A stretch of DNA of 64,000 nt from Rivularia sp. PCC 7116 (GTDB lineage Bacteria > Cyanobacteriota > Cyanobacteriia > Cyanobacteriales > Nostocaceae). Numbering within the stretch: position 1 is the first letter of the stretch; each line of letters begins with the position of its first letter. The notes below the pieces were generated by a model. The model was not told the origin of the DNA. It ran no database searches and saw only the letters and a list, made by a program, of their open reading frames with translations. A program made the translations under genes and the position numbers. Below are positions 1 to 64,000 of this stretch, in pieces. The stretch covers positions 5,952,001-6,016,000 of the forward strand of contig NC_019678.1 in assembly GCF_000316665.1 (NCBI RefSeq), read 5' to 3'.

Positions 1-2241
1 ACGCTGCTGCAAAATCAAAAAGGTAATACTGAAGCTTTAGCAGTTGCTCTTAATAACAAAGGAAGTATAAAAATGAAGATGGGGCAAGCAAACGCCGCCC
101 TAGAAGCCTGGAAACAAGCCGAGGGCATTTACAATAAGCTAGATGATAGTGCTGGGGTAATAGGTACTCAAATCAACCAAGCTCAAGCATTACAAGCAAT
201 GGGATTTTACCGGCGATCGCAAAAGTTGTTAGAGTCGATAAATCAAAGTTTGCTTCCCCAACCAGATTCTCAACTAAAGGCTCAAGGTTTACAAAGTTTG
301 GGTGTCGCTCTGCAACTGGTGGGAGATTTAAGTAAGTCTGAGGAAGCTTTAAAGGAAAGTTTAGCTATATCTCAAAAACTTTCCCTCGATACCAGCAGCA
401 TTTTATTTAGTTTGGGAAATACAGCTAGGGATTTAAAGCAAACCCAAGCAGCTTTTGCATATTATCAACAAGCAGCAGCTAACCCGAAAAATCCTTTAAT
501 ACAAGCTGAAGCCCAACTCAATCAACTGAGTTTACATATTCAACAGTCTCAATGGCAGCAAGCTGTTAATTTATTACCATCAATTCAATCTCAGCTAGAT
601 AAGCTTCCCCCTAGTCGCAGTTCGATTTATGCACTAGTTAACTTTGGTAAAAGCCTTTCTAAATTAATGCAGTCTCCCGTTGCTACAGCTTCCCTAAATC
701 AAGATTCAGCCAAGGTTTTAGCCAGCGCTATCAAACAAGCAGAAACCCTCGAAGACTTACGCGCTCAAGCATACGGTTTAACTCAATTAGGAAACTTATA
801 CGAACAAACTTTGCAGCTAAATGAAGCTTTAAGCCTTTCGCGAAAAGCTTTACAAATAGCCCAAAATGCCAACGCTTCCGATATTACTTATCAAGCAGCT
901 TGGCAAGTAGGAAGAATTCTTAAAACACAAGGAAGAAATCAAGAAGCAATTTCTGCCTATGATTCTTCTATCAAAGTTCTTAAAACTCTACGTAGCGACT
1001 TAGTAGCCATTAATCGAGATGTACAATTCGACTTCCAAGAAAGTGTTGAACCAGTTTACCGCGAATTCGTAGACTTGTTATTACAACCCGCATCTTCTCT
1101 TAATAAAGAAAAAAACAAAGGAATTTCCCAAAAAAATCTTAAACTTGCCCGTAATACCCTCGAAGCATTACAGCTAGCCGAGCTAGATAACTTCTTCCGA
1201 GAAGCTTGTCTCGACGCAAAACCAGAGCAAATCGATCAAATTGACAAAACAGCAGCAGTCATTTACCCAATTATTTTAAATAACCGTTTAGAAGTCATCG
1301 CATCAATTCCCGGCAAACCCCTAACCAGCTACCAAACTAATTTACCCCAAGCAAAAATAGAAGCAACGATTAGACAGTTACGATTTTCATTAAATCCTGC
1401 TTTCTCCCAACAGCAAAGGTTAAAAACATATCAGCAAGCATACAACTGGTTAGTTAAACCAATCGAAACAGACTTAGCAGCAAACAACATCAAAACTTTG
1501 GCATTCGTATTAGATGGCTCCATGAGAAACATCCCAATGGCTGCTTTATACGATGGTAAACAATACTTAGTCGAAAAATATAGCGTCGCTTTATCACCGG
1601 GATTGCAGCTAATGCAAGCACGACAGCTAAAAGGTGATAATCTTAATGTAATTGCAGCAGGTTTAAGCGAAGCCCGTCAAGGATTCAAAGCTTTACCGGG
1701 CGTTAAATCTGAAGTTAAAAATATATCTTCTCAAGTAAAATCAACTCTACTTGTCAACGAAAACTTTACCGATAAAAATCTCGCTAAAAGCATCAAATCA
1801 ACACCATTTTCAGTTTTACATTTAGCCACCCACGGACAATTTAGCAGCAACTCTAGAGATACTTTTATACTTACCTGGGATGGAAAAATGAACGTCAAAC
1901 AACTCAGCGAATTCCTTCGCTTACGAGACGTTTCCGATTCCGAGCCAGTAGAATTAATGGTACTCAGCGCTTGTCAAACTGCAAAAGGCGACAAAAGAGC
2001 CATATTAGGATTAGCAGGAGTCGCAGTACGTTCTGGCGCACGCAGTACTTTAGCTACATTGTGGGCAGTTAAAGACGAATCCACATCTAAATTTATGGTT
2101 GAATTTTACAAACAACTTAATCAACCAGGAATTAGTAAAGCCGAAGCTTTGCGACAAACTCAAATAATATTCCTCAAAGACAAACAATTTACCCATCCCT
2201 TTTTCTGGGCACCATTTATATTAGTTGGAAATTGGATTTAG
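1..2241 (+). CDS. CHAT domain protein with TPR repeats (5'-truncated by window edge)
   Basis: The reading frame is open from base 1, and the 24 codons before the first ATG (base 73) continue the TPR-like pattern, so the gene starts left of the window. The N-terminal half is helical TPR repeats (for example around residues 75-110 and 225-300, counted from the ATG at 73). The C-terminal ~330 residues are a CHAT domain, the caspase-HetF-associated clan CD peptidase fold. The His-Cys dyad is visible: His587 in LATHG and Cys634 in SACQT. The protein ends in the usual 'FFWAPFILVGNW' block. CHAT-TPR proteins are common in filamentous cyanobacteria and HetF belongs to the wider family; most have no proven substrate. 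A signal peptide cannot be judged because the start is missing. It is the first of three CHAT genes in the window. Confidence 0.93.
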   Translation, partial: TLLQNQKGNTEALAVALNNKGSIKMKMGQANAALEAWKQAEGIYNKLDDSAGVIGTQINQAQALQAMGFYRRSQKLLESINQSLLPQPDSQLKAQGLQSLGVALQLVGDLSKSEEALKESLAISQKLSLDTSSILFSLGNTARDLKQTQAAFAYYQQAAANPKNPLIQAEAQLNQLSLHIQQSQWQQAVNLLPSIQSQLDKLPPSRSSIYALVNFGKSLSKLMQSPVATASLNQDSAKVLASAIKQAETLEDLRAQAYGLTQLGNLYEQTLQLNEALSLSRKALQIAQNANASDITYQAAWQVGRILKTQGRNQEAISAYDSSIKVLKTLRSDLVAINRDVQFDFQESVEPVYREFVDLLLQPASSLNKEKNKGISQKNLKLARNTLEALQLAELDNFFREACLDAKPEQIDQIDKTAAVIYPIILNNRLEVIASIPGKPLTSYQTNLPQAKIEATIRQLRFSLNPAFSQQQRLKTYQQAYNWLVKPIETDLAANNIKTLAFVLDGSMRNIPMAALYDGKQYLVEKYSVALSPGLQLMQARQLKGDNLNVIAAGLSEARQGFKALPGVKSEVKNISSQVKSTLLVNENFTDKNLAKSIKSTPFSVLHLATHGQFSSNSRDTFILTWDGKMNVKQLSEFLRLRDVSDSEPVELMVLSACQTAKGDKRAILGLAGVAVRSGARSTLATLWAVKDESTSKFMVEFYKQLNQPGISKAEALRQTQIIFLKDKQFTHPFFWAPFILVGNWI

Positions 2242-2911
2242 CGGTTAGGAGGTGGAAATTATTACCTTCCATCTCCCCATCTGTTTAATGTTGACACATT
2301 AAAGCGCTTGGCTAAGCTGCTACGGATTTAACTTATATATTTATTTGGCATTGATTAGTAGCTACAACTCTTGTCCCTTCTTCCCTATTGAGTTTAAAAT
2401 CCTGAAACATCTCTTTTGCAAGGGTTTAAAAATTTTTACTCATATTATTAACGTTATACAGTTATTCTTTCCCTTCTGCCTTCTGCCTTAAAACGACCAT
2501 TTAATAACATACCAAGTGCTGAAGAACCTGTATTGTAATCGATTACTGATAATATACAAAGCGCCTTTATCAGTGATTTAACCTATAAAAAATATAACTA
2601 TTAATCCTGGCTAAATTTGATACAAATATCGCTATTAAAAAGTGATAGATTTGGTAAATCATCAAGCGTAAATCTTTTAATCTTGTAGAATATTTATCTT
2701 TAATCGTTTGTTTCATATAGATAATCGGCTTCTACTTCTACAAGCAAATAATTAGTAAATATAAAACCTATATTTAATTTTTTATATCCACTCAAATTTT
2801 AGGGCTGCTCTACAGCTTTTAGTTGAGCTAGTCTGCACTTGAAAATATCAATAAAAATCCTATTACCAATTACCCATTGCCCATTACCAACTACCCATTA
2901 CTCTTTTTATC
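2242..2911. other. 670-bp intergenic region
   Basis: No convincing gene. The stretch is AT-rich, and its last ~50 bases are degenerate 'CCATTACCAACTACCC' short repeats that run almost up to the GTG start of the next gene. Any promoter for the kinase-FGE gene should lie here, but I see no clear boxes. Confidence 0.5.
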
Positions 2912-4783
2912 GTGTTAATTTGCCAGGTTCCTAATTGTTCCAATCCCTTCAATGTAGAAGGAAGTAAACATTGTATCAGTTGCGGAGGAAGCAATTTTGG
3001 TAAATTTTTGAGAAACCGTTATCGGGTATTAAATTTGTTGGGAGAAGGTGGTTTTAGTAAAACTTACGCTGCTGTTGATGTTGATAGATTAGATGCACCT
3101 TGCGTTATCAAGCAGTTTTTCCCTCAAGTACAAGGAAGTTCGTCACGAGCTAAGGCGGCTAAATTATTCCGAGAAGAAGCCTTTCGTTTGTATGAGTTGG
3201 GGGAAAATCACTGGCAAATTCCCAGATTGTTAGCATTTTTTGAACAAGGTTCGAGTTTGTATTTGGTACAGGAACTCATTGAAGGACAAACTCTTCTAGA
3301 TGAGTTTTATAATGTTGCTTTTGACGAGCAACGAATTAGAGCAATATTGACAGATTTATTGCCAGTTTTGGATTTTATTCATTCCAATAAAGTAATTCAC
3401 CGGGATATAAAACCCGAAAATATTATTCGTCGTAAAAGTGACGGTAAACTAGTATTAATTGATTTTGGTGGAGCCAAACAAGTTACCCAAAGTAGTTTAG
3501 AAAGACAAGCTACAGTACTTTACACTATTGGTTATGCACCAGTCGAACAGATGGCTGGGTTTGTTTTTCCCGCAAGCGATTTATATGCTTTGGGAGTCAC
3601 TTGCGTCCGACTTTTGACTAAGTGTTTACCTTCACAGGATGATAGCGGACAATTTAAGGACTATATTTATGATGCTATCAATGGTAAATGGTTGTGGCGA
3701 AATATTTTACAAGAAAAGGGTATTGTAATTAGCGAACAGTTAGGAATAGTTTTAGATAAGTTGCTACAACATTTAGTTAAAGATAGATATCAGTCAGCAG
3801 CAGAAGTACTCAAAGATTTAGCTTTTCTGGAAGAGAAGAATTCTAAGCTGGATGCAGTTAGTCAAGAAGATTTACAGCTTAAAAATTCTAATTCTCCCCT
3901 ATCATCTAATAACAAACCCGAAATTCCCATAACTACCCAATCAACATCACCTCAATTACAAAACTTTGATTTTGATGTTGTAAGAATAGATGAAACGGGC
4001 AATTTAATTAAACGCTGGCGCAGTCAAGCAAAATTTTTTACACAGAATATCAGCGGCGAATTGTCTTTAGAGATGGTGGAAATTCCTAGTGGTAGCTTTA
4101 TTATGGGTTCTTCTATCAATGAAGGAGACTCGGTAGAACGTCCCCAACATATTGTGACTCTTAAATCATTTTTTATGAGTAAATACCCAATTACTCAAGC
4201 TCAGTGGAAAGCCGTCGCATCTCTTCCACAAGTTAATCGAGAGATAAATCCCAATCCATCAAAATTTAAAGGTGCAATTTTACCCGTTGACAACGTGTCT
4301 TGGTATGAAGCCCAGGAATTTTGTGCCAGACTTCGGGAAAAAACCGCAAGAGAATATCGTTTACCCAGCGAAGCTGAATGGGAATATGCTTGTCGTGCTG
4401 GTACTAGCACCTCTTTTAATTTTGGTAAAAGTATTAATCGAGAACTGATAAACTGTAACATTGGTAAATATCACCCAATAGAAGCAATCAGAAAACACTA
4501 CAAACAACCAAAACCAGTCGGTAGCTTTGAGGTAGCCAACGACTTTGGGTTATACGATATGCACGGGCAAGTATGGGAATGGTGTGCCGATCCCTGGCAC
4601 AAAAATTATCATGGCGCTCCCAACGACGGAACAGTTTGGCACTATGGCGGAGACTTGCACCGTCGAGTAATTCGTGGCGGCTCGTGGAGTTTCACCCCGG
4701 AAAGTTGTCGTAGTGCTAGCCGTAGCTGGAATGAAACTGAAGGAGGGTTGAGGATGTGTGGGTTGAGGATTGTCAGCGAATAG
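2912..4783 (+). CDS. Serine/threonine protein kinase fused to FGE-sulfatase (SUMF1) domain
   Basis: GTG start at 2912. Residues ~4-25 form a zinc-ribbon-like segment with two Cys pairs (CxxxxC and CISC). A Hanks-type kinase follows (~36-295): the glycine loop is GEGGFSKTY, the catalytic loop is HRDIKPEN near residue 163, and the DFG motif is near residue 184. After a low-complexity linker comes a formylglycine-generating-enzyme/sulfatase-modifying domain (~380-620) with the MGS, VSWYEAQEFC, LPSEAEWEYACRAG and RGGSW blocks. Kinase-FGE fusions of this kind are known in cyanobacteria. The FGE-like domain may be enzymatic or only a binding domain; the sequence does not decide this. It follows a CHAT gene by 670 bp on the same strand. 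Confidence 0.92.
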   Translation: MLICQVPNCSNPFNVEGSKHCISCGGSNFGKFLRNRYRVLNLLGEGGFSKTYAAVDVDRLDAPCVIKQFFPQVQGSSSRAKAAKLFREEAFRLYELGENHWQIPRLLAFFEQGSSLYLVQELIEGQTLLDEFYNVAFDEQRIRAILTDLLPVLDFIHSNKVIHRDIKPENIIRRKSDGKLVLIDFGGAKQVTQSSLERQATVLYTIGYAPVEQMAGFVFPASDLYALGVTCVRLLTKCLPSQDDSGQFKDYIYDAINGKWLWRNILQEKGIVISEQLGIVLDKLLQHLVKDRYQSAAEVLKDLAFLEEKNSKLDAVSQEDLQLKNSNSPLSSNNKPEIPITTQSTSPQLQNFDFDVVRIDETGNLIKRWRSQAKFFTQNISGELSLEMVEIPSGSFIMGSSINEGDSVERPQHIVTLKSFFMSKYPITQAQWKAVASLPQVNREINPNPSKFKGAILPVDNVSWYEAQEFCARLREKTAREYRLPSEAEWEYACRAGTSTSFNFGKSINRELINCNIGKYHPIEAIRKHYKQPKPVGSFEVANDFGLYDMHGQVWEWCADPWHKNYHGAPNDGTVWHYGGDLHRRVIRGGSWSFTPESCRSASRSWNETEGGLRMCGLRIVSE

Positions 4784-4870
4784 TTATTAGTTAGCTGTTA
4801 CCTCCCTTTCTTGTTTAATTATCTAACTCCATGGGGAACAATATAACTAGAAAGTTATATACAAGCATCT

Positions 4871-6739
4871 ATGACTAAATGCCCGGAAAATAAAGATAAA
4901 AGTTCATCCCTACCTATTTCTTGGTTCCACAGACTGAGTATTGCACGAAAAATCGGTTTTGGTTATGCGATCGCTATTGGGGTTGGTGTATTAGGTACTG
5001 TTACCGGAACTTTTATTGGTGATTATTTTCAATATCAGGCAGGGAAAGTAGAACGGCTAGTTGATGAGGAAGTAGAATTATTTAATGAATTAAAATCTGC
5101 TGTTTTACAAGCTCGTATTCATCAACAACAATTTATTTATTTATTAGAAAAACCTCAAGAGTTGCAGAAAGAATTCGTTAATTTTATTGAAGACGAATCG
5201 GATGCGAAAGAAGGCTGGGAGGAACTTGAGTCTTTTAACGATCAAATAGCTGAAAACAAAGTATTAGACTATACACAAGTAGTCTCTTTTTTGCAAACCT
5301 ATGATGGCGTGCAAGAAGAATATTTTGAAGAGGTTGATAAATTAATTGCACAAATAGATGCGCCGAATCTAAAATCACCGTCACAAATCCAAACTGCTCG
5401 AAAATTATTGTTAGATTTTACTAATAGTTCTGTCGCGCTAAAATTTGATGCTATTTCACATGAATTAAATGAATTAGCAGAAGCTGCCGAAGAAGAAGAT
5501 GAGCGGGCTGATGCAGCTTTAGCACAAGCGCAGGAAACCCGCCGTTTTATAGTTTTAAGTACAAATTCTATATCTATTTTATTGGCAATTTTATTGGCAT
5601 ATTATACGACCAAAACCATTACTCTTCCTATCATTAAGCTCACAGATATTGCAGAAGAAACGACTCGGAACTCAAATTTTGATTTACAAGCACCTGTAAC
5701 TACAAGAGATGAAATTGGTATATTAGCAATCTCACTCAATCAGTTAATTATACGAGTTAAAAATTTATTAAAAGAGCAAGCCGAGGGTAAAGAAAAATTA
5801 GAACTTTATAATTTGACTTTAGAGAGAAAGGTTAAACAAAGAACTGAAAAATTAGCGACGACTCTCAAAGAACTGCAATATACTCAAGCTCAATTAATAC
5901 AACAAGAAAAAATGTCCAGTTTGGGACAGTTGGTAGCAGGTATCGCTCACGAAATTAATAATCCAGCTAATTTTATTCATGGCAATCTCGAATATACTAA
6001 AGATTATCTTCAAGATTTGCTCAATTTAGTAGAACTTTATCAATCAGAATATCCTAATCCGACAGAAATTATAGAAAAAGAAATTCAAAATATTGAGTTG
6101 GAATTCTTACAAGAAGACTTACCAAAGATTCTTGATTCCATGCAAACAGGTTCCGAACGTATTCGGGAAATTGTCAAATCGCTGCGTACTTTCTCGCGTT
6201 TGGATGAAGCAGATTATAAGAAAGTTGATATCCACGAAAGTATAGAAAGCACTTTAATGATTATCCAAAGTCGGCTAAAAGCTAACTCAGAACGTTGCGA
6301 AATCAAAGTTGTCAAAAATTACGATAAATTACCGTTGATTGAATGCTATGCAGGGCAGCTAAATCAGGTATTTTTGAATTTACTTTTTAATGCAATTGAT
6401 GTAATAGAAGAAAAAATAAACAAAACTAATAATAGCCCATTTTTAGCTCCTCAAATTAGCATTTCCACAAAACTCTTGAATTTCGAGCAGATAGCTATAT
6501 ATATAGCCGATAACGGCTTAGGCATGACAGAAGAAATACGCGAAAAAATTTTTAACCCTTTCTTTACAACAAAACCAGTCGGCAAAGGGACTGGTTTAGG
6601 CTTAGCGGTAAGCTATCAAGTTGTAGTCGATAAACACCACGGAGAGTTGAACTGTTCTTCCACTCCGGGGGAAGGTACTGAATTTGCGATCGCGATTCCA
6701 GTTAGTCAGGAGCTAAGGAGTAAGGGAGTGAGGGAGTGA
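4871..6739 (+). CDS. Membrane sensor histidine kinase (HAMP-HisKA-HATPase)
   Basis: The N-terminus has a transmembrane helix at ~28-50, a helical extracytoplasmic sensor region rich in Glu/Gln (~55-220, resembling four-helix-bundle chemoreceptor-type sensors), and a second transmembrane helix at ~228-248. HAMP (~250-300), a coiled coil (~300-345), HisKA and HATPase_c follow. The phospho-acceptor is His360 in '[12 protein letters not shown]'. The ATPase shows the N box (NLLFNAID), G1 (ADNGLGM), F box (NPFFTTKP) and G2 ([10 protein letters not shown]). No response regulator is adjacent, so this looks like an orphan kinase. The last codons and the TGA stop fall inside a GGGAGTGA repeat tract, so the extreme C-terminus is repeat-derived. 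Confidence 0.93.
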
Positions 6740-6840
6740 GGGAGGGAGTGAGGGAGTGAGGGAGGGAGGGAGTGAGGGAGGGAGTGAGGGAGGGAGGGAG
6801 GGAGGGAGTGAGGGAGGGAGGGAGGGAGGGAGGGAGGGAA
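6720..6840 (+). repeat. G-rich polypurine repeat tract (GGGAGTGA / GGGAG units)
   Basis: About 120 bases of almost pure purine made of GGGAGTGA and GGGA/GGGAG units. It begins in the last codons of the histidine kinase gene and supplies its stop codon. It is followed by a CCCCATTA-type repeat that ends at the stop of the convergent DUF1517 gene. Dense G runs could form G-quadruplex or triplex structures, and the tract is probably length-variable. It may also serve as the transcription boundary between the convergent genes. Confidence 0.85.
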
Positions 6841-6897
6841 GAAGAAAATAAAAAATCATCATCAAATTACCCCATTACCCCATTACCCCATTACCAT

Positions 6898-7875
6898 TTA
6901 AACTAACTTCAAATCAGAATATTCGGCTAATAAATCATCGCTGGTTAAGGTGTCACCTTCGGCTTGTGGTGTCCACAATATCTCGAATGCCAGCAGTTTA
7001 TCGCTTGGTATACCGCCAAATTGACTCAATGCTTGACGTAAGTCGTCGGAACTGTTGATGTTGGGAATTTCGGTTTTACCTAAAGTTGCTGCAATTAATG
7101 TCACAACTATATACTCTCCGGGACCTTGGTTAATTAAATCGGTGGGATTATCTAGTTCTCCGGTGGATGGTAAAGCGTTGTTGGATATAGCAGCTTTCAG
7201 TTGACTGTTTACGTTAGTTAATGTCTCTTCGCTAAATTTACTCCGCTCTGCTAAAGATAAACGGTTAAATTCAGATTCTGCGGAATTCAAGCGGGCTTGC
7301 TTTGTACTGCCACCTGCATATACCCAATATTCTGGATGACGCATTAAAGCTAAGCTGGCTTCTTGTAAAACCTGCGCTCTACCTTCTGAAGATTCGGTAT
7401 CGGCAGTTTCGGCAAGGTGATTTAACTCGGTTTGTAGCTCGCGAGCTTGAGCTAATAAACCTACCTGTAAGCGAGTTACAGAAATTGTCGGGTTGCTGCT
7501 GTAGCCGCTGAATTCTTCTCCTCCATCGCTAGCAACTCTACGGAAGGTATTTACTAAAAAGTTCGCTAGAGCAAAGAAAATCAAGATTCCAAATAAACCC
7601 CCGAAGCCTCCACCTATACCCCAAAAGGGGAATAAGAAAGGAAAACCAAATCCACCTCTGGGATAGGGTGCATATCCACCTCCGGGAGGTGCATAAGTAC
7701 GAGGAGATGAGTAAGGACGACTTGAAGGCATTCTGAAAGAACCGCCTCCAATTCTTCCCCCACTACGAGCGGCTAATGCTCCTGGTGCTTGGCTAAATAC
7801 CAATGTAAACACTAGGAACACAACTAAGAGAGGTTTTAAAAGCGGCTTGATGGCACTTTGTAATTTTTTACGCAT
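6898..7875 (-). CDS. DUF1517 family membrane protein
   Basis: 325 residues. An N-terminal hydrophobic segment (~14-35, ending in ALAARSGG) is either a signal peptide or a membrane anchor. It is followed by a Gly/Ser/Pro/Tyr-rich segment (SGGRIGGGSF, then YAPPGGGY) and a second hydrophobic helix near 85-112. The rest is the conserved soluble domain, with 'TVTRLQVGLLA'-type and 'PEYWVYAG' segments. This matches DUF1517, found in cyanobacteria and plastid-bearing eukaryotes; from memory the plant thylakoid protein FLAP1 belongs here. Molecular function is not established from the sequence. It is convergent with the histidine kinase. Confidence 0.88.
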   Translation of the reverse strand: MRKKLQSAIKPLLKPLLVVFLVFTLVFSQAPGALAARSGGRIGGGSFRMPSSRPYSSPRTYAPPGGGYAPYPRGGFGFPFLFPFWGIGGGFGGLFGILIFFALANFLVNTFRRVASDGGEEFSGYSSNPTISVTRLQVGLLAQARELQTELNHLAETADTESSEGRAQVLQEASLALMRHPEYWVYAGGSTKQARLNSAESEFNRLSLAERSKFSEETLTNVNSQLKAAISNNALPSTGELDNPTDLINQGPGEYIVVTLIAATLGKTEIPNINSSDDLRQALSQFGGIPSDKLLAFEILWTPQAEGDTLTSDDLLAEYSDLKLV

Positions 7876-8713
7876 GATACGAACTGTGGAAAAACAATAA
7901 TATTTACTATTGATGCCAATATTCTTAAAATACTTAAAAGATGTTTTCTGGTATTTTGCAAGAGGTCTTTTTATTATCTGTTAGCAGGTAATTGGCTCTT
8001 TTACTTCTAGCTTTCGTTTTTTTTTACTTTCTTCACTGGCTACATATTCAATTTATCGTTTCTCTCTATGCTTAGACAGTAACCTTTGGAGGGAAATCCA
8101 CTGTAGATAACCGTACCCTTAGACGCACAAATCTACTATCCTTAGCTCGGTGCAATATTTATTTTTATTTAAGTATTAATCATTACATGATATCTATTAT
8201 TTAGATAGCAGTCGAAAATTATACATTATAGAATTTATGCTGGCTTAATTATAGATATTTGTATAATATAGAACAGTAAAACTGACAAATATATTAATGC
8301 ATCAATATAAGTCACAAACTTGAAGATTTAATGAAGCAATCTTAATTAAATGTTAATTAGATGAGTTTTGAGTAAAGATTTGCTTTTAAATTATGTTAAG
8401 AATGCTTAATTGTATTATGGGCAACAACTGTTTTAATATTGATTGGAGCAGTTGATGCGATCGCGATAGTTTTATGTGAGGAGTATTACTTATATAGTTA
8501 AGTATTTATTTTGTATAAATAAAAAATATTTCCAGTCAATCATGCTTAGATTTATCCCTAGGCAGTCAGCGGTTGTCGGGTGATTTTACTATATTGCCTT
8601 TGTAGATGGTATAACTTACCCATATAAATCTACTTAGGTCTTGATTCAAGCTTGGGATTGCCAGCTCGTTATGGCGAAGGCATTATTCTCCATTATCAGA
8701 AGGGTGAAATTAA
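7876..8713. other. 838-bp intergenic region upstream of the polysaccharide locus
   Basis: This separates the divergent DUF1517 gene from the first polysaccharide gene. It is AT-rich with no ORF I trust. A TATAAT hexamer occurs at 8262-8267 and a HIP1 site near 8457. Both are compatible with a promoter region, but no -35 box is convincing. Confidence 0.4.
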
Positions 8714-9160
8714 ATGAAGTTGCTATTAGTGTGTACTTCCGGAGGTCATTTTTCGACTATGAGGAGACTAGAGTCTTTTTGGTCGAATCACGAACGTGTA
8801 TGGGTGACAGACTGGAAGAAAGATACAAAATTATTGGAGCACAAAGAGACAGTCCATTGGTTACCTTATCAGCCTCCTAGAGATATTTGGGCGTTTTTAG
8901 GCAATATTCCTCGGGTGTTTAAAACTGTTTATTTAGAGCAACCGGATATAGTTATTTCGACAGGGGCTAGCATTGCCGTTGGCTTTGCTTTTGCAGCGAA
9001 ATTATTTGGTAAGCGGTTTGTCTATGTGGAAAGTATTTCCCGCTCGGAGGAATTGAGTTTATCTGGAAAACTAGTTTATAAATTAAGCGATGAATTTTAC
9101 GTACAGTGGCCTAATTTATGTCGGAAATATCCTAAAGCTATTTTTAGGGGGTATGCTTAG
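8714..9160 (+). CDS. Alg14/PssD-like subunit of a split UDP-sugar glycosyltransferase
   Basis: 148 residues. It begins with the nucleotide-sugar-binding start typical of the family (LLVCTSGGHF) and contains 'PDIVISTGASIAVGFAFAA' and 'FVYVESISRSEELSLSGKL', the hallmark Alg14/PssD segments. In this family the Alg14-type protein is the membrane-bound recruiting half and the Alg13/PssE-type protein the catalytic half; together they add the second sugar to a lipid-linked intermediate. The Alg13-like partner starts 220 bp downstream on the same strand. The intervening bases are G-rich (GGGAGGGGGAG near 9193-9221). It is the first gene of the exopolysaccharide locus. Confidence 0.9.
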   Translation: MKLLLVCTSGGHFSTMRRLESFWSNHERVWVTDWKKDTKLLEHKETVHWLPYQPPRDIWAFLGNIPRVFKTVYLEQPDIVISTGASIAVGFAFAAKLFGKRFVYVESISRSEELSLSGKLVYKLSDEFYVQWPNLCRKYPKAIFRGYA

Positions 9161-9379
9161 TAGTTTGCTAAACGAAAGTTGCTGGGTGAGGGAAGGGAGG
9201 GGGAGATTAGGAAGAGGGGGTAGAATAAGTGTTTCTTTTTTTCATATACCTATCATCTTTTATAGGACAGACTACTAATATTTAATTTATTGTGATGGAT
9301 TTACTGTGAATAAAAAATTATTCTCCCCCCTCCTTAACCTCACCAGTCAATTTTGAGTTGAATACCAAAGGCTTTGTAA

Positions 9380-9862
9380 ATGATTACCGTAACTTTAGGG
9401 ACAATTCCCTTCGCTTTCAATAGAGCTATCGATTGGCTGGAGAGACTTTTGAGTGCGGGTGTGATTTCGGAGAGTGTTTTTGTGCAGCATGGAACTACTG
9501 ATGTCTCGATTCTGGCAAAATACTCTTTCGTCACCACTACACCAATTGTTGAAACAAGCTTTTTGATGAAAACAATCGGGGAGTCTCGATTGATTGTATC
9601 TCATGCGGGTCAGGGTTTAACGCGGGGTTTGGCTGCCCAGGGAGCTTGTTTTATATTGGTTCCGCGCCTATCTCGTTACAACGAGCATATCGACGATCAT
9701 CAATTGTGGTTTGCTCGGGGAGTAGAAAAGTTGGGGATAACTCACTGTACTAGTTTGGATAATTTTGAACAAGCTGTTAAATGTCCTCCGCCTAGTTTTA
9801 AAGGGCAGATATTTGATGAGCCAAGGTTAGCCGAACATCTAATGCAGATATATCCGAGATAA
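9380..9862 (+). CDS. Alg13/PssE-like catalytic subunit (glycosyltransferase family 28 C-terminal type)
   Basis: 160 residues. It has 'MITVTLGTIPFAFNR' at the start, 'VQHGTTDV' in the middle and 'SRLIVSHAGQGLTRGLAAQG' plus 'HIDDHQLWFA', the UDP-GlcNAc/sugar-binding signature of the MurG/GT28 C-terminal domain. It pairs with the Alg14-like protein just upstream to form one split glycosyltransferase working on undecaprenyl-linked sugar at the inner face of the membrane. The start at 9380 gives the usual family length. Confidence 0.9.
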   Translation: MITVTLGTIPFAFNRAIDWLERLLSAGVISESVFVQHGTTDVSILAKYSFVTTTPIVETSFLMKTIGESRLIVSHAGQGLTRGLAAQGACFILVPRLSRYNEHIDDHQLWFARGVEKLGITHCTSLDNFEQAVKCPPPSFKGQIFDEPRLAEHLMQIYPR

Positions 9863-10018
9863 GCGGGGGTGCAGGAAAAGTTTGATTAAAAAAATTGCTC
9901 TAAAGAGAACGCAAACAAAAAAGGAGACAAAATGAAATAATCTCGGTACAAACGATATGACTCATAGATACATAGGTTGTAATTTAACTTGATTTTGAAA
10001 TTAGGATAGAGAGTTGAT

Positions 10019-12037
10019 ATGAGTAGAATTGCCACAATTGCAATACGACATTGGAAGTTGCTCTTGGCTTGGAATATTTTGTTAATTGGGATTACTGCCA
10101 TCAATATCAAATTGACACCTCGGGTTTGGGAGGGTAAAGCACAGTTAATATTACCGAATGTTACCAATCAGAGCGATGCAGATTTAGGTAAATTGGGTAA
10201 TGTTCGGGATGAGGGAATTGTTTTTTCTCAGCAGCTTAACCCTTTAAATATTCTGTCATCTATTGCTACAAGCGACCATGTTGTTGAGGAAGTATGGCAA
10301 AACGATCCGGAGAAAAGCGAATATTCTCGGTTAAGTCAATTTAAGAAGCTGTTTGAAGTAACTCCGGAAAAAGAATCTACGGTTATATCCTTGGAAGTTC
10401 AAGGTTCTAGTCCGGAATTAGCCAAAAATAGAGCTGCTGCTTTAATTGCTGCTTTTAGCAATCGCCTGCAAGAATTGCGACTTGATGAAGCAAAACAGCG
10501 ATCGCAGTTTATGCAGGGGGAAGTAAAGCTGGCTAATACGAAGTTGTTGAAAGCACAAAAAGCTTTAAGTGAATTCAAGCAAAAAACTAATTTAGTTAGT
10601 TCCGAGGAGCAGACGCAACAGATTGTTTCAGCTATCAATACTTTGAATACTCAACAAGCTCAAGCTATAGCGGAAGCGGAATCTGCGGCGGCAAGGGTGA
10701 GGATGTTATCGAATCGTATCGCTTTGAGTCCTGCTGCTGCGGTAAATTCTGTACGACTCAAAGAATACAAGGAATTCCAGTTGATTAGGGATAAGTTAAG
10801 TCAAATTGAAGTTGCATTAATAGAAGCTCAAGGTAAATTAACCAGCAACCATCCGGAAGTACAAAATTTACTGTACCAGCGCTCGGTTTTACGCCAACAA
10901 CTCAACCAGTTTATTGCTGCTTCTAGAGCCAATGCAGGAGGAGTTAATCCGGCAATCGGGGAAAATACTGCTAGTTTAGCCGAGCAAGTTATTTTAGCCG
11001 AAAGTCAGGTTATAGGGATGCAGAAAAAAGCCGAAAAATTGCAACCCCAGATTGATAAATTAAGTGCCAGTTTAAATTCTTTACCCCAAAAGCAAGCTAA
11101 ATTATTGGAATTACAGCGACAATACGATATTGCTGAAGGAGTTTATAACGGGGTAGTGGCGCAGATAGAACAAGCCAAACTCGGGGCTTTCAGCGCTTAT
11201 CCCAGCGTGCAAGTGTTGGATAAGCCTATGGTGGATAATAAACCATCGGGACCTAAATTAAAATTGATGTTGCTCGGAGCATTGCTAGCTTCTGGTTTTG
11301 GTAGTGCTGCGATAATCTTGTTTATGGAGAATCGCAACCCCTTACTTAGCCCTAAAGATATTCAACAAGCTAACATTCCGGTACTTGCAAGTATTCCCTA
11401 TGTTAGACATATCAATGCAAAAGCCGATAGGAAACTAGGAGGAGAAATCGAGTTTCAGCGCTTGGCTTCGGCAGTTAGCTTAATGCAGTTAAACTCTGGA
11501 AGGTTGATGATTGCTAGTGCTAACACCGAAGAAGGTAAAACTACAACTACTATCGGTTTGGCGAATGCGCTGCTGGTATTGGGTTTTAAAGTATTGCTAG
11601 TTGACGGAGATTTTCGTCGAGGGGAGCTTTCGGAATCTTTGGGTTATCAGCCACAAGCAAAATCGCGATTTGTGCATAATCAAGTTCGTTTCAATTTAGA
11701 TTTATTATCGGTTAATATTGCCGAAGATAAAATTTCTGAGTTTGTTGCTCGCGGTGAATTTGAGCAATATTTGAATTTGATTCAAGCTCAGGGAAATTAC
11801 GATTACGTTTTAGTTGATAGCTCTCCAGTTGCTTTGACACCAGAAGCAGCACTACTAGCAAGAATAATATCAAAAGTTGTGTTTGTAGTTCGTTCTACAA
11901 GCAGCCATCGCAACTATTTTTACGACAGCGTCGAACAATTAACTCGCCATCAAGCGGAAATTTGTGGGTTGGTAGTTAACGGTGTGGAAAATAGAGCGCA
12001 AGGTTATATTTACGGACAAAATACAGCCAAAGTTTAG
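10019..12037 (+). CDS. Polysaccharide co-polymerase with C-terminal BY-kinase-like ATPase (Wzz/Wzc type)
   Basis: 672 residues. There is a Wzz domain with a first transmembrane helix at ~12-32 and a long periplasmic coiled-coil region (~150-400). A GNVR-type segment and second transmembrane helix lie at ~410-437. The cytosolic P-loop domain has Walker A around 499-508 (SANTEEGKTTTT), Walker A' (VLLVDGDF) near 530 and Walker B (VLVDSSPV) near 600. In this family it controls chain length and export of Wzy-made polysaccharide. Bacterial BY-kinases normally end in a Tyr cluster; this tail has only two Tyr (GYIYGQ), so autophosphorylation may be limited. Its product should act with the Wzy-like and Wzx-like proteins downstream. 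Confidence 0.92.
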   Translation: MSRIATIAIRHWKLLLAWNILLIGITAINIKLTPRVWEGKAQLILPNVTNQSDADLGKLGNVRDEGIVFSQQLNPLNILSSIATSDHVVEEVWQNDPEKSEYSRLSQFKKLFEVTPEKESTVISLEVQGSSPELAKNRAAALIAAFSNRLQELRLDEAKQRSQFMQGEVKLANTKLLKAQKALSEFKQKTNLVSSEEQTQQIVSAINTLNTQQAQAIAEAESAAARVRMLSNRIALSPAAAVNSVRLKEYKEFQLIRDKLSQIEVALIEAQGKLTSNHPEVQNLLYQRSVLRQQLNQFIAASRANAGGVNPAIGENTASLAEQVILAESQVIGMQKKAEKLQPQIDKLSASLNSLPQKQAKLLELQRQYDIAEGVYNGVVAQIEQAKLGAFSAYPSVQVLDKPMVDNKPSGPKLKLMLLGALLASGFGSAAIILFMENRNPLLSPKDIQQANIPVLASIPYVRHINAKADRKLGGEIEFQRLASAVSLMQLNSGRLMIASANTEEGKTTTTIGLANALLVLGFKVLLVDGDFRRGELSESLGYQPQAKSRFVHNQVRFNLDLLSVNIAEDKISEFVARGEFEQYLNLIQAQGNYDYVLVDSSPVALTPEAALLARIISKVVFVVRSTSSHRNYFYDSVEQLTRHQAEICGLVVNGVENRAQGYIYGQNTAKV

Positions 12038-12142
12038 GATTTTTAGCATAAGTGAAAAGGTAATACCAATTCTGTATGAGGTTGCGCTCAATCGCTCTCA
12101 CTCTATAAGAGTGGAGCTACTGATGCAAAGCCTACCTGCGTA

Positions 12143-12178
12143 GGCTAAATTCGGCGCATCTTTATAAAGAAATGATAT
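12143..12178 (+). repeat. Dispersed repeat GGCTAAATT-GGCGCATCTT-ATAAAGAAATG, copy 1
   Basis: 36 bases that match 23065-23100 with three differences. Like the second copy, it follows hairpin-forming sequence (a CCTAC..GTAGG hairpin at 12131-12144). It lies in the gap between the Wzc-like and Wzy-like genes. Confidence 0.75.
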
Positions 12179-12213
12179 AAGCAATTTAAGTAATGCAATT
12201 AATTTGTTAATTC

Positions 12214-13581
12214 ATGAATCAGCGATTGGGGTTGAAATCGGATTTTGTAAAGCCACCGCTATGTAATAGTTTATTTTCCGGTATTTGGATTAGATGGAAC
12301 AATCTGACTGTTGCTGAAAAGGTTGTTTGTGCAAATCTCAGTTTAATTGCAGCTTGGTGGGTGATTGGCATCTATCGATTTATGGCTGCATTTATATGTT
12401 TGGGCATTGTTGGTTACGAATTACTTAATTTTGGCAGAGTACGTTTAAAAAAACCTAGTTTGAACGTTATTGCTTTATTTGTATTTTCTAGCTATAGATT
12501 AATTGGTTCGATATTTTTTGAATTAAGTACGGGTAGAAAATTTAATATCACAGAAGATGTACGCTACATATTATTTTGGTACGGTTTAATTGCGCTACTT
12601 TGGTACGTTCAAAGTCACGACATTAGAGTGCGTTTGGAAGTAGTAGCTTGGGCTTTTAGTTTGGTGACAATCCAAATGCTGTTATTTTGGGTAGTTGGAG
12701 AAATAGTTTTTGGAGGTAGAGACTATATATATCCCCGGACAATTTTTTCACTCTTAGCTAAAAATGCTGAAGGAGATTACGAGCATGGAGCGGGGTTATC
12801 TAATTATTTAATGCCTTATTTGCCTTACCATAAAAGTGTTTTTGGTTTAAAGCGTTGGAGTTTTTTCTTTATTATTCCGGAAATTTTTGCTTTAGTAGTA
12901 GCTTACATTAATTTGATTTCTCTGGATCTCAAAAATCGTTTTTGGTCAATCTGTTTGTTTATAGTTAGTTTTGGTTTGGTGCTGGTAAGTGGAACTCGTT
13001 CTGTATGGCTATTATTACCAGCTATTTTAATTTTACGTTACATATTTATTTATGGTAAAAATAGCGGATATGCATTAATTTTAGCGTTACTAGCAATCAT
13101 CAGCTTTACTACATTATCTTTTCCAAACGTTACAGATACGATTGTAGAAGTATATAACTCGCAGGTAGAAACAGTTGGAGAAGTACGCGCTGACTCTACA
13201 GAAGTTCGCGGCAAAATATATGAAGAAACTGCTTCAGCGATTCTAGATAAACCGATATTTGGTCATTGGGTTCCTGGCTCTACAGTTTTACCGGGTTTTG
13301 AATTAGGGCGTGTAGGAACTCACAGTTTTATTTTAGGTACTTTGCTTTACCATGTTGGTATTGTGGGAATTTTATTATTTAGTCTATTTTGGCTATCTTT
13401 TCTGAGTTGGCTTTATAAAACTAGAAAAGGTAGACCTTTATCTGTATTTTTATTAATAGTTTTATATACTTTATTATCTACAGTTATGGAGTATGGAGAG
13501 CTATTAGCATGTATGTTAATTTTGTTGGCTGCTATTGTTGGCGATAAGGGTAATATTAAGCAGAAGTATAATTGTTTTTAA
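12214..13581 (+). CDS. O-antigen ligase/Wzy-type polysaccharide polymerase
   Basis: 455 residues, very hydrophobic, with about ten to twelve predicted transmembrane helices. The conserved Wzy_C region is visible: 'LVLVSGTRSVWLLLPAILIL' followed by a large periplasmic loop containing 'TEVRGKIYEETASAILDKP' and the invariant-type 'GTHSFILGTLLYHVGIVGI'. This architecture is shared by Wzy polymerases and WaaL ligases. The neighbours (Wzz/Wzc-like, Wzx-like, glycosyltransferases) favour the polymerase role, joining repeat units on the periplasmic side. Confidence 0.88.
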   Translation: MNQRLGLKSDFVKPPLCNSLFSGIWIRWNNLTVAEKVVCANLSLIAAWWVIGIYRFMAAFICLGIVGYELLNFGRVRLKKPSLNVIALFVFSSYRLIGSIFFELSTGRKFNITEDVRYILFWYGLIALLWYVQSHDIRVRLEVVAWAFSLVTIQMLLFWVVGEIVFGGRDYIYPRTIFSLLAKNAEGDYEHGAGLSNYLMPYLPYHKSVFGLKRWSFFFIIPEIFALVVAYINLISLDLKNRFWSICLFIVSFGLVLVSGTRSVWLLLPAILILRYIFIYGKNSGYALILALLAIISFTTLSFPNVTDTIVEVYNSQVETVGEVRADSTEVRGKIYEETASAILDKPIFGHWVPGSTVLPGFELGRVGTHSFILGTLLYHVGIVGILLFSLFWLSFLSWLYKTRKGRPLSVFLLIVLYTLLSTVMEYGELLACMLILLAAIVGDKGNIKQKYNCF

Positions 13582-13648
13582 TTGATGGCTTTTCATACTT
13601 TTTTGTAAAATTCCTTGTTCCTTGTCTCCGGCAAGGAATACAGTATTG

Positions 13649-13716
13649 GAGGCTCTGCCTCTAGTCTAAGTGAGAGGCAGAGCCTCTTGTAAAGGCATTC
13701 CAAGGCAGAGCCTTGG
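13649..13716. repeat. Double-hairpin dispersed repeat (GAGGCAGAGCCTC type), copy 1
   Basis: Perfect 14-bp inverted repeat (13649-13662 with 13673-13686: GAGGCTCTGCCTCT / AGAGGCAGAGCCTC), followed by a second hairpin CCAAGGC-AGA-GCCTTGG at 13700-13716. A related copy is at 54183-54227. Located between the Wzy-like and GT2 genes; RNA hairpins here could attenuate transcription. Confidence 0.8.
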
Positions 13717-13761
13717 AACGAGGTAAATATTACCAATTACCAATTACCAAATTCCATAGAC

Positions 13762-14796
13762 ATGATAAAAAAACCTTTAGTTAGCGTAATTATTGGTAAC
13801 TATAATTACGGTAGGTTTATTGCTGAAGCGATTGATAGCGTTTTAAGTCAAACTTACAAAAATTTTGAGTTAATAGTTGTAGATGATGGTTCAACTGATA
13901 ATTCACGAGAGATTATAGAAAGTTATGGAGATAAATTAATTGCGATATTTCAAGAAAATGGGGGACAAGGTGTTGCTTTTAATAGCGGGTTTGCTGTTGC
14001 TAAAGGTGAAATTATTTGTTTTTTAGATGCTGATGATTATTACTATCCAGAAAAAATCGCAAAAGTTGTTGCAGCCTTTGATAAAAATCCTAGTTTGGTA
14101 CAAATTTCTCACTGTCGTACTTCGGTTGATGCTGATGGAAAAATTATTGGACGAGATCCAACTTTTTTCAATCAAGGGGATGTCACTCATCTATTACTAA
14201 AATGGGGTAGATATGCTTGGGCTGTGACTTCAGCTTTAGCCTATAAACGTTGGGTTTTAGAAAAAGTTTTACCTTTTCCTCAACGCCCTCGTGGTGGTGA
14301 TACTTATTTAACTGCTACGGTGCCTTTTTATGGAAATGTTGGATATATCAAAGAACCTTTGATGTTTTATCGCCATCATGGTAACAATATGAATGCAGGA
14401 ACTAATAATTTACAGCATTTAATTGAACAAAGGGAAGATACAGCAAAATGTATCAATGAAACTGCTAGCAAGTTGGGATTAATAGAGCGTTTTGATATTC
14501 AGCATGATGCCGACTATCGTAGTTTGAAAGTAATGGTTCGGAAATCTGTTTCTCCGAAAGAAGCTATTAAGATATTTTGGATAACTTTGTTTGAAAGTAT
14601 TTCTCTAGGACATAGTATAAAAGATACTATTGAAAGATTTGTGAGGAGGGGTATGTGTAGTTTATTTCCTAATGAAGCGAAAATATATTTACGTTTAAAG
14701 CTGCGGCGTTATCTTCGTTTTAAATTAATGAGATTAAATCCCTTGGCATCGAAATTATATGTTGTTGACAGCCTCGGGGCACAGAGGAAAACGTAA
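13762..14796 (+). CDS. Glycosyltransferase family 2
   Basis: 344 residues with a GT-A fold at the N-terminus: 'PLVSVIIGNYNYGRFIAEAIDSVLSQTYKNFELIVVDDGSTDNS' is split here into its key parts VSVIIGNYNYG, SVLSQTY and VVDDGSTD. The metal-binding region is CFLDADD near residue 92, and 'RGGDTYLTATVP' is the acceptor-side ED-like region. The C-terminal ~100 residues are basic and not typical of any known partner domain. It should add one sugar to the lipid-linked repeat unit. It follows the polymerase gene by 180 bp. Confidence 0.92.
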   Translation: MIKKPLVSVIIGNYNYGRFIAEAIDSVLSQTYKNFELIVVDDGSTDNSREIIESYGDKLIAIFQENGGQGVAFNSGFAVAKGEIICFLDADDYYYPEKIAKVVAAFDKNPSLVQISHCRTSVDADGKIIGRDPTFFNQGDVTHLLLKWGRYAWAVTSALAYKRWVLEKVLPFPQRPRGGDTYLTATVPFYGNVGYIKEPLMFYRHHGNNMNAGTNNLQHLIEQREDTAKCINETASKLGLIERFDIQHDADYRSLKVMVRKSVSPKEAIKIFWITLFESISLGHSIKDTIERFVRRGMCSLFPNEAKIYLRLKLRRYLRFKLMRLNPLASKLYVVDSLGAQRKT

Positions 14797-14861
14797 AGGA
14801 GCGCAGAGCTTTTTGAAATAATATTTGTATGATTTCGGTGTAATTTCTATTAAGTAAATTT

Positions 14862-16058
14862 ATGATTATTTCAAAGCATAAAAGTAAGTTTTTGAATAAA
14901 AAAGAATGTTTAACAAAAAAACTTTTGGTTATACCGGGATACTGCAACGTTTTAGGAGGTACTACTGTTAGTTTATTAATGTTGGCTAAAGGATTTGCGC
15001 TTTGCGGATTGTTAGAAAACTTGTGCGTTGTCATGCACAAAGATTCTTTTATGGAGAAATATTTTCGGGATGCGGGTTTAGATAATTGTATAAAATTAAT
15101 TGCTGCTGCTAATCCGAATAAATTTTTACAGAAAGCATTGCAATGGGTAGGGAAACAGCCGCAGGAATTTCCTTTACTGTTAGATAATTGTGTCTGGCGA
15201 AATTATTTACCTATATTAACTTTGGCTGCTCCTTCTATTCGTTTAAGTCGCCGCAAACTTTATCATTTTTGTCACGATTTAGCTCTTTCGTACAATCATA
15301 TAGGTTATATTGCCAGAAAAATTGCTTTTGCAAGTCTTTATCCCGGTGCTATTTGCAATTCACAATTTACCGCAGAACATATTCGTGGTTTAATGCCAGA
15401 TATCAGAGGAATTCTGTATCAACCGGTAGATTTTGAGAAATTCAACGCTGATTCTAATACCACTATTCCCGATAATTTACAGCCTATTATAGATTCCGGA
15501 GCGCGAATAATCCTTACTCCTTCACGGATAAATAAACCAAAAATTGTCAACGATAAAAATCTGAGAGCATTAATTCCGGTACTAGCAAATTTAAAAGCAA
15601 TGGGTGAAAATTATCAAGCAGTAATAATCGGAGAAGATAAATCTCCTGAAATGATTTACAGTCGCGATTTACGAGAAAGTGCAATGGATGCAGGAGTTGA
15701 AGACTGTTTCACAATTTTACCTCCCGTCTTGAATATCGAAGATTATTACAGACATGCAGATATAGTTGTCACTCTCGCACCTAGAGAGCCTTTTGGGCGC
15801 ACGGTTGTAGAAGCAATCGCTTGTGGCGTGCCGGTGGTTGGTAGCAATACTGGTGGCATTAATGAAATTTTACAGAATTTTGCTCCTAGTTGGACTGTTA
15901 ATCCTGACGATTCAGTTGCAGTTGCCAAAACTATTATTAATGTTGCTAAAAATTCGCTGACTAAAGAAATTTTATTCGAGGGCAAAAATTGGGTTAAAAA
16001 TCAGTGTAGTTTGGAAAACTATGCTCAAAGTATGATGCAACTTACAGGTTTAGTTTAG
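14862..16058 (+). CDS. Glycosyltransferase family 4 (GT-B fold)
   Basis: 398 residues. The N-terminal acceptor domain opens with 'LLVIPGYCNVLGGTTVSLLMLAKGFA'-type sequence (PGYCNVLGGT). The C-terminal donor domain has ILTPSRINKPK and the E-x7-E signature region 'PREPFGRTVVEAIACGVPVVGSNTGGI'. This is the Glycos_transf_1 (GT4) arrangement, a retaining enzyme using a nucleotide sugar. It lies 66 bp after the GT2 gene on the same strand and is probably co-transcribed. Confidence 0.92.
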   Translation: MIISKHKSKFLNKKECLTKKLLVIPGYCNVLGGTTVSLLMLAKGFALCGLLENLCVVMHKDSFMEKYFRDAGLDNCIKLIAAANPNKFLQKALQWVGKQPQEFPLLLDNCVWRNYLPILTLAAPSIRLSRRKLYHFCHDLALSYNHIGYIARKIAFASLYPGAICNSQFTAEHIRGLMPDIRGILYQPVDFEKFNADSNTTIPDNLQPIIDSGARIILTPSRINKPKIVNDKNLRALIPVLANLKAMGENYQAVIIGEDKSPEMIYSRDLRESAMDAGVEDCFTILPPVLNIEDYYRHADIVVTLAPREPFGRTVVEAIACGVPVVGSNTGGINEILQNFAPSWTVNPDDSVAVAKTIINVAKNSLTKEILFEGKNWVKNQCSLENYAQSMMQLTGLV

Positions 16059-16227
16059 TTTAATTTTATTTTTTGATTTTTTATTTGTATAGAAGAAGCG
16101 GGCAAGATACCCGCAAGCACATCAGCTAATCCTCTATCTTCCTCTTCCTCTGCGTACTCTGCGGTTTAATTATCTAAAATTATCCAAATATTACAGGAAT
16201 GGGCGCAATTTTCACTGCGGTGCTGTT

Positions 16228-16288
16228 GGTGCGTGACACTAGCAAGCAATTATACTACGTTCAAAGTTATTCAAAGTGTCACAGCACC
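16228..16288. repeat. Dispersed inverted-repeat element GGTGCGTGACACT..AGTGTCACAGCACC, copy 1
   Basis: Left arm GGTGC-GTGACACT (16228-16240) and right arm AGTGTCAC-A-GCACC (16275-16288) enclose about 34 bases. A second copy with the same arms and spacing is at 35524-35584. It is palindromic, has no ORF and looks like a small mobile or RNA-hairpin repeat. Confidence 0.75.
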
Positions 16289-16329
16289 CTACAGCCATCA
16301 TTCCTATATAAAAAGAATTAATTATTAAT

Positions 16330-17436
16330 ATGAATAAAGTAATTTTTTTCAGCGGTGCAAAACCTCCGCAAACAGGGGGAGAATTTTATAACTATCAACT
16401 CTCTCAATATTTAGAAACAATTGACTGGAAGCATGAATATGTGAGTTTACATCAGAAAAAGCATTATATTAGACTTAGCAAAATTCCAATTTTTGGTAAT
16501 TTATTAGTTTCTGTTATTTTTGCATTTATTTTGTTTAAATATAGAGGATATTTAGTAGAAGACCATTATTTTAGTAAATATCTATGGTTGACGAATTTTA
16601 TTCGCCGATTTTTTTGTAAAGATAAAATTATCGTTATAGTTCATCTTTTTTATGGCTACGATAGCAGCGATAGATTCGTAATCAGAAAAGTTCTCAATGG
16701 CATGATAGAAAAAATTAGATTATCTCTAGCTGATTTAATTATCACTAGCAGCGAATATTCTAAAAATGAAATAGTTTCTGTGGGAATTAATCCCGATTTG
16801 ATTCATGTTCTATCGCCAGGGCTTGATAGAGATAAATTTAATCTTTCATTCAATCTTCCATCGTCGTCTCATGAATTAAATCATAGAAATAGCAAAAAGA
16901 TTTTATGTGTAGGCAACTATGTTCCTAGAAAAGGCATTATTTACTTGATAAAAGCTTTATCTCAGATACAATACAAAGAATTCACTCTCGATTTAGTCGG
17001 AAATCGCAAAGATAATTCCAGGTACTATAATCTATTAGCTAATGCTGTAGAAAAACTAAAATTAACAGAATGCGTTGTGTTTCATGATGGTTCCGATCAA
17101 GAAAACCTCAAAAAATTGTATGCTTCTGCCGATATTTTTGTTCTACCTTCTTTAAAAGAAACTTTTGGCATTGTTTTCCTAGAGGCTATGCACTATGGAT
17201 TACCTATAATTACAACTAATGTTTCCGCAATGCCAGAATTAGTAGAGCAAGGTAAAAATGGTATTTTAGTCCCACCTGCCGATTCTCAAGCTTTAGCACA
17301 AGCTATTAAAACATTAATTGAACAACCAAATTTAATTCAACAAATGGGAGAAGCCGGACGAAAAAAAGTTGCAGATTCTTATTATTGGGAGCATACTTGT
17401 TCTAGGTTTGTATCTATTATTGAGAAGATGAATTAA
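16330..17436 (+). CDS. Glycosyltransferase family 4
   Basis: 368 residues with a GT-B fold. The N-terminal domain starts 'VIFFSGAKPPQTGGEFYN', typical of GT4 acceptor domains. The donor domain carries KKILCVGNYVPRKGI, 'DIFVLPSLKETFGIVFLEAMHYGLPIITT' (E-x7-E) and a 'NGILVPPAD' segment. It is preceded by 270 bp that hold the repeat at 16228-16288. One of three GT4 enzymes that together with the GT2 enzyme and the Alg13/14-like pair define a repeat unit of probably five or more sugars. Confidence 0.92.
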   Translation: MNKVIFFSGAKPPQTGGEFYNYQLSQYLETIDWKHEYVSLHQKKHYIRLSKIPIFGNLLVSVIFAFILFKYRGYLVEDHYFSKYLWLTNFIRRFFCKDKIIVIVHLFYGYDSSDRFVIRKVLNGMIEKIRLSLADLIITSSEYSKNEIVSVGINPDLIHVLSPGLDRDKFNLSFNLPSSSHELNHRNSKKILCVGNYVPRKGIIYLIKALSQIQYKEFTLDLVGNRKDNSRYYNLLANAVEKLKLTECVVFHDGSDQENLKKLYASADIFVLPSLKETFGIVFLEAMHYGLPIITTNVSAMPELVEQGKNGILVPPADSQALAQAIKTLIEQPNLIQQMGEAGRKKVADSYYWEHTCSRFVSIIEKMN

Positions 17437-17519
17437 TCGGCGACGATTTATTTGTAGTAGGAATAATCAAACCGTAGAGAGCGCAGAGGAAGAAGTAAAG
17501 AGGGAATAGAAATTATCAC

Positions 17520-18728
17520 ATGCAAAATCTATCATTGATTAACTCTGTAGTTAAAGAAGAAACTTATTCACCAGATATTTTGGTTGTTTCCCGGACTTTT
17601 TTACCGAAAGAAGGTGGAATTGAAGAGTATGTATATAACCGCTGCCTGCAAAATCCTCGAAGAGTAATTATGTTAGCTGCGGCTTTTTCTGGTTATGAAA
17701 ATTTCGATAAAAATCAACTATTCCCCGTGCATCGTTGGCATTTACCGAAAATACCCCGCTTATTTGGTTTGGGAGCAATAATTAAACAAATTCTCAATAT
17801 GTTTTGGTCATTTGTTTTAGCTACAAAACTATACTTCCGCTATCGGTATAGTTATATTGAATGGGGGCATGGTTACGATTTTCCTTCGATTTTACTTTTA
17901 AGTTATATATTACCTATTAAGTTTTTTATCTACGTACATGGCAATGATATTCTTTGCCCTTTACGCAATCCTTTATTAAAAAAATTATTTGAATTAACTT
18001 TGCAGCGTAGCGCCGGTATTGTTTGCAATAGTTCTTTTACACAAAATTATCTCAAGGAGAAATTCAGTTTTGATACTTCTACTTATATTATTAATCCTAT
18101 AATTAGAACGGAAAAATTCGGCGATCGCGCAAAAAATCAGCAGTATATTAAAAAGTCGCGGTTAAAAATTCGTGAGAAGTACAATATCCCCGAAGATGCC
18201 ATAGTTATTCTTTCCGTGGGAAGATTGGTAAAACGCAAAGGTTTTGGATTAGTAATTGATAATTTGCATCATCTTTTAAATCAAGGCTTAGATGTGCGCT
18301 ATATCATTTGTGGCAGAGGCGAAATGCAGCCTCAGCTCGAACAAAAAGTTTCTCAATTACAGCTTACAGAAAAAGTCGATTTTGCCGGATTCGTAGCCGA
18401 TGCAAATTTAGCCGAATATTATGCAGCTAGCGACATCTTCGCCATGCCGACATTTTATGATGCTCAAAGTGCCAGTATAGAAGGATTTGGCATAGTCTAC
18501 GCCGAAGCTGGTTATTTTGGTAAACCAGTAATTGCTTCTCGTATCGGTGGTGTGGAAGATGCAGTACATCACGAAGAAAACGGTTTATTAGTAAATCCCG
18601 ATTCTCCAGAAGAAATTTCCCAAGCACTCACTCGCTTGTGTAAAGACAAGGAGTTACGGGAAAAATTAGGAAGCAAAGGAATAGAGTTAGCCAACCGCAA
18701 AACTCCTCACTCTATTCTTTACAGTTAA
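17520..18728 (+). CDS. Glycosyltransferase family 4, possibly truncated at the C-terminus
   Basis: 402 residues. The acceptor domain starts 'DILVVSRTFLPKEGGIEEYV', the pattern of the mannosyltransferase-like GT4 group. The donor domain has 'ILSVGRLVKRKGFGLVID' and 'YAEAGYFGKPVIASRIGGVEDAV'. The protein ends abruptly (ANRKTPHSILYS) without the usual final helix that packs back on the N-terminal domain. The DNA immediately after it is repeat (CAGTGAGCAGTGAGCAG, then CCAATTACC units), so the end may have been replaced by repeat insertion. Confidence 0.9.
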   Translation: MQNLSLINSVVKEETYSPDILVVSRTFLPKEGGIEEYVYNRCLQNPRRVIMLAAAFSGYENFDKNQLFPVHRWHLPKIPRLFGLGAIIKQILNMFWSFVLATKLYFRYRYSYIEWGHGYDFPSILLLSYILPIKFFIYVHGNDILCPLRNPLLKKLFELTLQRSAGIVCNSSFTQNYLKEKFSFDTSTYIINPIIRTEKFGDRAKNQQYIKKSRLKIREKYNIPEDAIVILSVGRLVKRKGFGLVIDNLHHLLNQGLDVRYIICGRGEMQPQLEQKVSQLQLTEKVDFAGFVADANLAEYYAASDIFAMPTFYDAQSASIEGFGIVYAEAGYFGKPVIASRIGGVEDAVHHEENGLLVNPDSPEEISQALTRLCKDKELREKLGSKGIELANRKTPHSILYS

Positions 18729-18843
18729 CAGTGAGCAGTGAGCAGTTGTTCACCCGGAGGGTGTGGATCATCAGTTACCAATTACCAATGCCCAATCCCC
18801 AATCCCCAATCCCAACCTTCTTCCCTCTTCCTTCGTTTAATAC

Positions 18844-20298
18844 ATGACGCAAATTAGTACAAAAAAAATAGCTGCAAGCGGTTTGTGGTTAACTGCAAGT
18901 TTTGGTTTTACGAAAGTTTCGCAACTGATTTCTCAGATATTTCTGGCTCGTCTGCTGTCACCGTCAGACTTTGGTGTCTGGGGTATGGTGTTGATTGTTA
19001 CGACGCTTGCTTCGCTGTTTAAAGATGCTGCGATCGCAACGGTATTAGTGCAGCGGGGTTTGGAGGATCAAAAACTAGTAAATGCTGTCTATAGCTTGGG
19101 TGTAAATATCTCTATTGGCATGTTTGTAATTCAAGCTTTAGCAGGTTATCCGCTAGCTGTTTTTTTTAAAGAGCCTTTAGTTTTTCCGCTAACTTTGGCT
19201 GTAGCCTGTATATTTATTGTCTCTGCTGGCGCGGGTTCTCACGGTGCCGTACTGCAACGAGAAATGAAATTCCGCGAGTTAGCAATCGCAGATAGCTGTG
19301 CGGGGTTTGCGCGTTTTGCTGGTGCGGTGGTTTGTGCGTTTCTTGGGGGTGGAATATGGAGTTTTGCAGTTGCGGAAATTGCAATGTCAGCAGTTGATGC
19401 TTTATTGAAGCGAAAATTTAGTAGATATCGTTTTCAATATTATTTCAAACCAGATTCCCAAGCAATTCGCGAAGTACGCACTTATATTAGTAGCTTGGTG
19501 GGGATTAATTTAGCCGTTTATGTAAATACGAATGCCGATAATTTGATTATTGGTAGGTTAATTGGTGCAAAATCTTTGGGATACTACAATCTTGCTTATC
19601 AGCTAGCTATGTTACCAACATTTGCGCTGTCGCAGATTAACCGCATGAATTTGTCGGTAATGTCTCAACGAGATAACCAAGCCAGAAAAATTTATCTTTG
19701 TCAGATGTTGGAAATTTATGCTGTATTTTACGCCGGTATCTATGGTGTAGGTTTTGTAATTGCACCGTGGATTATTCCCTTAGTGTATGGCGAGCAATGG
19801 ACATCGGCAGTAAGCATCTTTGAAATTGTCTTGATTTTTGCTTATGCCAGAGGTTTTATGTCTATTCTCGGTACAGCTTTGAATGCTATAGATAAACCTT
19901 GGATTAACGCTGCCATTAATTGGATTCTGGTACCGCTATCAATTCCAGCTTTCTTTGTGGGAGCTAGTTTGGCAGGAGTCGCAGGAGTTGCGATCGCTGT
20001 TGCTATAGTTATGGGTATTGCAGCAAGTATTTGGTTTTGGTTGGCGGTTAGCCATGCAGCAAAATGGAATATTATCGACTTGCTCAAACCTGTAATGCTA
20101 CCAACTTTTACTATTACGGTAGCGCTTATAACTGTTATTTATTTGCCTTTATCTACATTTTTACACAATATTTTTCAACCACTTTTACTGATTGCTATTT
20201 ATATTGCTGGATTATCAATTTTTTCTTGGGGTAGAATTCCGCGATTATTAATTCATGTAGTCAGAATATCCTTGAATAGTAGCTCTGAAAAATCATAA
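18844..20298 (+). CDS. Wzx-type flippase (polysaccharide transporter, MVF/MATE superfamily)
   Basis: 484 residues with roughly 12-14 transmembrane helices. The N-terminal 'ASGLWLTASFGFTKVSQLISQIFLARLLSPSDFGVWGMV' region (key words: LARLLSPSDFGVWG) is the Polysacc_synt signature, and 'NTNADNLIIGRLIGAKSLGYYNLAY' is the conserved central block. It should flip the lipid-linked repeat unit across the plasma membrane for the Wzy-like polymerase. ATG at 18844 follows 'CCAATCCCC'-type short repeats. Confidence 0.93.
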   Translation: MTQISTKKIAASGLWLTASFGFTKVSQLISQIFLARLLSPSDFGVWGMVLIVTTLASLFKDAAIATVLVQRGLEDQKLVNAVYSLGVNISIGMFVIQALAGYPLAVFFKEPLVFPLTLAVACIFIVSAGAGSHGAVLQREMKFRELAIADSCAGFARFAGAVVCAFLGGGIWSFAVAEIAMSAVDALLKRKFSRYRFQYYFKPDSQAIREVRTYISSLVGINLAVYVNTNADNLIIGRLIGAKSLGYYNLAYQLAMLPTFALSQINRMNLSVMSQRDNQARKIYLCQMLEIYAVFYAGIYGVGFVIAPWIIPLVYGEQWTSAVSIFEIVLIFAYARGFMSILGTALNAIDKPWINAAINWILVPLSIPAFFVGASLAGVAGVAIAVAIVMGIAASIWFWLAVSHAAKWNIIDLLKPVMLPTFTITVALITVIYLPLSTFLHNIFQPLLLIAIYIAGLSIFSWGRIPRLLIHVVRISLNSSSEKS

Positions 20299-20392
20299 TA
20301 AGTTATCGGTTAACAATTAGCAAAATTTACCAGTCATACAATAAGTTTATAGAAAGTCTTTCTTCATTGAAATCAATTTGGTCATCTATCTA

Positions 20393-20523
20393 AGAGGATG
20401 TTTTGAAAAGTATAGTTTTTAGCCCAACTATCAGATTATCCCCCTTCAACCCCTTTTTTAAGGGGGATTTAGGGGGAAGTCAATATTTACAAGTTTTATT
20501 TATGACGCATCCTTACATCCTCT
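20393..20523. repeat. MITE-like dispersed element with AGAGGATGT ends
   Basis: 131 bp bounded by AGAGGATGT (20393-20401) and its complement ACATCCTCT (20515-20523). Inside is a C-rich/G-rich hairpin (CCCCCTTCAACCCC..AAGGGGGA). There is no ORF. It sits in the 335-bp gap between the flippase and acyltransferase genes. The layout is that of a small non-autonomous element, but I do not see a clear target duplication. Confidence 0.6.
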
Positions 20524-20633
20524 AATAAAATATTGAATAGCATATATTTCAGCCATCAATCAATGGCTTAATTTTATATGCAATTTATATGCCATATTAG
20601 ATAAAAATTATCTCTATTAACTTATATTAAAAT

Positions 20634-21731
20634 ATGCAGCAACAAACAAAAAATACATTGTCTTCTCAAACCTCAGAAAGAATATTTTTTCTGGAGCTAT
20701 TAAAAGCAATCAGTATAATTGCCGTAGTTTCTTTTCATGCTATATTTATTCCTCGTTCTACTTTTCTTAATAGTAGTGAAACTTTAGAAACTTTATTTGC
20801 GCCGTTGAGGTTCTGCGTTCCCGTTCTTCTGACTGTTTCCTTAGTGCTGTTTGAAAGGCAAATTTCTGACTCTCCCGCAGATTCAGAAAAACCTTTATTT
20901 AAAAAACGTTTGCATCGTTTAGGAATACCGATTTTATTTTGGTTTAGCATCGCAACAGCATTAAAACTAATTAACGGAAATTCGATTTTAGAAGTTATTG
21001 CGGCAATCTTCCAAGGGGAAATATTTACAGGTGCCTATTACTTTATAGTTCTCATACAGGTATTATGGAATTTTGTATTAATGAGAGAATGGCTGTATAA
21101 ACAGCAACAAAACATTTTCAATTTAATTATTATTCAAGCTATATTATTACTATTTGTTTACGCTACAATTGGCGGTTTTTTTGTAAATCCAGTATTACAG
21201 CTTTTATTATTTTTAGAGCGCCCATTTATTATTTACTGGCTTGGCTACATCGCTTTAGGGGTATATATTTATCAAAACTTTGATTGGATAGAAAGAACAT
21301 CTTATTCTTTAACTAAAACTCATAAAATATTAATTTTATGCTTTACCGCTGCAACAATGATGGCTGAATATCAAGTATTAAGTTCGATGGTGACAGGCAC
21401 TTTACGTCCCTTCGATTATGCAGCATTTTCCTGTATTTTGAGCGTACCGATGATGTTTATATGTTTTGCATCAGTTAACGAAAATAGTTTACCAATACCA
21501 GTTGTTAAAATTGTCAAAATCTTATCAAAATACAGTTTGGGAATTTTTTGTATAAATGGTATTTTAGCGCAAATATTTCTATCTATTGGTACGCAATTAT
21601 TCAGCGAAACAAGTTTCAATCTTATACAAATGATTTTAATCAAAATTATCAGTTGGATAGTATTGTTTGTAATGTCATTACTGCTATCAATATTTCTAGA
21701 AAGATTGGGTTTGAAAAAAATTGTTTGTTAA
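20634..21731 (+). CDS. Acyltransferase family 3 membrane protein
   Basis: 365 residues with about ten transmembrane helices. The N-terminal 'FFLELLKAISIIAVVSFHAIF' region (key: LKAISIIAVVSFHA with the conserved His) is the acyltransferase-3 (PF01757) signature, and an Arg-rich cytosolic loop (KKRLHRLGIP) follows helix 2. Members O-acetylate or succinylate surface polysaccharides. As the last gene of the polysaccharide locus it probably decorates the product of the upstream enzymes. Confidence 0.85.
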   Translation: MQQQTKNTLSSQTSERIFFLELLKAISIIAVVSFHAIFIPRSTFLNSSETLETLFAPLRFCVPVLLTVSLVLFERQISDSPADSEKPLFKKRLHRLGIPILFWFSIATALKLINGNSILEVIAAIFQGEIFTGAYYFIVLIQVLWNFVLMREWLYKQQQNIFNLIIIQAILLLFVYATIGGFFVNPVLQLLLFLERPFIIYWLGYIALGVYIYQNFDWIERTSYSLTKTHKILILCFTAATMMAEYQVLSSMVTGTLRPFDYAAFSCILSVPMMFICFASVNENSLPIPVVKIVKILSKYSLGIFCINGILAQIFLSIGTQLFSETSFNLIQMILIKIISWIVLFVMSLLLSIFLERLGLKKIVC

Positions 21732-21828
21732 TAATAACCAGAGTGCAAGTTAACCCATATCTTGCAGCAGTGTCAGAAACTGGGCTTCGTCAGTACAGTT
21801 TTTTATGTCATTAGGCTTCAAAGCGCTA

Positions 21829-21876
21829 CCTCACCCCGCCCTACGGGCACCCCTCTCCCTTTATAAGGAGAGGGGT
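21829..21876. repeat. Dispersed hairpin CCTCACCCC..ACCCCTCTCC/GGAGAGGGGT, copy 1
   Basis: Perfect 10-bp inverted repeat 849-858 / 867-876 (prefix 21), preceded by CCTCACCCCGCCC. Related hairpins occur at 50111-50172, 51384-51423 and 58262-58301. It lies just after the stop of the minus-strand gene 21884-22090 and could end its transcript. Confidence 0.75.
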
Positions 21877-21883
21877 AAACTTT

Positions 21884-22090
21884 TTAAGTCAATGTCTCGG
21901 AAAGTTCTTCTAAGTGAAAAGCAAGATTTTTGAGTGACATTTCAATCTCTCCACTGTAAGAAAGCTTTCTCCACATGCGAGTTGTGGCATTATCCAGCGC
22001 AGTTGTATCCAAGTATTGAGCAAAAATTGCTAGCCTCTGTGAATCTGTTTGTGCTGAAGCCAAACTATCTAAAAAATCTTGAGGTGTCAT
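21884..22090 (-). CDS. Small hypothetical protein, 68 aa
   Basis: I do not recognise a family. The protein is soluble, helical and acidic (MTPQDFLDSLASAQTDSQR at the start, FHLEELSETLT at the end). A good ribosome binding site (GGAG) stands 9 bases before the ATG at 22090, which supports a real gene. The ATG overlaps the stop of a short upstream minus-strand frame (TCATGA), a hint of translational coupling to something now lost. It is the only minus-strand gene between 8714 and 27553. Confidence 0.55.
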   Translation of the reverse strand: MTPQDFLDSLASAQTDSQRLAIFAQYLDTTALDNATTRMWRKLSYSGEIEMSLKNLAFHLEELSETLT

Positions 22091-22416
22091 GAGTTACAAC
22101 TCCATTGGTGTTCGCTTTTCTAGCCCTTATATTTCTGCCACACCTGGATTTTTATTTCTGATATCAGTTTACCCAGATTTAAATATGATTACTGCTATCT
22201 TTCTACAATCCTTGAGAATTAATGATTTGAACTACTACTATTCGATTTCATTAATTTTAAAGGGTTTCTTTTCTCCCCCTGCTTCCCCCTCCCTAATCCT
22301 TTTTCTCACCTTAGTTTAATTTTCACCTCATCTAACTCTAATTTTTCTTTCGATGCCATTAATTACAGTCAAGGAGCATTAGAAAACATACTAAGTTCAA
22401 TAGGAGATACGAGAAA
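22091..22416. other. 326-bp intergenic region
   Basis: No convincing gene. It ends with the ribosome binding site AGGAGA (about 22401) for the RTX protein. A short plus-strand frame starting at 22089 has no ribosome binding site or family resemblance. Confidence 0.4.
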
Positions 22417-22980
22417 ATGGCACCTACTTTAGAAGCAGGCAGCACAGTTCCACTATTTATTACTGATTTTGCAGGTGCAATGTTTTTTGATGAGCCTCAA
22501 GAGGGTGGAGGTATATTTGCTGTAGGAAAAGAAGGGCAAACCAACATTCTGCTTTTCCCTGATACCAATGATGTAGCTGCTGGTGGTGATGAAGTTGATG
22601 TGATTATGGGGGGTGCTGGAAACGACAACATCATGGGTGCTGGAGGTACGGATTTTATGTTCGGTGGCTTCGGTGATGATGTTGTCAGAGGTGGAGAGGG
22701 AGACGATGTTATTGTCGGGAATCAAGGTTCCGATCTTCTTATTGGTGGTGGAGGTAGCGATGTTTTTGAATTTTTTACAGATCAGTTTGTGAGTGGTGAT
22801 TTTGATGTACTTCTCGATTTTGAAAAAGGCGAAGATTCTATATTAATCGTAGGAAGTAATGATGCTGCTTATAATCCTGCAAATGGTCTACTATCTGTAG
22901 ATGGTTCTGAAGTTGCTATATTAGCTGCCGGTTTAGACCTTGAGATTACCCCTGCTGCCAGTACTGTTGTACTTTCATAA
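22417..22980 (+). CDS. RTX (hemolysin-type calcium-binding) repeat protein
   Basis: 187 residues. Residues ~60-115 hold about five GGxGxDxUx nonapeptides (GGAGNDNIM, GGFGDDVVR, GGEGDDVIV, GGGGSDVFE), which fold into a calcium-binding beta-roll. No N-terminal signal peptide is present. The C-terminus (VDGSEVAILAAGLDLEITPAASTVVLS) is the hydrophobic, Asp/Ser-rich type used for type I secretion. It is small and lacks an enzymatic domain, so a surface or extracellular-matrix role is likely. No type I exporter is nearby. Confidence 0.88.
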   Translation: MAPTLEAGSTVPLFITDFAGAMFFDEPQEGGGIFAVGKEGQTNILLFPDTNDVAAGGDEVDVIMGGAGNDNIMGAGGTDFMFGGFGDDVVRGGEGDDVIVGNQGSDLLIGGGGSDVFEFFTDQFVSGDFDVLLDFEKGEDSILIVGSNDAAYNPANGLLSVDGSEVAILAAGLDLEITPAASTVVLS

Positions 22981-23017
22981 TTAGAGAGAGTTGGGTAAAG
23001 GGGCAAGAACTAAAAGC

Positions 23018-23100
23018 CCCCACCCTGGAAGAGTGGGGCTAAACAAACGAAGCCCCTCTTCAGGGGCTAAATTAGGCGCATCTTGATAAAGAAATGGTAT
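23018..23100. repeat. Hairpins plus dispersed GGCTAAATT-GGCGCATCTT repeat, copy 2
   Basis: Two hairpins (AGCCCCCAC..GTGGGGCT near 23018-23040, and AGCCCCT-CTTC-AGGGGCT at 23051-23068) run into a 36-base copy of the 12143 repeat (23065-23100, three differences). This fills part of the 338-bp gap between the RTX and DM13 genes; the rest shows only short CCCAATACC repeats. Confidence 0.75.
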
Positions 23101-23318
23101 CAGACAGAATTAATTACATTGCTTCGCTTCCCCCGCAATGACTGTAAATATTTTTGTCCAATTACTTACCTATCCCCCAATACCCAATTCCTTCTTCTCA
23201 TTTTTCTCATTTAACTCTTACTCAAGGTTCAGATAGCATTCATTACACCCTCAGTGTCGTGCTTCATATTAGTAATTAAGCAAGGAAAACAAACAACTTT
23301 CACCCAGAGGAAACTAAA

Positions 23319-23798
23319 ATGTTCAATAAATTAGCTGGCTTCGGAATTGCATCTATCGTATTATTGGGTAGCGTTAGCGAATTAGCAATTAATACATCTA
23401 CAGCTTCAGCAGCTAAACCCGCAGCGAATAACACAACTTTATTAGCAGCAAAACCTCAATTAATAGCATCGGGAAGTTTTGTTACCACCGAGCAAGACCA
23501 TCCTACTAACGGAATCGCTAAAATTGTTGAGGTCAATGGTAAGCGTTATTTGCAATTTGATAAAGCTTTCACAACAGCTAGAGGTCCAAAAGTAAGAGTT
23601 GTGCTTCACCGTAATAATACAGTACCGGTGAATCTAAAAGAAGAAAACTATGTTACTTTGGCATCTTTAAAAAAATTTGATGGCGCTCAAAATTACGAAA
23701 TCCCTGACAATTTCGATTTAAAAGATTTTCAATCTGTAGCAATTTGGTGTGAAGAATTTAATGTTACTTTTGGTTACGCTAGTTTACAAGATAGTTAA
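23319..23798 (+). CDS. Secreted DM13-domain protein
   Basis: 159 residues. The signal-peptide-like start is MFNKLAGFGIASIVLLGSVSE with a likely cleavage after TASA near residue 35. The remainder is a DM13 domain: ASGSF near 51, 'GIAKIVEVNGKRYLQFDKAFTT', 'GPKVRVVLHRN', 'AQNYEIPDNFDLKDFQSVAIWCEEFNVTFGYASL'. The key words NYEIP, SVAIWCEEF and FGYA are diagnostic. The single Cys of WCEEF is the residue proposed to act in redox or heme-type chemistry in DM13 domains. Ribosome binding site AGAGGAA precedes ATG 23319. Confidence 0.88.
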   Translation: MFNKLAGFGIASIVLLGSVSELAINTSTASAAKPAANNTTLLAAKPQLIASGSFVTTEQDHPTNGIAKIVEVNGKRYLQFDKAFTTARGPKVRVVLHRNNTVPVNLKEENYVTLASLKKFDGAQNYEIPDNFDLKDFQSVAIWCEEFNVTFGYASLQDS

Positions 23799-24032
23799 TT
23801 TGTTGCAATTTTTTAGGCAGGCATGATTGAATATTATTAAATTCAGGACTTAGGCAAGCACAAGGTTAAATATTATTTTTTTAATTGACAATTCTCTAAA
23901 GCTTCTTAAATCGTAAATTTGCTTAAGTCCAAAAATAAAAAATGCCTGCTATTACTCTCAAATCCCCTTGATTTAAGTAATATCAGCCTAATAATCTAAT
24001 AATCAAAAACCCGGTTATAGCTGATAACTGAT

Positions 24033-26693
24033 ATGAAAACTTTCTCTCATTCCCTATATTCCGCATTTTGCTTTCTTAGTTTATTTATTTCTCCTAAGAT
24101 GGCGCTTAGTCAAGTATCTAGGGATGGAAGTTTAAATACTAATGTAACTACTAATGACCAATTGAATTTTAATATTAATAACGGAAGTCGAGCCGGAAAT
24201 AATTTATACCATAGTTTTGCAGAGTTTTCTATACCTAATGGTGGTTCGGCTGTTTTTAATAATCCTTCTGATGTTGTTAATATAATTAATCGGGTTACGG
24301 GGGGTAAGGTTTCTGACATTAACGGTTTAATTGAAGCCCAAGGAAACGCAAATCTATTTTTAATTAATCCCCGAGGAATTGTTTTTGGTCAAGATGCAAA
24401 GTTGGATATCGGCGGTTCGTTTTTTGGTAGCACTGCTGATAGTATTAATTTTGCCGATGGAAGTATTTTTAGTGCGCTAAACCTGCAAGAAGAACCTTTG
24501 TTAACTATTAGTACTCCCTTGGGTTTGCAGTACGGTACAAATCCGGGGAGTATTACAGTTAAGGGAACGGGAAGTAATCTAAGATTGGGTGAAAATAATT
24601 CATTGGTAAGAGATGATAGACCAATCGGATTAGAAGTCGCAAATAATCAGACTTTAGCTTTAGTAGGTGGTAATGTTTTATTAGAAGGTGGTAATTTAAC
24701 TACCTTTTCCGGAAATGTTGAAATTGGCAGCGTTCGCAACGGTAATGTAAGCTTGATTCCAATCAACTCGGGTTGGGAATTGGGCTACGAAGATGTTAAA
24801 CAATTTTTAGATATCAGTTTAAATAATGCTGCATCTATAGAAACTAGCGGTAATCGCAGTGGTAACGTTTTTCTTAGGGGAAAGCGTATTTCATTGTCAG
24901 AAAACTCGTCGATTTTGACTAATACCCTTGGTAATGGTTCTGGTGGAGAACTGAACGTAAAAGCTTCTGAGTCATTAACCTTAGTTGGACCCAAAATAAA
25001 TGAATTGATTAGAAATAGATTTTATACAGGTTTATTTGCCGTCTCTGAAAATAATGCTACTGGTAATGGAGGTAAATTAAGTATTGAAACCAATAATTTA
25101 AGTGTTACTAATGGTGCGTCGGTAACAGTTAGTACTTTTGGGTCGGGAAATGCGGGAGAATTGGACGTTAAAGCAACTGATATACAAGTAATTGGTTTCT
25201 CAGACATTAGTCCTAGCAGCCTGTTTGCTCAGTCTGATGGAGGAGGTAGTGGTGATGGAGGTAACTTAAATGTTGAAGCTTCTACAGTGCGAGTCGCTAA
25301 TGGAGGATTAATAGCTGTTGGGACTCAAGGTTCTGGTGATGTAGGTAGTTTGAAGGTTAAAGCATCACAAATAGATTTGGTTGGTACTGGTACTATAGGT
25401 TCAATTACGTATCCTAGTGCTTTTGGTGCTTCAAGCCAAGCTAGAAAATCATCGAGTCAAAATCAACCTGGTTCTTTAGAAGTAGAGGTTGGACGTTTAC
25501 GAATTATTGATGGAGCACAGATATCAGCAAAAACATCTTCAGAAGTAAATTCTGGAAATATCAAAATAATTGCTGATGAAATTGATTTAATTGGTATTAA
25601 CTCATCTAATGGATTAGCTAGTAACATTTTTATTGGCACATTTCCTGGAAGTAGCGGCAATGGTGGTAATTTAGATATTCAAACTGGATCGCTACGATTA
25701 CTTGAAGGAGGGCGTATATCATCTAGTACTAACGGTTCTGGTAATGGTGGAAACGTGACAATTAAGGCAAATGATATTGATTTGACAACTACAAATCCCG
25801 AGTTTGTTTCTGGGTTTGCTAGTTATATAGCTTCGCAATCGGGTTTTCCTCAAGCGACAGGAAATGCAGGTACTATAATAATTGAAACTCAAAACTTACA
25901 AGTTAACGGTAGTAAAATTGCAGCCAGAAGTCGCGCCCAAGGAGATTCCGGAAACGTAAACATTTCTGCCGAAAATATAATTGTAAAAAACCAAGGAGAT
26001 ATTACCGTAAATAATATAGGTATTGGCGATACGGGAAATCTTAAAATAGAAGCTAATTCTATTAGTTTAGTAGATGGAAGTTCACTTGGTGCGGTAACTT
26101 ATGCAGGTTCTCAAGGTAATATTTCTGTAAAATCCCAAGACTTAATAATCCGACGCAATAGTGAAATTAAGACTAATGCCAACGGAACTTCAACCGGTGG
26201 AAATATTAATATTGATACTGATGTTTTAGCAATTTTAGAAAACAGCGAAATTGTAGCTCAAGCAATAGAGGGGCGCGGAGGGAATATTAATATTACTACC
26301 CAAGGTTTATTTCAATCTCCCAATACGCGCATTGATGCAAGTTCTCAGTTAGGGATAGATGGAATTATCCAGATTGATACTCCCGATATCGATCCCAGCC
26401 AGCAAATTACCGAACTTCCAGAAGGAATTATTGATACAGATAATTTAGTTGCAACCAGTTGTCTTGTTCCCAGTAGTAGAAATAGGGGTAAATTTATCGT
26501 TACAGGTTCCGGGGGTTTAGCAACCACTCCAGATGGCGTTTCTAGTTCAAACTTTGCAACTTTTTCGGTTCCTAAAAATAATCAACAACAAGCATCAAAT
26601 CCGCAAAAAGTAACTCCATTAGTTATCGAATCCGAAGATATTTTTACTTTGGAAGATGGTAGCATTGTTTTGGGAAGAAGGTGTAATGGGTAA
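24033..26693 (+). CDS. Two-partner secretion exoprotein with filamentous hemagglutinin N-terminal domain (TpsA-like)
   Basis: 886 residues. A signal peptide (~1-26, ending MALSQ) is followed by the TPS/FHA N-terminal domain (~27-150) with SFAEFSIPNGG, NIINRVTGG, 'NGLIEAQGNANLFLINPRGIVFG' (NPRGI) and GGSFFGSTA. The rest is a right-handed beta-helix of Gly/Asn/Ser-rich repeats such as 'GNGGNVTIKANDIDL' and 'SGNGGNLDIQTGSLRLLEGGRISS'. The C-terminal ~120 residues carry 'TDNLVATSCLVPSS..GKFIVTGSGGL', which is common in cyanobacterial members. Export needs a TpsB outer-membrane transporter (FhaC type), which is absent here. It is followed by a DUF928 gene 85 bp downstream. Confidence 0.93.
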   Translation: MKTFSHSLYSAFCFLSLFISPKMALSQVSRDGSLNTNVTTNDQLNFNINNGSRAGNNLYHSFAEFSIPNGGSAVFNNPSDVVNIINRVTGGKVSDINGLIEAQGNANLFLINPRGIVFGQDAKLDIGGSFFGSTADSINFADGSIFSALNLQEEPLLTISTPLGLQYGTNPGSITVKGTGSNLRLGENNSLVRDDRPIGLEVANNQTLALVGGNVLLEGGNLTTFSGNVEIGSVRNGNVSLIPINSGWELGYEDVKQFLDISLNNAASIETSGNRSGNVFLRGKRISLSENSSILTNTLGNGSGGELNVKASESLTLVGPKINELIRNRFYTGLFAVSENNATGNGGKLSIETNNLSVTNGASVTVSTFGSGNAGELDVKATDIQVIGFSDISPSSLFAQSDGGGSGDGGNLNVEASTVRVANGGLIAVGTQGSGDVGSLKVKASQIDLVGTGTIGSITYPSAFGASSQARKSSSQNQPGSLEVEVGRLRIIDGAQISAKTSSEVNSGNIKIIADEIDLIGINSSNGLASNIFIGTFPGSSGNGGNLDIQTGSLRLLEGGRISSSTNGSGNGGNVTIKANDIDLTTTNPEFVSGFASYIASQSGFPQATGNAGTIIIETQNLQVNGSKIAARSRAQGDSGNVNISAENIIVKNQGDITVNNIGIGDTGNLKIEANSISLVDGSSLGAVTYAGSQGNISVKSQDLIIRRNSEIKTNANGTSTGGNINIDTDVLAILENSEIVAQAIEGRGGNINITTQGLFQSPNTRIDASSQLGIDGIIQIDTPDIDPSQQITELPEGIIDTDNLVATSCLVPSSRNRGKFIVTGSGGLATTPDGVSSSNFATFSVPKNNQQQASNPQKVTPLVIESEDIFTLEDGSIVLGRRCNG

Positions 26694-26778
26694 ATCAATT
26701 AAATATTGAATAATCATTAAACAAACTGAAAATATTCAAATAGTTGTATAAGATATTTCCATAGTTACCAAAGCAATT

Positions 26779-27537
26779 ATGCGATATTTTGAAAGGCTAA
26801 TCACTGTCATTGTTATAACTTTAACGTCGTTTTCTTGCTTACATATACCTTCATTGGCTAATGGTAACCAAAGAAATTACGATGAACCTCCACCAAAGAC
26901 AAATGGTAGATCTGCTGGTTCGAGGGGTTGCAGCAATAACGAATTAGTTTCGCAAAATGCCCCGCCAGCTTTAATTTTACTTTCACCCGATTCAACTCAA
27001 GCTAAGACAGTTACGAAAAATCCGATTTTTGCATGGTTTGTCCGCGATTCTCAACCAAGACAAATACAGTTCAAACTTTATAAAGAAGATACTGCAAAAC
27101 AAGAATACAAATTAATCAAAGCAACTCAAGATAAAGAATTTCAAAGCAAACCTGGAATAATGGTATTAACAATGCCAAAAAATATTGTTCTCACAACCGG
27201 AAAAAAATATCTTTGGCAAGTCGAATTAGTTTGCGATCGCAATCGTCCGTCAAGTAATTTATTTGCGGAAGCAGAACTTAAAGTAGTTCCCATGCAGCCC
27301 AAGTTCAAAACCGAACTAACCCGAGCAGTTAATCAAGATCAAAAAGCAATGCTATACGCTAAAAATGGTTTATTATACGATGCTTTGATGGCTGTATTAA
27401 CGAGAAACAAATCTTCTGCTTCACAGCAATCAACAATGAACAAATTAAAGCTTTCACTATTAAATAAAATCGCCTTAAAGCCATCCGAACTTAAAAAACT
27501 ACAAAATAGTCAGATTCATTTGATAGAAATCAAATAG
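26779..27537 (+). CDS. DUF928 secreted protein A
   Basis: 252 residues. Signal peptide ~1-30 (SFSCLHIPSLANG). The DUF928 domain shows 'EPPPKTNGRSAGSRGCS', 'NPIFAWFVRDSQPRQIQFKLY', 'PGIMVLTMPKN', 'KYLWQVELVCDRNRPSSNLFAEAEL' and a helical C-terminal region. Function is unknown; in cyanobacteria such genes commonly sit beside CHAT and TpsA genes, as here. It lies just after the exoprotein gene and is convergent with CHAT gene 2, 15 bp between stops. Its paralogue is at 36789-37544. Confidence 0.9.
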   Translation: MRYFERLITVIVITLTSFSCLHIPSLANGNQRNYDEPPPKTNGRSAGSRGCSNNELVSQNAPPALILLSPDSTQAKTVTKNPIFAWFVRDSQPRQIQFKLYKEDTAKQEYKLIKATQDKEFQSKPGIMVLTMPKNIVLTTGKKYLWQVELVCDRNRPSSNLFAEAELKVVPMQPKFKTELTRAVNQDQKAMLYAKNGLLYDALMAVLTRNKSSASQQSTMNKLKLSLLNKIALKPSELKKLQNSQIHLIEIK

Positions 27538-27552
27538 ATGCAAAAAATTACA

Positions 27553-30195
27553 TCACAACCAATTGCCCACTAATACAAAAGGTGCCCAGTAGCCGGGATG
27601 AGAATAACGCCCTTTTGGATTTTCTGCCAGCCAAGCTCTTTGGGTTGCTTGTAAGGCTTCGGCTTTACTCATCCCCTGACGTAAATTATCGTAAAATTGG
27701 ACAATTAATTTTGCCGTTGCTTCGTCATCAATATTCCAAAGAGATGCAACCGCACTTTTAGCTCCCGCTTGTAAAGATACACCAGCGATTCCTAAAGCAT
27801 CTCGCTGGCTGCCGACTGCGGTTTGACATCCCGTCAGGGTTAATAATTCCAGTGCTTGATGATCACCGCTTTGAGTATTTCGGATAATTTTGTAGAGATT
27901 TCCTAAAGTAATCGTTTTGTTGTAATTATTTGTTGGCTTTTGCTCTCCTGCGATTAAAAATGTTTGCTGAGAATCGTAACCAAACCTGGCATGAGTTGCT
28001 AAGTGCAGAAGGTTAGGTTGGTAATCACGAAGTTTTTGTTTTAATTGCTCTGAGGTAAAGTTTTTATTTAGCAGTATTTTGTTGTTGGGTATAACTTTAT
28101 TAATACCCTGCATTTCTGCTTTTACCGCACCTAGAGGTGGATAAAATGTATTTTTATCTATGGCGCTAGCATCGGTTAATCCAAAAGCAAGCAGTTTTAA
28201 ACCTTGTGTATCTAAAGGTTGGGGACTAGTTAAAGATAAACTGGGTGTGCTGGCAATGGCATACTTTTCAACTAAAAATTGGTTTCCGTCGTACAAACTT
28301 CCCATTGGGATAGTCCATAAAATTCCATCTTGAACGAATACTAATGTCTTGATTTGTTCTAAATCTTTAGCGAAGGGAGTAATAAACCAATTGTAGATTT
28401 TCCGCGATTTTTCTCGGTAACTATTGCTTCTATCCGAAAGTTTTTCTAAACTACGTCGAAATTCATTTACCGTCTCAACAGCGTCTTTCTCTGGAATCGC
28501 AACCCAATGCATTTTAAATTTAATTGAATCGGCTTGCGGAAGCATTAAAATGATGGCAATTCCATCTTTTAGGATAATCGATCTAAATACAGCCGTATTT
28601 TTATCGACTTCAGAAATGGGTTTATCAATTAACTCTAAATCGCAATCGCTACCTAAATAATTTCTTAACTCTGCTATTCTTAATTCATCCAGAGTTTTCA
28701 ATGCAGAATTTAAATTTTGCTGTAACTCTAAAGGATTACCATCACTTAATTGACGAGCTTTGTTGATTCTTAATTGTGCTAACTGACGGTAAATTTTTTC
28801 AACGCTGTCTTGGAAATCTAGACGTACATCTCGGTTAGCGATCGCAATATCTTTTTCAATATCGGTGAGAGTACTTGCCGAGCTTTCATAAGCCTTAATT
28901 GCTTGTGATTCTTTGTTTTGCGCTTGGTAAATTCTTCCTGCTTGCCACTCCCATAGATAACGACTTTCTTTTGTTGCAGCAGTCATTTGAGCTTGGTTAG
29001 TCAATTCTAAAGCAGTAGGATAATTTTGGCTGCATTCGTAAACTTGTCCCAACCAACCTAAAGCAAAAGATTGTGTTTGTTTATCTCCAATATTTTTAGC
29101 AATCGTTAAACTTTGATTTAATGTATTAAAAATTTTTGGTGAAATTTCTGATTGAAAGCATTGATATCCAGATGTATAAATATCCGCATCATTATTTACC
29201 TGCTGCATTAACCTCGCTAACTTAATTAACGAAAAAGCTTTTTGTCGCGATGCTGGTAATTTTTCTATATTCGTTTCAATTTGCTTAAATATTTGTGGAT
29301 TTAAATTTTTTGTTTGTTTAACACCGGAATTATTTTGCTTTTGAGAGCGATGGTAAGGTAAAACCAAATTTAATAAAGCCGATACTTCCCCACTGACGTT
29401 ATTTTGCAGCCGTGCAAACTTGAGACTATTTTCAAAATAATTAATTGCGTTATTTTCATAAACCCTAGCTTGCTGTATAAATTTTGCTACAGCTTGATTA
29501 TCGTCAGCTTGAGAAGCAAAATTAGCATAGCGATAATTTCTTTGAGCCAAACTGGTATAAAGATTACCCAAATTATTAGCAGCAGCCATTAAGTAGTTTG
29601 AATTGTTTTGTGCTGCTGCTTTTTTATAACTTGCTCCAAGTACTTGAATTGCTTTTTCATATTCACCTAAAAAATACAAAGCATTTCCTAAACTTCCATT
29701 TGCGGCGGCTTCTCCCAAACTATCATTTTGTACTCTTGCGATTCCTAACGCACTATTTTGACTGCAAACTTGCTGTTGTTGCAAATCTCCACATAGGATA
29801 TTAATTGCCCGTTGATGCTGTCCTAAATCGCTGTATGCTTGAGCAACTTCTGTTAACATCCGCCCTACTTGCTGCTGGTTATTAGTAGCGCGAAAATATT
29901 CAATAACTTGATTCAAATAATTTATTGTTTTATCGATTTGACCTATTTGTTGGTAAGCCCGCGCTAAATATTGACGTATCTCAATTTCACTTTCTGTCTT
30001 GCGATCGTCTTCTGTAGAAATACTTTTGAGCCATACATTAATTGCGCCAGGAAAATCACCTGCATTGTAGAGTTCTATGCCTTGTTTTACAAAATTTGCC
30101 GATACCGGAGTTGCAGCTATAAGAGTATTATTAAACCACAAACAAAAAATCAAACTGACTGTAAAAATAAAATAATAAAAGCGGTTGATTTTCAT
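27553..30195 (-). CDS. Secreted TPR-CHAT domain protein
   Basis: 880 residues. An N-terminal signal peptide (~1-33) is followed by TPR repeats (~35-490), a linker with 'DIAIANRDVRLDFQDSVEKIYRQLA' and a CHAT domain (~560-880). The His-Cys dyad is intact: His735 in LATHA and Cys790 in LTGCQT. It ends 'HPGYWAPFVLVGNWL'. The signal peptide places the protease-like domain outside the cytoplasm, which differs from cytosolic CHAT proteins such as HetF. Its 3' end faces DUF928 gene A. Substrate unknown; the secreted exoprotein or DUF928 protein are plausible partners by proximity only. Confidence 0.93.
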   Translation of the reverse strand: MKINRFYYFIFTVSLIFCLWFNNTLIAATPVSANFVKQGIELYNAGDFPGAINVWLKSISTEDDRKTESEIEIRQYLARAYQQIGQIDKTINYLNQVIEYFRATNNQQQVGRMLTEVAQAYSDLGQHQRAINILCGDLQQQQVCSQNSALGIARVQNDSLGEAAANGSLGNALYFLGEYEKAIQVLGASYKKAAAQNNSNYLMAAANNLGNLYTSLAQRNYRYANFASQADDNQAVAKFIQQARVYENNAINYFENSLKFARLQNNVSGEVSALLNLVLPYHRSQKQNNSGVKQTKNLNPQIFKQIETNIEKLPASRQKAFSLIKLARLMQQVNNDADIYTSGYQCFQSEISPKIFNTLNQSLTIAKNIGDKQTQSFALGWLGQVYECSQNYPTALELTNQAQMTAATKESRYLWEWQAGRIYQAQNKESQAIKAYESSASTLTDIEKDIAIANRDVRLDFQDSVEKIYRQLAQLRINKARQLSDGNPLELQQNLNSALKTLDELRIAELRNYLGSDCDLELIDKPISEVDKNTAVFRSIILKDGIAIILMLPQADSIKFKMHWVAIPEKDAVETVNEFRRSLEKLSDRSNSYREKSRKIYNWFITPFAKDLEQIKTLVFVQDGILWTIPMGSLYDGNQFLVEKYAIASTPSLSLTSPQPLDTQGLKLLAFGLTDASAIDKNTFYPPLGAVKAEMQGINKVIPNNKILLNKNFTSEQLKQKLRDYQPNLLHLATHARFGYDSQQTFLIAGEQKPTNNYNKTITLGNLYKIIRNTQSGDHQALELLTLTGCQTAVGSQRDALGIAGVSLQAGAKSAVASLWNIDDEATAKLIVQFYDNLRQGMSKAEALQATQRAWLAENPKGRYSHPGYWAPFVLVGNWL

Positions 30196-30358
30196 ACTTT
30201 AGTTTAGAAGAAAAGCAAGACATAATTTTTATTATTCTCTAACTGTAAACTAAAGTGGGATATTACATATATAGATTTAAAGGTTAAAGATAAAAAATAA
30301 TATTTTGTAACATCTTCTCAACCATCATCCATGACTGATTTTCTATATTGATAAAAAC

Positions 30359-31213
30359 CTACTCAAATACTACAGTTCTATTTGCGTAAACTAAAACACG
30401 ATTTTTTAAGTGTAATCGGACTGCTCTTGCTAACACAATTCGTTCTAAGTCTTTGCCTTTTCGGATTAAATCTGTAATAGTATCGCGATGGCTAATTTTT
30501 ACAACATCTTGCTCGATGATGGGGCCTGCATCCAAATCTGCTGTAACATAATGAGATGTAGCTCCGATAATTTTAACTCCTCTTTCATAGGCTTTATGGT
30601 ATGGATTAGCACCAATGAAAGCTGGTAAAAATGAATGATGAATATTAATTATCTGAGGAAATTCAACGACAAATTCATTACTGAGAATCTGCATATACTT
30701 TGCTAAAATAGCCAAATCTATTTTGTATTTAGATAGTAATTCTAATTGCTTTTTCTCTTGTTCTAGTTTTGTGGCTTTAGTTATAGGTAGATAGTGAAAA
30801 TCAATATTGAATTGTTCTGCTATTTGCTTTAAATTCGGATGATTGCTAATTATTAAAGGAATTTCGGCAACAAACTCTTTTGCTTTATGTCGCCAAAGTA
30901 AATCTAATAAACAATGTTCTTGTTTGCTGACAAAAATCGCGATACGTGGGATGCTATCAGAAAAATGCAGTTCCCATTGAGCTTGTAAAGGTTGCGCTAT
31001 AGAATTAAAAGCCGGTGCGATTAAATCGCGGGGTAAATTAAAACCATCTAGCTGCCATTCAATCCTAGTTAAAAATAAACCGCTTTCAAAGTCTGTATGC
31101 TGGTCTGCATGAATTATATTACCACCATTTGAGTAAATAAAATTCGCAATTTTAGCAACCAATCCTTGTTTATCCGGACAGTAAATAAGTAGGCAAGCTG
31201 TAGTATTTACCAT
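30359..31213 (-). CDS. purU: Formyltetrahydrofolate deformylase
   Basis: 284 residues, the normal PurU length. The N-terminal ACT domain (~5-85) begins 'ACLLIYCPDKQGLVAKIANFI' and includes GGNIIHADQHTD. The C-terminal formyltransferase-fold domain (~88-284) has 'IAIFVSKQEHCLLDLL', 'IINIHHSFLPAFIGANPYHKAY' (catalytic His in the NIHHSFLP loop) and 'HYVTADLDAGPIIEQDVV' with the catalytic Asp. It hydrolyses 10-formyl-THF to formate and THF, feeding purine and one-carbon balance. It sits between CHAT gene 2 and the NB-ARC gene with no obvious functional link. Confidence 0.95.
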   Translation of the reverse strand: MVNTTACLLIYCPDKQGLVAKIANFIYSNGGNIIHADQHTDFESGLFLTRIEWQLDGFNLPRDLIAPAFNSIAQPLQAQWELHFSDSIPRIAIFVSKQEHCLLDLLWRHKAKEFVAEIPLIISNHPNLKQIAEQFNIDFHYLPITKATKLEQEKKQLELLSKYKIDLAILAKYMQILSNEFVVEFPQIINIHHSFLPAFIGANPYHKAYERGVKIIGATSHYVTADLDAGPIIEQDVVKISHRDTITDLIRKGKDLERIVLARAVRLHLKNRVLVYANRTVVFE

Positions 31214-31336
31214 AGTCAGATTATATTTTCTAGCTCGTATAGCTTGTCATAAATACGGAGATTAGGCAACGCCGAGAAAATCTTTCCTTGCTGCTAACTA
31301 GCTAGAAATTTGGGAATAGCATTGTAGATATTGCAG

Positions 31337-32689
31337 TTAATCTATATTATGAATGCATTCCGCTACAAATGGTTGAAGTTTAAAATAAGCTTTGTGTTGT
31401 TCGATCAGCGCGCGGCAACTTAGTGAATCTAGTATATCTAGTAAGTATGGTTTGACTTTTGAATCTCTTAAATCCTGATTAAGTTGCGATAACGAGACTT
31501 CGTGAGAATAACTTGCTAATTTTTGCATTACAGATTTTTCTGAAGCTGATAAATTTTTAAATTCTTCTATCAGCAAATTTTGAAAATCGCTCAAAATAAA
31601 TCTGTTTGCCATCAAATCTTCTAAATATTGGGTAATGTTTCCGAGAAAATATTTATGAATTAGATTTGCAGCCATTTTTAAAGCTAATGGATTACCGCCA
31701 TAGTATTTAACTAAATTACACCAATCCTCTCTTGAACCCAGATAACTTCCCCGCCGATCAAATATTTGTTTGACATCATTAAGCTGCAAGCTATTAAGCT
31801 TGATTGACTGTAAACCAATATGCTCTAATATTCCGATTCTGCTATGCTTTTCTCGACTGGTTACGATAACAGTGCTTTGATGTTTATTTTCCAATAATAT
31901 TTGTAAAAAATCGCTATAAGCTGTACTTTCTTCATGATGTTGATCCGTGACTGTTTCCAAACCATCAAGAATCAACAAACAGCGATGATTTTCAAGTTTT
32001 TCTAAGAGTAAATCTATCAAAGCACCTAAACTAGTTGGCAACCTATTGTTATCCTTGTTTTTCCCAGCAAATTTACGAAGTATGCTAACTAATATTTCTT
32101 CAAGGGTAGAAGCTTGACGTAACGACTTCCAAATTACAAATTCAAATCGATGCTTAACTGTATGTGCAAATTTTATCGCTGTGGCAGTTTTACCGACTCC
32201 TAACATACCAAACAAAGCCACAACCTTAGCGCGATCGAGAATAATTTTGTTTTCAAGCAATCGTAATTCTTCACTACGCCCGTAAAAGTTTGATATATCT
32301 GGAATATTGCTGTAATTAGAAGATGAAACGCTAGTCCATTTCGATTTATTCAATTTACATAAATCTGCATGAGCGTAATCACCTTCATTTAAAGGCAGCT
32401 GTAGGGCGTGAAAAACATGGTTAATCGAGCGAAAATCAACACCAGTTTGGCACTGGAGGATTTTTCTGACTGTAATAGGATGAATACCATCCGATTCCAC
32501 TAACTGAACTTTTCGAGCAATAGCGCTAGCAGAGCAGCGCATTCTAGTTTTAGCTTCCAACTGTTGAATGCAGTTATTCAGTTTTTGCAGCCCCTCGTCA
32601 GTAAGAACAAAGCCACGATAACGTTTGGAACTCGAATTAACCTGTACCATTTTACTGCCGCCTGTTACTTGCCTGTTGTTCAGTATCAT
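31337..32689 (-). CDS. NB-ARC (STAND) ATPase with N-terminal HTH-like domain
   Basis: 450 residues. Residues ~19-110 form the cyanobacterial HTH-like module (RGFVLTDEGLQKL, CSASAIARKV, 'HPITVRKILQ'). The NB-ARC domain (~130-350) has Walker A GMLGVGKTAT, Walker B CLLILDGLE, the sensor VIVTSREK and the GGNPLALK motif. A winged-helix segment (~375-445) closes the protein. Most cyanobacterial relatives continue into WD40 or TPR repeats; this one stops before them, so it has switch parts but no obvious ligand-sensing repeats. It is preceded by a 16-bp palindrome at 32735-32750 that is also present in front of a relic copy of its 5' end at 39762-39818. Confidence 0.88.
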   Translation of the reverse strand: MILNNRQVTGGSKMVQVNSSSKRYRGFVLTDEGLQKLNNCIQQLEAKTRMRCSASAIARKVQLVESDGIHPITVRKILQCQTGVDFRSINHVFHALQLPLNEGDYAHADLCKLNKSKWTSVSSSNYSNIPDISNFYGRSEELRLLENKIILDRAKVVALFGMLGVGKTATAIKFAHTVKHRFEFVIWKSLRQASTLEEILVSILRKFAGKNKDNNRLPTSLGALIDLLLEKLENHRCLLILDGLETVTDQHHEESTAYSDFLQILLENKHQSTVIVTSREKHSRIGILEHIGLQSIKLNSLQLNDVKQIFDRRGSYLGSREDWCNLVKYYGGNPLALKMAANLIHKYFLGNITQYLEDLMANRFILSDFQNLLIEEFKNLSASEKSVMQKLASYSHEVSLSQLNQDLRDSKVKPYLLDILDSLSCRALIEQHKAYFKLQPFVAECIHNID

Positions 32690-32707
32690 GGCAAATAATT
32701 GACTTCC

Positions 32708-32751
32708 GAGTCATTGTATAAATCGGCAAGTTAATTTCCAATTTTGGAAAA
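32708..32751 (-). promoter_or_regulatory. Conserved palindrome plus GAGTCATTG block upstream of NB-ARC gene
   Basis: The palindrome TTTCCAATTTTGGAAA occupies 32735-32750 (TTTCCAA arms, 2-base centre). The block GAGTCATTG (32708-32716) lies 18 bases before the ATG of the NB-ARC gene. The same two blocks with the same 14-base unconserved spacer recur at 39836-39879. The arrangement suggests an operator and promoter or leader elements read on the minus strand; the binding protein is unknown. Confidence 0.6.
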
Positions 32752-33045
32752 CTAGGTCGAAATTTATTTAATATATTGTATAATAATTAAATTTTTATTA
32801 ACAAAACTTTTTATTTAGTATCTTTCATTCATAATCTCCATCATTTTCAAGAAGCGAAAATCATCCTATAAAAGCCTGTGGAACGAGTGAAACCCTTATG
32901 GGTTGTAGGTTGCAGCATGAATATCTGATTATCAAATCAGCAAAATTCGCAAATAAAGCGATTGGTGCAAAATTTCAGAAAACAGAAGGAAGCAACCTTG
33001 GCATCATGTGCTCAAAATATAGATATCCCAATCACCAATCACCAA
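32752..33045. other. Intergenic region between CHASE2 kinase and NB-ARC gene
   Basis: About 290 bases without a gene. The segment near 32911-32945 (GCAGC-TGAATATCTG-TTATCAAATCAGCAA pattern) resembles 35217-35251, so it is another degenerate dispersed repeat. The end nearest the kinase stop is CCAATCACC-type short repeats. Confidence 0.4.
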
Positions 33046-34965
33046 TTACCAAAGCCATCTCTTCCTAGGCCAAATTAACTCACAGATGGTTCCTTGAGGA
33101 GTATTTTGTCGCCTTCTAAATTTTCCTCTAAGACGGTTTGCAATTGCTTTTGCTTGGCGAGTTCCTTGCCCTTGACGTAAAAATTGCTGTTGATTGAAGC
33201 TCGTCTCACCATTGTCCGTAATTCTCAGAGAATATAAGTTTCCTCTGTACGAACAATAGACATCTAAACGAGTAGCGTTTTTAGCATGTTTACCTACATT
33301 GTATAAAGCTTCTTGAAGAAACAAACATAAACCGCGTTTTTCTTCTATATTTAAATGCTTATCATCGTAACAATCAAAAATAGGAGAAATAAAAGTTTGT
33401 AAACTGCTAAAGCCGGGAAGTTGTTGATTTAGAGTTTGGTCGTATACTTGATACAGAAGCTCGGAAATTGGATTTTGTAAATCAATAAATAAACTATCCT
33501 GTAAATACAAGCTGTTAGTTTGATTCATTGCTTCTTGTTGCAAGTATTCAAAAATATTTCTTAGTTCCTTGTTTAAATTTTGTAGTTCTTCTCTTAATAT
33601 TTCTATAGGTAAATCTTCTTGACTACTTCTAAGAATTACTGCTAAACTCTGTAGCGGTCCGTTATGAACTTCTTCATAAGTGCGTTCGATAGTGTCGCGA
33701 CGCTGTTTGAGTTCTGCTCTTAAACCTCTATCAAAAAATGACGTAGTTAATCCTGCTAAAGAAAAAACTAAGCAAGTAGGGATAAATGGAATCCACCAAC
33801 CCCAAATTAATAATAAGTAAAATAGAATAGTGTGCTTAATACAGATAATTGCAATGCTTACTAGGCTTTTCCAAGGAGATTGCAGAATGACGCTTAAGAT
33901 AACTCCAATTATCCCCCAAATTACAATCCACACATACTCCCAAAAGTTCGACCATGTTTTTAACAATTTGGGTTTATCCAAAACGGTAGATAAAATTTGT
34001 CTTAAAGCATGAGCGTGAGCTTCTACACCGTATATAATTTGATTGGGCATTGATTCTGACTGCCCCGAAATTTGAGAAAATAAAGTATGTTTGAGGGCAG
34101 AAGTAATTAAAGTGTCTTTTACACTCGCAGCAGTGACACCAAAAATTACGGCACGATTTTTAATTAATTCGGGAGAAAATTTTCTTTGAATAATATCTCT
34201 TAAATGTATGTATGTAAGTGGTTTCTGACTGGAGCAGAAATTAACCAGCATTTGATTTCCGTTCGCATCAACATTGACGTAACCCCCAGTATTTGCTTTC
34301 AGTGCAGGTATTTCAACAGAATCAAACTTGATCGGATTTTTAACTCTATTCCCATGCTCAAAATTTAAACCCCGAGACGATAAATAAACTCTTGCTAATT
34401 GAGTTACAAACGAGTATTTTAATTCTCCATTCCAATCCCTACTAGCTAAAAGGCTGCGACGAAATTTACCGTCTTCGTCAATTAATACATCAGCAAATCC
34501 GATTCTTTCGGGAGGTAATGCTGGAGGTGGTTTTACATTTAGCGTTTCTTTTTCATTTAAAGCTACTTCTATTCCGACTATATTAGGTATTTTTTGAAAA
34601 GCTTGAATAAGTAGATTTTGATTGTTTCCTACTGGTAAATCTCGGAATATATCAATACCAATAACTCTGGGTTTATATTCATTTACTATTTGCAACGCTT
34701 TGGCTAATTTATCGTCAGGTAAGGGGAAACCCCCAAACATCCTTAAATCATTTTCATCAATGCTGACAATAGTAATTCTTGGTGCTACATTACTTGAAGG
34801 ACAATTACGAGAAAAATAATCAAGTGACATCCATTCATATAGTTGCAAAAACCCCGTTAATCGAATTATTAAAATTAATCCTACAATTATCGAACCTGGT
34901 AAAATGACTTCACGAGTCAATTTTGCCTGCTGTCTAACTTTCCACCAAAGATTTACTAACACCAT
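33046..34965 (-). CDS. CHASE2-domain sensor histidine kinase
   Basis: 639 residues. Transmembrane helix at ~22-42, extracytoplasmic CHASE2 domain (~45-335: 'ITIVSIDENDLRMFGGFPLPDDKLAKAL', 'VIGIDIFRD', 'RAVIFGVTAASVKD'), then three transmembrane helices (~340-415). The cytosolic part has a HisKA_3-like H box 'RTYEEVHNGPLQSLAVIL' with the likely phospho-His, and a HATPase_c with 'FLQEALYNVGKHAKNA' and 'LRITDNGE'. The G2 region is short (GQGTRQAKAIANRL). This kinase class pairs with NarL/LuxR-type regulators, and one lies just upstream (35722-36393). Together they are a likely two-component system sensing an external signal. Confidence 0.92.
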   Translation of the reverse strand: MVLVNLWWKVRQQAKLTREVILPGSIIVGLILIIRLTGFLQLYEWMSLDYFSRNCPSSNVAPRITIVSIDENDLRMFGGFPLPDDKLAKALQIVNEYKPRVIGIDIFRDLPVGNNQNLLIQAFQKIPNIVGIEVALNEKETLNVKPPPALPPERIGFADVLIDEDGKFRRSLLASRDWNGELKYSFVTQLARVYLSSRGLNFEHGNRVKNPIKFDSVEIPALKANTGGYVNVDANGNQMLVNFCSSQKPLTYIHLRDIIQRKFSPELIKNRAVIFGVTAASVKDTLITSALKHTLFSQISGQSESMPNQIIYGVEAHAHALRQILSTVLDKPKLLKTWSNFWEYVWIVIWGIIGVILSVILQSPWKSLVSIAIICIKHTILFYLLLIWGWWIPFIPTCLVFSLAGLTTSFFDRGLRAELKQRRDTIERTYEEVHNGPLQSLAVILRSSQEDLPIEILREELQNLNKELRNIFEYLQQEAMNQTNSLYLQDSLFIDLQNPISELLYQVYDQTLNQQLPGFSSLQTFISPIFDCYDDKHLNIEEKRGLCLFLQEALYNVGKHAKNATRLDVYCSYRGNLYSLRITDNGETSFNQQQFLRQGQGTRQAKAIANRLRGKFRRRQNTPQGTICELIWPRKRWLW

Positions 34966-35295
34966 TCTCGGTCAATTTAATATTATATTTTGCGGAAAGT
35001 TGATGGAGACATTTTAAAGACTGGTTTGCAACTTTTAGCGTAAATTGTCTTTTGATTAAAAATAGAAGTAGGAGTGGTTTTAGATTTTATTTTAATGCCC
35101 ATTATTAATTCACAATTTTCAAAATTTTATCCCAATTTTGCTTTATTGCTGATTTATATTTAACAATAGTTTATCTGTTGCGTAAGTCTTATTAGCGAAG
35201 CAGCAATAAGCCGCAGGATGCAGCGTAAATATCTTGTTGTCAAATCAGCAATCAACCGTGAATAGAGCTACTAATTTAAGATGTGGAGTATAACT

Positions 35296-35455
35296 CAATA
35301 CGGTTCGCTTAAGCCTAAAAATTAGAAATAGTGTAGGTTGGGTTTAGGAACGTTCACCGCAGGTGTGCCGAAGGCACAACCCAACATTATCAACTGTTTG
35401 TTGGGTTTCACTTCGTTCAACCCAACCTACGATTTATCTTAGCTGAACCGTATTG
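35296..35455. mobile_element. 160-bp non-autonomous element (MITE) with exact 10-bp flanking direct repeats
   Basis: Terminal inverted repeats CAATACGGTTC (35296-35306) and GAACCGTATTG (35445-35455), extending imperfectly another ~8 bases (GCTTAAG / CTTAGCT). Nested inside is a perfect 12-bp inverted repeat GTAGGTTGGGTT (35333-35344) / AACCCAACCTAC (35419-35430). The element is flanked directly by GAGTATAACT at 35286-35295 and 35456-35465, an exact 10-bp repeat that fits a target-site duplication. No ORF is inside. Confidence 0.8.
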
Positions 35456-35523
35456 GAGTATAACTAACCCTACGGTACCATTCCTATTAGCGCTCGGCTC
35501 TGCCTCCAAACCATAGCCCGGTT

Positions 35524-35584
35524 GGTGCGTGACACTCAAAACATTATTAATACGTTCCTTCATTAATCAAAGTGTCACAGCAAC
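35524..35584. repeat. Dispersed inverted-repeat element GGTGCGTGACACT..AGTGTCACAGCAAC, copy 2
   Basis: Left arm GGTGCGTGACACT (35524-35536) and right arm AGTGTCACAGCA (35571-35582), the same arms and about the same length as the copy at 16228-16288. With the MITE at 35296-35455 and other fragments it fills most of the 756-bp gap between the kinase and regulator genes (34966-35721). No gene is seen there. Confidence 0.75.
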
Positions 35585-35721
35585 GGCAATAAAGCGAGAA
35601 GAGAATCTACACCGCTTTTTGCCTCCCCTACAAAAAAATGTGCCGGTTGCGTAAGTCCTAACCGAAAAATTATCCCGTCTGTTAATAATTACTAATAAAT
35701 ATGTAAACTAATAATTAACAA

Positions 35722-36393
35722 CTAATTACTAATTAACCCTGCTTTTCTAGCTGCAATTTCTATTTGCACTCGCAAATCCTTATCGGGACTATCAAAAACA
35801 CCCAATGCATCTTGAATTCTAATCCAATAATTACGCACCGTGCGATCTGTAATGCTCATTCGTTTCGCAATTGCCTTATCCGATAGCCCTTCTTGGTATT
35901 TTAAAGTCAATACCTCCAGCCATTTACGGTCGAATTCTGGGCGCGATCGCACTTCTTTTGGTAAATAAATTGACCCTCTTTGAGCAATATCAACAAATTT
36001 CAACATTTCTGTTAACGGTAAAGATTTATCCATTGCAGCAAATCCTCCTTCATAAGTATTAACAATACGTTTAATTCTGACTAAAGGCTTAATATTTGTA
36101 CTTAATACGACAATGTTTGGCGCATCGTTACTTTGCATTAAATTTGCAAGTAAATGCATTCCTACTTCAACTTTGGCAAAATCATCCGGCTTTCTAGGTA
36201 AGCTCAAATCAACTACTACTAAATCAAAATGATATTGCTCAAGTAATTTTTCCGCAGTCTGCGAATCTTTGGCTGTAAAAATTTCAGCTATAGGGTACTT
36301 TGTCCGCAATGCTGGAATAGTACCTTCCAGTATCGCTTCATGGTCATCAACAATTAGAATTTTTTGTTTAATTGAATCCAATTGTTCTGTCAT
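35722..36393 (-). CDS. NarL/LuxR-type response regulator
   Basis: 223 residues from ATG at 36393; a TTG nine codons further upstream (36420) is a weaker alternative. The receiver domain (~10-140) has acidic residues DDHE, the phospho-Asp in VVVDLSLPRK and the conserved Lys in MDKSLPL. The C-terminal HTH (~165-215) is 'LSDKAIAKRMSITDRTVRNYWIRIQDALGV', a GerE/LuxR-like helix-turn-helix. It stands upstream of the CHASE2 histidine kinase on the same strand, separated by 756 bp of repeats, and is its likely partner. Targets are unknown; the adjacent DUF928/CHAT/NB-ARC genes are candidates. Confidence 0.9.
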   Translation of the reverse strand: MTEQLDSIKQKILIVDDHEAILEGTIPALRTKYPIAEIFTAKDSQTAEKLLEQYHFDLVVVDLSLPRKPDDFAKVEVGMHLLANLMQSNDAPNIVVLSTNIKPLVRIKRIVNTYEGGFAAMDKSLPLTEMLKFVDIAQRGSIYLPKEVRSRPEFDRKWLEVLTLKYQEGLSDKAIAKRMSITDRTVRNYWIRIQDALGVFDSPDKDLRVQIEIAARKAGLISN

Positions 36394-36788
36394 GATTGTT
36401 TGAAAAATATGTGTTGACAATTATTGAGTTTTTCTTTTTTCTCAAATTATTATCGCGCTGGCGAATAACTGTATTAAATCTTAATTAAGTATTAAGTTAT
36501 GTGGAAATTAGCAGATATTGAAGTGCAAATTTTATAGGTTAATATAATTTAAGAGTAAAATCTGCTTGTAATTAGGCTAGTACCGCTTCGCGGAAGTAAG
36601 AAGTAAGAAGTTTGATTTTCTAGGCTTTTCAGCCATTTTTAATGGTTGCCTTATTTACGCCGACTTATGCTAGTTATTTTCAAATATAATTTTCCCATGA
36701 CACAATTAGGGCTGTATCAATTTGAATCATGTATAAGTACTTTTAGGCGCAATAATTACATAGAGTATTTTTACTACAAATATAAATT
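36394..36788. other. Divergent intergenic region between response regulator and DUF928 gene B
   Basis: About 395 bp between divergent genes, so it should contain both promoters. I see a small CCGCTTCGCGG hairpin near 36588 followed by AAGTAAGAAGTAAGAAG repeats, and AT-rich sequence otherwise. No confident boxes or gene. Confidence 0.4.
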
Positions 36789-37544
36789 ATGATGGGATAC
36801 AGGCAAACATCAATAAGTTTTATATTATCAATATGTCTATCGTGGTTGCTTGTTCCAACATTGGCTTTAAGCAATCAAAGAAATCTTGATGAACCTCCAC
36901 CAAGGACAAATGGTAGATCGGCAGGTTCAAGAGGTTGCAGTAACGATGAACCGATTGTAGAAAATGCTCCACCAGGAATTATTTTACTTGCTCCCAATCA
37001 AGACTTAGTTCGTACAACTTCAAGCAACCCCAGTTTTGCATGGTTTATACGCGACTCAAAACCCCGTCAAGTACAATTTAGGCTGTACGAAGAAAATATT
37101 ACAACTAAAAAATACAGCTTGATTAAGGAAATTGAAGATAAAAATTTTCAGAGTAAATCCGGAATAATGGTACTACCAATGCCTAAAAATGTTATACTCA
37201 AGGAGGGTGGAAAGTATCTGTGGCAAGTTGAATTAATTTGCGATCGCCGTCATCCCTCTGGTAATTTATTTGCAGAAGCAGAGCTTCAAGTAATTTCTGT
37301 AAAACCAGAGTTCAAGAATCAATTAAGAGAAGCAGTTAGTCAAAGCAAGCAAGCAAAGCTATATGCTAAAACTGGTTTCGATTATGATGCTTTAATGACG
37401 ATTTTAATGGTGAATAAATCAGATTTTGTGCAAAAAAAAGCAACAAAGCAGCTAAAAAATTCACTCTTGGATAAAGTCGCAACAAAACCTTCCGAACTTG
37501 AAAGTTTACAAAATAGTTCGATTTATTTAATCGCTTGGGAGTAG
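36789..37544 (+). CDS. DUF928 secreted protein B
   Basis: 251 residues, a close paralogue of the protein at 26779-27537. They share 'EPPP-TNGRSAGSRGCS', NPSFAWFIRDSKPRQ, the 'GIMVLPMPKN' block, YLWQVEL, and GNLFAEAEL. A signal peptide covers ~1-27 (LVPTLALS). Function unknown. It is convergent with the AurF-like gene. Its expected CHAT partner (40008-41438) is further away, separated by the AurF/amidotransferase pair and the NB-ARC relic, which suggests that this block was inserted between the two. Confidence 0.9.
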   Translation: MMGYRQTSISFILSICLSWLLVPTLALSNQRNLDEPPPRTNGRSAGSRGCSNDEPIVENAPPGIILLAPNQDLVRTTSSNPSFAWFIRDSKPRQVQFRLYEENITTKKYSLIKEIEDKNFQSKSGIMVLPMPKNVILKEGGKYLWQVELICDRRHPSGNLFAEAELQVISVKPEFKNQLREAVSQSKQAKLYAKTGFDYDALMTILMVNKSDFVQKKATKQLKNSLLDKVATKPSELESLQNSSIYLIAWE

Positions 37545-37610
37545 GAAATAGGTAATAGAAAACAGAAAACAATAATAATTATTTTTCGCCTATTACCTAT
37601 TACACGTTAC

Positions 37611-38567
37611 TTATATATAGTCGTAGTCCGCAAATACTTGTTCAACGGCTGCAATATTAAAGATTCCTGCATCCCTGAACATTTTCAGAGTCGGAGCCGC
37701 TGCATTCTTCACCGATTTTGCGACTTCACTTGGAATATAAGTCTCTTCTAAAATACCTTTAGCATCAGCCTGCTTAAATCCGATTTGTCTTAGCACGCGA
37801 TATTCAAAATCTTTATCTGGTCCAAGGAAAGCACATACAAGCTTGGGTAATAACTTGCCAACTTCTTCTTTTTCATAGCAGGTGAGACTATCCCATAAAA
37901 TAGGAAAGATATTGCGGTAGTAGATGTTGTGTCTTACTTCATCATCGGCATGATCCGCAACAACTTGTCTGACTAATGGGTCTACTTTTTCGTCATGGGG
38001 TAGACTGTTGAGATATCTGCTAATCAGAGTTTCGGAAATAGCAACAAAAAACAACTTGATTAAATGAGGAGAAAGTTCAGTCTTATTCTCTTCCAAAATT
38101 TTCTCTAACACCAACTCCATCCGGGGACGACCGAGCATAGATTGATGCAATCCAAATTTCTTCTGAACTTGCGTTGTAAGTTCTTCTGTAAACAGAGCAT
38201 GTCCGGCTTCGTCACAGTAAACCCGCAGAGCATCGCTTCGTTGCTGGGCAGTTACCTTAAATGGCGCTCTGCCTGCTGCCAAGGCTGCCGTTATCGGATT
38301 AACATAATTGAGTTCTAGTAAGGTAGTGAACTTCAGATATCCCAATAACTTATAAGCCAAAACTTGCAACCAGCGCTCTGAATCCGAAGCAATTGCAGGA
38401 TGGGAAGCCAATGGCATTAAATCGGGAGAAAAAGGTAAACCAGAAATTTCTCCTTGTCTTATAGGTCTGCTACGAATCCAGCTAATGTTATCCCAATTTT
38501 CAAATGGACTTTGAGATGCATGTGGGGTATTTTTTTTCTTTGTTCTTGGATTTGTTTCGAGTTGCAT
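37611..38567 (-). CDS. AurF-type diiron oxygenase (p-aminobenzoate N-oxygenase family)
   Basis: 318 residues, all-helical ferritin-like fold. Candidate iron ligands: Glu in TTLLELNYVNP, ExxH in 'CDEAGHALF', Glu in 'VAISETLISRYL' and the ExxRH motif in 'DHADDEVRHNIYY'. This pattern matches the AurF family (PF11583), whose members oxidise aryl amines to nitro compounds or act on other small metabolites. The first ~40 residues are polar and variable. It is preceded on the same strand by a glutamine-amidotransferase-like gene (240 bp gap), so the pair may form a small biosynthetic or tailoring operon. The substrate cannot be deduced. Confidence 0.85.
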   Translation of the reverse strand: MQLETNPRTKKKNTPHASQSPFENWDNISWIRSRPIRQGEISGLPFSPDLMPLASHPAIASDSERWLQVLAYKLLGYLKFTTLLELNYVNPITAALAAGRAPFKVTAQQRSDALRVYCDEAGHALFTEELTTQVQKKFGLHQSMLGRPRMELVLEKILEENKTELSPHLIKLFFVAISETLISRYLNSLPHDEKVDPLVRQVVADHADDEVRHNIYYRNIFPILWDSLTCYEKEEVGKLLPKLVCAFLGPDKDFEYRVLRQIGFKQADAKGILEETYIPSEVAKSVKNAAAPTLKMFRDAGIFNIAAVEQVFADYDYI

Positions 38568-38808
38568 TTATAGAATTCCTTTACTAAGTTGATCTGGGAT
38601 TCAATGAAAGTTGAACATGGTGCAATCAAATTACACAAACTCTACGATTGATAATGAGAAGAATTTTTTCACTATCAAGCTGAAATTCTGTCTTCGGTTT
38701 TCAGTTGAATACAATACAAAGAAAATTGCTAGAATTAGTACAGGTAGGAATACTTATCCCAATACAATCTTTTTGACTCAAGTGAAATCCGCTATATTTG
38801 CCCAATTG

Positions 38809-39540
38809 TTAAATTAAACTTGCTGGTATTTGAGAAGGTTGAATTGATTCTAAGTAATCAAGCCAAATTTTATTAGCTTGTGATGCTAATTTATCAGCAT
38901 AAAGTGCTGTATCTTTTCTTAATTTCGCTACATTAATATTGGGTGTAGCATTAATTTCGCAAGCATGACCAATAAACCAGCGTTCTAGATTTAATGCTGT
39001 TACTTCTGGATGAAATTGTAGTGCTAAACAAGACTTTCCCCAAGAAAATCCTTGATTAGGGTAAAGGTTACTAGAAGCTAAAAGAGTAGAACCTATGGGT
39101 AAATCAAAAGTGTCTCCATGCCAGTGCAAAACCGGAGTATCATCTGTTAATAAATGAACCAAAGCTGAATTCTTCCCGGCTTCAGACAGTTTGATTTGTG
39201 ACCAACCGATTTCCTTTTGCCCTCCAGGGTATACTTTGGCTCCCAATGCACGAGCTATAATTTGAGCGCCCAAACAAATTCCTAATGTTGGTAAATCTGC
39301 CTGCAAACGCTTTTCCAACAAGCGTATTTCATCAGTTAAGAAAGGATAATCTTGCTCTTCGTAGACTCCTATTGGTCCTCCCAATACAACCAAAATATCT
39401 GGCTTATCCGGTTCTATTTGGGCTATATTATCGAGTCCAGCATCAAAGTATTTGACTACATATCCTTGTTGATTCAGAACCGGTTCAATAGTACCTAAAT
39501 CCTCAAACGGTATGTGTCTAATTACAGTTGCATTCTTCAT
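38809..39540 (-). CDS. Class I glutamine amidotransferase-like protein
   Basis: 243 residues, a free-standing GATase1 domain. The nucleophile elbow is LGICLGAQIIA (Cys), the His of the triad is in ALQFHPEV, and VVLGGPIGVYEE forms the oxyanion strand. It resembles the GuaA-like or gamma-glutamyl-hydrolase-like stand-alone group and lacks a synthetase domain. A ribosome binding site (AAGGAA) precedes the ATG. It could supply ammonia, or hydrolyse gamma-glutamyl conjugates, for the pathway that includes the AurF-like oxygenase downstream; this is inferred from position. Confidence 0.88.
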   Translation of the reverse strand: MKNATVIRHIPFEDLGTIEPVLNQQGYVVKYFDAGLDNIAQIEPDKPDILVVLGGPIGVYEEQDYPFLTDEIRLLEKRLQADLPTLGICLGAQIIARALGAKVYPGGQKEIGWSQIKLSEAGKNSALVHLLTDDTPVLHWHGDTFDLPIGSTLLASSNLYPNQGFSWGKSCLALQFHPEVTALNLERWFIGHACEINATPNINVAKLRKDTALYADKLASQANKIWLDYLESIQPSQIPASLI

Positions 39541-39761
39541 ATTCTTGATTTCCTTCTTAAGGAAGGAGAAGCATATATGGAATATGATTTTACGCTACGA
39601 GTGTGAATTAAAACTGCTATTGTATCAATCTTTGCTAGTAGCAATTAATTCACTTTAAACGCAATTTATGATTTTGCGATGCTTCTCCAGTTTAAAGTAG
39701 CTGTCGAATTTCTCTTGTCAACCTATAGAAAAATTTATAAAGCGCGATAACCCAGGGGACT

Positions 39762-39818
39762 TTATTTATTCTGTACCACTTGACTAGCGCCCGGTATTTC
39801 TCTGCTGGTTTGTATCAT
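39762..39818 (-). pseudogene. 18-codon relic of an NB-ARC gene 5' end
   Basis: A short frame from ATG (39818) to TAA (39762) encodes MIQTSREIPGASQVVQNK. It aligns with the start of the NB-ARC protein (MILNNRQVTGGSKMVQVN): about 38 of 54 bases match, including GGC, AGT and GTACAG blocks at the same codons. The upstream sequence is also shared (GAGTCATTG 17 bases before the ATG, then the palindrome). The frame then stops and the remaining NB-ARC sequence is absent, so this is most likely the promoter and first codons of a lost paralogue. A functional leader peptide is a less likely alternative. Confidence 0.65.
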
Positions 39819-39835
39819 CGCAATAACTAACTCTT

Positions 39836-39879
39836 GAGTCATTGACCTTGATGGAAAATTAATTTCCAATTTTGGAAAA
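39836..39879 (-). promoter_or_regulatory. Second copy of GAGTCATTG + palindrome upstream block
   Basis: GAGTCATTG at 39836-39844, a 14-base unconserved spacer, then TTTCCAATTTTGGAAA at 39863-39878. Order and spacing are identical to 32708-32751 upstream of the NB-ARC gene. It sits in the 467-bp gap between the amidotransferase gene and CHAT gene 3; apart from the relic frame no gene is seen there. Confidence 0.6.
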
Positions 39880-40007
39880 TTAGTCAACGAGTTATTAATT
39901 ATGAGCGCTTAGACGCAACTAAGAACTAAATAACAATCTATCAAAATTAATCTTCCCCCTCTTCCCCCTCCCCATTATTACCCGTCAAAATTGATGCACT
40001 ACCAATC

Positions 40008-41438
40008 TCATAGCCAATCACCGACTAATATGAAAGGTGCCCAGTAACCTGGATGAGAGTAAGGTGCTGCTGAATTTCGGACAAGCCATTTTTTTTGTGC
40101 TGCTTGTAAAGCTTCGGCTTTACTCATTCCCGCTAGCAGATTTTTATAAAAATCAACAATTAAGCTCGCTGTTGCTGCATCGTCAATATTCCATAAAGAG
40201 GCAACCGTGCTTTTTACCTTAGATTGCAGAGATAGACTAGCAATTAATATTGCATCCCTTTTGCGCCCTATTGCTGTTTGACACCCAGTCAGCGTTAGCA
40301 ATTCTAAAAATTGATTGTGATTGATTTGAGTCTTTCTAATAATTTGGTAAAGTTGTCTTAACTTAAGAATTTTGTTATATTTTCTTACTGCTTGTTTCCT
40401 TTTGAAATTAATTATACTTGGGTTCTTGTTTACGGTGATTTTTTCTTCTCCGGTAACTAGAAATGGTTGCTGTGAGTCATAGCTAAATCTAGCGTGGCTT
40501 GCTAAGTGGAGAATGTTCGGTTGATATTTTTTAAGTTGTTGGCTTAAATTATGAGTAGTAAAACGTTTATTTAAAAATATCTTTTTGTGCGGTATTAATT
40601 TTCTAATTCCTTCTATCTCAGCTTTGACTCCACTTAAAGGTGGAAAGAAGGTTTGTTTATCTATAGCACTAGAGCTAGTTAATCCAAAAGCTAGTATTTT
40701 GATATTTTCACTATTCAAATTATGGGGATTAGTTAAAGATAAACTGGGTGTATGAGCAATCGCGTATTTTTCAACTAAAAAGTGTTTTCCATCATATAAA
40801 CTTGCCATTGGAATAGTCCACAAAATTCTATTCTGGATAAATACCAAAGTTTTGATGTGTTGCAACTCCTTAGTAAAAGGAAGAATAAACCAGTTATAAA
40901 CTTCCTGCGCTTTTTCTTTATAGCTTTCTTGCCTATCTGAAAGTGTTTCTAAACTTCTTCTTAACTCATTAACTGTTTTTGTCGCTACTTTTTCGGGAAT
41001 TGGCACCCAATGAATTTTTAACTTAATTGAGTCTGCATCATACAACATTAGAGTAATTGCAATTCCATTTTTTAGCATCATCGACCTAAATATAGCCGTA
41101 TCTCGATTATCTAAAAAAAAATCTTTATTCGTTGCGTATAACTTGCAATCTTCACCTAATTTTTTGCGTAATCCAATTAATCTTAATTTGTCAACAAAAT
41201 TTGATGTGAAATTTACTTGTTTTATAATTTTCCCCGTATTTTGGTATTGTTGGACATTCTGTATTGTTAGTTTTTGAAAACTATCTCGTAAATTTAAACA
41301 TAAATCTTGACTAACGAGTTTAATTTCCTGTTTTACAGATATTTTTAACGGAATTGCAACAGCGGAAAAATTGCTCAAACACAACTTAAAAGTTAAACTG
41401 ATTATAAAAACACAACATAAATAGCGGTTTAATTTCAT
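40008..41438 (-). CDS. Secreted CHAT domain protein lacking TPR repeats
   Basis: 476 residues. A signal peptide (~1-28, ending FSAVA) is followed by only ~75 residues before the CHAT domain, against ~520 residues of TPR and linker in the paralogue at 27553-30195. The CHAT part aligns along its length with that paralogue ('AIFRSMMLKNGIAITLML', 'KIHWVPIPEK', 'HTPSLSLTNP') and keeps His315 (LASHA) and Cys386 (LTGCQT). An extra basic segment (KRKQAVRKYNK) precedes the 'LRQLYQIIRKTQ' helix. Loss of the TPR part suggests an internal deletion after duplication; the frame is intact, so it may still be active. Confidence 0.9.
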   Translation of the reverse strand: MKLNRYLCCVFIISLTFKLCLSNFSAVAIPLKISVKQEIKLVSQDLCLNLRDSFQKLTIQNVQQYQNTGKIIKQVNFTSNFVDKLRLIGLRKKLGEDCKLYATNKDFFLDNRDTAIFRSMMLKNGIAITLMLYDADSIKLKIHWVPIPEKVATKTVNELRRSLETLSDRQESYKEKAQEVYNWFILPFTKELQHIKTLVFIQNRILWTIPMASLYDGKHFLVEKYAIAHTPSLSLTNPHNLNSENIKILAFGLTSSSAIDKQTFFPPLSGVKAEIEGIRKLIPHKKIFLNKRFTTHNLSQQLKKYQPNILHLASHARFSYDSQQPFLVTGEEKITVNKNPSIINFKRKQAVRKYNKILKLRQLYQIIRKTQINHNQFLELLTLTGCQTAIGRKRDAILIASLSLQSKVKSTVASLWNIDDAATASLIVDFYKNLLAGMSKAEALQAAQKKWLVRNSAAPYSHPGYWAPFILVGDWL

Positions 41439-41586
41439 ACCAGGGTAAATTTATCCCTTTATTTTTAAATATTAATCATTAACTATTACCGATTAAATTT
41501 TCTTACCTTCTTCCTGATAAAGTAAATAAAAATAAGTGATATTGCAAGACGATTTTTACGATTGAAGTCATAGTTGTTCTCTATCA

Positions 41587-42450
41587 ATGGATTTATCTCA
41601 ACTTCGGTATTTTCTAGCTATTGTTGAAACACAGGGGTTTACCAAAGCCGCAGAACTCTTGTTTGTTTCGCAGCCATCTTTATCGGCAGGGATTAAAAAA
41701 TTAGAACAAGAATTGGGGGTAATATTATTTGAAAGAGGTGGAAGAAGAGCAGTTTTAACCCCAGCAGGCAAAATTTTTTTAGAAAAAGCTCGTAATATTA
41801 TTAATGAATATCAATCAGCACTTAATACGCTTCAAGATTTTCAGCAACATCCAACCCTGAGATTGGGAGTAGTGTGTACTTTACGCATTTCGGTTATTTC
41901 TAGCTTGGTTAGTGCTTTTAGATTTTTGCATCCAAATATAACTATTGAACTTAAGGATAGTTATGTAAATAATCTCAACAATTTACTCGAACAAGGAGAA
42001 GTTGATTTAATCTTGACCGTATTAGATAGTGATGAGAATTCTGATTCTTCCGTACCATTATTTCAACAGCAACTATTACTCGCTGTTGCTTCAATTCATC
42101 CCTTCGCACAAAGAAAAGAGATTAATATATCGGAGTTAGATGGGCAGCCATATATAGAGAGAGTTAACTGCGAGTTTTGGCGTAAAAACCCCTTAGTTTA
42201 TAAGTCTGCTGGCATCAAAACTCAAACAGTTTATTTAGCAAATCAAGAAGAATGGGTAATTTATTTAATCCAACAAGGCTTGGGTATTAGCTTTATGCCT
42301 GTTTGGAGTAATTTATCTGGGATTACATATGTCGGCATCTCCGACGTTAACACCTGTCGTACCGTTGGGCTGAAATGGAAAAGCGAAAAAACTTCTGAGC
42401 TTGTTGATTTATTTCGTACTTTTGCTGCAACCCAAAGTTATACATTGTAA
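41587..42450 (+). CDS. LysR-family transcriptional regulator
   Basis: 287 residues. The N-terminal winged HTH is the classic LysR start (MDLSQLRYFLAIVETQGFT, then KAAELLFVSQPSLSAGIKKLE, LFERGGRRAVLTPAG). The C-terminal substrate-binding domain (~88-285) starts LRLGVVCTLRISVIS. It is divergent from the CHAT gene 3 by ~150 bp, a typical LysR arrangement, so CHAT gene 3 is one candidate target. A long inverted repeat follows its stop. Confidence 0.94.
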   Translation: MDLSQLRYFLAIVETQGFTKAAELLFVSQPSLSAGIKKLEQELGVILFERGGRRAVLTPAGKIFLEKARNIINEYQSALNTLQDFQQHPTLRLGVVCTLRISVISSLVSAFRFLHPNITIELKDSYVNNLNNLLEQGEVDLILTVLDSDENSDSSVPLFQQQLLLAVASIHPFAQRKEINISELDGQPYIERVNCEFWRKNPLVYKSAGIKTQTVYLANQEEWVIYLIQQGLGISFMPVWSNLSGITYVGISDVNTCRTVGLKWKSEKTSELVDLFRTFAATQSYTL

Positions 42451-42454
42451 GCAA

Positions 42455-42498
42455 TTTTCTTATTGTCAATAATTGACAATTGATTGACAATAAGAAAA
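42455..42498. terminator. 16-bp perfect inverted repeat after the LysR gene
   Basis: Arms 42455-42470 (TTTTCTTATTGTCAAT) and 42483-42498 (ATTGACAATAAGAAAA) with a 12-base loop. It starts a few bases after the LysR stop codon, so a transcription terminator is the simplest reading. It is AT-rich rather than GC-rich, and an operator role cannot be excluded. The rest of the 42451-42773 gap holds no gene. Confidence 0.55.
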
Positions 42499-42773
42499 CA
42501 GTTTCATTTGCTCGTAGAAAAGGCGATCGCACCATTTTGCAGTCACTAAGCAAAAATATTCGCCCCCGATCAAACTTATCTCTTAAGTTTTACTTTATCT
42601 TTACCCTCCATTTTTTTTTAATGACACAAAATATTAGTGCATAGAAAAAAGAATCTCAATCATTTGTAACATTAACTAATATTAAGCTCAAGAAAATTTG
42701 AACGAGAAGAAATAAAAGCGTTAGTTAAAAAGCGGGGCAGTGCATTTGAATGATATTTTAGCTAGGAAAATTG

Positions 42774-43985
42774 ATGAAAAGTAACATAATTGAGCAAGAA
42801 CAGCAGTTAACGCAAACTTTTGTTAAAGCATCTGCAAATATCTTAAAAGTCAATCAATGTCAAGAGTTGAGTAGTTATCTGTATCAAACTGCTTGCAAAG
42901 TTAGTAGTTTAGTTAATTGTTCGCAGTTAATAATTATTATTAGTCAAGAAAATACCGAACAAATTATTGCTAGCAATTTAGCTACACATAACGCTAGTAG
43001 ATATAAAAATATAATTAGTAAAACAATTAAATACGCTAGGCAGAAGCGAGAATACAAGAAAACCTTCGATAATTATATATATATACCATTAAAAACTGTA
43101 ACTGGCGAAATAGTTGGGGGAATTTGCGCTTTAGGTAAACAGCTATTATCTTATAAAAAAGAGGAAATATTAACTTTAGAAATGTTTGCAGAATTAACTG
43201 CAACAAAAATAGATAATTATCGTTTGAGTCAACAGCATCAAACAATGAATAGTATGATTCAAACTAAAATAGTTAACCATACAAAAGAATTAAATGTTAT
43301 AAAAGCCAAGTTAGATAGAAACAATCATCTTGCTAAAGTAGGCGAATTTACTGCATCAGTTATTCATGAAATTCGTAATTCATTGACAATAGTAAAAATG
43401 GGGTTAGAATATTTTAGTAAAGTAGAGAATTTACCACAAAATGCAAAAGAACGCTTGTTGTTATCAACAAGCGAACAAAAAAGATTAGAGCGTTTACTGC
43501 AAGAAATATTATTCTATTCAAAACCGAATAATTTACAATTATCCGAGCTAAATGTTAATAGCTTGATTGAAAAATCTTTAGCTATCATCGAACAAATGCC
43601 ACAAGCTAAAGGAAGAATTATAGAATTTATTCCTTTTCCACAACCTATAAATATTTTAGGAGATACAGATAAACTCAAACAGATATTCATCAATCTTCTT
43701 CGCAACGCTTGTGAAGCAGTTGGAAATGGTGAATTAATCAAATGGCGAGTTTGTTATCCCAATATGAATTACGTGCGTATTAGCATTAATAACGGTGGCA
43801 CTCCTATTTCTTCTTTTAGTTTATCAAAAATAACTCAACCTTTTTATTCAACTAAACCTGATGGAACAGGATTAGGTTTGGCAATCGTAGAAAGAATTGT
43901 TCAAGCTCATGGAGGTAAGTTATTAATTCAATCAAACTTGACAACAGGAACTACGGTATACGTTGAGCTACCAGTAGCGAGATAA
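42774..43985 (+). CDS. GAF-domain sensor histidine kinase
   Basis: 403 residues from ATG 42774, chosen over the TTG one codon earlier because AGGA lies at a better distance. The GAF-like sensor domain covers ~20-150 (VSSLVNCSQLIIIIS, YIPLKTVTGEIVGGICALGK), then a coiled coil. HisKA has His198 in 'SVIHEIRNSLTIV', and HATPase_c shows INLLRNACEAVG, 'ISINNGG', 'FYSTKPDGTGLGLAIV'. There is no transmembrane helix, so it is cytosolic. No response regulator is adjacent, but an AraC regulator starts 48 bp downstream on the same strand. Confidence 0.92.
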   Translation: MKSNIIEQEQQLTQTFVKASANILKVNQCQELSSYLYQTACKVSSLVNCSQLIIIISQENTEQIIASNLATHNASRYKNIISKTIKYARQKREYKKTFDNYIYIPLKTVTGEIVGGICALGKQLLSYKKEEILTLEMFAELTATKIDNYRLSQQHQTMNSMIQTKIVNHTKELNVIKAKLDRNNHLAKVGEFTASVIHEIRNSLTIVKMGLEYFSKVENLPQNAKERLLLSTSEQKRLERLLQEILFYSKPNNLQLSELNVNSLIEKSLAIIEQMPQAKGRIIEFIPFPQPINILGDTDKLKQIFINLLRNACEAVGNGELIKWRVCYPNMNYVRISINNGGTPISSFSLSKITQPFYSTKPDGTGLGLAIVERIVQAHGGKLLIQSNLTTGTTVYVELPVAR

Positions 43986-44033
43986 CTAGATAAAGGGTTT
44001 TTATTAAAAGTATTTATAGAAGGGGGAACATCT

Positions 44034-44570
44034 ATGAAAGATGCAACGATTACAAAAAAGCAGTTAATTCAAGAATTAGAAATTGTTCGTCAACTAGAAT
44101 CGCAAATACTCGAACAGCTTTCGGAATTAGAAACTCAAGATACCTATAGAAAACCAGATTTTTTAATAGATGAGCCTGCGGAGATAATTTACAACGTTAA
44201 ACCCCATGTCCAACATCACGAAGGTGAAAAGTTTCAATTTCCCGAACATCCCCAATTAAGAGCAATATTTGCTTTCATTGAAGTTAATTATTATCAGCCT
44301 ATTACCCTCAACGATGTAGCTAAAGCTTTTAGTTACACGCCCTCATATTTAACTAGTTTAGTACGTCGTCTAACTGGTAAAACTTTATACCAATGGATTG
44401 TTCAGCGTCGCATGTTCCAAGCTCGTTGCTTATTATTATCAACCGAATTACCTGTATGTAAAATTGCGGAAGCTGTAGGTTATCCCGACACAGGACATTT
44501 TGTGAAGCATTTTCGTCAAATCCATAAAAAGCCGCCTAAATCTTGGAAACACTTTCCCTCAGATAGCTAA
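44034..44570 (+). CDS. AraC-family transcriptional regulator
   Basis: 178 residues. An N-terminal coiled coil (~8-36, QLIQELEIVRQLESQILEQL) replaces the usual AraC sensor domain. The two HTH motifs of the AraC domain (~78-175) are clear: 'ITLNDVAKAFSYTPSYLTSLVRRLTG' and 'LPVCKIAEAVGYPDTGHFVKHFRQIHKKPPKSW'. It follows the GAF kinase by 48 bp and precedes the ABM/amidohydrolase/tyrosinase genes, which makes it a candidate regulator for that set. Coiled-coil dimerisation may be its only regulatory input. Confidence 0.92.
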   Translation: MKDATITKKQLIQELEIVRQLESQILEQLSELETQDTYRKPDFLIDEPAEIIYNVKPHVQHHEGEKFQFPEHPQLRAIFAFIEVNYYQPITLNDVAKAFSYTPSYLTSLVRRLTGKTLYQWIVQRRMFQARCLLLSTELPVCKIAEAVGYPDTGHFVKHFRQIHKKPPKSWKHFPSDS

Positions 44571-44820
44571 TTAATCAACCCGATTTCTTGCTTGCTTTTA
44601 GGGATATAAACTGGGTTTATCCAGAATTTTTTGCGAATGATGTCAGATTTCAGATTAACAAAACTTTGTAGTTTGATAGAAGTTGAAATCCATAAAATTA
44701 CCAACTAAATCTATAAAATTACCATTGCGATCGCAATTGTAGAAAAGGTAGATTAAATCATCGATTATTAACTTCTGCCTTTTTTATCGAAAAGTCCTAA
44801 AATCAATCAAATATTCGAGA

Positions 44821-45159
44821 ATGAAGCAACAAACAAATACTGTAGAAGTACCAATAGTTTTATCAGGAAGATACAAAATTAAGCCCGATAAAAGAGAGAG
44901 ATTTTTAGAGTTAGCGCACTTAGGTGTAGAATCCAGCAGAGCGGAAGTTGGAAATATTAGCTATAGTTTCTACGAAGAAGCAGGGACTCCTAATTCGTTC
45001 ATATATTTTGAAGAATGGAAAAGTAGAGAAGCTTTAGTAGAACATCTAAAACAACCCTATGTAACTCCTTTGTTAAAAGAATTTTCTCAATTAGTTGATG
45101 GTGAAGCTGATGTCAGAGTTTATGATATCCATAGCTTAACTTATGGGTTGCCAATGTAA
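44821..45159 (+). CDS. Antibiotic biosynthesis monooxygenase (ABM) domain protein
   Basis: 112 residues, a ferredoxin-like ABM fold (PF03992): 'VLSGRYKIKPDKRERFLELAHLGVESSRAEVGNISYSFYEE' with the usual PNSFIYFEEWKSREALVEHL and a final VRVYDIHSL strand. Family members are small cofactor-free quinol or polyketide monooxygenases and heme-degrading enzymes; a YgiN-like quinol monooxygenase role is plausible. It is 60 bp upstream of the amidohydrolase start and in the same direction, so the two are probably co-transcribed. Confidence 0.85.
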   Translation: MKQQTNTVEVPIVLSGRYKIKPDKRERFLELAHLGVESSRAEVGNISYSFYEEAGTPNSFIYFEEWKSREALVEHLKQPYVTPLLKEFSQLVDGEADVRVYDIHSLTYGLPM

Positions 45160-45218
45160 AGAAATATCCTTTGTCATTTATTATTTACGAAGGAACAATT
45201 ATCATCTCGGAATTAAAG

Positions 45219-47183
45219 ATGATGAATAGTAGACATTCTAGAAGAGATTTTCTTAAATTAGCTGCTGCTTCGGGAATCTCATCATATTTTTTAAGTTCTT
45301 GCCGTCAGCCTGAAAGTGCTGCTGTTGACGAGAATACGAAAGCAGATTTAATTTTAACTAACGGTAATATTGCTACCCAAGATAACCCCCGCTCCTTGGC
45401 TAAAGCTGTTGCTATAAGTAACGGACGCTTTCTTGCTGTGGGAACGGAAAAGGAAGTTATGGCATACAGGAGTGATAATACCAAAATTATTGATGCACGA
45501 GGGCGCACGGTAATTCCCGGTATAAATGATACTCATACCCATCTGATTCGCGGCGGACTTAACTATAATATGGAACTGCGGTGGGATGGTGTTCCGTCGC
45601 TGGCTGATGCATTGCGGATGTTGAAGGAACAGGCTTTGCGAACCCCCGCGCCGCAATGGGTAAGAGTGATTGGTGGGTGGTCGGAATTCCAGTTTGCAGA
45701 GCGTCGAATGCCGACTTTAGATGAGATTAATGCTGTTTCTGGCGACGTTCCGGTTTTTATTCTCAACCTGTATAACAGAGCATATTTGAACCGTGCTGCT
45801 TTACGTGCCCTTGGTTATAACAAGAACTCAAAGGCTCCAGAAGGTTCGACATTTCAACGGGATAGTAACGGTAATTTGACAGGGTTGTTAATTGCTCAAC
45901 CGAATGCTGCCATACTCTACGCTAGTATTGCCAGAGGTCCCCAACTTAGTCCCGATGACCAAGTTAATTCGACTCGTCAATATATGCGCGAGATGAATCG
46001 GTTGGGTATTACTAGCGTGATTGATGCTGGTGGCGGCGGACAAAATTATCCCGATGATTATCAAATTATTGAAAAATTGCATGAGAGTGGAGAACTGACT
46101 GTTCGCATTGCTTATAATCTATTTACTCAAAACCCCGGTAAGGAATTAGAAGATTTTCAGCGATGGACTAAAATAACTACTCCCGGAAAAGGAGATGATT
46201 TTTACCGGGTTAACGGTGCGGGAGAAATGCTCGTTTATTCGGCTGCCGACTTTGAAGATTTTACCGAACCCAGACCGAATCTTCCACAAAGTATGGAAGA
46301 GAATTTAAAAGAGGTGGTGAGTTTATTAGCTCAGAATAAATGGCCATTTCGACTTCATGCGACTTACGATGAATCTATTACTCGGTTTTTGAATGTTATC
46401 GAAACAGTAAACCAGGATATTCCACTCAAGGGAATGAATTGGATTTTAGACCATGCCGAAACTATCTCTGACAAAAATATTGAGAGAGTCAAAGCCTTGG
46501 GTGGTGGAATCGCGATTCAGCATCGTATGGCTTATCAAGGTGAATATTTTCTCAATCGTTATGGTGAAAAACTAGCTCAACGAACTCCCCCCATCAAGAA
46601 AATATTGAACATGCAAGTACCTGTAAGTGCGGGTACCGATGGTACGAGAGTTGCTAGCTACAATCCTTGGGTTGGGATTTACTGGTTAGTCAGCGGTAAA
46701 ACAGTCGGTGGTACATCTCTATATTCTGAAGCAAATCGCTTCGATAGAATGGAAGCCTTGAGAATGTATACCGCTAATTCCGGTTGGTTTACTACTCAAG
46801 AAGGAGTTAAAGGTGCAATAGTACCAGGACAATTAGCCGATTTAGTAGTGCTTTCAGAAGATTATTTTTCCATTCCAGAAGATAGTATTAAACGCTTAGA
46901 ATCGGTTTTAACAATAGTCGGTGGTAAACCCGTCTATGCGAAAGCAGAATTCAAAGATTTGAATCCACCACCGTTACCAGTTAGTCCTAACTGGTCTCCA
47001 GTTATTCATTATGGAGGATATAAGAATAGTAAACCCATGTCTACAGTCTCGCATATGCCCGCCCATATAGGCTGTTGCTCTCCGTTGCAAAGTGGAAGCG
47101 CGAATAGTTCACCTGTATCTCTGAATAATGTTGGTAGTCTTTCCAACTTGTGGGGAAATATAGGTTGTGCTTGTTTTGTTTAG
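45219..47183 (+). CDS. Tat-exported lipoprotein amidohydrolase (YtcJ-like) with Cys-containing C-terminal tail
   Basis: 654 residues from ATG 45219; a TTG at 45171 would spoil the signal sequence. The start carries a perfect twin-arginine motif (SRRDFLK) and a lipobox (FLSSCRQ), so a folded protein is exported and lipid-anchored. The amidohydrolase_3 domain has the metal-binding NDTHTH, 'FRLHATYDE', LDHAETIS and SAGTDGTR motifs. The tail after ~residue 600 is odd: 'HIGCCSP', a Ser/Asn/Gly-rich stretch and the final 'GNIGCACFV', four Cys in the last ~40 residues. This tail is not part of the catalytic fold. The next gene encodes an NHLP-like peptide. Substrate unknown; YtcJ relatives hydrolyse N-substituted amides. 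Confidence 0.88.
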   Translation: MMNSRHSRRDFLKLAAASGISSYFLSSCRQPESAAVDENTKADLILTNGNIATQDNPRSLAKAVAISNGRFLAVGTEKEVMAYRSDNTKIIDARGRTVIPGINDTHTHLIRGGLNYNMELRWDGVPSLADALRMLKEQALRTPAPQWVRVIGGWSEFQFAERRMPTLDEINAVSGDVPVFILNLYNRAYLNRAALRALGYNKNSKAPEGSTFQRDSNGNLTGLLIAQPNAAILYASIARGPQLSPDDQVNSTRQYMREMNRLGITSVIDAGGGGQNYPDDYQIIEKLHESGELTVRIAYNLFTQNPGKELEDFQRWTKITTPGKGDDFYRVNGAGEMLVYSAADFEDFTEPRPNLPQSMEENLKEVVSLLAQNKWPFRLHATYDESITRFLNVIETVNQDIPLKGMNWILDHAETISDKNIERVKALGGGIAIQHRMAYQGEYFLNRYGEKLAQRTPPIKKILNMQVPVSAGTDGTRVASYNPWVGIYWLVSGKTVGGTSLYSEANRFDRMEALRMYTANSGWFTTQEGVKGAIVPGQLADLVVLSEDYFSIPEDSIKRLESVLTIVGGKPVYAKAEFKDLNPPPLPVSPNWSPVIHYGGYKNSKPMSTVSHMPAHIGCCSPLQSGSANSSPVSLNNVGSLSNLWGNIGCACFV

Positions 47184-47242
47184 ATTGGCTTTTGTGTCAG
47201 ATTTCTTAATCGCTTAGTTTTAGAGAATCTTAATTTTAGAGA

Positions 47243-47449
47243 ATGATATTAAATAACAAAAATCGCAGAAAATTTGAAGAATTATTAATTACTAAGGCTT
47301 TTCAAAATACTTCTTTCAAAAGAGAATTGATTGAAAACCCGAAAATGGCTATTGCTCAAAATTTTGGCGTTCAACTACCAGTAGACATAGAAATTAGAGT
47401 TTTGCAAGAAGACAAGAAAGTACTCTATGTTGTGTTGCCATATGTATAA
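47243..47449 (+). CDS. NHLP-type leader-like peptide (nitrile-hydratase-leader family) without core
   Basis: 68 residues: FEELLITKAFQNTSFKREL, ENPKMAIAQNFGVQLP, IEIRVLQEDKKVLYVVLPYV. This is the nitrile hydratase alpha-subunit-like leader fold used by NHLP RiPP precursors. In typical precursors a core peptide rich in Cys, Ser or Gly follows the leader; here the protein ends at the last strand, so there is no core. It may act in trans as a leader or scaffold, or be a small NHase-like domain of other use. The stop is 9 bases from the next start. Confidence 0.75.
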   Translation: MILNNKNRRKFEELLITKAFQNTSFKRELIENPKMAIAQNFGVQLPVDIEIRVLQEDKKVLYVVLPYV

Positions 47450-47457
47450 TTACAAGA

Positions 47458-48522
47458 GTGAAGACAACGATTTTAATGTATGACTATTTGGTTGACTATT
47501 TAAATGCTATTACACCTTACCTTTCTGCCGAACTAGTTAGTTTAAACACCATTGCTAGAATTAAAAAAATTTCTAAAACTTTAAAGCCAACATGGGGAGC
47601 TTTTTTAGAATGTCCTTTGAGTGAAGATAATAGTACAGTTCATTTTTCTATTCATGCATTAGACAATGCCATTAAATTACCGTCAAAAATGCGCTCCGAA
47701 TGTATATGGCAGCGCATTCAGCAGCTATGTATGGATTGTAATTGTTCTCAGTCGCGTTTAAGCCAGGAAATTAGCAGCATTTTTTTAGATTTTGAATTGA
47801 GTCAAAAAAATGCGGAAATTCCTATTCCTTCAATTTTTTTTAATTTGAAAGAAGGAGATTTGCAGTGTTTAAATGGAGATATTAAAACCTTTTGTACTTG
47901 GTTGATTAAAAAAGTTGTAGAACCGTTGAATAATCGTACTATTTCTGCTTATCTGCAACGAAATTTAGAATTATCTTTAACCGCATTACCTGCCGGAGCG
48001 CAAATCCTGGAGTTAGGAATAATGCAGCCTTCTCCACTAGATTCTATCCAATTAAGTATTAGCAGTATGTCTCCTTTAGCGATTTCCGAATATTTAACTC
48101 GGATTGGCTGGAGGGGTTCAATTGTCGAAATTGAAAAATTAGCTTTGTTTCTCAATGAAATTGTAGATACGATTGTTTTAAAAATAGAACTAGGAATTAC
48201 AGTTGCACCTCAAGTCAGCTTACAGTGTTTTATATATCAAAATTTATATAAAGATGGTTATTGGCAACCTTTATTCGATTTTCTCATTGAAAATAAATTA
48301 TGTACTCCAAAAAAGTATGCAGCACTTTTAAACTGGACGGGATTATCTTACGAAAAATATTCTCCCATACCTTGGCCTACTAATTTAAAAATGATTTCTG
48401 ATTTTTTAGGAAATAGGGCATCAAGTATTTTAGTTAGGGAAGTAAGTCATATAGAAATAACCTATACAGAAAAGAAATTAGATGCAAAAGCTCATTTATG
48501 GTTTAGTCCAGATTGGGATTAA
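47458..48522 (+). CDS. Unrecognised 354-aa protein paired with the NHLP-like peptide
   Basis: I do not recognise the family. It starts at GTG 47458, only 9 bases after the NHLP-like gene, so the two are translationally linked. It is soluble with mixed alpha/beta character and no signal peptide or membrane helix. Notable parts: six Cys in the first 150 residues including QLCMDCNCSQS, a GDIKTFCTWLIKKVVEPL helix, a 'LPAGAQILELGIMQPSPLDSIQL' region and the closing 'HLWFSPDWD'. The tight pairing with an NHLP-like peptide suggests it binds or processes that peptide, but no catalytic motif is visible. Confidence 0.7.
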   Translation: MKTTILMYDYLVDYLNAITPYLSAELVSLNTIARIKKISKTLKPTWGAFLECPLSEDNSTVHFSIHALDNAIKLPSKMRSECIWQRIQQLCMDCNCSQSRLSQEISSIFLDFELSQKNAEIPIPSIFFNLKEGDLQCLNGDIKTFCTWLIKKVVEPLNNRTISAYLQRNLELSLTALPAGAQILELGIMQPSPLDSIQLSISSMSPLAISEYLTRIGWRGSIVEIEKLALFLNEIVDTIVLKIELGITVAPQVSLQCFIYQNLYKDGYWQPLFDFLIENKLCTPKKYAALLNWTGLSYEKYSPIPWPTNLKMISDFLGNRASSILVREVSHIEITYTEKKLDAKAHLWFSPDWD

Positions 48523-48700
48523 GAATGGGTAATGGTGAATAGGTAATAGGTAATGGGGAATAGACAAATTTAAATCGCGATCGCGAGTTTTGTTTAATAT
48601 ATTTTAAGTGATAATTACCAACTACCAACTACCAATTACCAATTACCCATTCCCCATTCCCCATTCCCTTCAATATATAAAATTAACCCCACTCAGTACC

Positions 48701-50077
48701 GTGCAAAATCTAAAAAAAATCAAAAAATTATCGCTTTTAGCCTTTGTCCTTATACTTGCAATTACAGCTACAGTAGTTGTGTTCAGTTCGCAATGGAGCA
48801 ATTCCTCTAATAATACTAAGACTGTATCGCAACCCGGAAGCATTCAGGATGCTGGTCCTTATGAAATGACCCCTATGCCAAAGGCTTCTCTTCCTGCTCC
48901 AGTCTATCCCCAGGCAAAATCAGATGCGAAGCTTCCAGTACGTAAGAGTATTGTGGACTTAACATCTCAGGAGAAAGCTGCATTTGTCAACGCTCTAAAA
49001 AAAGTTAAAAATACCATTCCCGAAGGTAGTAAACTCAGTGTTTTTGACAAACTAGTTCTACAACACGTTATGGTTGCTGGATTCGAGAAACCTTTTAAAT
49101 CTTCAGGGCCAGCGGCAGGTTACAATCCCGCTCATCCCGGTCATCCTGCATTTTTACCTTGGCATCGGCAGCTACTTGATGACCTTGAAAATGCTTTGCA
49201 GAAAATAGATCCCAGCGTTACTATTCCGTACTGGGATTGGACAGACCCCAAAGCCTTAGATGCCATGCTTAGTAATGATTTTATGGGGGGAAATGGTGAA
49301 GGGGTTACAGTGGATATTCCGGGAGTAGGTACTTTTAAAGGAGGACCTGTTAAATCCGGGCCATTTGCTGACGATTGGACGGTGAATGAAGATATCCACA
49401 TAGAGCCGATTAATTTTACATCATTAGGGTCAAAAATTATCCGATTTCTAAGAATCCCTCCCTTTAACGAATATCCCATGCCCAAAGAAGTCATCGACCG
49501 CATGATGAATCTCGATGACTACGAAATTTTCTCTTTGGTGTTAGAAGGAGGTGGTACTGGATTAGATAAGAACAGCAAAATAATTGAAGATTGGGCAGTT
49601 CATGTAGTTTCTCATGCAATGATTGGAGGAGTGGTTTTGAAAGATTACAATAAAACAGCCCTTCCCACTAACCAAGCTCGGAACCTAGGAACAATGATGA
49701 GTATCCTTAGTTCTCCCTATGACCCGACATTTTGGTTAACTCATTCCAACGTAGACCGTTTATGGGCAGAATGGCAAGACAATGGACATACAGGTGAAAA
49801 ATTCTATCCTAAAAACAGGATGGATTATGGCTATAACATTAAAGACCCAATTTGGCCTTGGGATGGCGGTAAATCCACACCGGGAAATCTCAACGATACG
49901 GATTTAGTCGCGATGCTGCCTAAAACTAATAGAATTATTACCGCCGCAGACCTGCTTGATTTTCGTAAGTTAGGTTATACCTATGATACGACTCGTCTTC
50001 GTAGCGAGAAAGCAATGCTCAAGCCAAAAACTAAATCTAATCATTCCATTCTTCACTGGTTGAGGAAGCAAGCCTAA
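48701..50077 (+). CDS. Membrane-anchored tyrosinase (type 3 copper oxidase)
   Basis: 458 residues from GTG 48701. An upstream GTG at 48608 would add 31 residues translated from CCAATTACC short repeats, which I reject. Residues ~8-28 form a signal anchor (LSLLAFVLILAITATVVV). The copper A region has 'LQHVMVAGF' and 'PAFLPWHRQLLDDLE'; copper B has 'DWAVHVVSHAMIGG' (HVVSH) and 'DPTFWLTHSNVDRLWAEWQ'. IPYWDW is the typical connecting block. It should oxidise phenols or catechols outside the cytoplasm. It follows the NHLP-like and 354-aa genes and precedes the NTF2-like gene, all on the same strand. Confidence 0.92.
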   Translation: MQNLKKIKKLSLLAFVLILAITATVVVFSSQWSNSSNNTKTVSQPGSIQDAGPYEMTPMPKASLPAPVYPQAKSDAKLPVRKSIVDLTSQEKAAFVNALKKVKNTIPEGSKLSVFDKLVLQHVMVAGFEKPFKSSGPAAGYNPAHPGHPAFLPWHRQLLDDLENALQKIDPSVTIPYWDWTDPKALDAMLSNDFMGGNGEGVTVDIPGVGTFKGGPVKSGPFADDWTVNEDIHIEPINFTSLGSKIIRFLRIPPFNEYPMPKEVIDRMMNLDDYEIFSLVLEGGGTGLDKNSKIIEDWAVHVVSHAMIGGVVLKDYNKTALPTNQARNLGTMMSILSSPYDPTFWLTHSNVDRLWAEWQDNGHTGEKFYPKNRMDYGYNIKDPIWPWDGGKSTPGNLNDTDLVAMLPKTNRIITAADLLDFRKLGYTYDTTRLRSEKAMLKPKTKSNHSILHWLRKQA

Positions 50078-50110
50078 TAGGCGTAATCTTCATTTCACAA
50101 ATACGCTTAA

Positions 50111-50172
50111 AACCTCACCCCCTTCCCCTCTCCTTGTCAAGGAGAGGGGTGTTCGTAGGACGGGGTGAGGTT
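50111..50172. repeat. Dispersed hairpin AACCTCACCCC..GGGGTGAGGTT, copy 2
   Basis: Nested inverted repeat: outer AACCTCACCCC / CGGGGTGAGGTT and inner CCCCTCTCCTTG-TCAAGGAGAGGGG. It is the largest of four related copies (21829, 51384, 58262). It lies after the tyrosinase stop and probably separates that gene from the next; the rest of the 50078-50425 gap is AT-rich without a gene. Confidence 0.75.
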
Positions 50173-50425
50173 CATCTGTATTCAATTGAAGTGAAAACCG
50201 CTATATTTCCATCATCAACTCAAAAATATCGCAACAATTTTCCACCATATCTATATTTTTTCCATTGATACAAATCTGATATCGGGTTTAAAATCAAGAA
50301 AATTGAAAACTTGAAAACCACAAAACTATAGTTTTCTGTTAGCAATATTAGAACTTTTCGTCAACATAAATATAGTCATTTTGACTATTTGTATAGCTCC
50401 ATGAATATACAGGAGGTTATTTACC

Positions 50426-50995
50426 ATGCCCAAAAGAATTAACTATTATAAAGAATTAGCCGCTGACTATTCCAGACCTGGATTAATTTCTGAAGATTTA
50501 AAGAAAAAACTAATCCAGCAAGGTGAAGAAATAACTACAAAAAAAGAAAAGACATTACCAGAGATTAATTCATCATATACGCTTCAACAAATAGAACAAG
50601 AAAATAAAGAATGGTGGCCTACTCATTGCGAAGCGTTGAGGCAGGGAAGAGGGGATATTTTAACCGATGAATATCGCGATGATTTGGTTTATTTCTGTCA
50701 AGATGGCCCTTATCAAGGATTAGAACAGCAAAAAGATAGAGAACAGCATTGGTGGGCTTTAATTGCACAGCCAGGAGTCACAATGGTATGGCCAATTGTG
50801 ATGTTTTTCGGCGAACATACCTTCTTTGAATGGAAGTGTATAGATGATGAAACCAACGAAACAATAGCAAAAGGAAATGTAACTTGGGTTCGTCGCGGAC
50901 ACAGAGGAGGCTGTTATTTGAAGACAGAACAGTTGACATTCTACCGTGATGTTTTTGCACCCAATGAACTATTGAAATTAATCAAAACTGCTTAG
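50426..50995 (+). CDS. NTF2/SnoaL-like protein, first gene of the icfG-type cluster
   Basis: 189 residues. A helical N-terminus (~1-55) is followed by an NTF2-like domain ('EALRQGRGDILTDEYRDDLVYFCQDGPYQG', then VTMVWPIVMFFGEHTFFEW and 'WVRRGHRGGCYLKTEQLTFYRDVFAP'). Family members bind small ligands or catalyse simple reactions; none can be named here. A strong ribosome binding site AGGAGG (50411-50416) stands 9 bases before the ATG. From memory it occupies the place of slr1852 at the head of the Synechocystis cluster. Confidence 0.75.
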   Translation: MPKRINYYKELAADYSRPGLISEDLKKKLIQQGEEITTKKEKTLPEINSSYTLQQIEQENKEWWPTHCEALRQGRGDILTDEYRDDLVYFCQDGPYQGLEQQKDREQHWWALIAQPGVTMVWPIVMFFGEHTFFEWKCIDDETNETIAKGNVTWVRRGHRGGCYLKTEQLTFYRDVFAPNELLKLIKTA

Positions 50996-51022
50996 TTATT
51001 CTAGGAACAATTTATAGGAACA

Positions 51023-51379
51023 ATGGAAACAAAGAATTACAAAAATGCCGTTTTAGATGATAAAGAATTACAAGCGGGATTGAGCGGTATTAATCCAAAA
51101 TTTGGTGACTTTTGTACCCGTGTTGCCGGAGAAGCTTGGGGTTTACCTTTAATAGACCAAAAAACTAAGGCTTTAATTACTATAGCCGTCGATGTTGTTA
51201 ACCAAGACCAAACAGGAGCAGGTAATCCCTTTGGTGCCCATGTAAATATGGCAATGCAGCAGGGAGCTACCCGTGAAGAAATAGAGGAATTACTGTTATT
51301 TATGTGCGTTTATGCCGGTTTTAACAAAGCAGCCGGTTGTTTCGGAATGTTGAATGAAATTCTCGATCCCGCCCAATAA
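51023..51379 (+). CDS. Carboxymuconolactone decarboxylase-family protein
   Basis: 118 residues. The core is 'DQKTKALITIAVDVVNQDQ', then NPFGAHVNMAMQQGATREEIEELLLFMCVYAGF, the AhpD/CMD fold (PF02627). The AhpD CxxC pair is not visible, so a classical peroxidase role is unlikely; a gamma-CMD-like decarboxylase or other enolate chemistry is possible. It begins 27 bases after the NTF2-like gene and is almost certainly in the same operon. Synechocystis slr1853 is its likely counterpart. Confidence 0.9.
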   Translation: METKNYKNAVLDDKELQAGLSGINPKFGDFCTRVAGEAWGLPLIDQKTKALITIAVDVVNQDQTGAGNPFGAHVNMAMQQGATREEIEELLLFMCVYAGFNKAAGCFGMLNEILDPAQ

Positions 51380-51383
51380 TATT

Positions 51384-51423
51384 ACCCCTCTCCGATGTTT
51401 TGGAGAGGGGCAGGGGTGAGGTT
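51384..51423. repeat. Dispersed hairpin ACCCCTCTCC..GGAGAGGGG, copy 3
   Basis: Inverted repeat ACCCCTCTCC / GGAGAGGGG-CAGGGGTGAGGTT immediately after the decarboxylase stop. Same family as 21829, 50111 and 58262. It may form an attenuator within the cluster. Confidence 0.7.
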
Positions 51424-51510
51424 TTTCCTTAACAAGCAAAGGTGTAAGATTAATCCCCCTTAACAAGGAAAAGAAAAGTTTTAAGATTAACTATCAACAA
51501 GGAAATAAAC

Positions 51511-52125
51511 ATGGCTACAAATAAAGGAAAAATTGGCGTTTTAATTGAAGAACATTTCGACGAAACCGAATATATTCGCTTCAATCAATTCTTTCCCGAG
51601 AATGGATATGAAGTAGACTATATGTCTCATCTTTGGAATCAAGAAAGTCTTAAGTTTAATGGAAATGACCATCAAGCAGAAGCTACAGTCAGCGTAGAAG
51701 TTAATGATGTTAATTTAGCGGATTATAAAGGTATCATTTTAATTGGTGGTTATGCAATGGATAGATTGCGTTACGAACCATCAGTAAAAGCAGGACAACC
51801 CAATCAAGCACCAGCGGTAAACTTTTTACGTAAAGCTGTCAAAGCAATGGATGCTGGCAATTTAAAAATTGGTACTATTTGTCATAGTATGTGGCTATTT
51901 TGTGCTGACAAAGAACTGCTCAAAGGTCGTAAAGTTACCTGCGCTCACAACATTCTTTGTGATGTTGAAAATGCTGGAGGAACCATTGTTTATGAAGGTG
52001 AAGAAACCGCAGCAACTCATATTGATGGTAACTTAATTTCTGGTAGACATCCCGGTGTTGTCGAAGAATTTATGCAATTGTTTTTGCAGGAATTAGACAA
52101 GAAACAAAAAGTCGCTGTTGGGTAA
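51511..52125 (+). CDS. DJ-1/PfpI family protein
   Basis: 204 residues. 'GKIGVLIEEHFDETEYIRFNQFFPENGYEV' is the first strand-loop of the DJ-1/PfpI fold; the nucleophile elbow is GTICHSMWLFC (Cys-His), and 'GRKVTCAHNILCDVENAGG' and 'NLISGRHPGVVEEFM' are further family blocks. Members include glyoxalase-III-like and chaperone-like proteins and some proteases, so the activity is not fixed. In the Synechocystis icfG cluster the equivalent place is held by slr1854. Confidence 0.9.
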   Translation: MATNKGKIGVLIEEHFDETEYIRFNQFFPENGYEVDYMSHLWNQESLKFNGNDHQAEATVSVEVNDVNLADYKGIILIGGYAMDRLRYEPSVKAGQPNQAPAVNFLRKAVKAMDAGNLKIGTICHSMWLFCADKELLKGRKVTCAHNILCDVENAGGTIVYEGEETAATHIDGNLISGRHPGVVEEFMQLFLQELDKKQKVAVG

Positions 52126-52263
52126 TAGAAAATTGGGCATGGGGCATAGGGCATGGGGCATTGGGAATAATTAGAAGTCAGATTTGTTTGAAGGTTAAAT
52201 TCAATTTATACCTTTAACCTTTAACCTTTGACCTTTTTCAGTAGTTATAAACTAATAATTAAT

Positions 52264-54090
52264 ATGGGTACTACCTTAGATTTTACATTTTCCGATTTAA
52301 TTGCTGGATATGTAACTTATTTTGATGAAAAAAACGATAGTTTTGGTTTAAAAACATCGGATGGTAGAGAGTTTGATTGCAATCTCAGTCCGATGAGTTA
52401 TGCTAAATTGCTGCAAAATTTGGATGAAGGCTATCCAGATGCTACTGGTTCGATGCGAGCCATGTTATCGGAAGAAAATCGCTATTTGTTCGCTTATGGA
52501 GTCTTTTATCCCGATAAGTCTTCTTTTGATGCCAAATCTTTAGTCTTTGTTGGTCGTAAGTCGAATAATTACGCTTTTGAAAAACAAAATTGGTGGGTGG
52601 ATCAAGCTCGCTCTCTAGCTAGTTTTTATTTAAAGGCTCAGTTTGGTGATGAAGAAATTGATTACCGCAATTATCGTACCTCAGTAAGTTTATCGGGGGC
52701 AAAATCAACTGTTAATTTTCGTCAAGAAACCGATACTATCTCCCGTTTGGTATATGGTTTTGCGACTTCCTATATGCTTACCGGGGAAGAAAGGTTTCTC
52801 GAAGCTGCTGAAAAAGGAACCGAATATCTCCGCGAACATATGCGGTTTCTAGATTTAGACGAAGGCATAGTTTATTGGTATCACGGAATTGATGTAGAGG
52901 GAGAACGAGAGCATAAAATCTTTGCTTCCGAATTTGGTGATGATTATGATGCTATTCCTGCTTACGAACAAATTTATGCTTTAGCCGGTCAGATTCAAAC
53001 CTATCGAGTAACCGGGGACCCCCGAATTATCAAGGATGCCGAACTTACCATCAAATTGTTTAACGATTTCTTCCTTGATAAAGGGGAACATGGTGGTTAT
53101 TTCTCTCATATAGATCCAGTAACTCTCGATCCTTTAAGCGATTCATTGGGAAGGAATAAGGGTACTAAGAATTGGAACTCTGTCGGCGACCATGCTCCAG
53201 CTTATTTAATTAATCTATGGTTAGCGACTGGGAAACAGGAATATGCCGATATGTTGGAGGATACCTTCGACACCATCGTCAACCATTTTCCCGATTATGA
53301 AAATAGTCCTTTTGTGCAGGAACGCTTTTTTACAGATTGGTCTCACGATACCACCTGGGGATGGCAGCAAAATCGCGCTGTAGTCGGGCATAACCTGAAA
53401 ATAGCCTGGAATTTGATGCGGATGTCTTCGCTGAAGTCAAAGGAAGAATACGTCGATTTAGCAACAAAAATTGGCGAAATCATGCCTAGGTTTGGCAGCG
53501 ATTTACAGCGAGGTGGTTGGTATGACGTTATGGAACGTGTTTTAGATGAAGATGAAAGCGTTTATCGATTTGTATGGCACGATCGCAAAGCTTGGTGGCA
53601 GCAGGAACAATGTATTCTGGCATATTTGATATTAAACGGTGTTCTTGGCAAAGATGACTATCAGCGTTTAGCCAGGGAAGCAGCATCTTTTTATAATGCT
53701 TGGTTCTTAGATACTGAAGATGGCGGTGTTTATTATAATGTTCTTGCTAATGGTATTCCCTTCCTTGCTAGTGGGAATGAGCGTGGTAAAGGAAGTCATG
53801 CCATGAGTGGTTATCATTCCATTGAATTGTGTTACTTAGCAGCGGTTTATACCAATTTATTAATAACCAAACAGCCGATGGATTTCTACTTTAAACCGAT
53901 GCCGTCAGGATTTCCCGATAATATCATGCGCGTTGCTCCTGACATATTGCCACCCGGTAGTATCAAAATTGATACTGTAGAAATAGATGGAAATAGCTAC
54001 AGTAATTTTGATGCAGAAAAGCTAACTGTAACATTACCTAAAACAACTAAAAGAGTAAAAGTTAGAGTCCGAATTGTGCCTACTTCATAA
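52264..54090 (+). CDS. AGE-family (N-acylglucosamine 2-epimerase-like) protein
   Basis: 608 residues from ATG 52264; a TTG at 52228 is a poor alternative. The first ~110 residues form a small beta-rich domain (DLIAGYVTYFDEKNDSFGL) not found in ordinary epimerases. The remainder is an (alpha/alpha)6 barrel typical of AGE/renin-binding proteins: 'ISRLVYGFATSYMLTG', 'YDAIPAYEQIYALAG', 'HDTTWGWQQNRAVVGHNLKIAWNLMR', and 'ERGKGSHAMSGYHSIELCYLAAVY' containing His residues in the expected places. It may isomerise or epimerise a sugar for glycogen or carbohydrate metabolism. Synechocystis slr1855 is the likely counterpart. Confidence 0.85.
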   Translation: MGTTLDFTFSDLIAGYVTYFDEKNDSFGLKTSDGREFDCNLSPMSYAKLLQNLDEGYPDATGSMRAMLSEENRYLFAYGVFYPDKSSFDAKSLVFVGRKSNNYAFEKQNWWVDQARSLASFYLKAQFGDEEIDYRNYRTSVSLSGAKSTVNFRQETDTISRLVYGFATSYMLTGEERFLEAAEKGTEYLREHMRFLDLDEGIVYWYHGIDVEGEREHKIFASEFGDDYDAIPAYEQIYALAGQIQTYRVTGDPRIIKDAELTIKLFNDFFLDKGEHGGYFSHIDPVTLDPLSDSLGRNKGTKNWNSVGDHAPAYLINLWLATGKQEYADMLEDTFDTIVNHFPDYENSPFVQERFFTDWSHDTTWGWQQNRAVVGHNLKIAWNLMRMSSLKSKEEYVDLATKIGEIMPRFGSDLQRGGWYDVMERVLDEDESVYRFVWHDRKAWWQQEQCILAYLILNGVLGKDDYQRLAREAASFYNAWFLDTEDGGVYYNVLANGIPFLASGNERGKGSHAMSGYHSIELCYLAAVYTNLLITKQPMDFYFKPMPSGFPDNIMRVAPDILPPGSIKIDTVEIDGNSYSNFDAEKLTVTLPKTTKRVKVRVRIVPTS

Positions 54091-54182
54091 GAATCTACTC
54101 CTTAAAAATAGGTATCCTTCTGCTTTCTAAATTCATAGTTTACTTTAATTAACATCTTGTCTTGCATCATTTCATCTCTTCT

Positions 54183-54227
54183 GGAGGCAGAGCCTCTAAT
54201 ACCTATTTCCCAGGTTGAACCTGGGAA
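54183..54227. repeat. Double-hairpin dispersed repeat (GAGGCAGAGCCTC type), copy 2
   Basis: GAGGCAGAGCCTC palindrome followed by TTCCCAGGTT (54207-54216) / AACCTGGGAA (54218-54227), a perfect 10-bp inverted repeat. Related to 13649-13716. Located between the AGE and peroxiredoxin genes. Confidence 0.7.
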
Positions 54228-54328
54228 CCAGAACAAATCCCTCCTCTAAATCTCTTTTCTCTGCGCTCTCGATTCTGCGGTTTTTATCTCTCGGAACTTT
54301 ATTAATAACAGAAAAATTAAAAATTACC

Positions 54329-54892
54329 ATGACTAACAAACTTATGCCGGGAGAAAAAGTTCCCGAATTAAAAGTAAACATCTTAAATGGGGAAGATTGG
54401 AAACTTTCTGAAGATGCTTTTACAAATATGAAGTTGATAGTATTTTATCGTGGCTTACATTGCCCGCTATGTAAAGCTTATGTCGGTGAATTAGATAAAA
54501 AAATTAACGAATTTGCTCAACTAGATATAGATATTGTTGCAATTAGTGGTGACAGCGAAGAAAAAGCCAAACTGACAAAAGCGAAATGGAATTTACAGGA
54601 AATTAAAATCGGTTACAACCACTCAGTCGAGTCTATGGCTAAATGGGGATTATATATATCTGAAGGAGCTTTTCCCAGCGAACCAAGTTTATTTAACGAA
54701 CCCGGTATCTTCTTAATTAAATCTGACAAAACTTTATTCTTCGCTGGAGTTAACAACGCCCCTTTTGCTCGCCCTCCTTTAGATGATTTAATCTCGGGAA
54801 TCAAATACATTACTACTAATGATTATCCCGTTAGGGGAACAGTAGAAATGTCAAAATATAATATGGTTGAAGAATTAATAACTAATACTTAA
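54329..54892 (+). CDS. Peroxiredoxin-like (AhpC/TSA) protein
   Basis: 187 residues from ATG 54329; an upstream ATG at 54215 would add 38 residues of repeat translation and is rejected. Thioredoxin fold: 'MPGEKVPELKVNILNG', the reactive-Cys loop 'VFYRGLHCPLCKAYVGEL' (CPLC), 'DIDIVAISGDSEEKA' and 'EPSLFNEPGIFLIKSDKTLFFAGVNNAPFARPPLDD'. It is of the PRX-like2/AhpC-TSA type, a thiol peroxidase or oxidoreductase. It stops 6 bases before the STAS gene, so both are in one operon. I do not recall this gene in the Synechocystis icfG cluster. Confidence 0.88.
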   Translation: MTNKLMPGEKVPELKVNILNGEDWKLSEDAFTNMKLIVFYRGLHCPLCKAYVGELDKKINEFAQLDIDIVAISGDSEEKAKLTKAKWNLQEIKIGYNHSVESMAKWGLYISEGAFPSEPSLFNEPGIFLIKSDKTLFFAGVNNAPFARPPLDDLISGIKYITTNDYPVRGTVEMSKYNMVEELITNT

Positions 54893-54898
54893 AGGCAA

Positions 54899-55240
54899 AT
54901 GACTATCAATACGAAAACGGTTGCAGGTGTAAATATTATAGAAATAGCAGACAATAACGTAGATTCTAGAACTGTACCCGATATTCAACAGGAAATATTT
55001 CCACTAATTGAATCTAGCAATCAACTAATAATTGATTTATCACAAGTTTCTTATATGTCTAGCGCTGGTTTGCGTATGCTGCTATCTTCCTATCGAAAAG
55101 TAACCGCTAAAGATGGAAAAATAGTTGTAGTAGGTCTTTCCGAACAAATTAAAGATACCATGTCTATAACCGGATTTCTTGATTTTTTTGAATGTTCCGA
55201 AAATGCCACAACCGGTTTAGCTTTGTTTCTAGAAAATTAA
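54899..55240 (+). CDS. STAS-domain anti-sigma factor antagonist 1
   Basis: 113 residues, RsbV/SpoIIAA fold: 'NVIDSRTVPDIQQEI'-type start, 'LIIDLSQVSYMSSAGLRMLLSSYRK' with the phosphorylatable Ser just before AGL, and 'LSEQIKDTMSITGFLDFFE'. In partner switching the unphosphorylated form binds the RsbW-like kinase and frees its target; the PP2C phosphatase reactivates it. The neighbours provide both enzymes. Equivalent in position to Slr1856, a known phosphoprotein of the icfG cluster. Confidence 0.93.
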   Translation: MTINTKTVAGVNIIEIADNNVDSRTVPDIQQEIFPLIESSNQLIIDLSQVSYMSSAGLRMLLSSYRKVTAKDGKIVVVGLSEQIKDTMSITGFLDFFECSENATTGLALFLEN

Positions 55241-55316
55241 TTTTGAGTTAAGAATTAGGAATAATAAATACAATAATTACAGTTCACTAATAACTGTTCA
55301 CTGATAACTATTCCCT

Positions 55317-57428
55317 ATGTTTATAGAAAGAATTGATATTCATCCTACTCATACTAAAGATAAATTTAAATTACGTTGCGGAAAACCGTTTCCCTTTGGT
55401 GCTACCTTAATATCGGGAGGTGTTAATTTTTCAATATTTTCTCGTCATGCTACTTCTTGTACGTTAGTATTATTTGATAAACATGCTTCCGAACCAATGG
55501 CAGAAATTCCTTTCCCAAAAGAATTTCGTATTGGTAATGTTTATTGTATGGTTGTATTCGATTTAGACTATGAAAATATTGAATATGGCTACCGCATGGA
55601 TGGACCGAATAATTTTAGTGAAGGTCATTGGTTTGATAGTAGTAAAATACTTTTAGACCCCTATGCAAAAATTATCGGTGGGCGCGATGTTTGGGGCGTA
55701 CAACCTAACTGGGATGATATATATCAACACCGAGCTAAAATCGCCTTTGAAGATTTTGATTGGCAAGACGATTGTCTTTTAGAAATCCCTTCTGAAGAAC
55801 TAATTATCTACGAAATGCACGTTCGTAGTTTTACAAAACATCCTTCCTCTAATGTTAAACATCCCGGAACCTTTGCAGGAATCCGCGAAAAAATTCCTTA
55901 TTTAAAAGAATTAGGAATTAATGCTGTAGAATTAATGCCAATTTTCGAGTTTGATGAGTTTGAAAATTCCCGTCAAAGTCCGCAAACTGGAGAAACATTA
56001 TTAAATTATTGGGGTTACAGTACTTTAGGCTTTTTTGCTCCCAAAGCAGGTTATGCTGCTACGGGTAAGTTAGGGATGCAAGCCGACGAATTAAAAGCTT
56101 TAATTAAAGCATTGCATCAAAACGGTATCGAAGTCATTTTAGATGTCGTTTTCAACCATACCGCCGAAGGAAACGAACAAGGGCATTATATTTCCTTCCG
56201 AGGAATTGATAATCAGACCTATTATATGCTTACGCCGGAGGGTTATTATTACAACTTTAGTGGCTGCGGAAATACACTTAACTGTAATAATCCCATCGTT
56301 CGCGGTATGGTTTTAGATTGCTTGCGTTATTGGGTAAGCGAATATCATATAGATGGTTTTCGATTTGACTTAGCTTCTATATTAGGAAGAGACCCTTGGG
56401 GGGCACCTTTATCCAATCCACCTTTATTAGAAACTTTAGCTTTCGACCCAGTTTTAGCTAAATGTAAACTGATTGCTGAAGCTTGGGATGCCGGTGGACT
56501 TTATCAAGTTGGTTCATTTCCCGATTATGGACGCTGGGCTGAATGGAATGGAAAATATCGCGATCGCATCCGTAAATTTATTAAGGGTGATGCCAATGTT
56601 CAAGATATGGCATTGAGATTGCAGGGTTCCCCAGACCTTTATGCACATACTTGTCGGACTCCCTCGGCATCAATTAATTTTATTACCGCTCACGATGGTT
56701 TTACTTTAGCCGATTTGGTTGCTTACAATGACAAGCATAATGAAGCTAATGGCGAAAATAATAATGATGGGGAGAACAGTAATAACAGTTGGAATTGTGG
56801 AATCGAAGGATGGACTGAAAATCAATCGGTAAATAGTTTACGACAGCGACAAATACGAAATGCACTGGCGATTTTAATGATGAGCCAGGGTGTACCCATG
56901 TTATTAATGGGTGATGAAATTGGACGTTCTAAACAAGGTAATAATAATACTTATTGTCACGATAACGAACTTAATTGGCTCGATTGGACGCTGTTGTCAA
57001 AAAATTCAGATTTATTCAAATTTGTTAAAAACTGTATTGCTTTTCGTAAAGCCCATCCGATTTTAAGACAGAAAAATTTCTTAGATCGAGATAGTAATAA
57101 TGGTTATCCAGATATAACCTGGCACGGTATTCGAGCTTGGAATCCAGATTTTAGCGATTCTAGTCGGACAACTGCATTTATGCTACGCGGTAGAAAAGCC
57201 AATCAACATCAAAAAGATGATTATATTTATGTAGCAATGAACATGCATTGGGAAACTCATGGCTTTGAAATTCCCAAGTTAAATACTTCCATTAAATGGC
57301 ATATCTTTGTAAATACAGGAGTTACTTCCCCCGAAGATAGTTGGGAACCCGGGTGCGAACCTTTATTAGACAATCAGCAAGAAATTTTAGTCGGTTCTCG
57401 TTCGGTAATTATTCTAGTTGGAAGATAA
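55317..57428 (+). CDS. glgX: Glycogen debranching enzyme (isoamylase type, GH13)
   Basis: 703 residues, full length. N-terminal CBM48-like domain (~15-150: 'GVNFSIFSRHATSCTLVLFD', YGYRMDGP, LLDPYAK). Catalytic GH13 barrel: 'VVFNHTAEG', nucleophile Asp in 'DGFRFDLASIL', acid/base Glu in 'IAEAWDAGG', and Asp in 'FITAHDGFTLADLV'. The C-terminal beta domain closes at ~690. It hydrolyses alpha-1,6 branch points of glycogen. It lies between the two STAS genes, as in Synechocystis (slr1857), linking glycogen use to the partner switch. Confidence 0.96.
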   Translation: MFIERIDIHPTHTKDKFKLRCGKPFPFGATLISGGVNFSIFSRHATSCTLVLFDKHASEPMAEIPFPKEFRIGNVYCMVVFDLDYENIEYGYRMDGPNNFSEGHWFDSSKILLDPYAKIIGGRDVWGVQPNWDDIYQHRAKIAFEDFDWQDDCLLEIPSEELIIYEMHVRSFTKHPSSNVKHPGTFAGIREKIPYLKELGINAVELMPIFEFDEFENSRQSPQTGETLLNYWGYSTLGFFAPKAGYAATGKLGMQADELKALIKALHQNGIEVILDVVFNHTAEGNEQGHYISFRGIDNQTYYMLTPEGYYYNFSGCGNTLNCNNPIVRGMVLDCLRYWVSEYHIDGFRFDLASILGRDPWGAPLSNPPLLETLAFDPVLAKCKLIAEAWDAGGLYQVGSFPDYGRWAEWNGKYRDRIRKFIKGDANVQDMALRLQGSPDLYAHTCRTPSASINFITAHDGFTLADLVAYNDKHNEANGENNNDGENSNNSWNCGIEGWTENQSVNSLRQRQIRNALAILMMSQGVPMLLMGDEIGRSKQGNNNTYCHDNELNWLDWTLLSKNSDLFKFVKNCIAFRKAHPILRQKNFLDRDSNNGYPDITWHGIRAWNPDFSDSSRTTAFMLRGRKANQHQKDDYIYVAMNMHWETHGFEIPKLNTSIKWHIFVNTGVTSPEDSWEPGCEPLLDNQQEILVGSRSVIILVGR

Positions 57429-57502
57429 ATGATTGATTAACAACTGATAACTAGCAACTAACAACTAATAACTAACCACTAACAACTAATAGGAGAAAAA
57501 GT

Positions 57503-57838
57503 ATGGAATTTAACGCAATTTTAGAAACCACAAAAGACACCGCTAAAATTATTTTATCCGGCGAACTTAAAGCTTCTACAGCACCAATATTTAAAACAGA
57601 AGTTGAGAAAGCTGCTGCAACTAATCCCCAAAAACTAGTCATTTTTATGAATGATTTAAGCTATATGGCTAGTGCTGGTTTGCGAGTACTAATTTTTGCC
57701 AAACAAAAGATGGGAGCTAACGTTGATATTTATATAATTAGTCCCCAAGAAATGGTGATGGATACGATCAAGAAAACAGGTTTCCATCACAGTGTAGAGG
57801 TTATGGATGAATATGACATTGATAAAGCAGAAGCGTAA
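57503..57838 (+). CDS. STAS-domain anti-sigma factor antagonist 2
   Basis: 111 residues, RsbV type: 'ILSGELKASTAPIFKTEVEKAA', 'LVIFMNDLSYMASAGLRVLIFAKQKMG' with the conserved Ser before AGL, and 'MVMDTIKKTGFHHSVEVMDE'. It has a good ribosome binding site AGGAGA at ~57491. It ends 6 bases before the RsbW-like gene. Positional equivalent of Slr1859, the second phosphoprotein known from the icfG cluster. Confidence 0.93.
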   Translation: MEFNAILETTKDTAKIILSGELKASTAPIFKTEVEKAAATNPQKLVIFMNDLSYMASAGLRVLIFAKQKMGANVDIYIISPQEMVMDTIKKTGFHHSVEVMDEYDIDKAEA

Positions 57839-57844
57839 AGTTAC

Positions 57845-58258
57845 ATGGAATCAATAATAGTATCTGGTGACTTAGAATCTTTAGACGCAATATCCGACTA
57901 TGTAACTACAGCAGCTAAAAAAATCAATTTAGATAGCAAAAGTAGTTATAAATTGCGTTTAGCTGTGGATGAAATTGCAACTAATATTGTTATTCACGGC
58001 TATGAAGCAGCAGGAATTCAAGGGCATATAAAATGTCAAGCAGAATTTAGCAAAGAAAGTTTGAGTATTTCTCTTGAAGATTCAGGAATGCAATATGACG
58101 CAACCCAAAAATCACAACCAGATGATTTATATAAACCTTTAGAAGAACGACATATAGGCGGTTTAGGAATATATTTAGCAATTAATGGAGTTGATAAATA
58201 TATTTACGAACGTCATGGAGATGTGAATCGTAATATTTTTATCGTAAATACTAAATAA
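57845..58258 (+). CDS. RsbW-like anti-sigma factor serine kinase
   Basis: 137 residues with a HATPase_c_2 GHKL domain: N box 'LAVDEIATNIVIHGYEA', G1 'LEDSGMQYD' and G2 'IGGLGIYLAING'. In partner switching such kinases phosphorylate STAS antagonists and sequester a sigma factor or other target. It is coupled to the STAS gene (6-base gap) and followed by the phosphatase gene. Equivalent to Slr1861 of the icfG cluster. No sigma factor is encoded in the window. Confidence 0.93.
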   Translation: MESIIVSGDLESLDAISDYVTTAAKKINLDSKSSYKLRLAVDEIATNIVIHGYEAAGIQGHIKCQAEFSKESLSISLEDSGMQYDATQKSQPDDLYKPLEERHIGGLGIYLAINGVDKYIYERHGDVNRNIFIVNTK

Positions 58259-58261
58259 ATC

Positions 58262-58301
58262 TTCCCTCTCCTTAATAAGGAGAGGGATTAAGGGTGAGGT
58301 T
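58262..58301. repeat. Dispersed hairpin CCCTCTCC..GGAGAGGG, copy 4
   Basis: CCCTCTCCTTAATAAGGAGAG inverted repeat followed by GGTGAGGTT, starting right after the kinase stop and 27 bases before the phosphatase gene. Same family as 21829, 50111 and 51384. An RNA hairpin here could lower phosphatase expression relative to the kinase. Confidence 0.7.
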
Positions 58302-58327
58302 CCGAAGGGGAATAGGAAACCGAAAAT

Positions 58328-59998
58328 ATGTCATTAAAGCTTTTTAAAATCAGGAAATCGCGTCTATCTTTTCTTGTTGTATCTGTTGCTTTTATCAGCA
58401 TTTTGATAATTGAGGGGATTCTGCTTATTCCTTCAATGATTAGAAGAGAAAAACAGCTTTTGAATCAAGTTGAAGAAATAACAGAAGGAAAAGTTTCCGT
58501 ACTTACACAAATTTCTGTTCCTAGTGGAATTGAAGAAAGCGACGAAGAAATTTACGAACAATTATCTAATTTAGTTAAACTCAAAGAAATTAAGATTACT
58601 GACGAACTCAAACATATAATAGTTGGAGGTTCGTTTTATACTTCTAATGGAAAATTGATTGGAAGCTTTGGAGAAAAACCCCAACTTTCTTTTTTAGACT
58701 TTAAAGAAAATCCAAATAAAAGCTTTCGTAGCCAAGATGGTACAAGGTACGATGCAGGTTGGACAGCACAACAGATGGGAAGAGAGACTTTCCTAATTAT
58801 TCGTCATGATACTTCTTCCCTACAGCCAGAATTAAACGCTTATATTTTACGCATTGGTGGTTTAGTCGTACTAATTTCTATGTTTGTTACCGGTGGTGTA
58901 TGGATTGCATTAGAACCAATCGTAATCCGTCCTATTCTTTGCTTGAGAAATGATTTAATCAAAGCAGGTGAAGCAATTAGTCAAGATAAGCCATCGCCAG
59001 ATTTTGCTTCGGCTTCAATAAAGCGTAAAGATGAACTAGGAGATGTAATTACTGCTTTTGATACGATGTATCATCAAATTAGTTCGGCTTATTTACAAAG
59101 AAAACGTGCTGAAGCAGCTTTACAAGTTAGTTTAACCGAAGTTGAAAATTATTCACAAGCCCTTAATAATGAGTTAGAAAAAGGGCGAGAAATGCAGCTT
59201 AATTTTTTGCCTGCTGACGAGAGAATTAAATGTTTTGCTGATGAATATAATTGGGAAATTGCTTCTTTTTTCCAACCGGCTCGACAAGTAGCTGGAGACT
59301 TTTACGATATATTTGAATTAAATAACGGTAGTGTCGGATTTGTAATTGCCGATGTATGCGATAAAGGAGTAGGAGCAGCACTTTTCATGGCTCTCTTCCG
59401 CAGCTTAATTCGTATTTTTTCCGCTCAAATTCAATTACGTGGACAAGCTAAATCAATATTAGAACAATACTTACCTCAAGAAGGGTGGATTGGTAAATCT
59501 TCATTAACTAATTTAGCTCATCTGAATTCATTACAAGCCGTTTGTTTAACTAATGAATATGTGGCGAAATTACACGGCGAACTAGGTATGTTTGCTACTT
59601 TATTTTTTGGAGTATTAGAACCAGATACCGGGCTTTTAACATATATTAATGCCGGACACGAACCTTTATTTATAATTTCCTCCGATGGTAAAATAATCCA
59701 TAAGCTTGAATCAACTGCACCTGCCGTCGGAATGTTGCCAAATATCAATTTCCCCATCAATCAAATTTACTTACAGCCAGGAGAAATTTTACTTGGTTAT
59801 ACAGATGGTGTAACAGAAGCTCGTGATTGCAATGGTAAATTCTTCACCGATAAACAGCTTATTTCTTTGTTAGAGCAGCCAATTGATTCTGCGAAAGAGT
59901 TATTAAATAAAATTACTACTGCTATAAAAGAGCATACTGGTAATTCCGAGCAATTTGACGATATTACTATATTAGCTTTACAGCGGAAAACTGAGTAA
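58328..59998 (+). CDS. icfG: Membrane PP2C (SpoIIE/RsbU-type) phosphatase, IcfG-like
   Basis: 556 residues. Transmembrane helix ~15-37, extracytoplasmic sensor region (~38-170), second transmembrane helix ~175-200, HAMP (~200-255), coiled coil (~258-290) and a SpoIIE PP2C domain (~295-553). The metal-binding residues are seen in 'QVAGDFYDIFEL', 'FVIADVCDKGVGAALFMALFRS', 'TYINAGHEP', 'LGYTDGVTEARD' and 'FDDITILAL'. It should dephosphorylate the two STAS proteins. In Synechocystis, IcfG (Slr1860) does this for Slr1856 and Slr1859 and is needed for coordinating glucose and inorganic carbon use. The order here (kinase before phosphatase) differs from my recollection of Synechocystis. The name is used by family and context. 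Confidence 0.88.
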   Translation: MSLKLFKIRKSRLSFLVVSVAFISILIIEGILLIPSMIRREKQLLNQVEEITEGKVSVLTQISVPSGIEESDEEIYEQLSNLVKLKEIKITDELKHIIVGGSFYTSNGKLIGSFGEKPQLSFLDFKENPNKSFRSQDGTRYDAGWTAQQMGRETFLIIRHDTSSLQPELNAYILRIGGLVVLISMFVTGGVWIALEPIVIRPILCLRNDLIKAGEAISQDKPSPDFASASIKRKDELGDVITAFDTMYHQISSAYLQRKRAEAALQVSLTEVENYSQALNNELEKGREMQLNFLPADERIKCFADEYNWEIASFFQPARQVAGDFYDIFELNNGSVGFVIADVCDKGVGAALFMALFRSLIRIFSAQIQLRGQAKSILEQYLPQEGWIGKSSLTNLAHLNSLQAVCLTNEYVAKLHGELGMFATLFFGVLEPDTGLLTYINAGHEPLFIISSDGKIIHKLESTAPAVGMLPNINFPINQIYLQPGEILLGYTDGVTEARDCNGKFFTDKQLISLLEQPIDSAKELLNKITTAIKEHTGNSEQFDDITILALQRKTE

Positions 59999-60129
59999 TG
60001 TTCTCTTCGCTACTCTTTCTTTTCACCCTGCGATTTTTAGTAAGTTAAGTATTAGTTGCTTGTTTTAATAAATGTGCTAGGTTTTCTCCCACACCCAACG
60101 GAGGTTGAAAACCCCCGTCTAATAGCAAA

Positions 60130-60147
60130 AGTCCTATAAATAGGACT
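60130..60147. terminator. AGTCCTA-TAAA-TAGGACT hairpin
   Basis: Perfect 7-bp inverted repeat with a 4-base loop between the stop of the icfG-like gene and the stop of the convergent membrane-protein gene. It could end transcripts in both directions. Confidence 0.4.
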
Positions 60148-60174
60148 GAAAATAGCCATCAAATTTAAGGTTGA

Positions 60175-60555
60175 CTATAAATTTACTGTTCCGATAGCGG
60201 TAGAGATAGTCATTAATTTTGAGATAAATTGAAATATAAGTAGAAAAATAAATTCAACTGTAATTATTATTGAAGTGAGGCTCAAAACTGATTGAGCTTC
60301 TATTCCCGGATTTAAACCTAAGAATAAGGGAATCCATGATAAAGCAAGATAAGCCGCCACAAAACTAGTTGTCACTTCAAAGCCGTAAATATAGGAAAGC
60401 AGAAATACTGTCATAGTCGGAATAGTTAATAACCAGCTTACGGCAACGTATAAATCTGCTTGTTTAATAATTGTTAGCAGCCAAATTATAGTTACAGTCG
60501 TAATTACAGTAATTGTTCCGATAACTGTTCCGATGAGGGATGGGTTAAATTCCAT
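60175..60555 (-). CDS. Small membrane protein, 126 aa, unknown
   Basis: Not recognised. Almost entirely hydrophobic with four predicted transmembrane helices (~8-28, 36-57, 62-82, 95-115). No charged catalytic motif is visible. It is on its own on the minus strand between the icfG-type cluster and a broken ATPase gene, with no obvious partner. Its ATG at 60555 overlaps nothing else on that strand. Confidence 0.6.
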   Translation of the reverse strand: MEFNPSLIGTVIGTITVITTVTIIWLLTIIKQADLYVAVSWLLTIPTMTVFLLSYIYGFEVTTSFVAAYLALSWIPLFLGLNPGIEAQSVLSLTSIIITVEFIFLLIFQFISKLMTISTAIGTVNL

Positions 60556-60619
60556 TTTACAGATGATACATATTAAGGGATTGCTTAAAATTATTTTTGA
60601 GGCTAATTTAATTAAAAAA

Positions 60620-60981
60620 ATGAAAATCCAATCTCTTCATTTAGAATATTTCAAAAAGTTTCGCAAGCTAAATTTAGACTTTACCGATTCAGAAACAGGT
60701 TTAGCCAAGGATTTAATCGTAATCTTGAGTATGAATGGTTTTGCTAAGACAAGTATTCTACAAGCAATTGCAGCGACTTTAGGCACAGCTACCGGAAGAT
60801 TGCACCAAATTTCCGAGGTCTTATATTATTTATGTTTGATGCTACTGGCAACAAGCGTTTACAACCAAAAACTGGCGAAAGTCATCTTTTATTTACTTAT
60901 GAAAAACAATCTGATGGTAGTAGAAGTTGGTGTAATTTAGGTTGGTATAATGACGAATGGGGTCAATGGGAAGATATGTAA
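60620..60981 (+). pseudogene. Broken AAA ATPase (AAA_23/RecF-like) gene
   Basis: Starts at ATG 60620 with MKIQSLHLEYFKKFRKLNLDF and 'DLIVILSMNGFAKTSILQAIAATLG', a degenerate Walker A (usual form GxNGxGKT). The frame is lost around 60813-60817; the next frame then reads a plausible protein segment (LFMFDATGNKRLQPKTGES, LLFTYEKQSDGSRSW, WYNDEWGQWEDM) to a TAA at 60981. Most of a normal ATPase, including Walker B, is missing. It is therefore a frameshifted, internally deleted remnant, not a gene. Confidence 0.7.
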
Positions 60982-61174
60982 AAACATAAAATAGTTTCAC
61001 CAGGAGTATTGGCAAAAACTTAAGCTTGTATCGCTCCATTTGAGAAGTTTTCAGAAAAGACTTAACATAAAAACTGAAATATTCCTTGCAGCTTTTCAAA
61101 TAAAGGGATTAGTAACAAAATAAATAAACTTCGTGACACAAGACAAGATATTAGATAAAATCAAACATCATAAA

Positions 61175-62407
61175 TCAAAAAACTTCCACTTCAACCAATT
61201 TCTGCCAGCAAAAGACTCCAAAACCAATAAAAATAAAACCAATTAAATATAAAGCTGTATCCAAATTATAGGTATCTGTTATCCATCCAACGACTGGAGC
61301 GATCGCAACAAAACCCAAGCGGAACATAAAGCTATTTATAGAAAGTGCTGTAGCTCTAATTGATGAGGGAAGATTTTGGTTAATACAGTTTAATACTAAC
61401 GGACTACGAACACCTCGACTAAAGTAAATCAAAGCAATAAATATAATTCCCCATACTTGATTTATCAAACCCAGAAATATATAAGATAAACCTAATAATA
61501 TAACTAAACCCAAAAATACTTTCTTTGTACCAAAAATATTCTCAATCGATGTTGCTTTAAAGGAAGCAAAGCTCAGTATAAAATGAAATGCTGCCCAAGC
61601 AAATCCAAAGCTAGAAACTGCTAAACCGCGACTTTGCATATCCGCTTGAGATAGCCAAACAGCTAGAAAGGTAGCTATTCCAAAATTTGCTGAAAATAAA
61701 ATCAACCATTTGACTTTTTTATTCACCAACAATGATAAACGGATTGCTTCCCAGATTTCCCGATGGTTGATTGCTTGTCTAGTATTTTTATTATTCCCGG
61801 CTTGAGAGGGATTAATTGAAGATTGATGTAAATTTGGTTCAACTAAAGTTAAAGCAATCAAGAAATACAACAATATACAAATCGTTTGTAAGTAAAAAGG
61901 ATAAACCAAATTGATTGCAGCTACTAAACCCCCTACCAAACCACAAATTGCTTCTGAAACTCCCGCAATCGCTCCGAGTCTTCCTTCTATATGACGATAA
62001 CTTTGCTCCTGGTTTATCTCAACTAAACTATCGAATCCCAAAGCTGTATTTGCACCAGATATAAGACTACCAGCAATACCCGATAAAATTTCCGCGATCG
62101 CAAATGCTGTAAAACCAGTTTGAAAGCAGTAAAACAATAATCCCAATGTCCAAACTAATCCCCCTGAAACTAAGCAAGCTTTTCTACCAAAAATATCTGC
62201 AAAGTAACCAGAAGGTATTTCAAATATAAATATTGATAGCGATAAAATCGTTTTTAACAGCAAAGACTCCTCAAACGATAAACCATTATTTTCATAAAAA
62301 AGAATAATCACCGGAATTGGAAACCAAGCAAACTCCAATCCTTTTAATATGTAAAGCTTCCATATATTAGACTTGATTGAATTAACGGTTTGGAGATTTA
62401 CACCCAT
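61175..62407 (-). CDS. MFS transporter
   Basis: 410 residues with 12 predicted transmembrane helices. The MFS loop 2-3 motif is present as 'GYFADIFGRKACLVSGG', and helix 4-5 has 'ILSGIAGSLISGANTALGFDSL'. A central cytosolic loop (~200-225) is short and polar (NPSQAGNNKNTRQAINHRE). The closest general group is drug/unknown-substrate MFS proteins. It starts ~200 bp downstream of ndhD on the same strand and may be co-transcribed, but a hairpin lies between them. Confidence 0.9.
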   Translation of the reverse strand: MGVNLQTVNSIKSNIWKLYILKGLEFAWFPIPVIILFYENNGLSFEESLLLKTILSLSIFIFEIPSGYFADIFGRKACLVSGGLVWTLGLLFYCFQTGFTAFAIAEILSGIAGSLISGANTALGFDSLVEINQEQSYRHIEGRLGAIAGVSEAICGLVGGLVAAINLVYPFYLQTICILLYFLIALTLVEPNLHQSSINPSQAGNNKNTRQAINHREIWEAIRLSLLVNKKVKWLILFSANFGIATFLAVWLSQADMQSRGLAVSSFGFAWAAFHFILSFASFKATSIENIFGTKKVFLGLVILLGLSYIFLGLINQVWGIIFIALIYFSRGVRSPLVLNCINQNLPSSIRATALSINSFMFRLGFVAIAPVVGWITDTYNLDTALYLIGFIFIGFGVFCWQKLVEVEVF

Positions 62408-62545
62408 ATTTTTGTTTATTGCTTTTATTTTTATCGAAATTATCTATAATGCCTCTCCCTTACTCTTCCTCCGCGCTCTTCGCGCTCTCTGCGGTTTTTT
62501 AAATCATCTCTACCAGCAACGGAATAGTTACCACCCAAAAAAACA

Positions 62546-62570
62546 AGAGACGTTGCAGTGCAACGTCTCT
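62546..62570 (-). terminator. Hairpin AGAGACGTTGCA-G-TGCAACGTCTCT downstream of ndhD
   Basis: Perfect 12-bp inverted repeat (62546-62557 / 62559-62570) about 40 bases beyond the ndhD stop on the minus strand. This hairpin is a common dispersed repeat in cyanobacteria as well as a likely terminator. It is also near 'CTCTGCGGTTTTTT', another recurrent short repeat. Confidence 0.6.
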
Positions 62571-62609
62571 ACATTATTAATTATTCAATCTTACCGTACT
62601 ATCGAATTC

Positions 62610-64000
62610 TTATTTCACAGTCCCTAAAACCGGAACAACTTCCGCTTTCGCAATTTCAGGTGTCACATTTCCTCTTGCATAAACACCAGGATTACTTTCA
62701 GCTATTTGAGCATAAGATTCTCTAACTTGAGCATTCACAGCTACCGTTTTTGCATCATATATCCCCATCGCAGCTTTAGGATAAAACCCAATTCCGATAA
62801 TCAACACTAAGAAACAAGCGGCAATAAATACTTCCCGAGCGCTGGCATCTCTATAAACTGATTCACCTGGTAAAACGCAATCGGTACCGAAACAAGCTGT
62901 ACCTTCTGCTTCTAAATTCTCAAATTTCTTATTATCAATGTCGCAAACAACTTTCCCTTCCCCGTAAAATACCTGTTTCAATAAATCAAGCAAATAAATC
63001 GGAGTTAAGATAATCCCTACCGAAGCTAAGAAAACCGTCACGATACAGAAAGTTGAGCTATAAATATCGCTGGTGGAAACACCAATTAATACAGAAAGCT
63101 CGCTGATAAATCCGCTCATTCCCGGAAGCGCTAAAGAAGCCATTGCTCCAATCGTAGATAATGCGAATACTTTCGGCATTACTTGTCCAATTCCACCCAT
63201 TTCATCCATCTTCATTGTATGGGTTCTATCGTAAGTTACCCCAGCCAAGAAGAATAATACCGATGCAATCAAACCGTGGGAAATCATCTGTAACATTGCT
63301 CCGTTAATTCCCAAATCTGTAAACGAAGCGATTCCTAACAGTACAAATCCCATGTGAGAAACTGACGAGTAAGCCAAACGTCGCTTCATATGAGTTTGAG
63401 CAAAGGAATTTAGGGCACCGTAAATTATATTAATTACTCCCAGGGTGGCTAAAACTGGTGCAAAGTAAATGTGTGCTTCGGTGAGCAATTCTAAATTAAG
63501 TCTAATTAATCCATATCCACCCATTTTCAACAACACACCAGCCAAAACCATTGATACGGGAGTCGAAGCTTCACCGTGAGCATCTGGCAACCATGTATGC
63601 AAGGGGAAGATTGCTAACTTAACGCCGAATGCAATTAGTAATCCTGCATAAAGCAGCAACTCGAAACCTAACGAATAATCCTTCGTTGCCAAAGCTGCGA
63701 TATCAAAAGTTACATTATCGCCACCATACAAAGCCATTGCGATCGCGGCAACTAAAATAAATATAGAAGCGGCTGCGGTGTAGAGTATGAACTTAGTTGC
63801 TGCATAACGTCGGTTTTTACCGCCCCAAATATTGACCAGTAAATATACGGGAACTAGTTCAACTTCCCACATAATAAAGAACAACATTAAATCCTGGGCA
63901 ACAAATACCCCAATCTGTGCTGAATACAGCACCAACATTAAAAAGTAGAATAGATGCGACCTGCGGTCAACTTGCCATGCCGAAAACATAGCCAGCGTCG
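62610..64000 (-). CDS. ndhD: NADH-quinone oxidoreductase (NDH-1) subunit NdhD, N-terminally cut by window edge
   Basis: The frame continues through 64000, so the start lies beyond the window; normal NdhD is ~525-560 residues and about 463 are visible. Proton-translocating antiporter-like subunit: '[20 protein letters not shown]', the conserved Lys in '[18 protein letters not shown]' and '[18 protein letters not shown]', and [12 protein letters not shown]. The C-terminal cytosolic loop ([30 protein letters not shown]) is of cyanobacterial type. It is part of the thylakoid NDH-1 complex in respiration and cyclic electron flow; which NdhD paralogue (D1-D6) it is cannot be fixed from this part alone. 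Confidence 0.93.

Follow-up and report, generated by a model that had tools for sequence, protein, structure and literature searches.

Leader peptides of RiPPs and the enzymes that act on them have mostly been regarded as makers of peptide products.

Several described systems resemble the locus studied here. MppC, from the mpp cluster of Moorena producens, is a leader-dependent ABBA prenyltransferase of lanthipeptides; it attaches a geranyl group to Trp82 of its cored precursor and requires the whole leader (PMC12715784). The founding paper on NHLP peptides describes precursors with a Gly-Gly site and a hypervariable core (PMC2887384). NctPC, as described in a review, is a prenyltransferase fused to a terpene cyclase and is reported to use a C20 donor on Trp (PMC13290415). 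In the crocagin pathway, an enzyme fold has turned into a RiPP peptide-binding protein (CgnB/CgnE), and CgnE has lost metal-site residues (PMC10070186).

Here we analyze a 64,000-nucleotide stretch of Rivularia sp. PCC 7116 contig NC_019678.1 (the window), in which an NHLP leader lies beside an MppC-type homologue. Since the peptide core and most of the invariant enzyme residues are lost, yet the genes are kept by selection, our findings suggest that two genes which once made a peptide now serve another purpose. If true, this would be a natural case of RiPP recognition outlasting RiPP chemistry, and genome-mining pipelines should not take such pairs for ordinary biosynthetic clusters. In the open-licence literature, as covered by titles and abstract openings, we found no precedent for an eroded prenyltransferase paired with a coreless NHLP.

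Gene content of the locus

A sequence-only reading of the window had described five genes on one strand at 44821-50077, with an NHLP-like peptide just ahead of a 354-aa ORF. Both observations are borne out, and the spacing from the NHLP stop to the 354-aa start is 8 bases. The features are listed below together with two further genes, a sensor histidine kinase-like ORF lying upstream of an AraC-type gene.

42771..43985, + strand, sensor histidine kinase-like protein, 404 aa (likeness judged by eye; blastp matches at other loci)
44034..44570, + strand, AraC-type regulator, 178 aa (HTH_18, 1e-18)
44821..45159, + strand, ABM-domain protein, 112 aa (PF03992, 1.4e-14)
45222..47183, + strand, Tat/lipoprotein-like amidohydrolase (PF07969, Amidohydro_3, 6.2e-123)
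47243..47449, + strand, leader-only NHLP protein, 68 aa (TIGR03793, 63.9 bits, cut-off 50.9)
47458..48522, + strand, homologue of prenyltransferases with predicted ABBA fold, 354 aa (AlphaFold models, Foldseek, residue table, clade support 100/100)
48701..50077, + strand, membrane-anchored tyrosinase (PF00264, 1.6e-32)

The families previously named for the ABM protein, the amidohydrolase and the tyrosinase agree with these domain matches. The amidohydrolase also has a weak TAT_signal match, of 16.5 bits against a cut-off of 22.7. In the tyrosinase, the common central domain is present over residues 145–391. Its gene had been given a start at 48608, but probably begins at GTG 48701, because its closest relative (locus L071) begins there and the extra stretch resembles a repeat when read by eye. 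Between 43900 and 51600, we counted 7 terminator-like sites (6.3 expected) and 22 promoter-like sites (23.5 expected); at this chance level, the scan neither splits nor joins the unit.

Predicted fold and family of the 354-aa protein

The 354-aa protein had been called unknown, which holds for the family models: no Pfam or NCBIfam entry matches it up to E 1, and a profile search of the PDB returned one chance match only (E 1.3). A fold and a family can nevertheless be assigned to it, and both point to the ABBA prenyltransferases. We built two AlphaFold models, one on a 19-row alignment (pLDDT 86.4, pTM 0.88) and one on the 8 clade rows alone (pLDDT 81.1, pTM 0.83), the two alignments having two rows in common. 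In the predicted secondary structure, helix pairs alternate with strand pairs, as in the ABBA fold, whose alpha-beta-beta-alpha repeats form a barrel of ten strands. All Foldseek matches to PDB chains at E<=1e-3 are prenyltransferases, 33/33 for the first model and 34/34 for the second, with TM about 0.35–0.55 and rmsd about 7–10 Å. We take these PDB entries to be ABBA-type enzymes; small-molecule enzymes such as NphB (1zb6) are among them. On these models, the 354-aa protein is predicted to have the ABBA barrel fold.

The fold class is in common with the cyanobactin enzymes LynF/TruF/PatF (TIGR04445), and PagF (6pgn, 5tu6) and PirF (6pgm) appear among the Foldseek matches. In contrast, no sequence similarity is detectable between the 354-aa protein and these enzymes, with hhalign probabilities of 0.1 and 0.3% (three such sequences only, found beside precursors of TIGR04446, the cyanobactin precursor model). 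We rejected an assignment as a cyanobactin prenyltransferase, since neither an NCBIfam match up to E 1 nor an hhalign match was obtained.

The 354-aa protein belongs instead to the cyanobacterial RiPP prenyltransferase family of the MppC type, in which the weakest of the listed matches has E 3.5e-12. Flanks were covered for all matches of two homologue searches and for 20 stretches from a third, of which 14 further matches were left out of the residue and leader counts. Of 76 family ORFs, 74 rows entered the tree; a 49-aa fragment (L183) and a 2022-aa ORF (L127) were left out. The suspected association with RiPPs fits the family as a whole. The same genome also has an ordinary paralogue of the 354-aa protein, which adjoins Nif11 peptides (L033). 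An NHLP or Nif11-like leader lies within 10 kb of 66/75 family ORFs, or of 60/75 without six weak opposite-strand Nif11-like matches at lasso-type branch loci (L031, L034, L036, L137, L193, L194), and the count of 66 is somewhat circular because the leader profiles were built from leaders beside the same family.

The link to MppC comes from locus L032, where a homologue 27% identical to the 354-aa protein is separated by about 395 bases from a Nif11 peptide of 84 aa whose sequence ends in GG-ACWRWSG. This end is the published MppE core, with a 77-aa leader before it (PMC11791876). By sequence, the L032 protein is a probable MppC orthologue; it has Phe at 340 as published for MppC, but Leu instead of Trp at 336. 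The 354-aa protein thus shares with MppC this homology, the predicted ABBA fold, a leader alongside and the Phe that aligns with MppC Phe340. Unlike MppC, it adjoins a peptide with neither a core nor a disordered leader tail, and most of its invariant residues are changed. The adjoining NHLP is therefore not a cored precursor of the kind used by MppC-type enzymes; another substrate elsewhere is possible.

Four family ORFs (L125, L138, L140, L141) are 707–745 aa long, and L125, the one scanned, has a squalene-cyclase-like C-terminal half. They resemble NctPC, whereas a cyclase is absent at the window locus.

An NHLP leader without a core

The 68-aa peptide matches TIGR03793 over model positions 2–60 of 77 and is the sole match in the genome at E<=0.01. 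It ends in ...YVVLPYV, stopping 2 residues beyond the VLP motif of the leader, and read to its stop it has no LxxxxL tail, no Gly-Gly and no core. Over the nucleus it is like the NHLP precursors of TIGR03793 and passes the family cut-off, whereas their Gly-Gly site and hypervariable core are absent from it. The peptide is an NHLP leader reduced to its structured nucleus.

The same holds for its relatives, one of which, of 69 aa, comes from Calothrix parasitica NIES-267. In the clade described below, 2–12 residues follow VLP in 8/8 NHLPs, whereas the remaining neighbouring-leader NHLPs with a recognisable motif have 29 or more. Speaking against the module reading given below, L060 has a short coreless NHLP with no 354-aa-type partner inside 1.5 kb.

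All 8 clade NHLPs have Tyr, His or Cys as the first residue past VLP, and none of the non-clade NHLPs with the motif found does. This would fit a pair that is still an enzyme and its substrate, a reshaped barrel modifying the Tyr, His or Cys past VLP as part of a core only a few residues long, perhaps with another donor. Some ordinary family members, which adjoin leaders with aromatic ends (...YFY, ...NYY, ...EVY, ...KW), are consistent with such a reading. On the other hand, a single transition turns a Tyr codon into one for His or Cys, and the set may thus reflect mutation, and neither a protease nor an exporter was recognised near the pair when the ORF list of the window was read by eye. 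We consider this reading unlikely, and the residues discussed next bear on it further.

Loss of invariant residues in a single clade

The 8 homologues paired with a coreless NHLP form a single clade with support 100/100. Ten charged or Tyr positions are unchanged in all 66 non-clade rows of the tree, whereas 2–8 of them are changed in each of the 8 clade rows; in the 354-aa protein, 8/10 are replaced. Because the loss of the core and the loss of the residues both trace to this one clade, they count as a single event in the phylogeny and did not coincide several times over. Twenty control clades, which are nested and not independent, have 0 changes at the ten positions. At 14 conserved charged or polar sites, the rate is 0.45 in the clade and 0.028 outside, a ratio biased by picking the sites for conservation outside the clade, for which the nested-clade control is fairer. 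Over all 341 sites the rates are about equal (0.57 in the clade, 0.63 outside).

R192 is lost in 8/8 clade rows, and R198, K333 and Y346 are lost in the window's group, with a charge reversal at 333. These residues may have served diphosphate binding, and we infer that the 354-aa protein has lost prenyl transfer. For an enzyme that binds a diphosphate, these losses would be unexpected, which argues against the pair being an enzyme and its substrate. Meanwhile, Glu51 and Lys344 are retained, which favors that reading. The barrel remains as well, and L021, inside the clade, retains 8/10 of the invariant residues, so some activity may have survived.

The position of MppC Phe340 (316 in the window protein) is Phe in 8/8 clade rows. 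It is no clade marker, because most of the other rows carry Phe (25) or Leu (27). In the window's group, His62, Asp111, Glu333 and His346 of the barrel could form a metal site, an attractive idea that we dropped because the other three lineages do not share it.

Replacements at the same sites differ from lineage to lineage, and positions 109, 113, 198 and 256 vary within the genus. Such variation could indicate a decaying RiPP remnant, in which loss of the core preceded a drift of the enzyme that is still under way, and the dN/dS of the NHLP gene (0.26–0.41 in four comparisons), with its high upper value, is in line with this. The dN/dS of the 354-aa gene, however, is 0.14–0.17 in four comparisons, so this gene is under purifying selection. 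The reading frames are also open in 8/8 clade copies, though an in-frame stop shifts the start of the L072 copy a few codons downstream; the overall substitution rate is not raised, and the pair together with its regulator is spread over three families. We regard decay as very doubtful, the least probable of the readings weighed here.

A proposed reuse of the RiPP pair as a protein module

We favor the view that a RiPP leader/enzyme pair now serves as a protein module, either without catalysis or with a different one, and give it about an even chance. A deep clade of the RiPP prenyltransferase family has kept its modelled fold and the Phe at the leader-contacting position, while losing most of the family-invariant charged and Tyr residues. 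By analogy with leaders that bind RiPP enzymes, the NHLP nucleus would dock on the barrel protein, and the resulting complex would itself be the working product, binding a ligand or a partner. It would be non-catalytic, or would no longer transfer prenyl groups.

CgnB/CgnE offer a precedent for a change from enzyme to binding protein. Theirs, in contrast, is an aminopeptidase-like fold, and it serves a functioning biosynthetic pathway whose peptide has a core.

Neighbours of the pair across eight loci

The co-occurrence of the peptide and the 354-aa homologue, suggested as a check on the first reading, turns out to mark a true pair: the two genes are adjacent in 8/8 clade loci (L038–L040, which apparently duplicate L071–L073, are counted once). 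Of the 8 genomes listed for the Rivularia/Calothrix genus, 5 have both genes and 3 have neither, and absence of the pair elsewhere is a statement about the sampled genomes.

The other three of the five genes are far less constant. An intact amidohydrolase occurs in 2/8 loci and a 141-aa remnant in one; L178, one of the 6 loci without an intact copy, lies on a short contig. The ABM gene lies upstream of the pair in 5/5 Rivularia/Calothrix loci, and the tyrosinase is found in 4/4 of those with enough flank and in 0/2 testable loci outside the genus. At L021 and L180, neither ABM nor tyrosinase was seen next to the pair. The neighbours in L021 are a ThDP enzyme, a ThiJ/PfpI protein, a [2Fe-2S] protein and a SnoaL-like protein, and those in L180 also include ThiJ/PfpI and SnoaL-like proteins.

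We read the genes for the tyrosinase, the ABM protein and the amidohydrolase, and those downstream, as local companions of the pair and not as steps of one peptide pathway. We reject a five-gene unit for peptide or phenol export, given that an intact amidohydrolase is unseen in 6/8 loci and the tyrosinase occurs in one genus-level group only. The proposed peptide-modifying export pathway is not supported: the peptide has no core or Gly-Gly, the enzyme has lost most of the invariant charged residues, and no leader-cleaving ABC transporter was recognised by eye among the ORFs of the window. The idea of two compartments depends on inconstant members.

The same neighbours could point to a small-molecule pathway, not far from the first reading, in which the NHLP is attached to the barrel as its activator and the barrel works on a phenol or quinol also oxidised by the ABM protein and the tyrosinase. 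The constancy of ABM and tyrosinase within the genus, the match to NphB and the neighbours of the L021 and L180 pairs are compatible with it. Against it, the L021 and L180 pairs stand without ABM or tyrosinase, MppC is inactive when its leader is supplied in trans (PMC12715784), and the residues with the presumed diphosphate role are gone. This pathway seems to us improbable, somewhat more so than a surviving enzyme and substrate.

The AraC-type regulator

Returning to the reuse of the pair as a protein module, the neighbour that accompanies it throughout is the AraC-type gene, which is at most about 3 kb away in 8/8 loci and is divergent in L178. The DNA-binding part of the regulator is 70–75% identical to that of the pair-neighbouring regulator in three distant lineages, and pair and regulator occur across three families. 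A sensor histidine kinase-like gene is similarly placed in L071, L072, L073, L021 and L180, and the L021 protein has HATPase_c and HisKA domains.

We propose that the complex works with the adjoining AraC-type regulator. More specifically, and only tentatively, leader and enzyme may have been exapted together and no longer make a peptide product, the eroded barrel with its permanent leader subunit sensing a ligand (an isoprenoid, an aromatic compound or a metal) and feeding an AraC-type two-component regulator. Against a role with the regulator, the AraC-type gene is also seen without the pair, in genomes G630, G666 and G612.

A truncated leader is paired with a predicted ABBA-type barrel

The ORFs locate exactly where the sequence-only reading had placed them, and the families it named agree with Pfam and NCBIfam, neither of which gives a match to the 354-aa protein. 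Two ORFs are considered here as a pair:

47243..47449, plus strand, leader-only NHLP peptide (68 aa)
47458..48522, plus strand, 354-aa protein, putative ABBA-fold prenyltransferase homologue

The AlphaFold model of the 354-aa protein with 19 homologues reached a pLDDT of 86.4 and a pTM of 0.88, and all 33 PDB chains retrieved with it by Foldseek at E<=0.001 are ABBA-type prenyltransferases. Matches of the first model (best E 2.3e-6, TM about 0.35-0.55) include IptA, AtaPT, NphB, AmbP1, PagF and CymD, which we take to share the ABBA fold. Modeling from the eight clade sequences alone (the window protein and the seven other partners of coreless leaders) gave a pLDDT of 81.1 and a pTM of 0.83, with two of the five models poor (mean pLDDT 57.3 and 51.8), and 34/34 Foldseek matches were ABBA-type prenyltransferases. 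Sequence comparison with three cyanobactin enzymes detected no similarity. These predicted models, which are not structures, suggest that the 354-aa protein is an ABBA-fold prenyltransferase homologue.

Homologues are present in 15 of 386 genomes sampled across the phylum and in 39 of 217 genomes of the window's family; the genomes are samples of species, and 14 further family matches were left out of the examined set. Identity to the window protein is 89% in Rivularia sp. MS3 and 85% each in Calothrix parasitica NIES-267 and an uncultured Calothrix.

The family works in RiPP clusters

The 354-aa family works in RiPP clusters. Of the 75 family ORFs, 66 have an NHLP or Nif11 leader no farther than 10 kb away (60 no farther than 5 kb), a count that is somewhat circular, the leader profiles having been built from leaders beside the family, and that falls to 60/75 without weak opposite-strand Nif11-like matches at six loci. 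At locus L023, the leader has a radical SAM/SPASM and an NHLM-type HlyD protein as neighbors, weak radical SAM matches occur at L022 and L024, and a 2OG-Fe(II) oxygenase at L033; by eye, other neighborhoods contain LanM-like proteins, ABC transporters and lasso-type genes.

At locus L032, the adjoining 84-aa Nif11 peptide consists of a 77-residue leader followed by ACWRWSG, an exact match to MppE of Moorena producens with its 77-residue leader (PMC11791876). Because of this match, the L032 homologue is, judging by sequence, probably MppC or its orthologue. It carries Phe at 340, as published for MppC, and Leu rather than Trp at 336; the three other Moorena genomes searched contain no family match. 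Geranylation of a Trp by MppC, itself an ABBA enzyme, depends on the whole leader (PMC12715784).

The 8.73 Mb window genome holds three copies of the family. The other two, with all ten residues discussed below intact, locate near Nif11 peptides (L033) and next to a P450-like and a methyltransferase-like gene in what reads by eye as a lasso-type cluster (L036). We also notice fusions: L026:9011-10780 and L027:9057-10766 are extended at the C-terminus by a 2OG-Fe(II) oxygenase domain (PF13640, 1e-18 at best) and adjoin arrays of Nif11 peptides with Lys-Trp ends. Family ORFs of 707–745 aa occur at L125:9174-11387, L138, L140 and L141; the C-terminal half of the L125 ORF, the one scanned, is squalene-cyclase-like, and this ORF resembles NctPC as reported. 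At L181, L184, L185, L186 and L187, Nif11-like peptides without Gly-Gly stand beside ordinary family members, and several end in aromatic residues (...YFY, ...VVW, ...AAYF, ...VNYY, ...QEVY), which may point to very short cores prenylated at the C-terminus.

Partners of coreless leaders have lost invariant residues

The window leader ends two residues past VLP. This post-VLP length is 2–12 residues in eight peptides, namely those of the window, its four genus relatives and three genomes outside the genus (G229, G614 and G742). None of the eight has the disordered tail bearing the L(x)4L motif, whose role in leaders is described in PMC12715784, or Gly-Gly or a core, and each lies directly upstream of its own 354-aa homologue, from a 16-base overlap to a 137-base gap. 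Gly-Gly and a core are likewise absent from a 78-aa NHLP at L060:1474-1710, and within about 1.5 kb of it there is no family member.

At ten positions (51, 62, 111, 113, 192, 198, 256, 333, 344 and 346), the 66 other rows of the family tree never vary. Each of the eight proteins paired with a coreless leader is changed at 2 to 8 of these ten: the five genus members at eight apiece, G614 at five, G742 at three and G229 at two. The window protein carries D62H, E111D, D113E, R192S, R198Q, E256Q, K333E and Y346H. Across the eight, R192 is always gone, and E51 and K344 are always retained. The partners form a single clade (support 100/100) spread over three families, so that the eight pairs represent one evolutionary origin. 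In 20 other clades of 4–12 rows, which are nested, no changes occurred at such positions. Considering the chemistry and the ABBA fold, the lost residues would bind diphosphate; several of the ten positions alternate along predicted strands, which would fit a lumen-facing set.

The overall rate is not raised in the clade (0.57 versus 0.63 per site and unit length outside). At conserved positions the values are 0.45 versus 0.028 for 14 charged or polar ones and 0.20 versus 0.074 for 19 others. Window Phe316, aligned with MppC Phe340, is Phe in 8/8 clade rows and mostly Phe or Leu in others. Between the window and its relatives, dN/dS is 0.14–0.17 for the 354-aa gene and 0.26–0.41 for the leader gene, compared with 0.07–0.15 for the tyrosinase and 0.10–0.18 for ABM. 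Both the pair and the fold are therefore retained in the clade, and the charged set that is invariant in the rest of the family is not. The leader contact of the 354-aa protein is probably kept.

An AraC-type gene accompanies the pair

All eight loci contain an AraC-type gene at most about 3 kb from the pair; in L178, a clade locus outside the genus, it sits on the opposite strand. Its DNA-binding part shows 70–75% identity across lineages, and the G614 protein has a receiver domain. A kinase-like gene is also near at six of the eight, the remaining two (L074, L178) being short sequences.

In G630, G666 and G612, the same AraC-type gene stands beside Hyp189-DJ1-AGE-STAS-GlgX genes and the pair is absent; in the window's genus, an older gene cluster hence appears to have become separated from the AraC gene by placement of the ABM-(amidohydrolase)-NHLP-354 aa-(GH100)-tyrosinase block. 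All four genus loci with enough flank have the tyrosinase, which is lacking at both loci outside the genus where it could be looked for; an intact amidohydrolase was seen at two of the eight. A GH100 neutral/alkaline invertase (L071:8061-9446), assigned by Pfam on the L071 copy and by similar starts for the others, follows the 354-aa gene 3' in L071, L072, L073 and L074 and is absent from the window.

Most likely, leader and barrel form a complex that has ceased to make a RiPP. This complex may sense, scaffold or still catalyze another reaction; our best guess is a module tied to the AraC-type regulator. Crocagin CgnB and CgnE offer a precedent of enzyme folds turned RiPP peptide binders (PMC10070186).

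The order AraC-type, Hyp189, glyoxalase-like or CMD, DJ-1, AGE-epimerase-like, STAS, GlgX (50426-57428 in the window) is conserved at L230, L231 and L232, in distantly related cyanobacteria that lack the leader pair there. This gene set is perhaps stress-linked; Hyp189 has no Pfam or NCBIfam match. The amidohydrolase has an unusual C-terminal tail (47060-47180) beyond its domain, with paired Cys and many Ser/Asn (...HIGCCSPLQSGSANSSPV...GCACFV).
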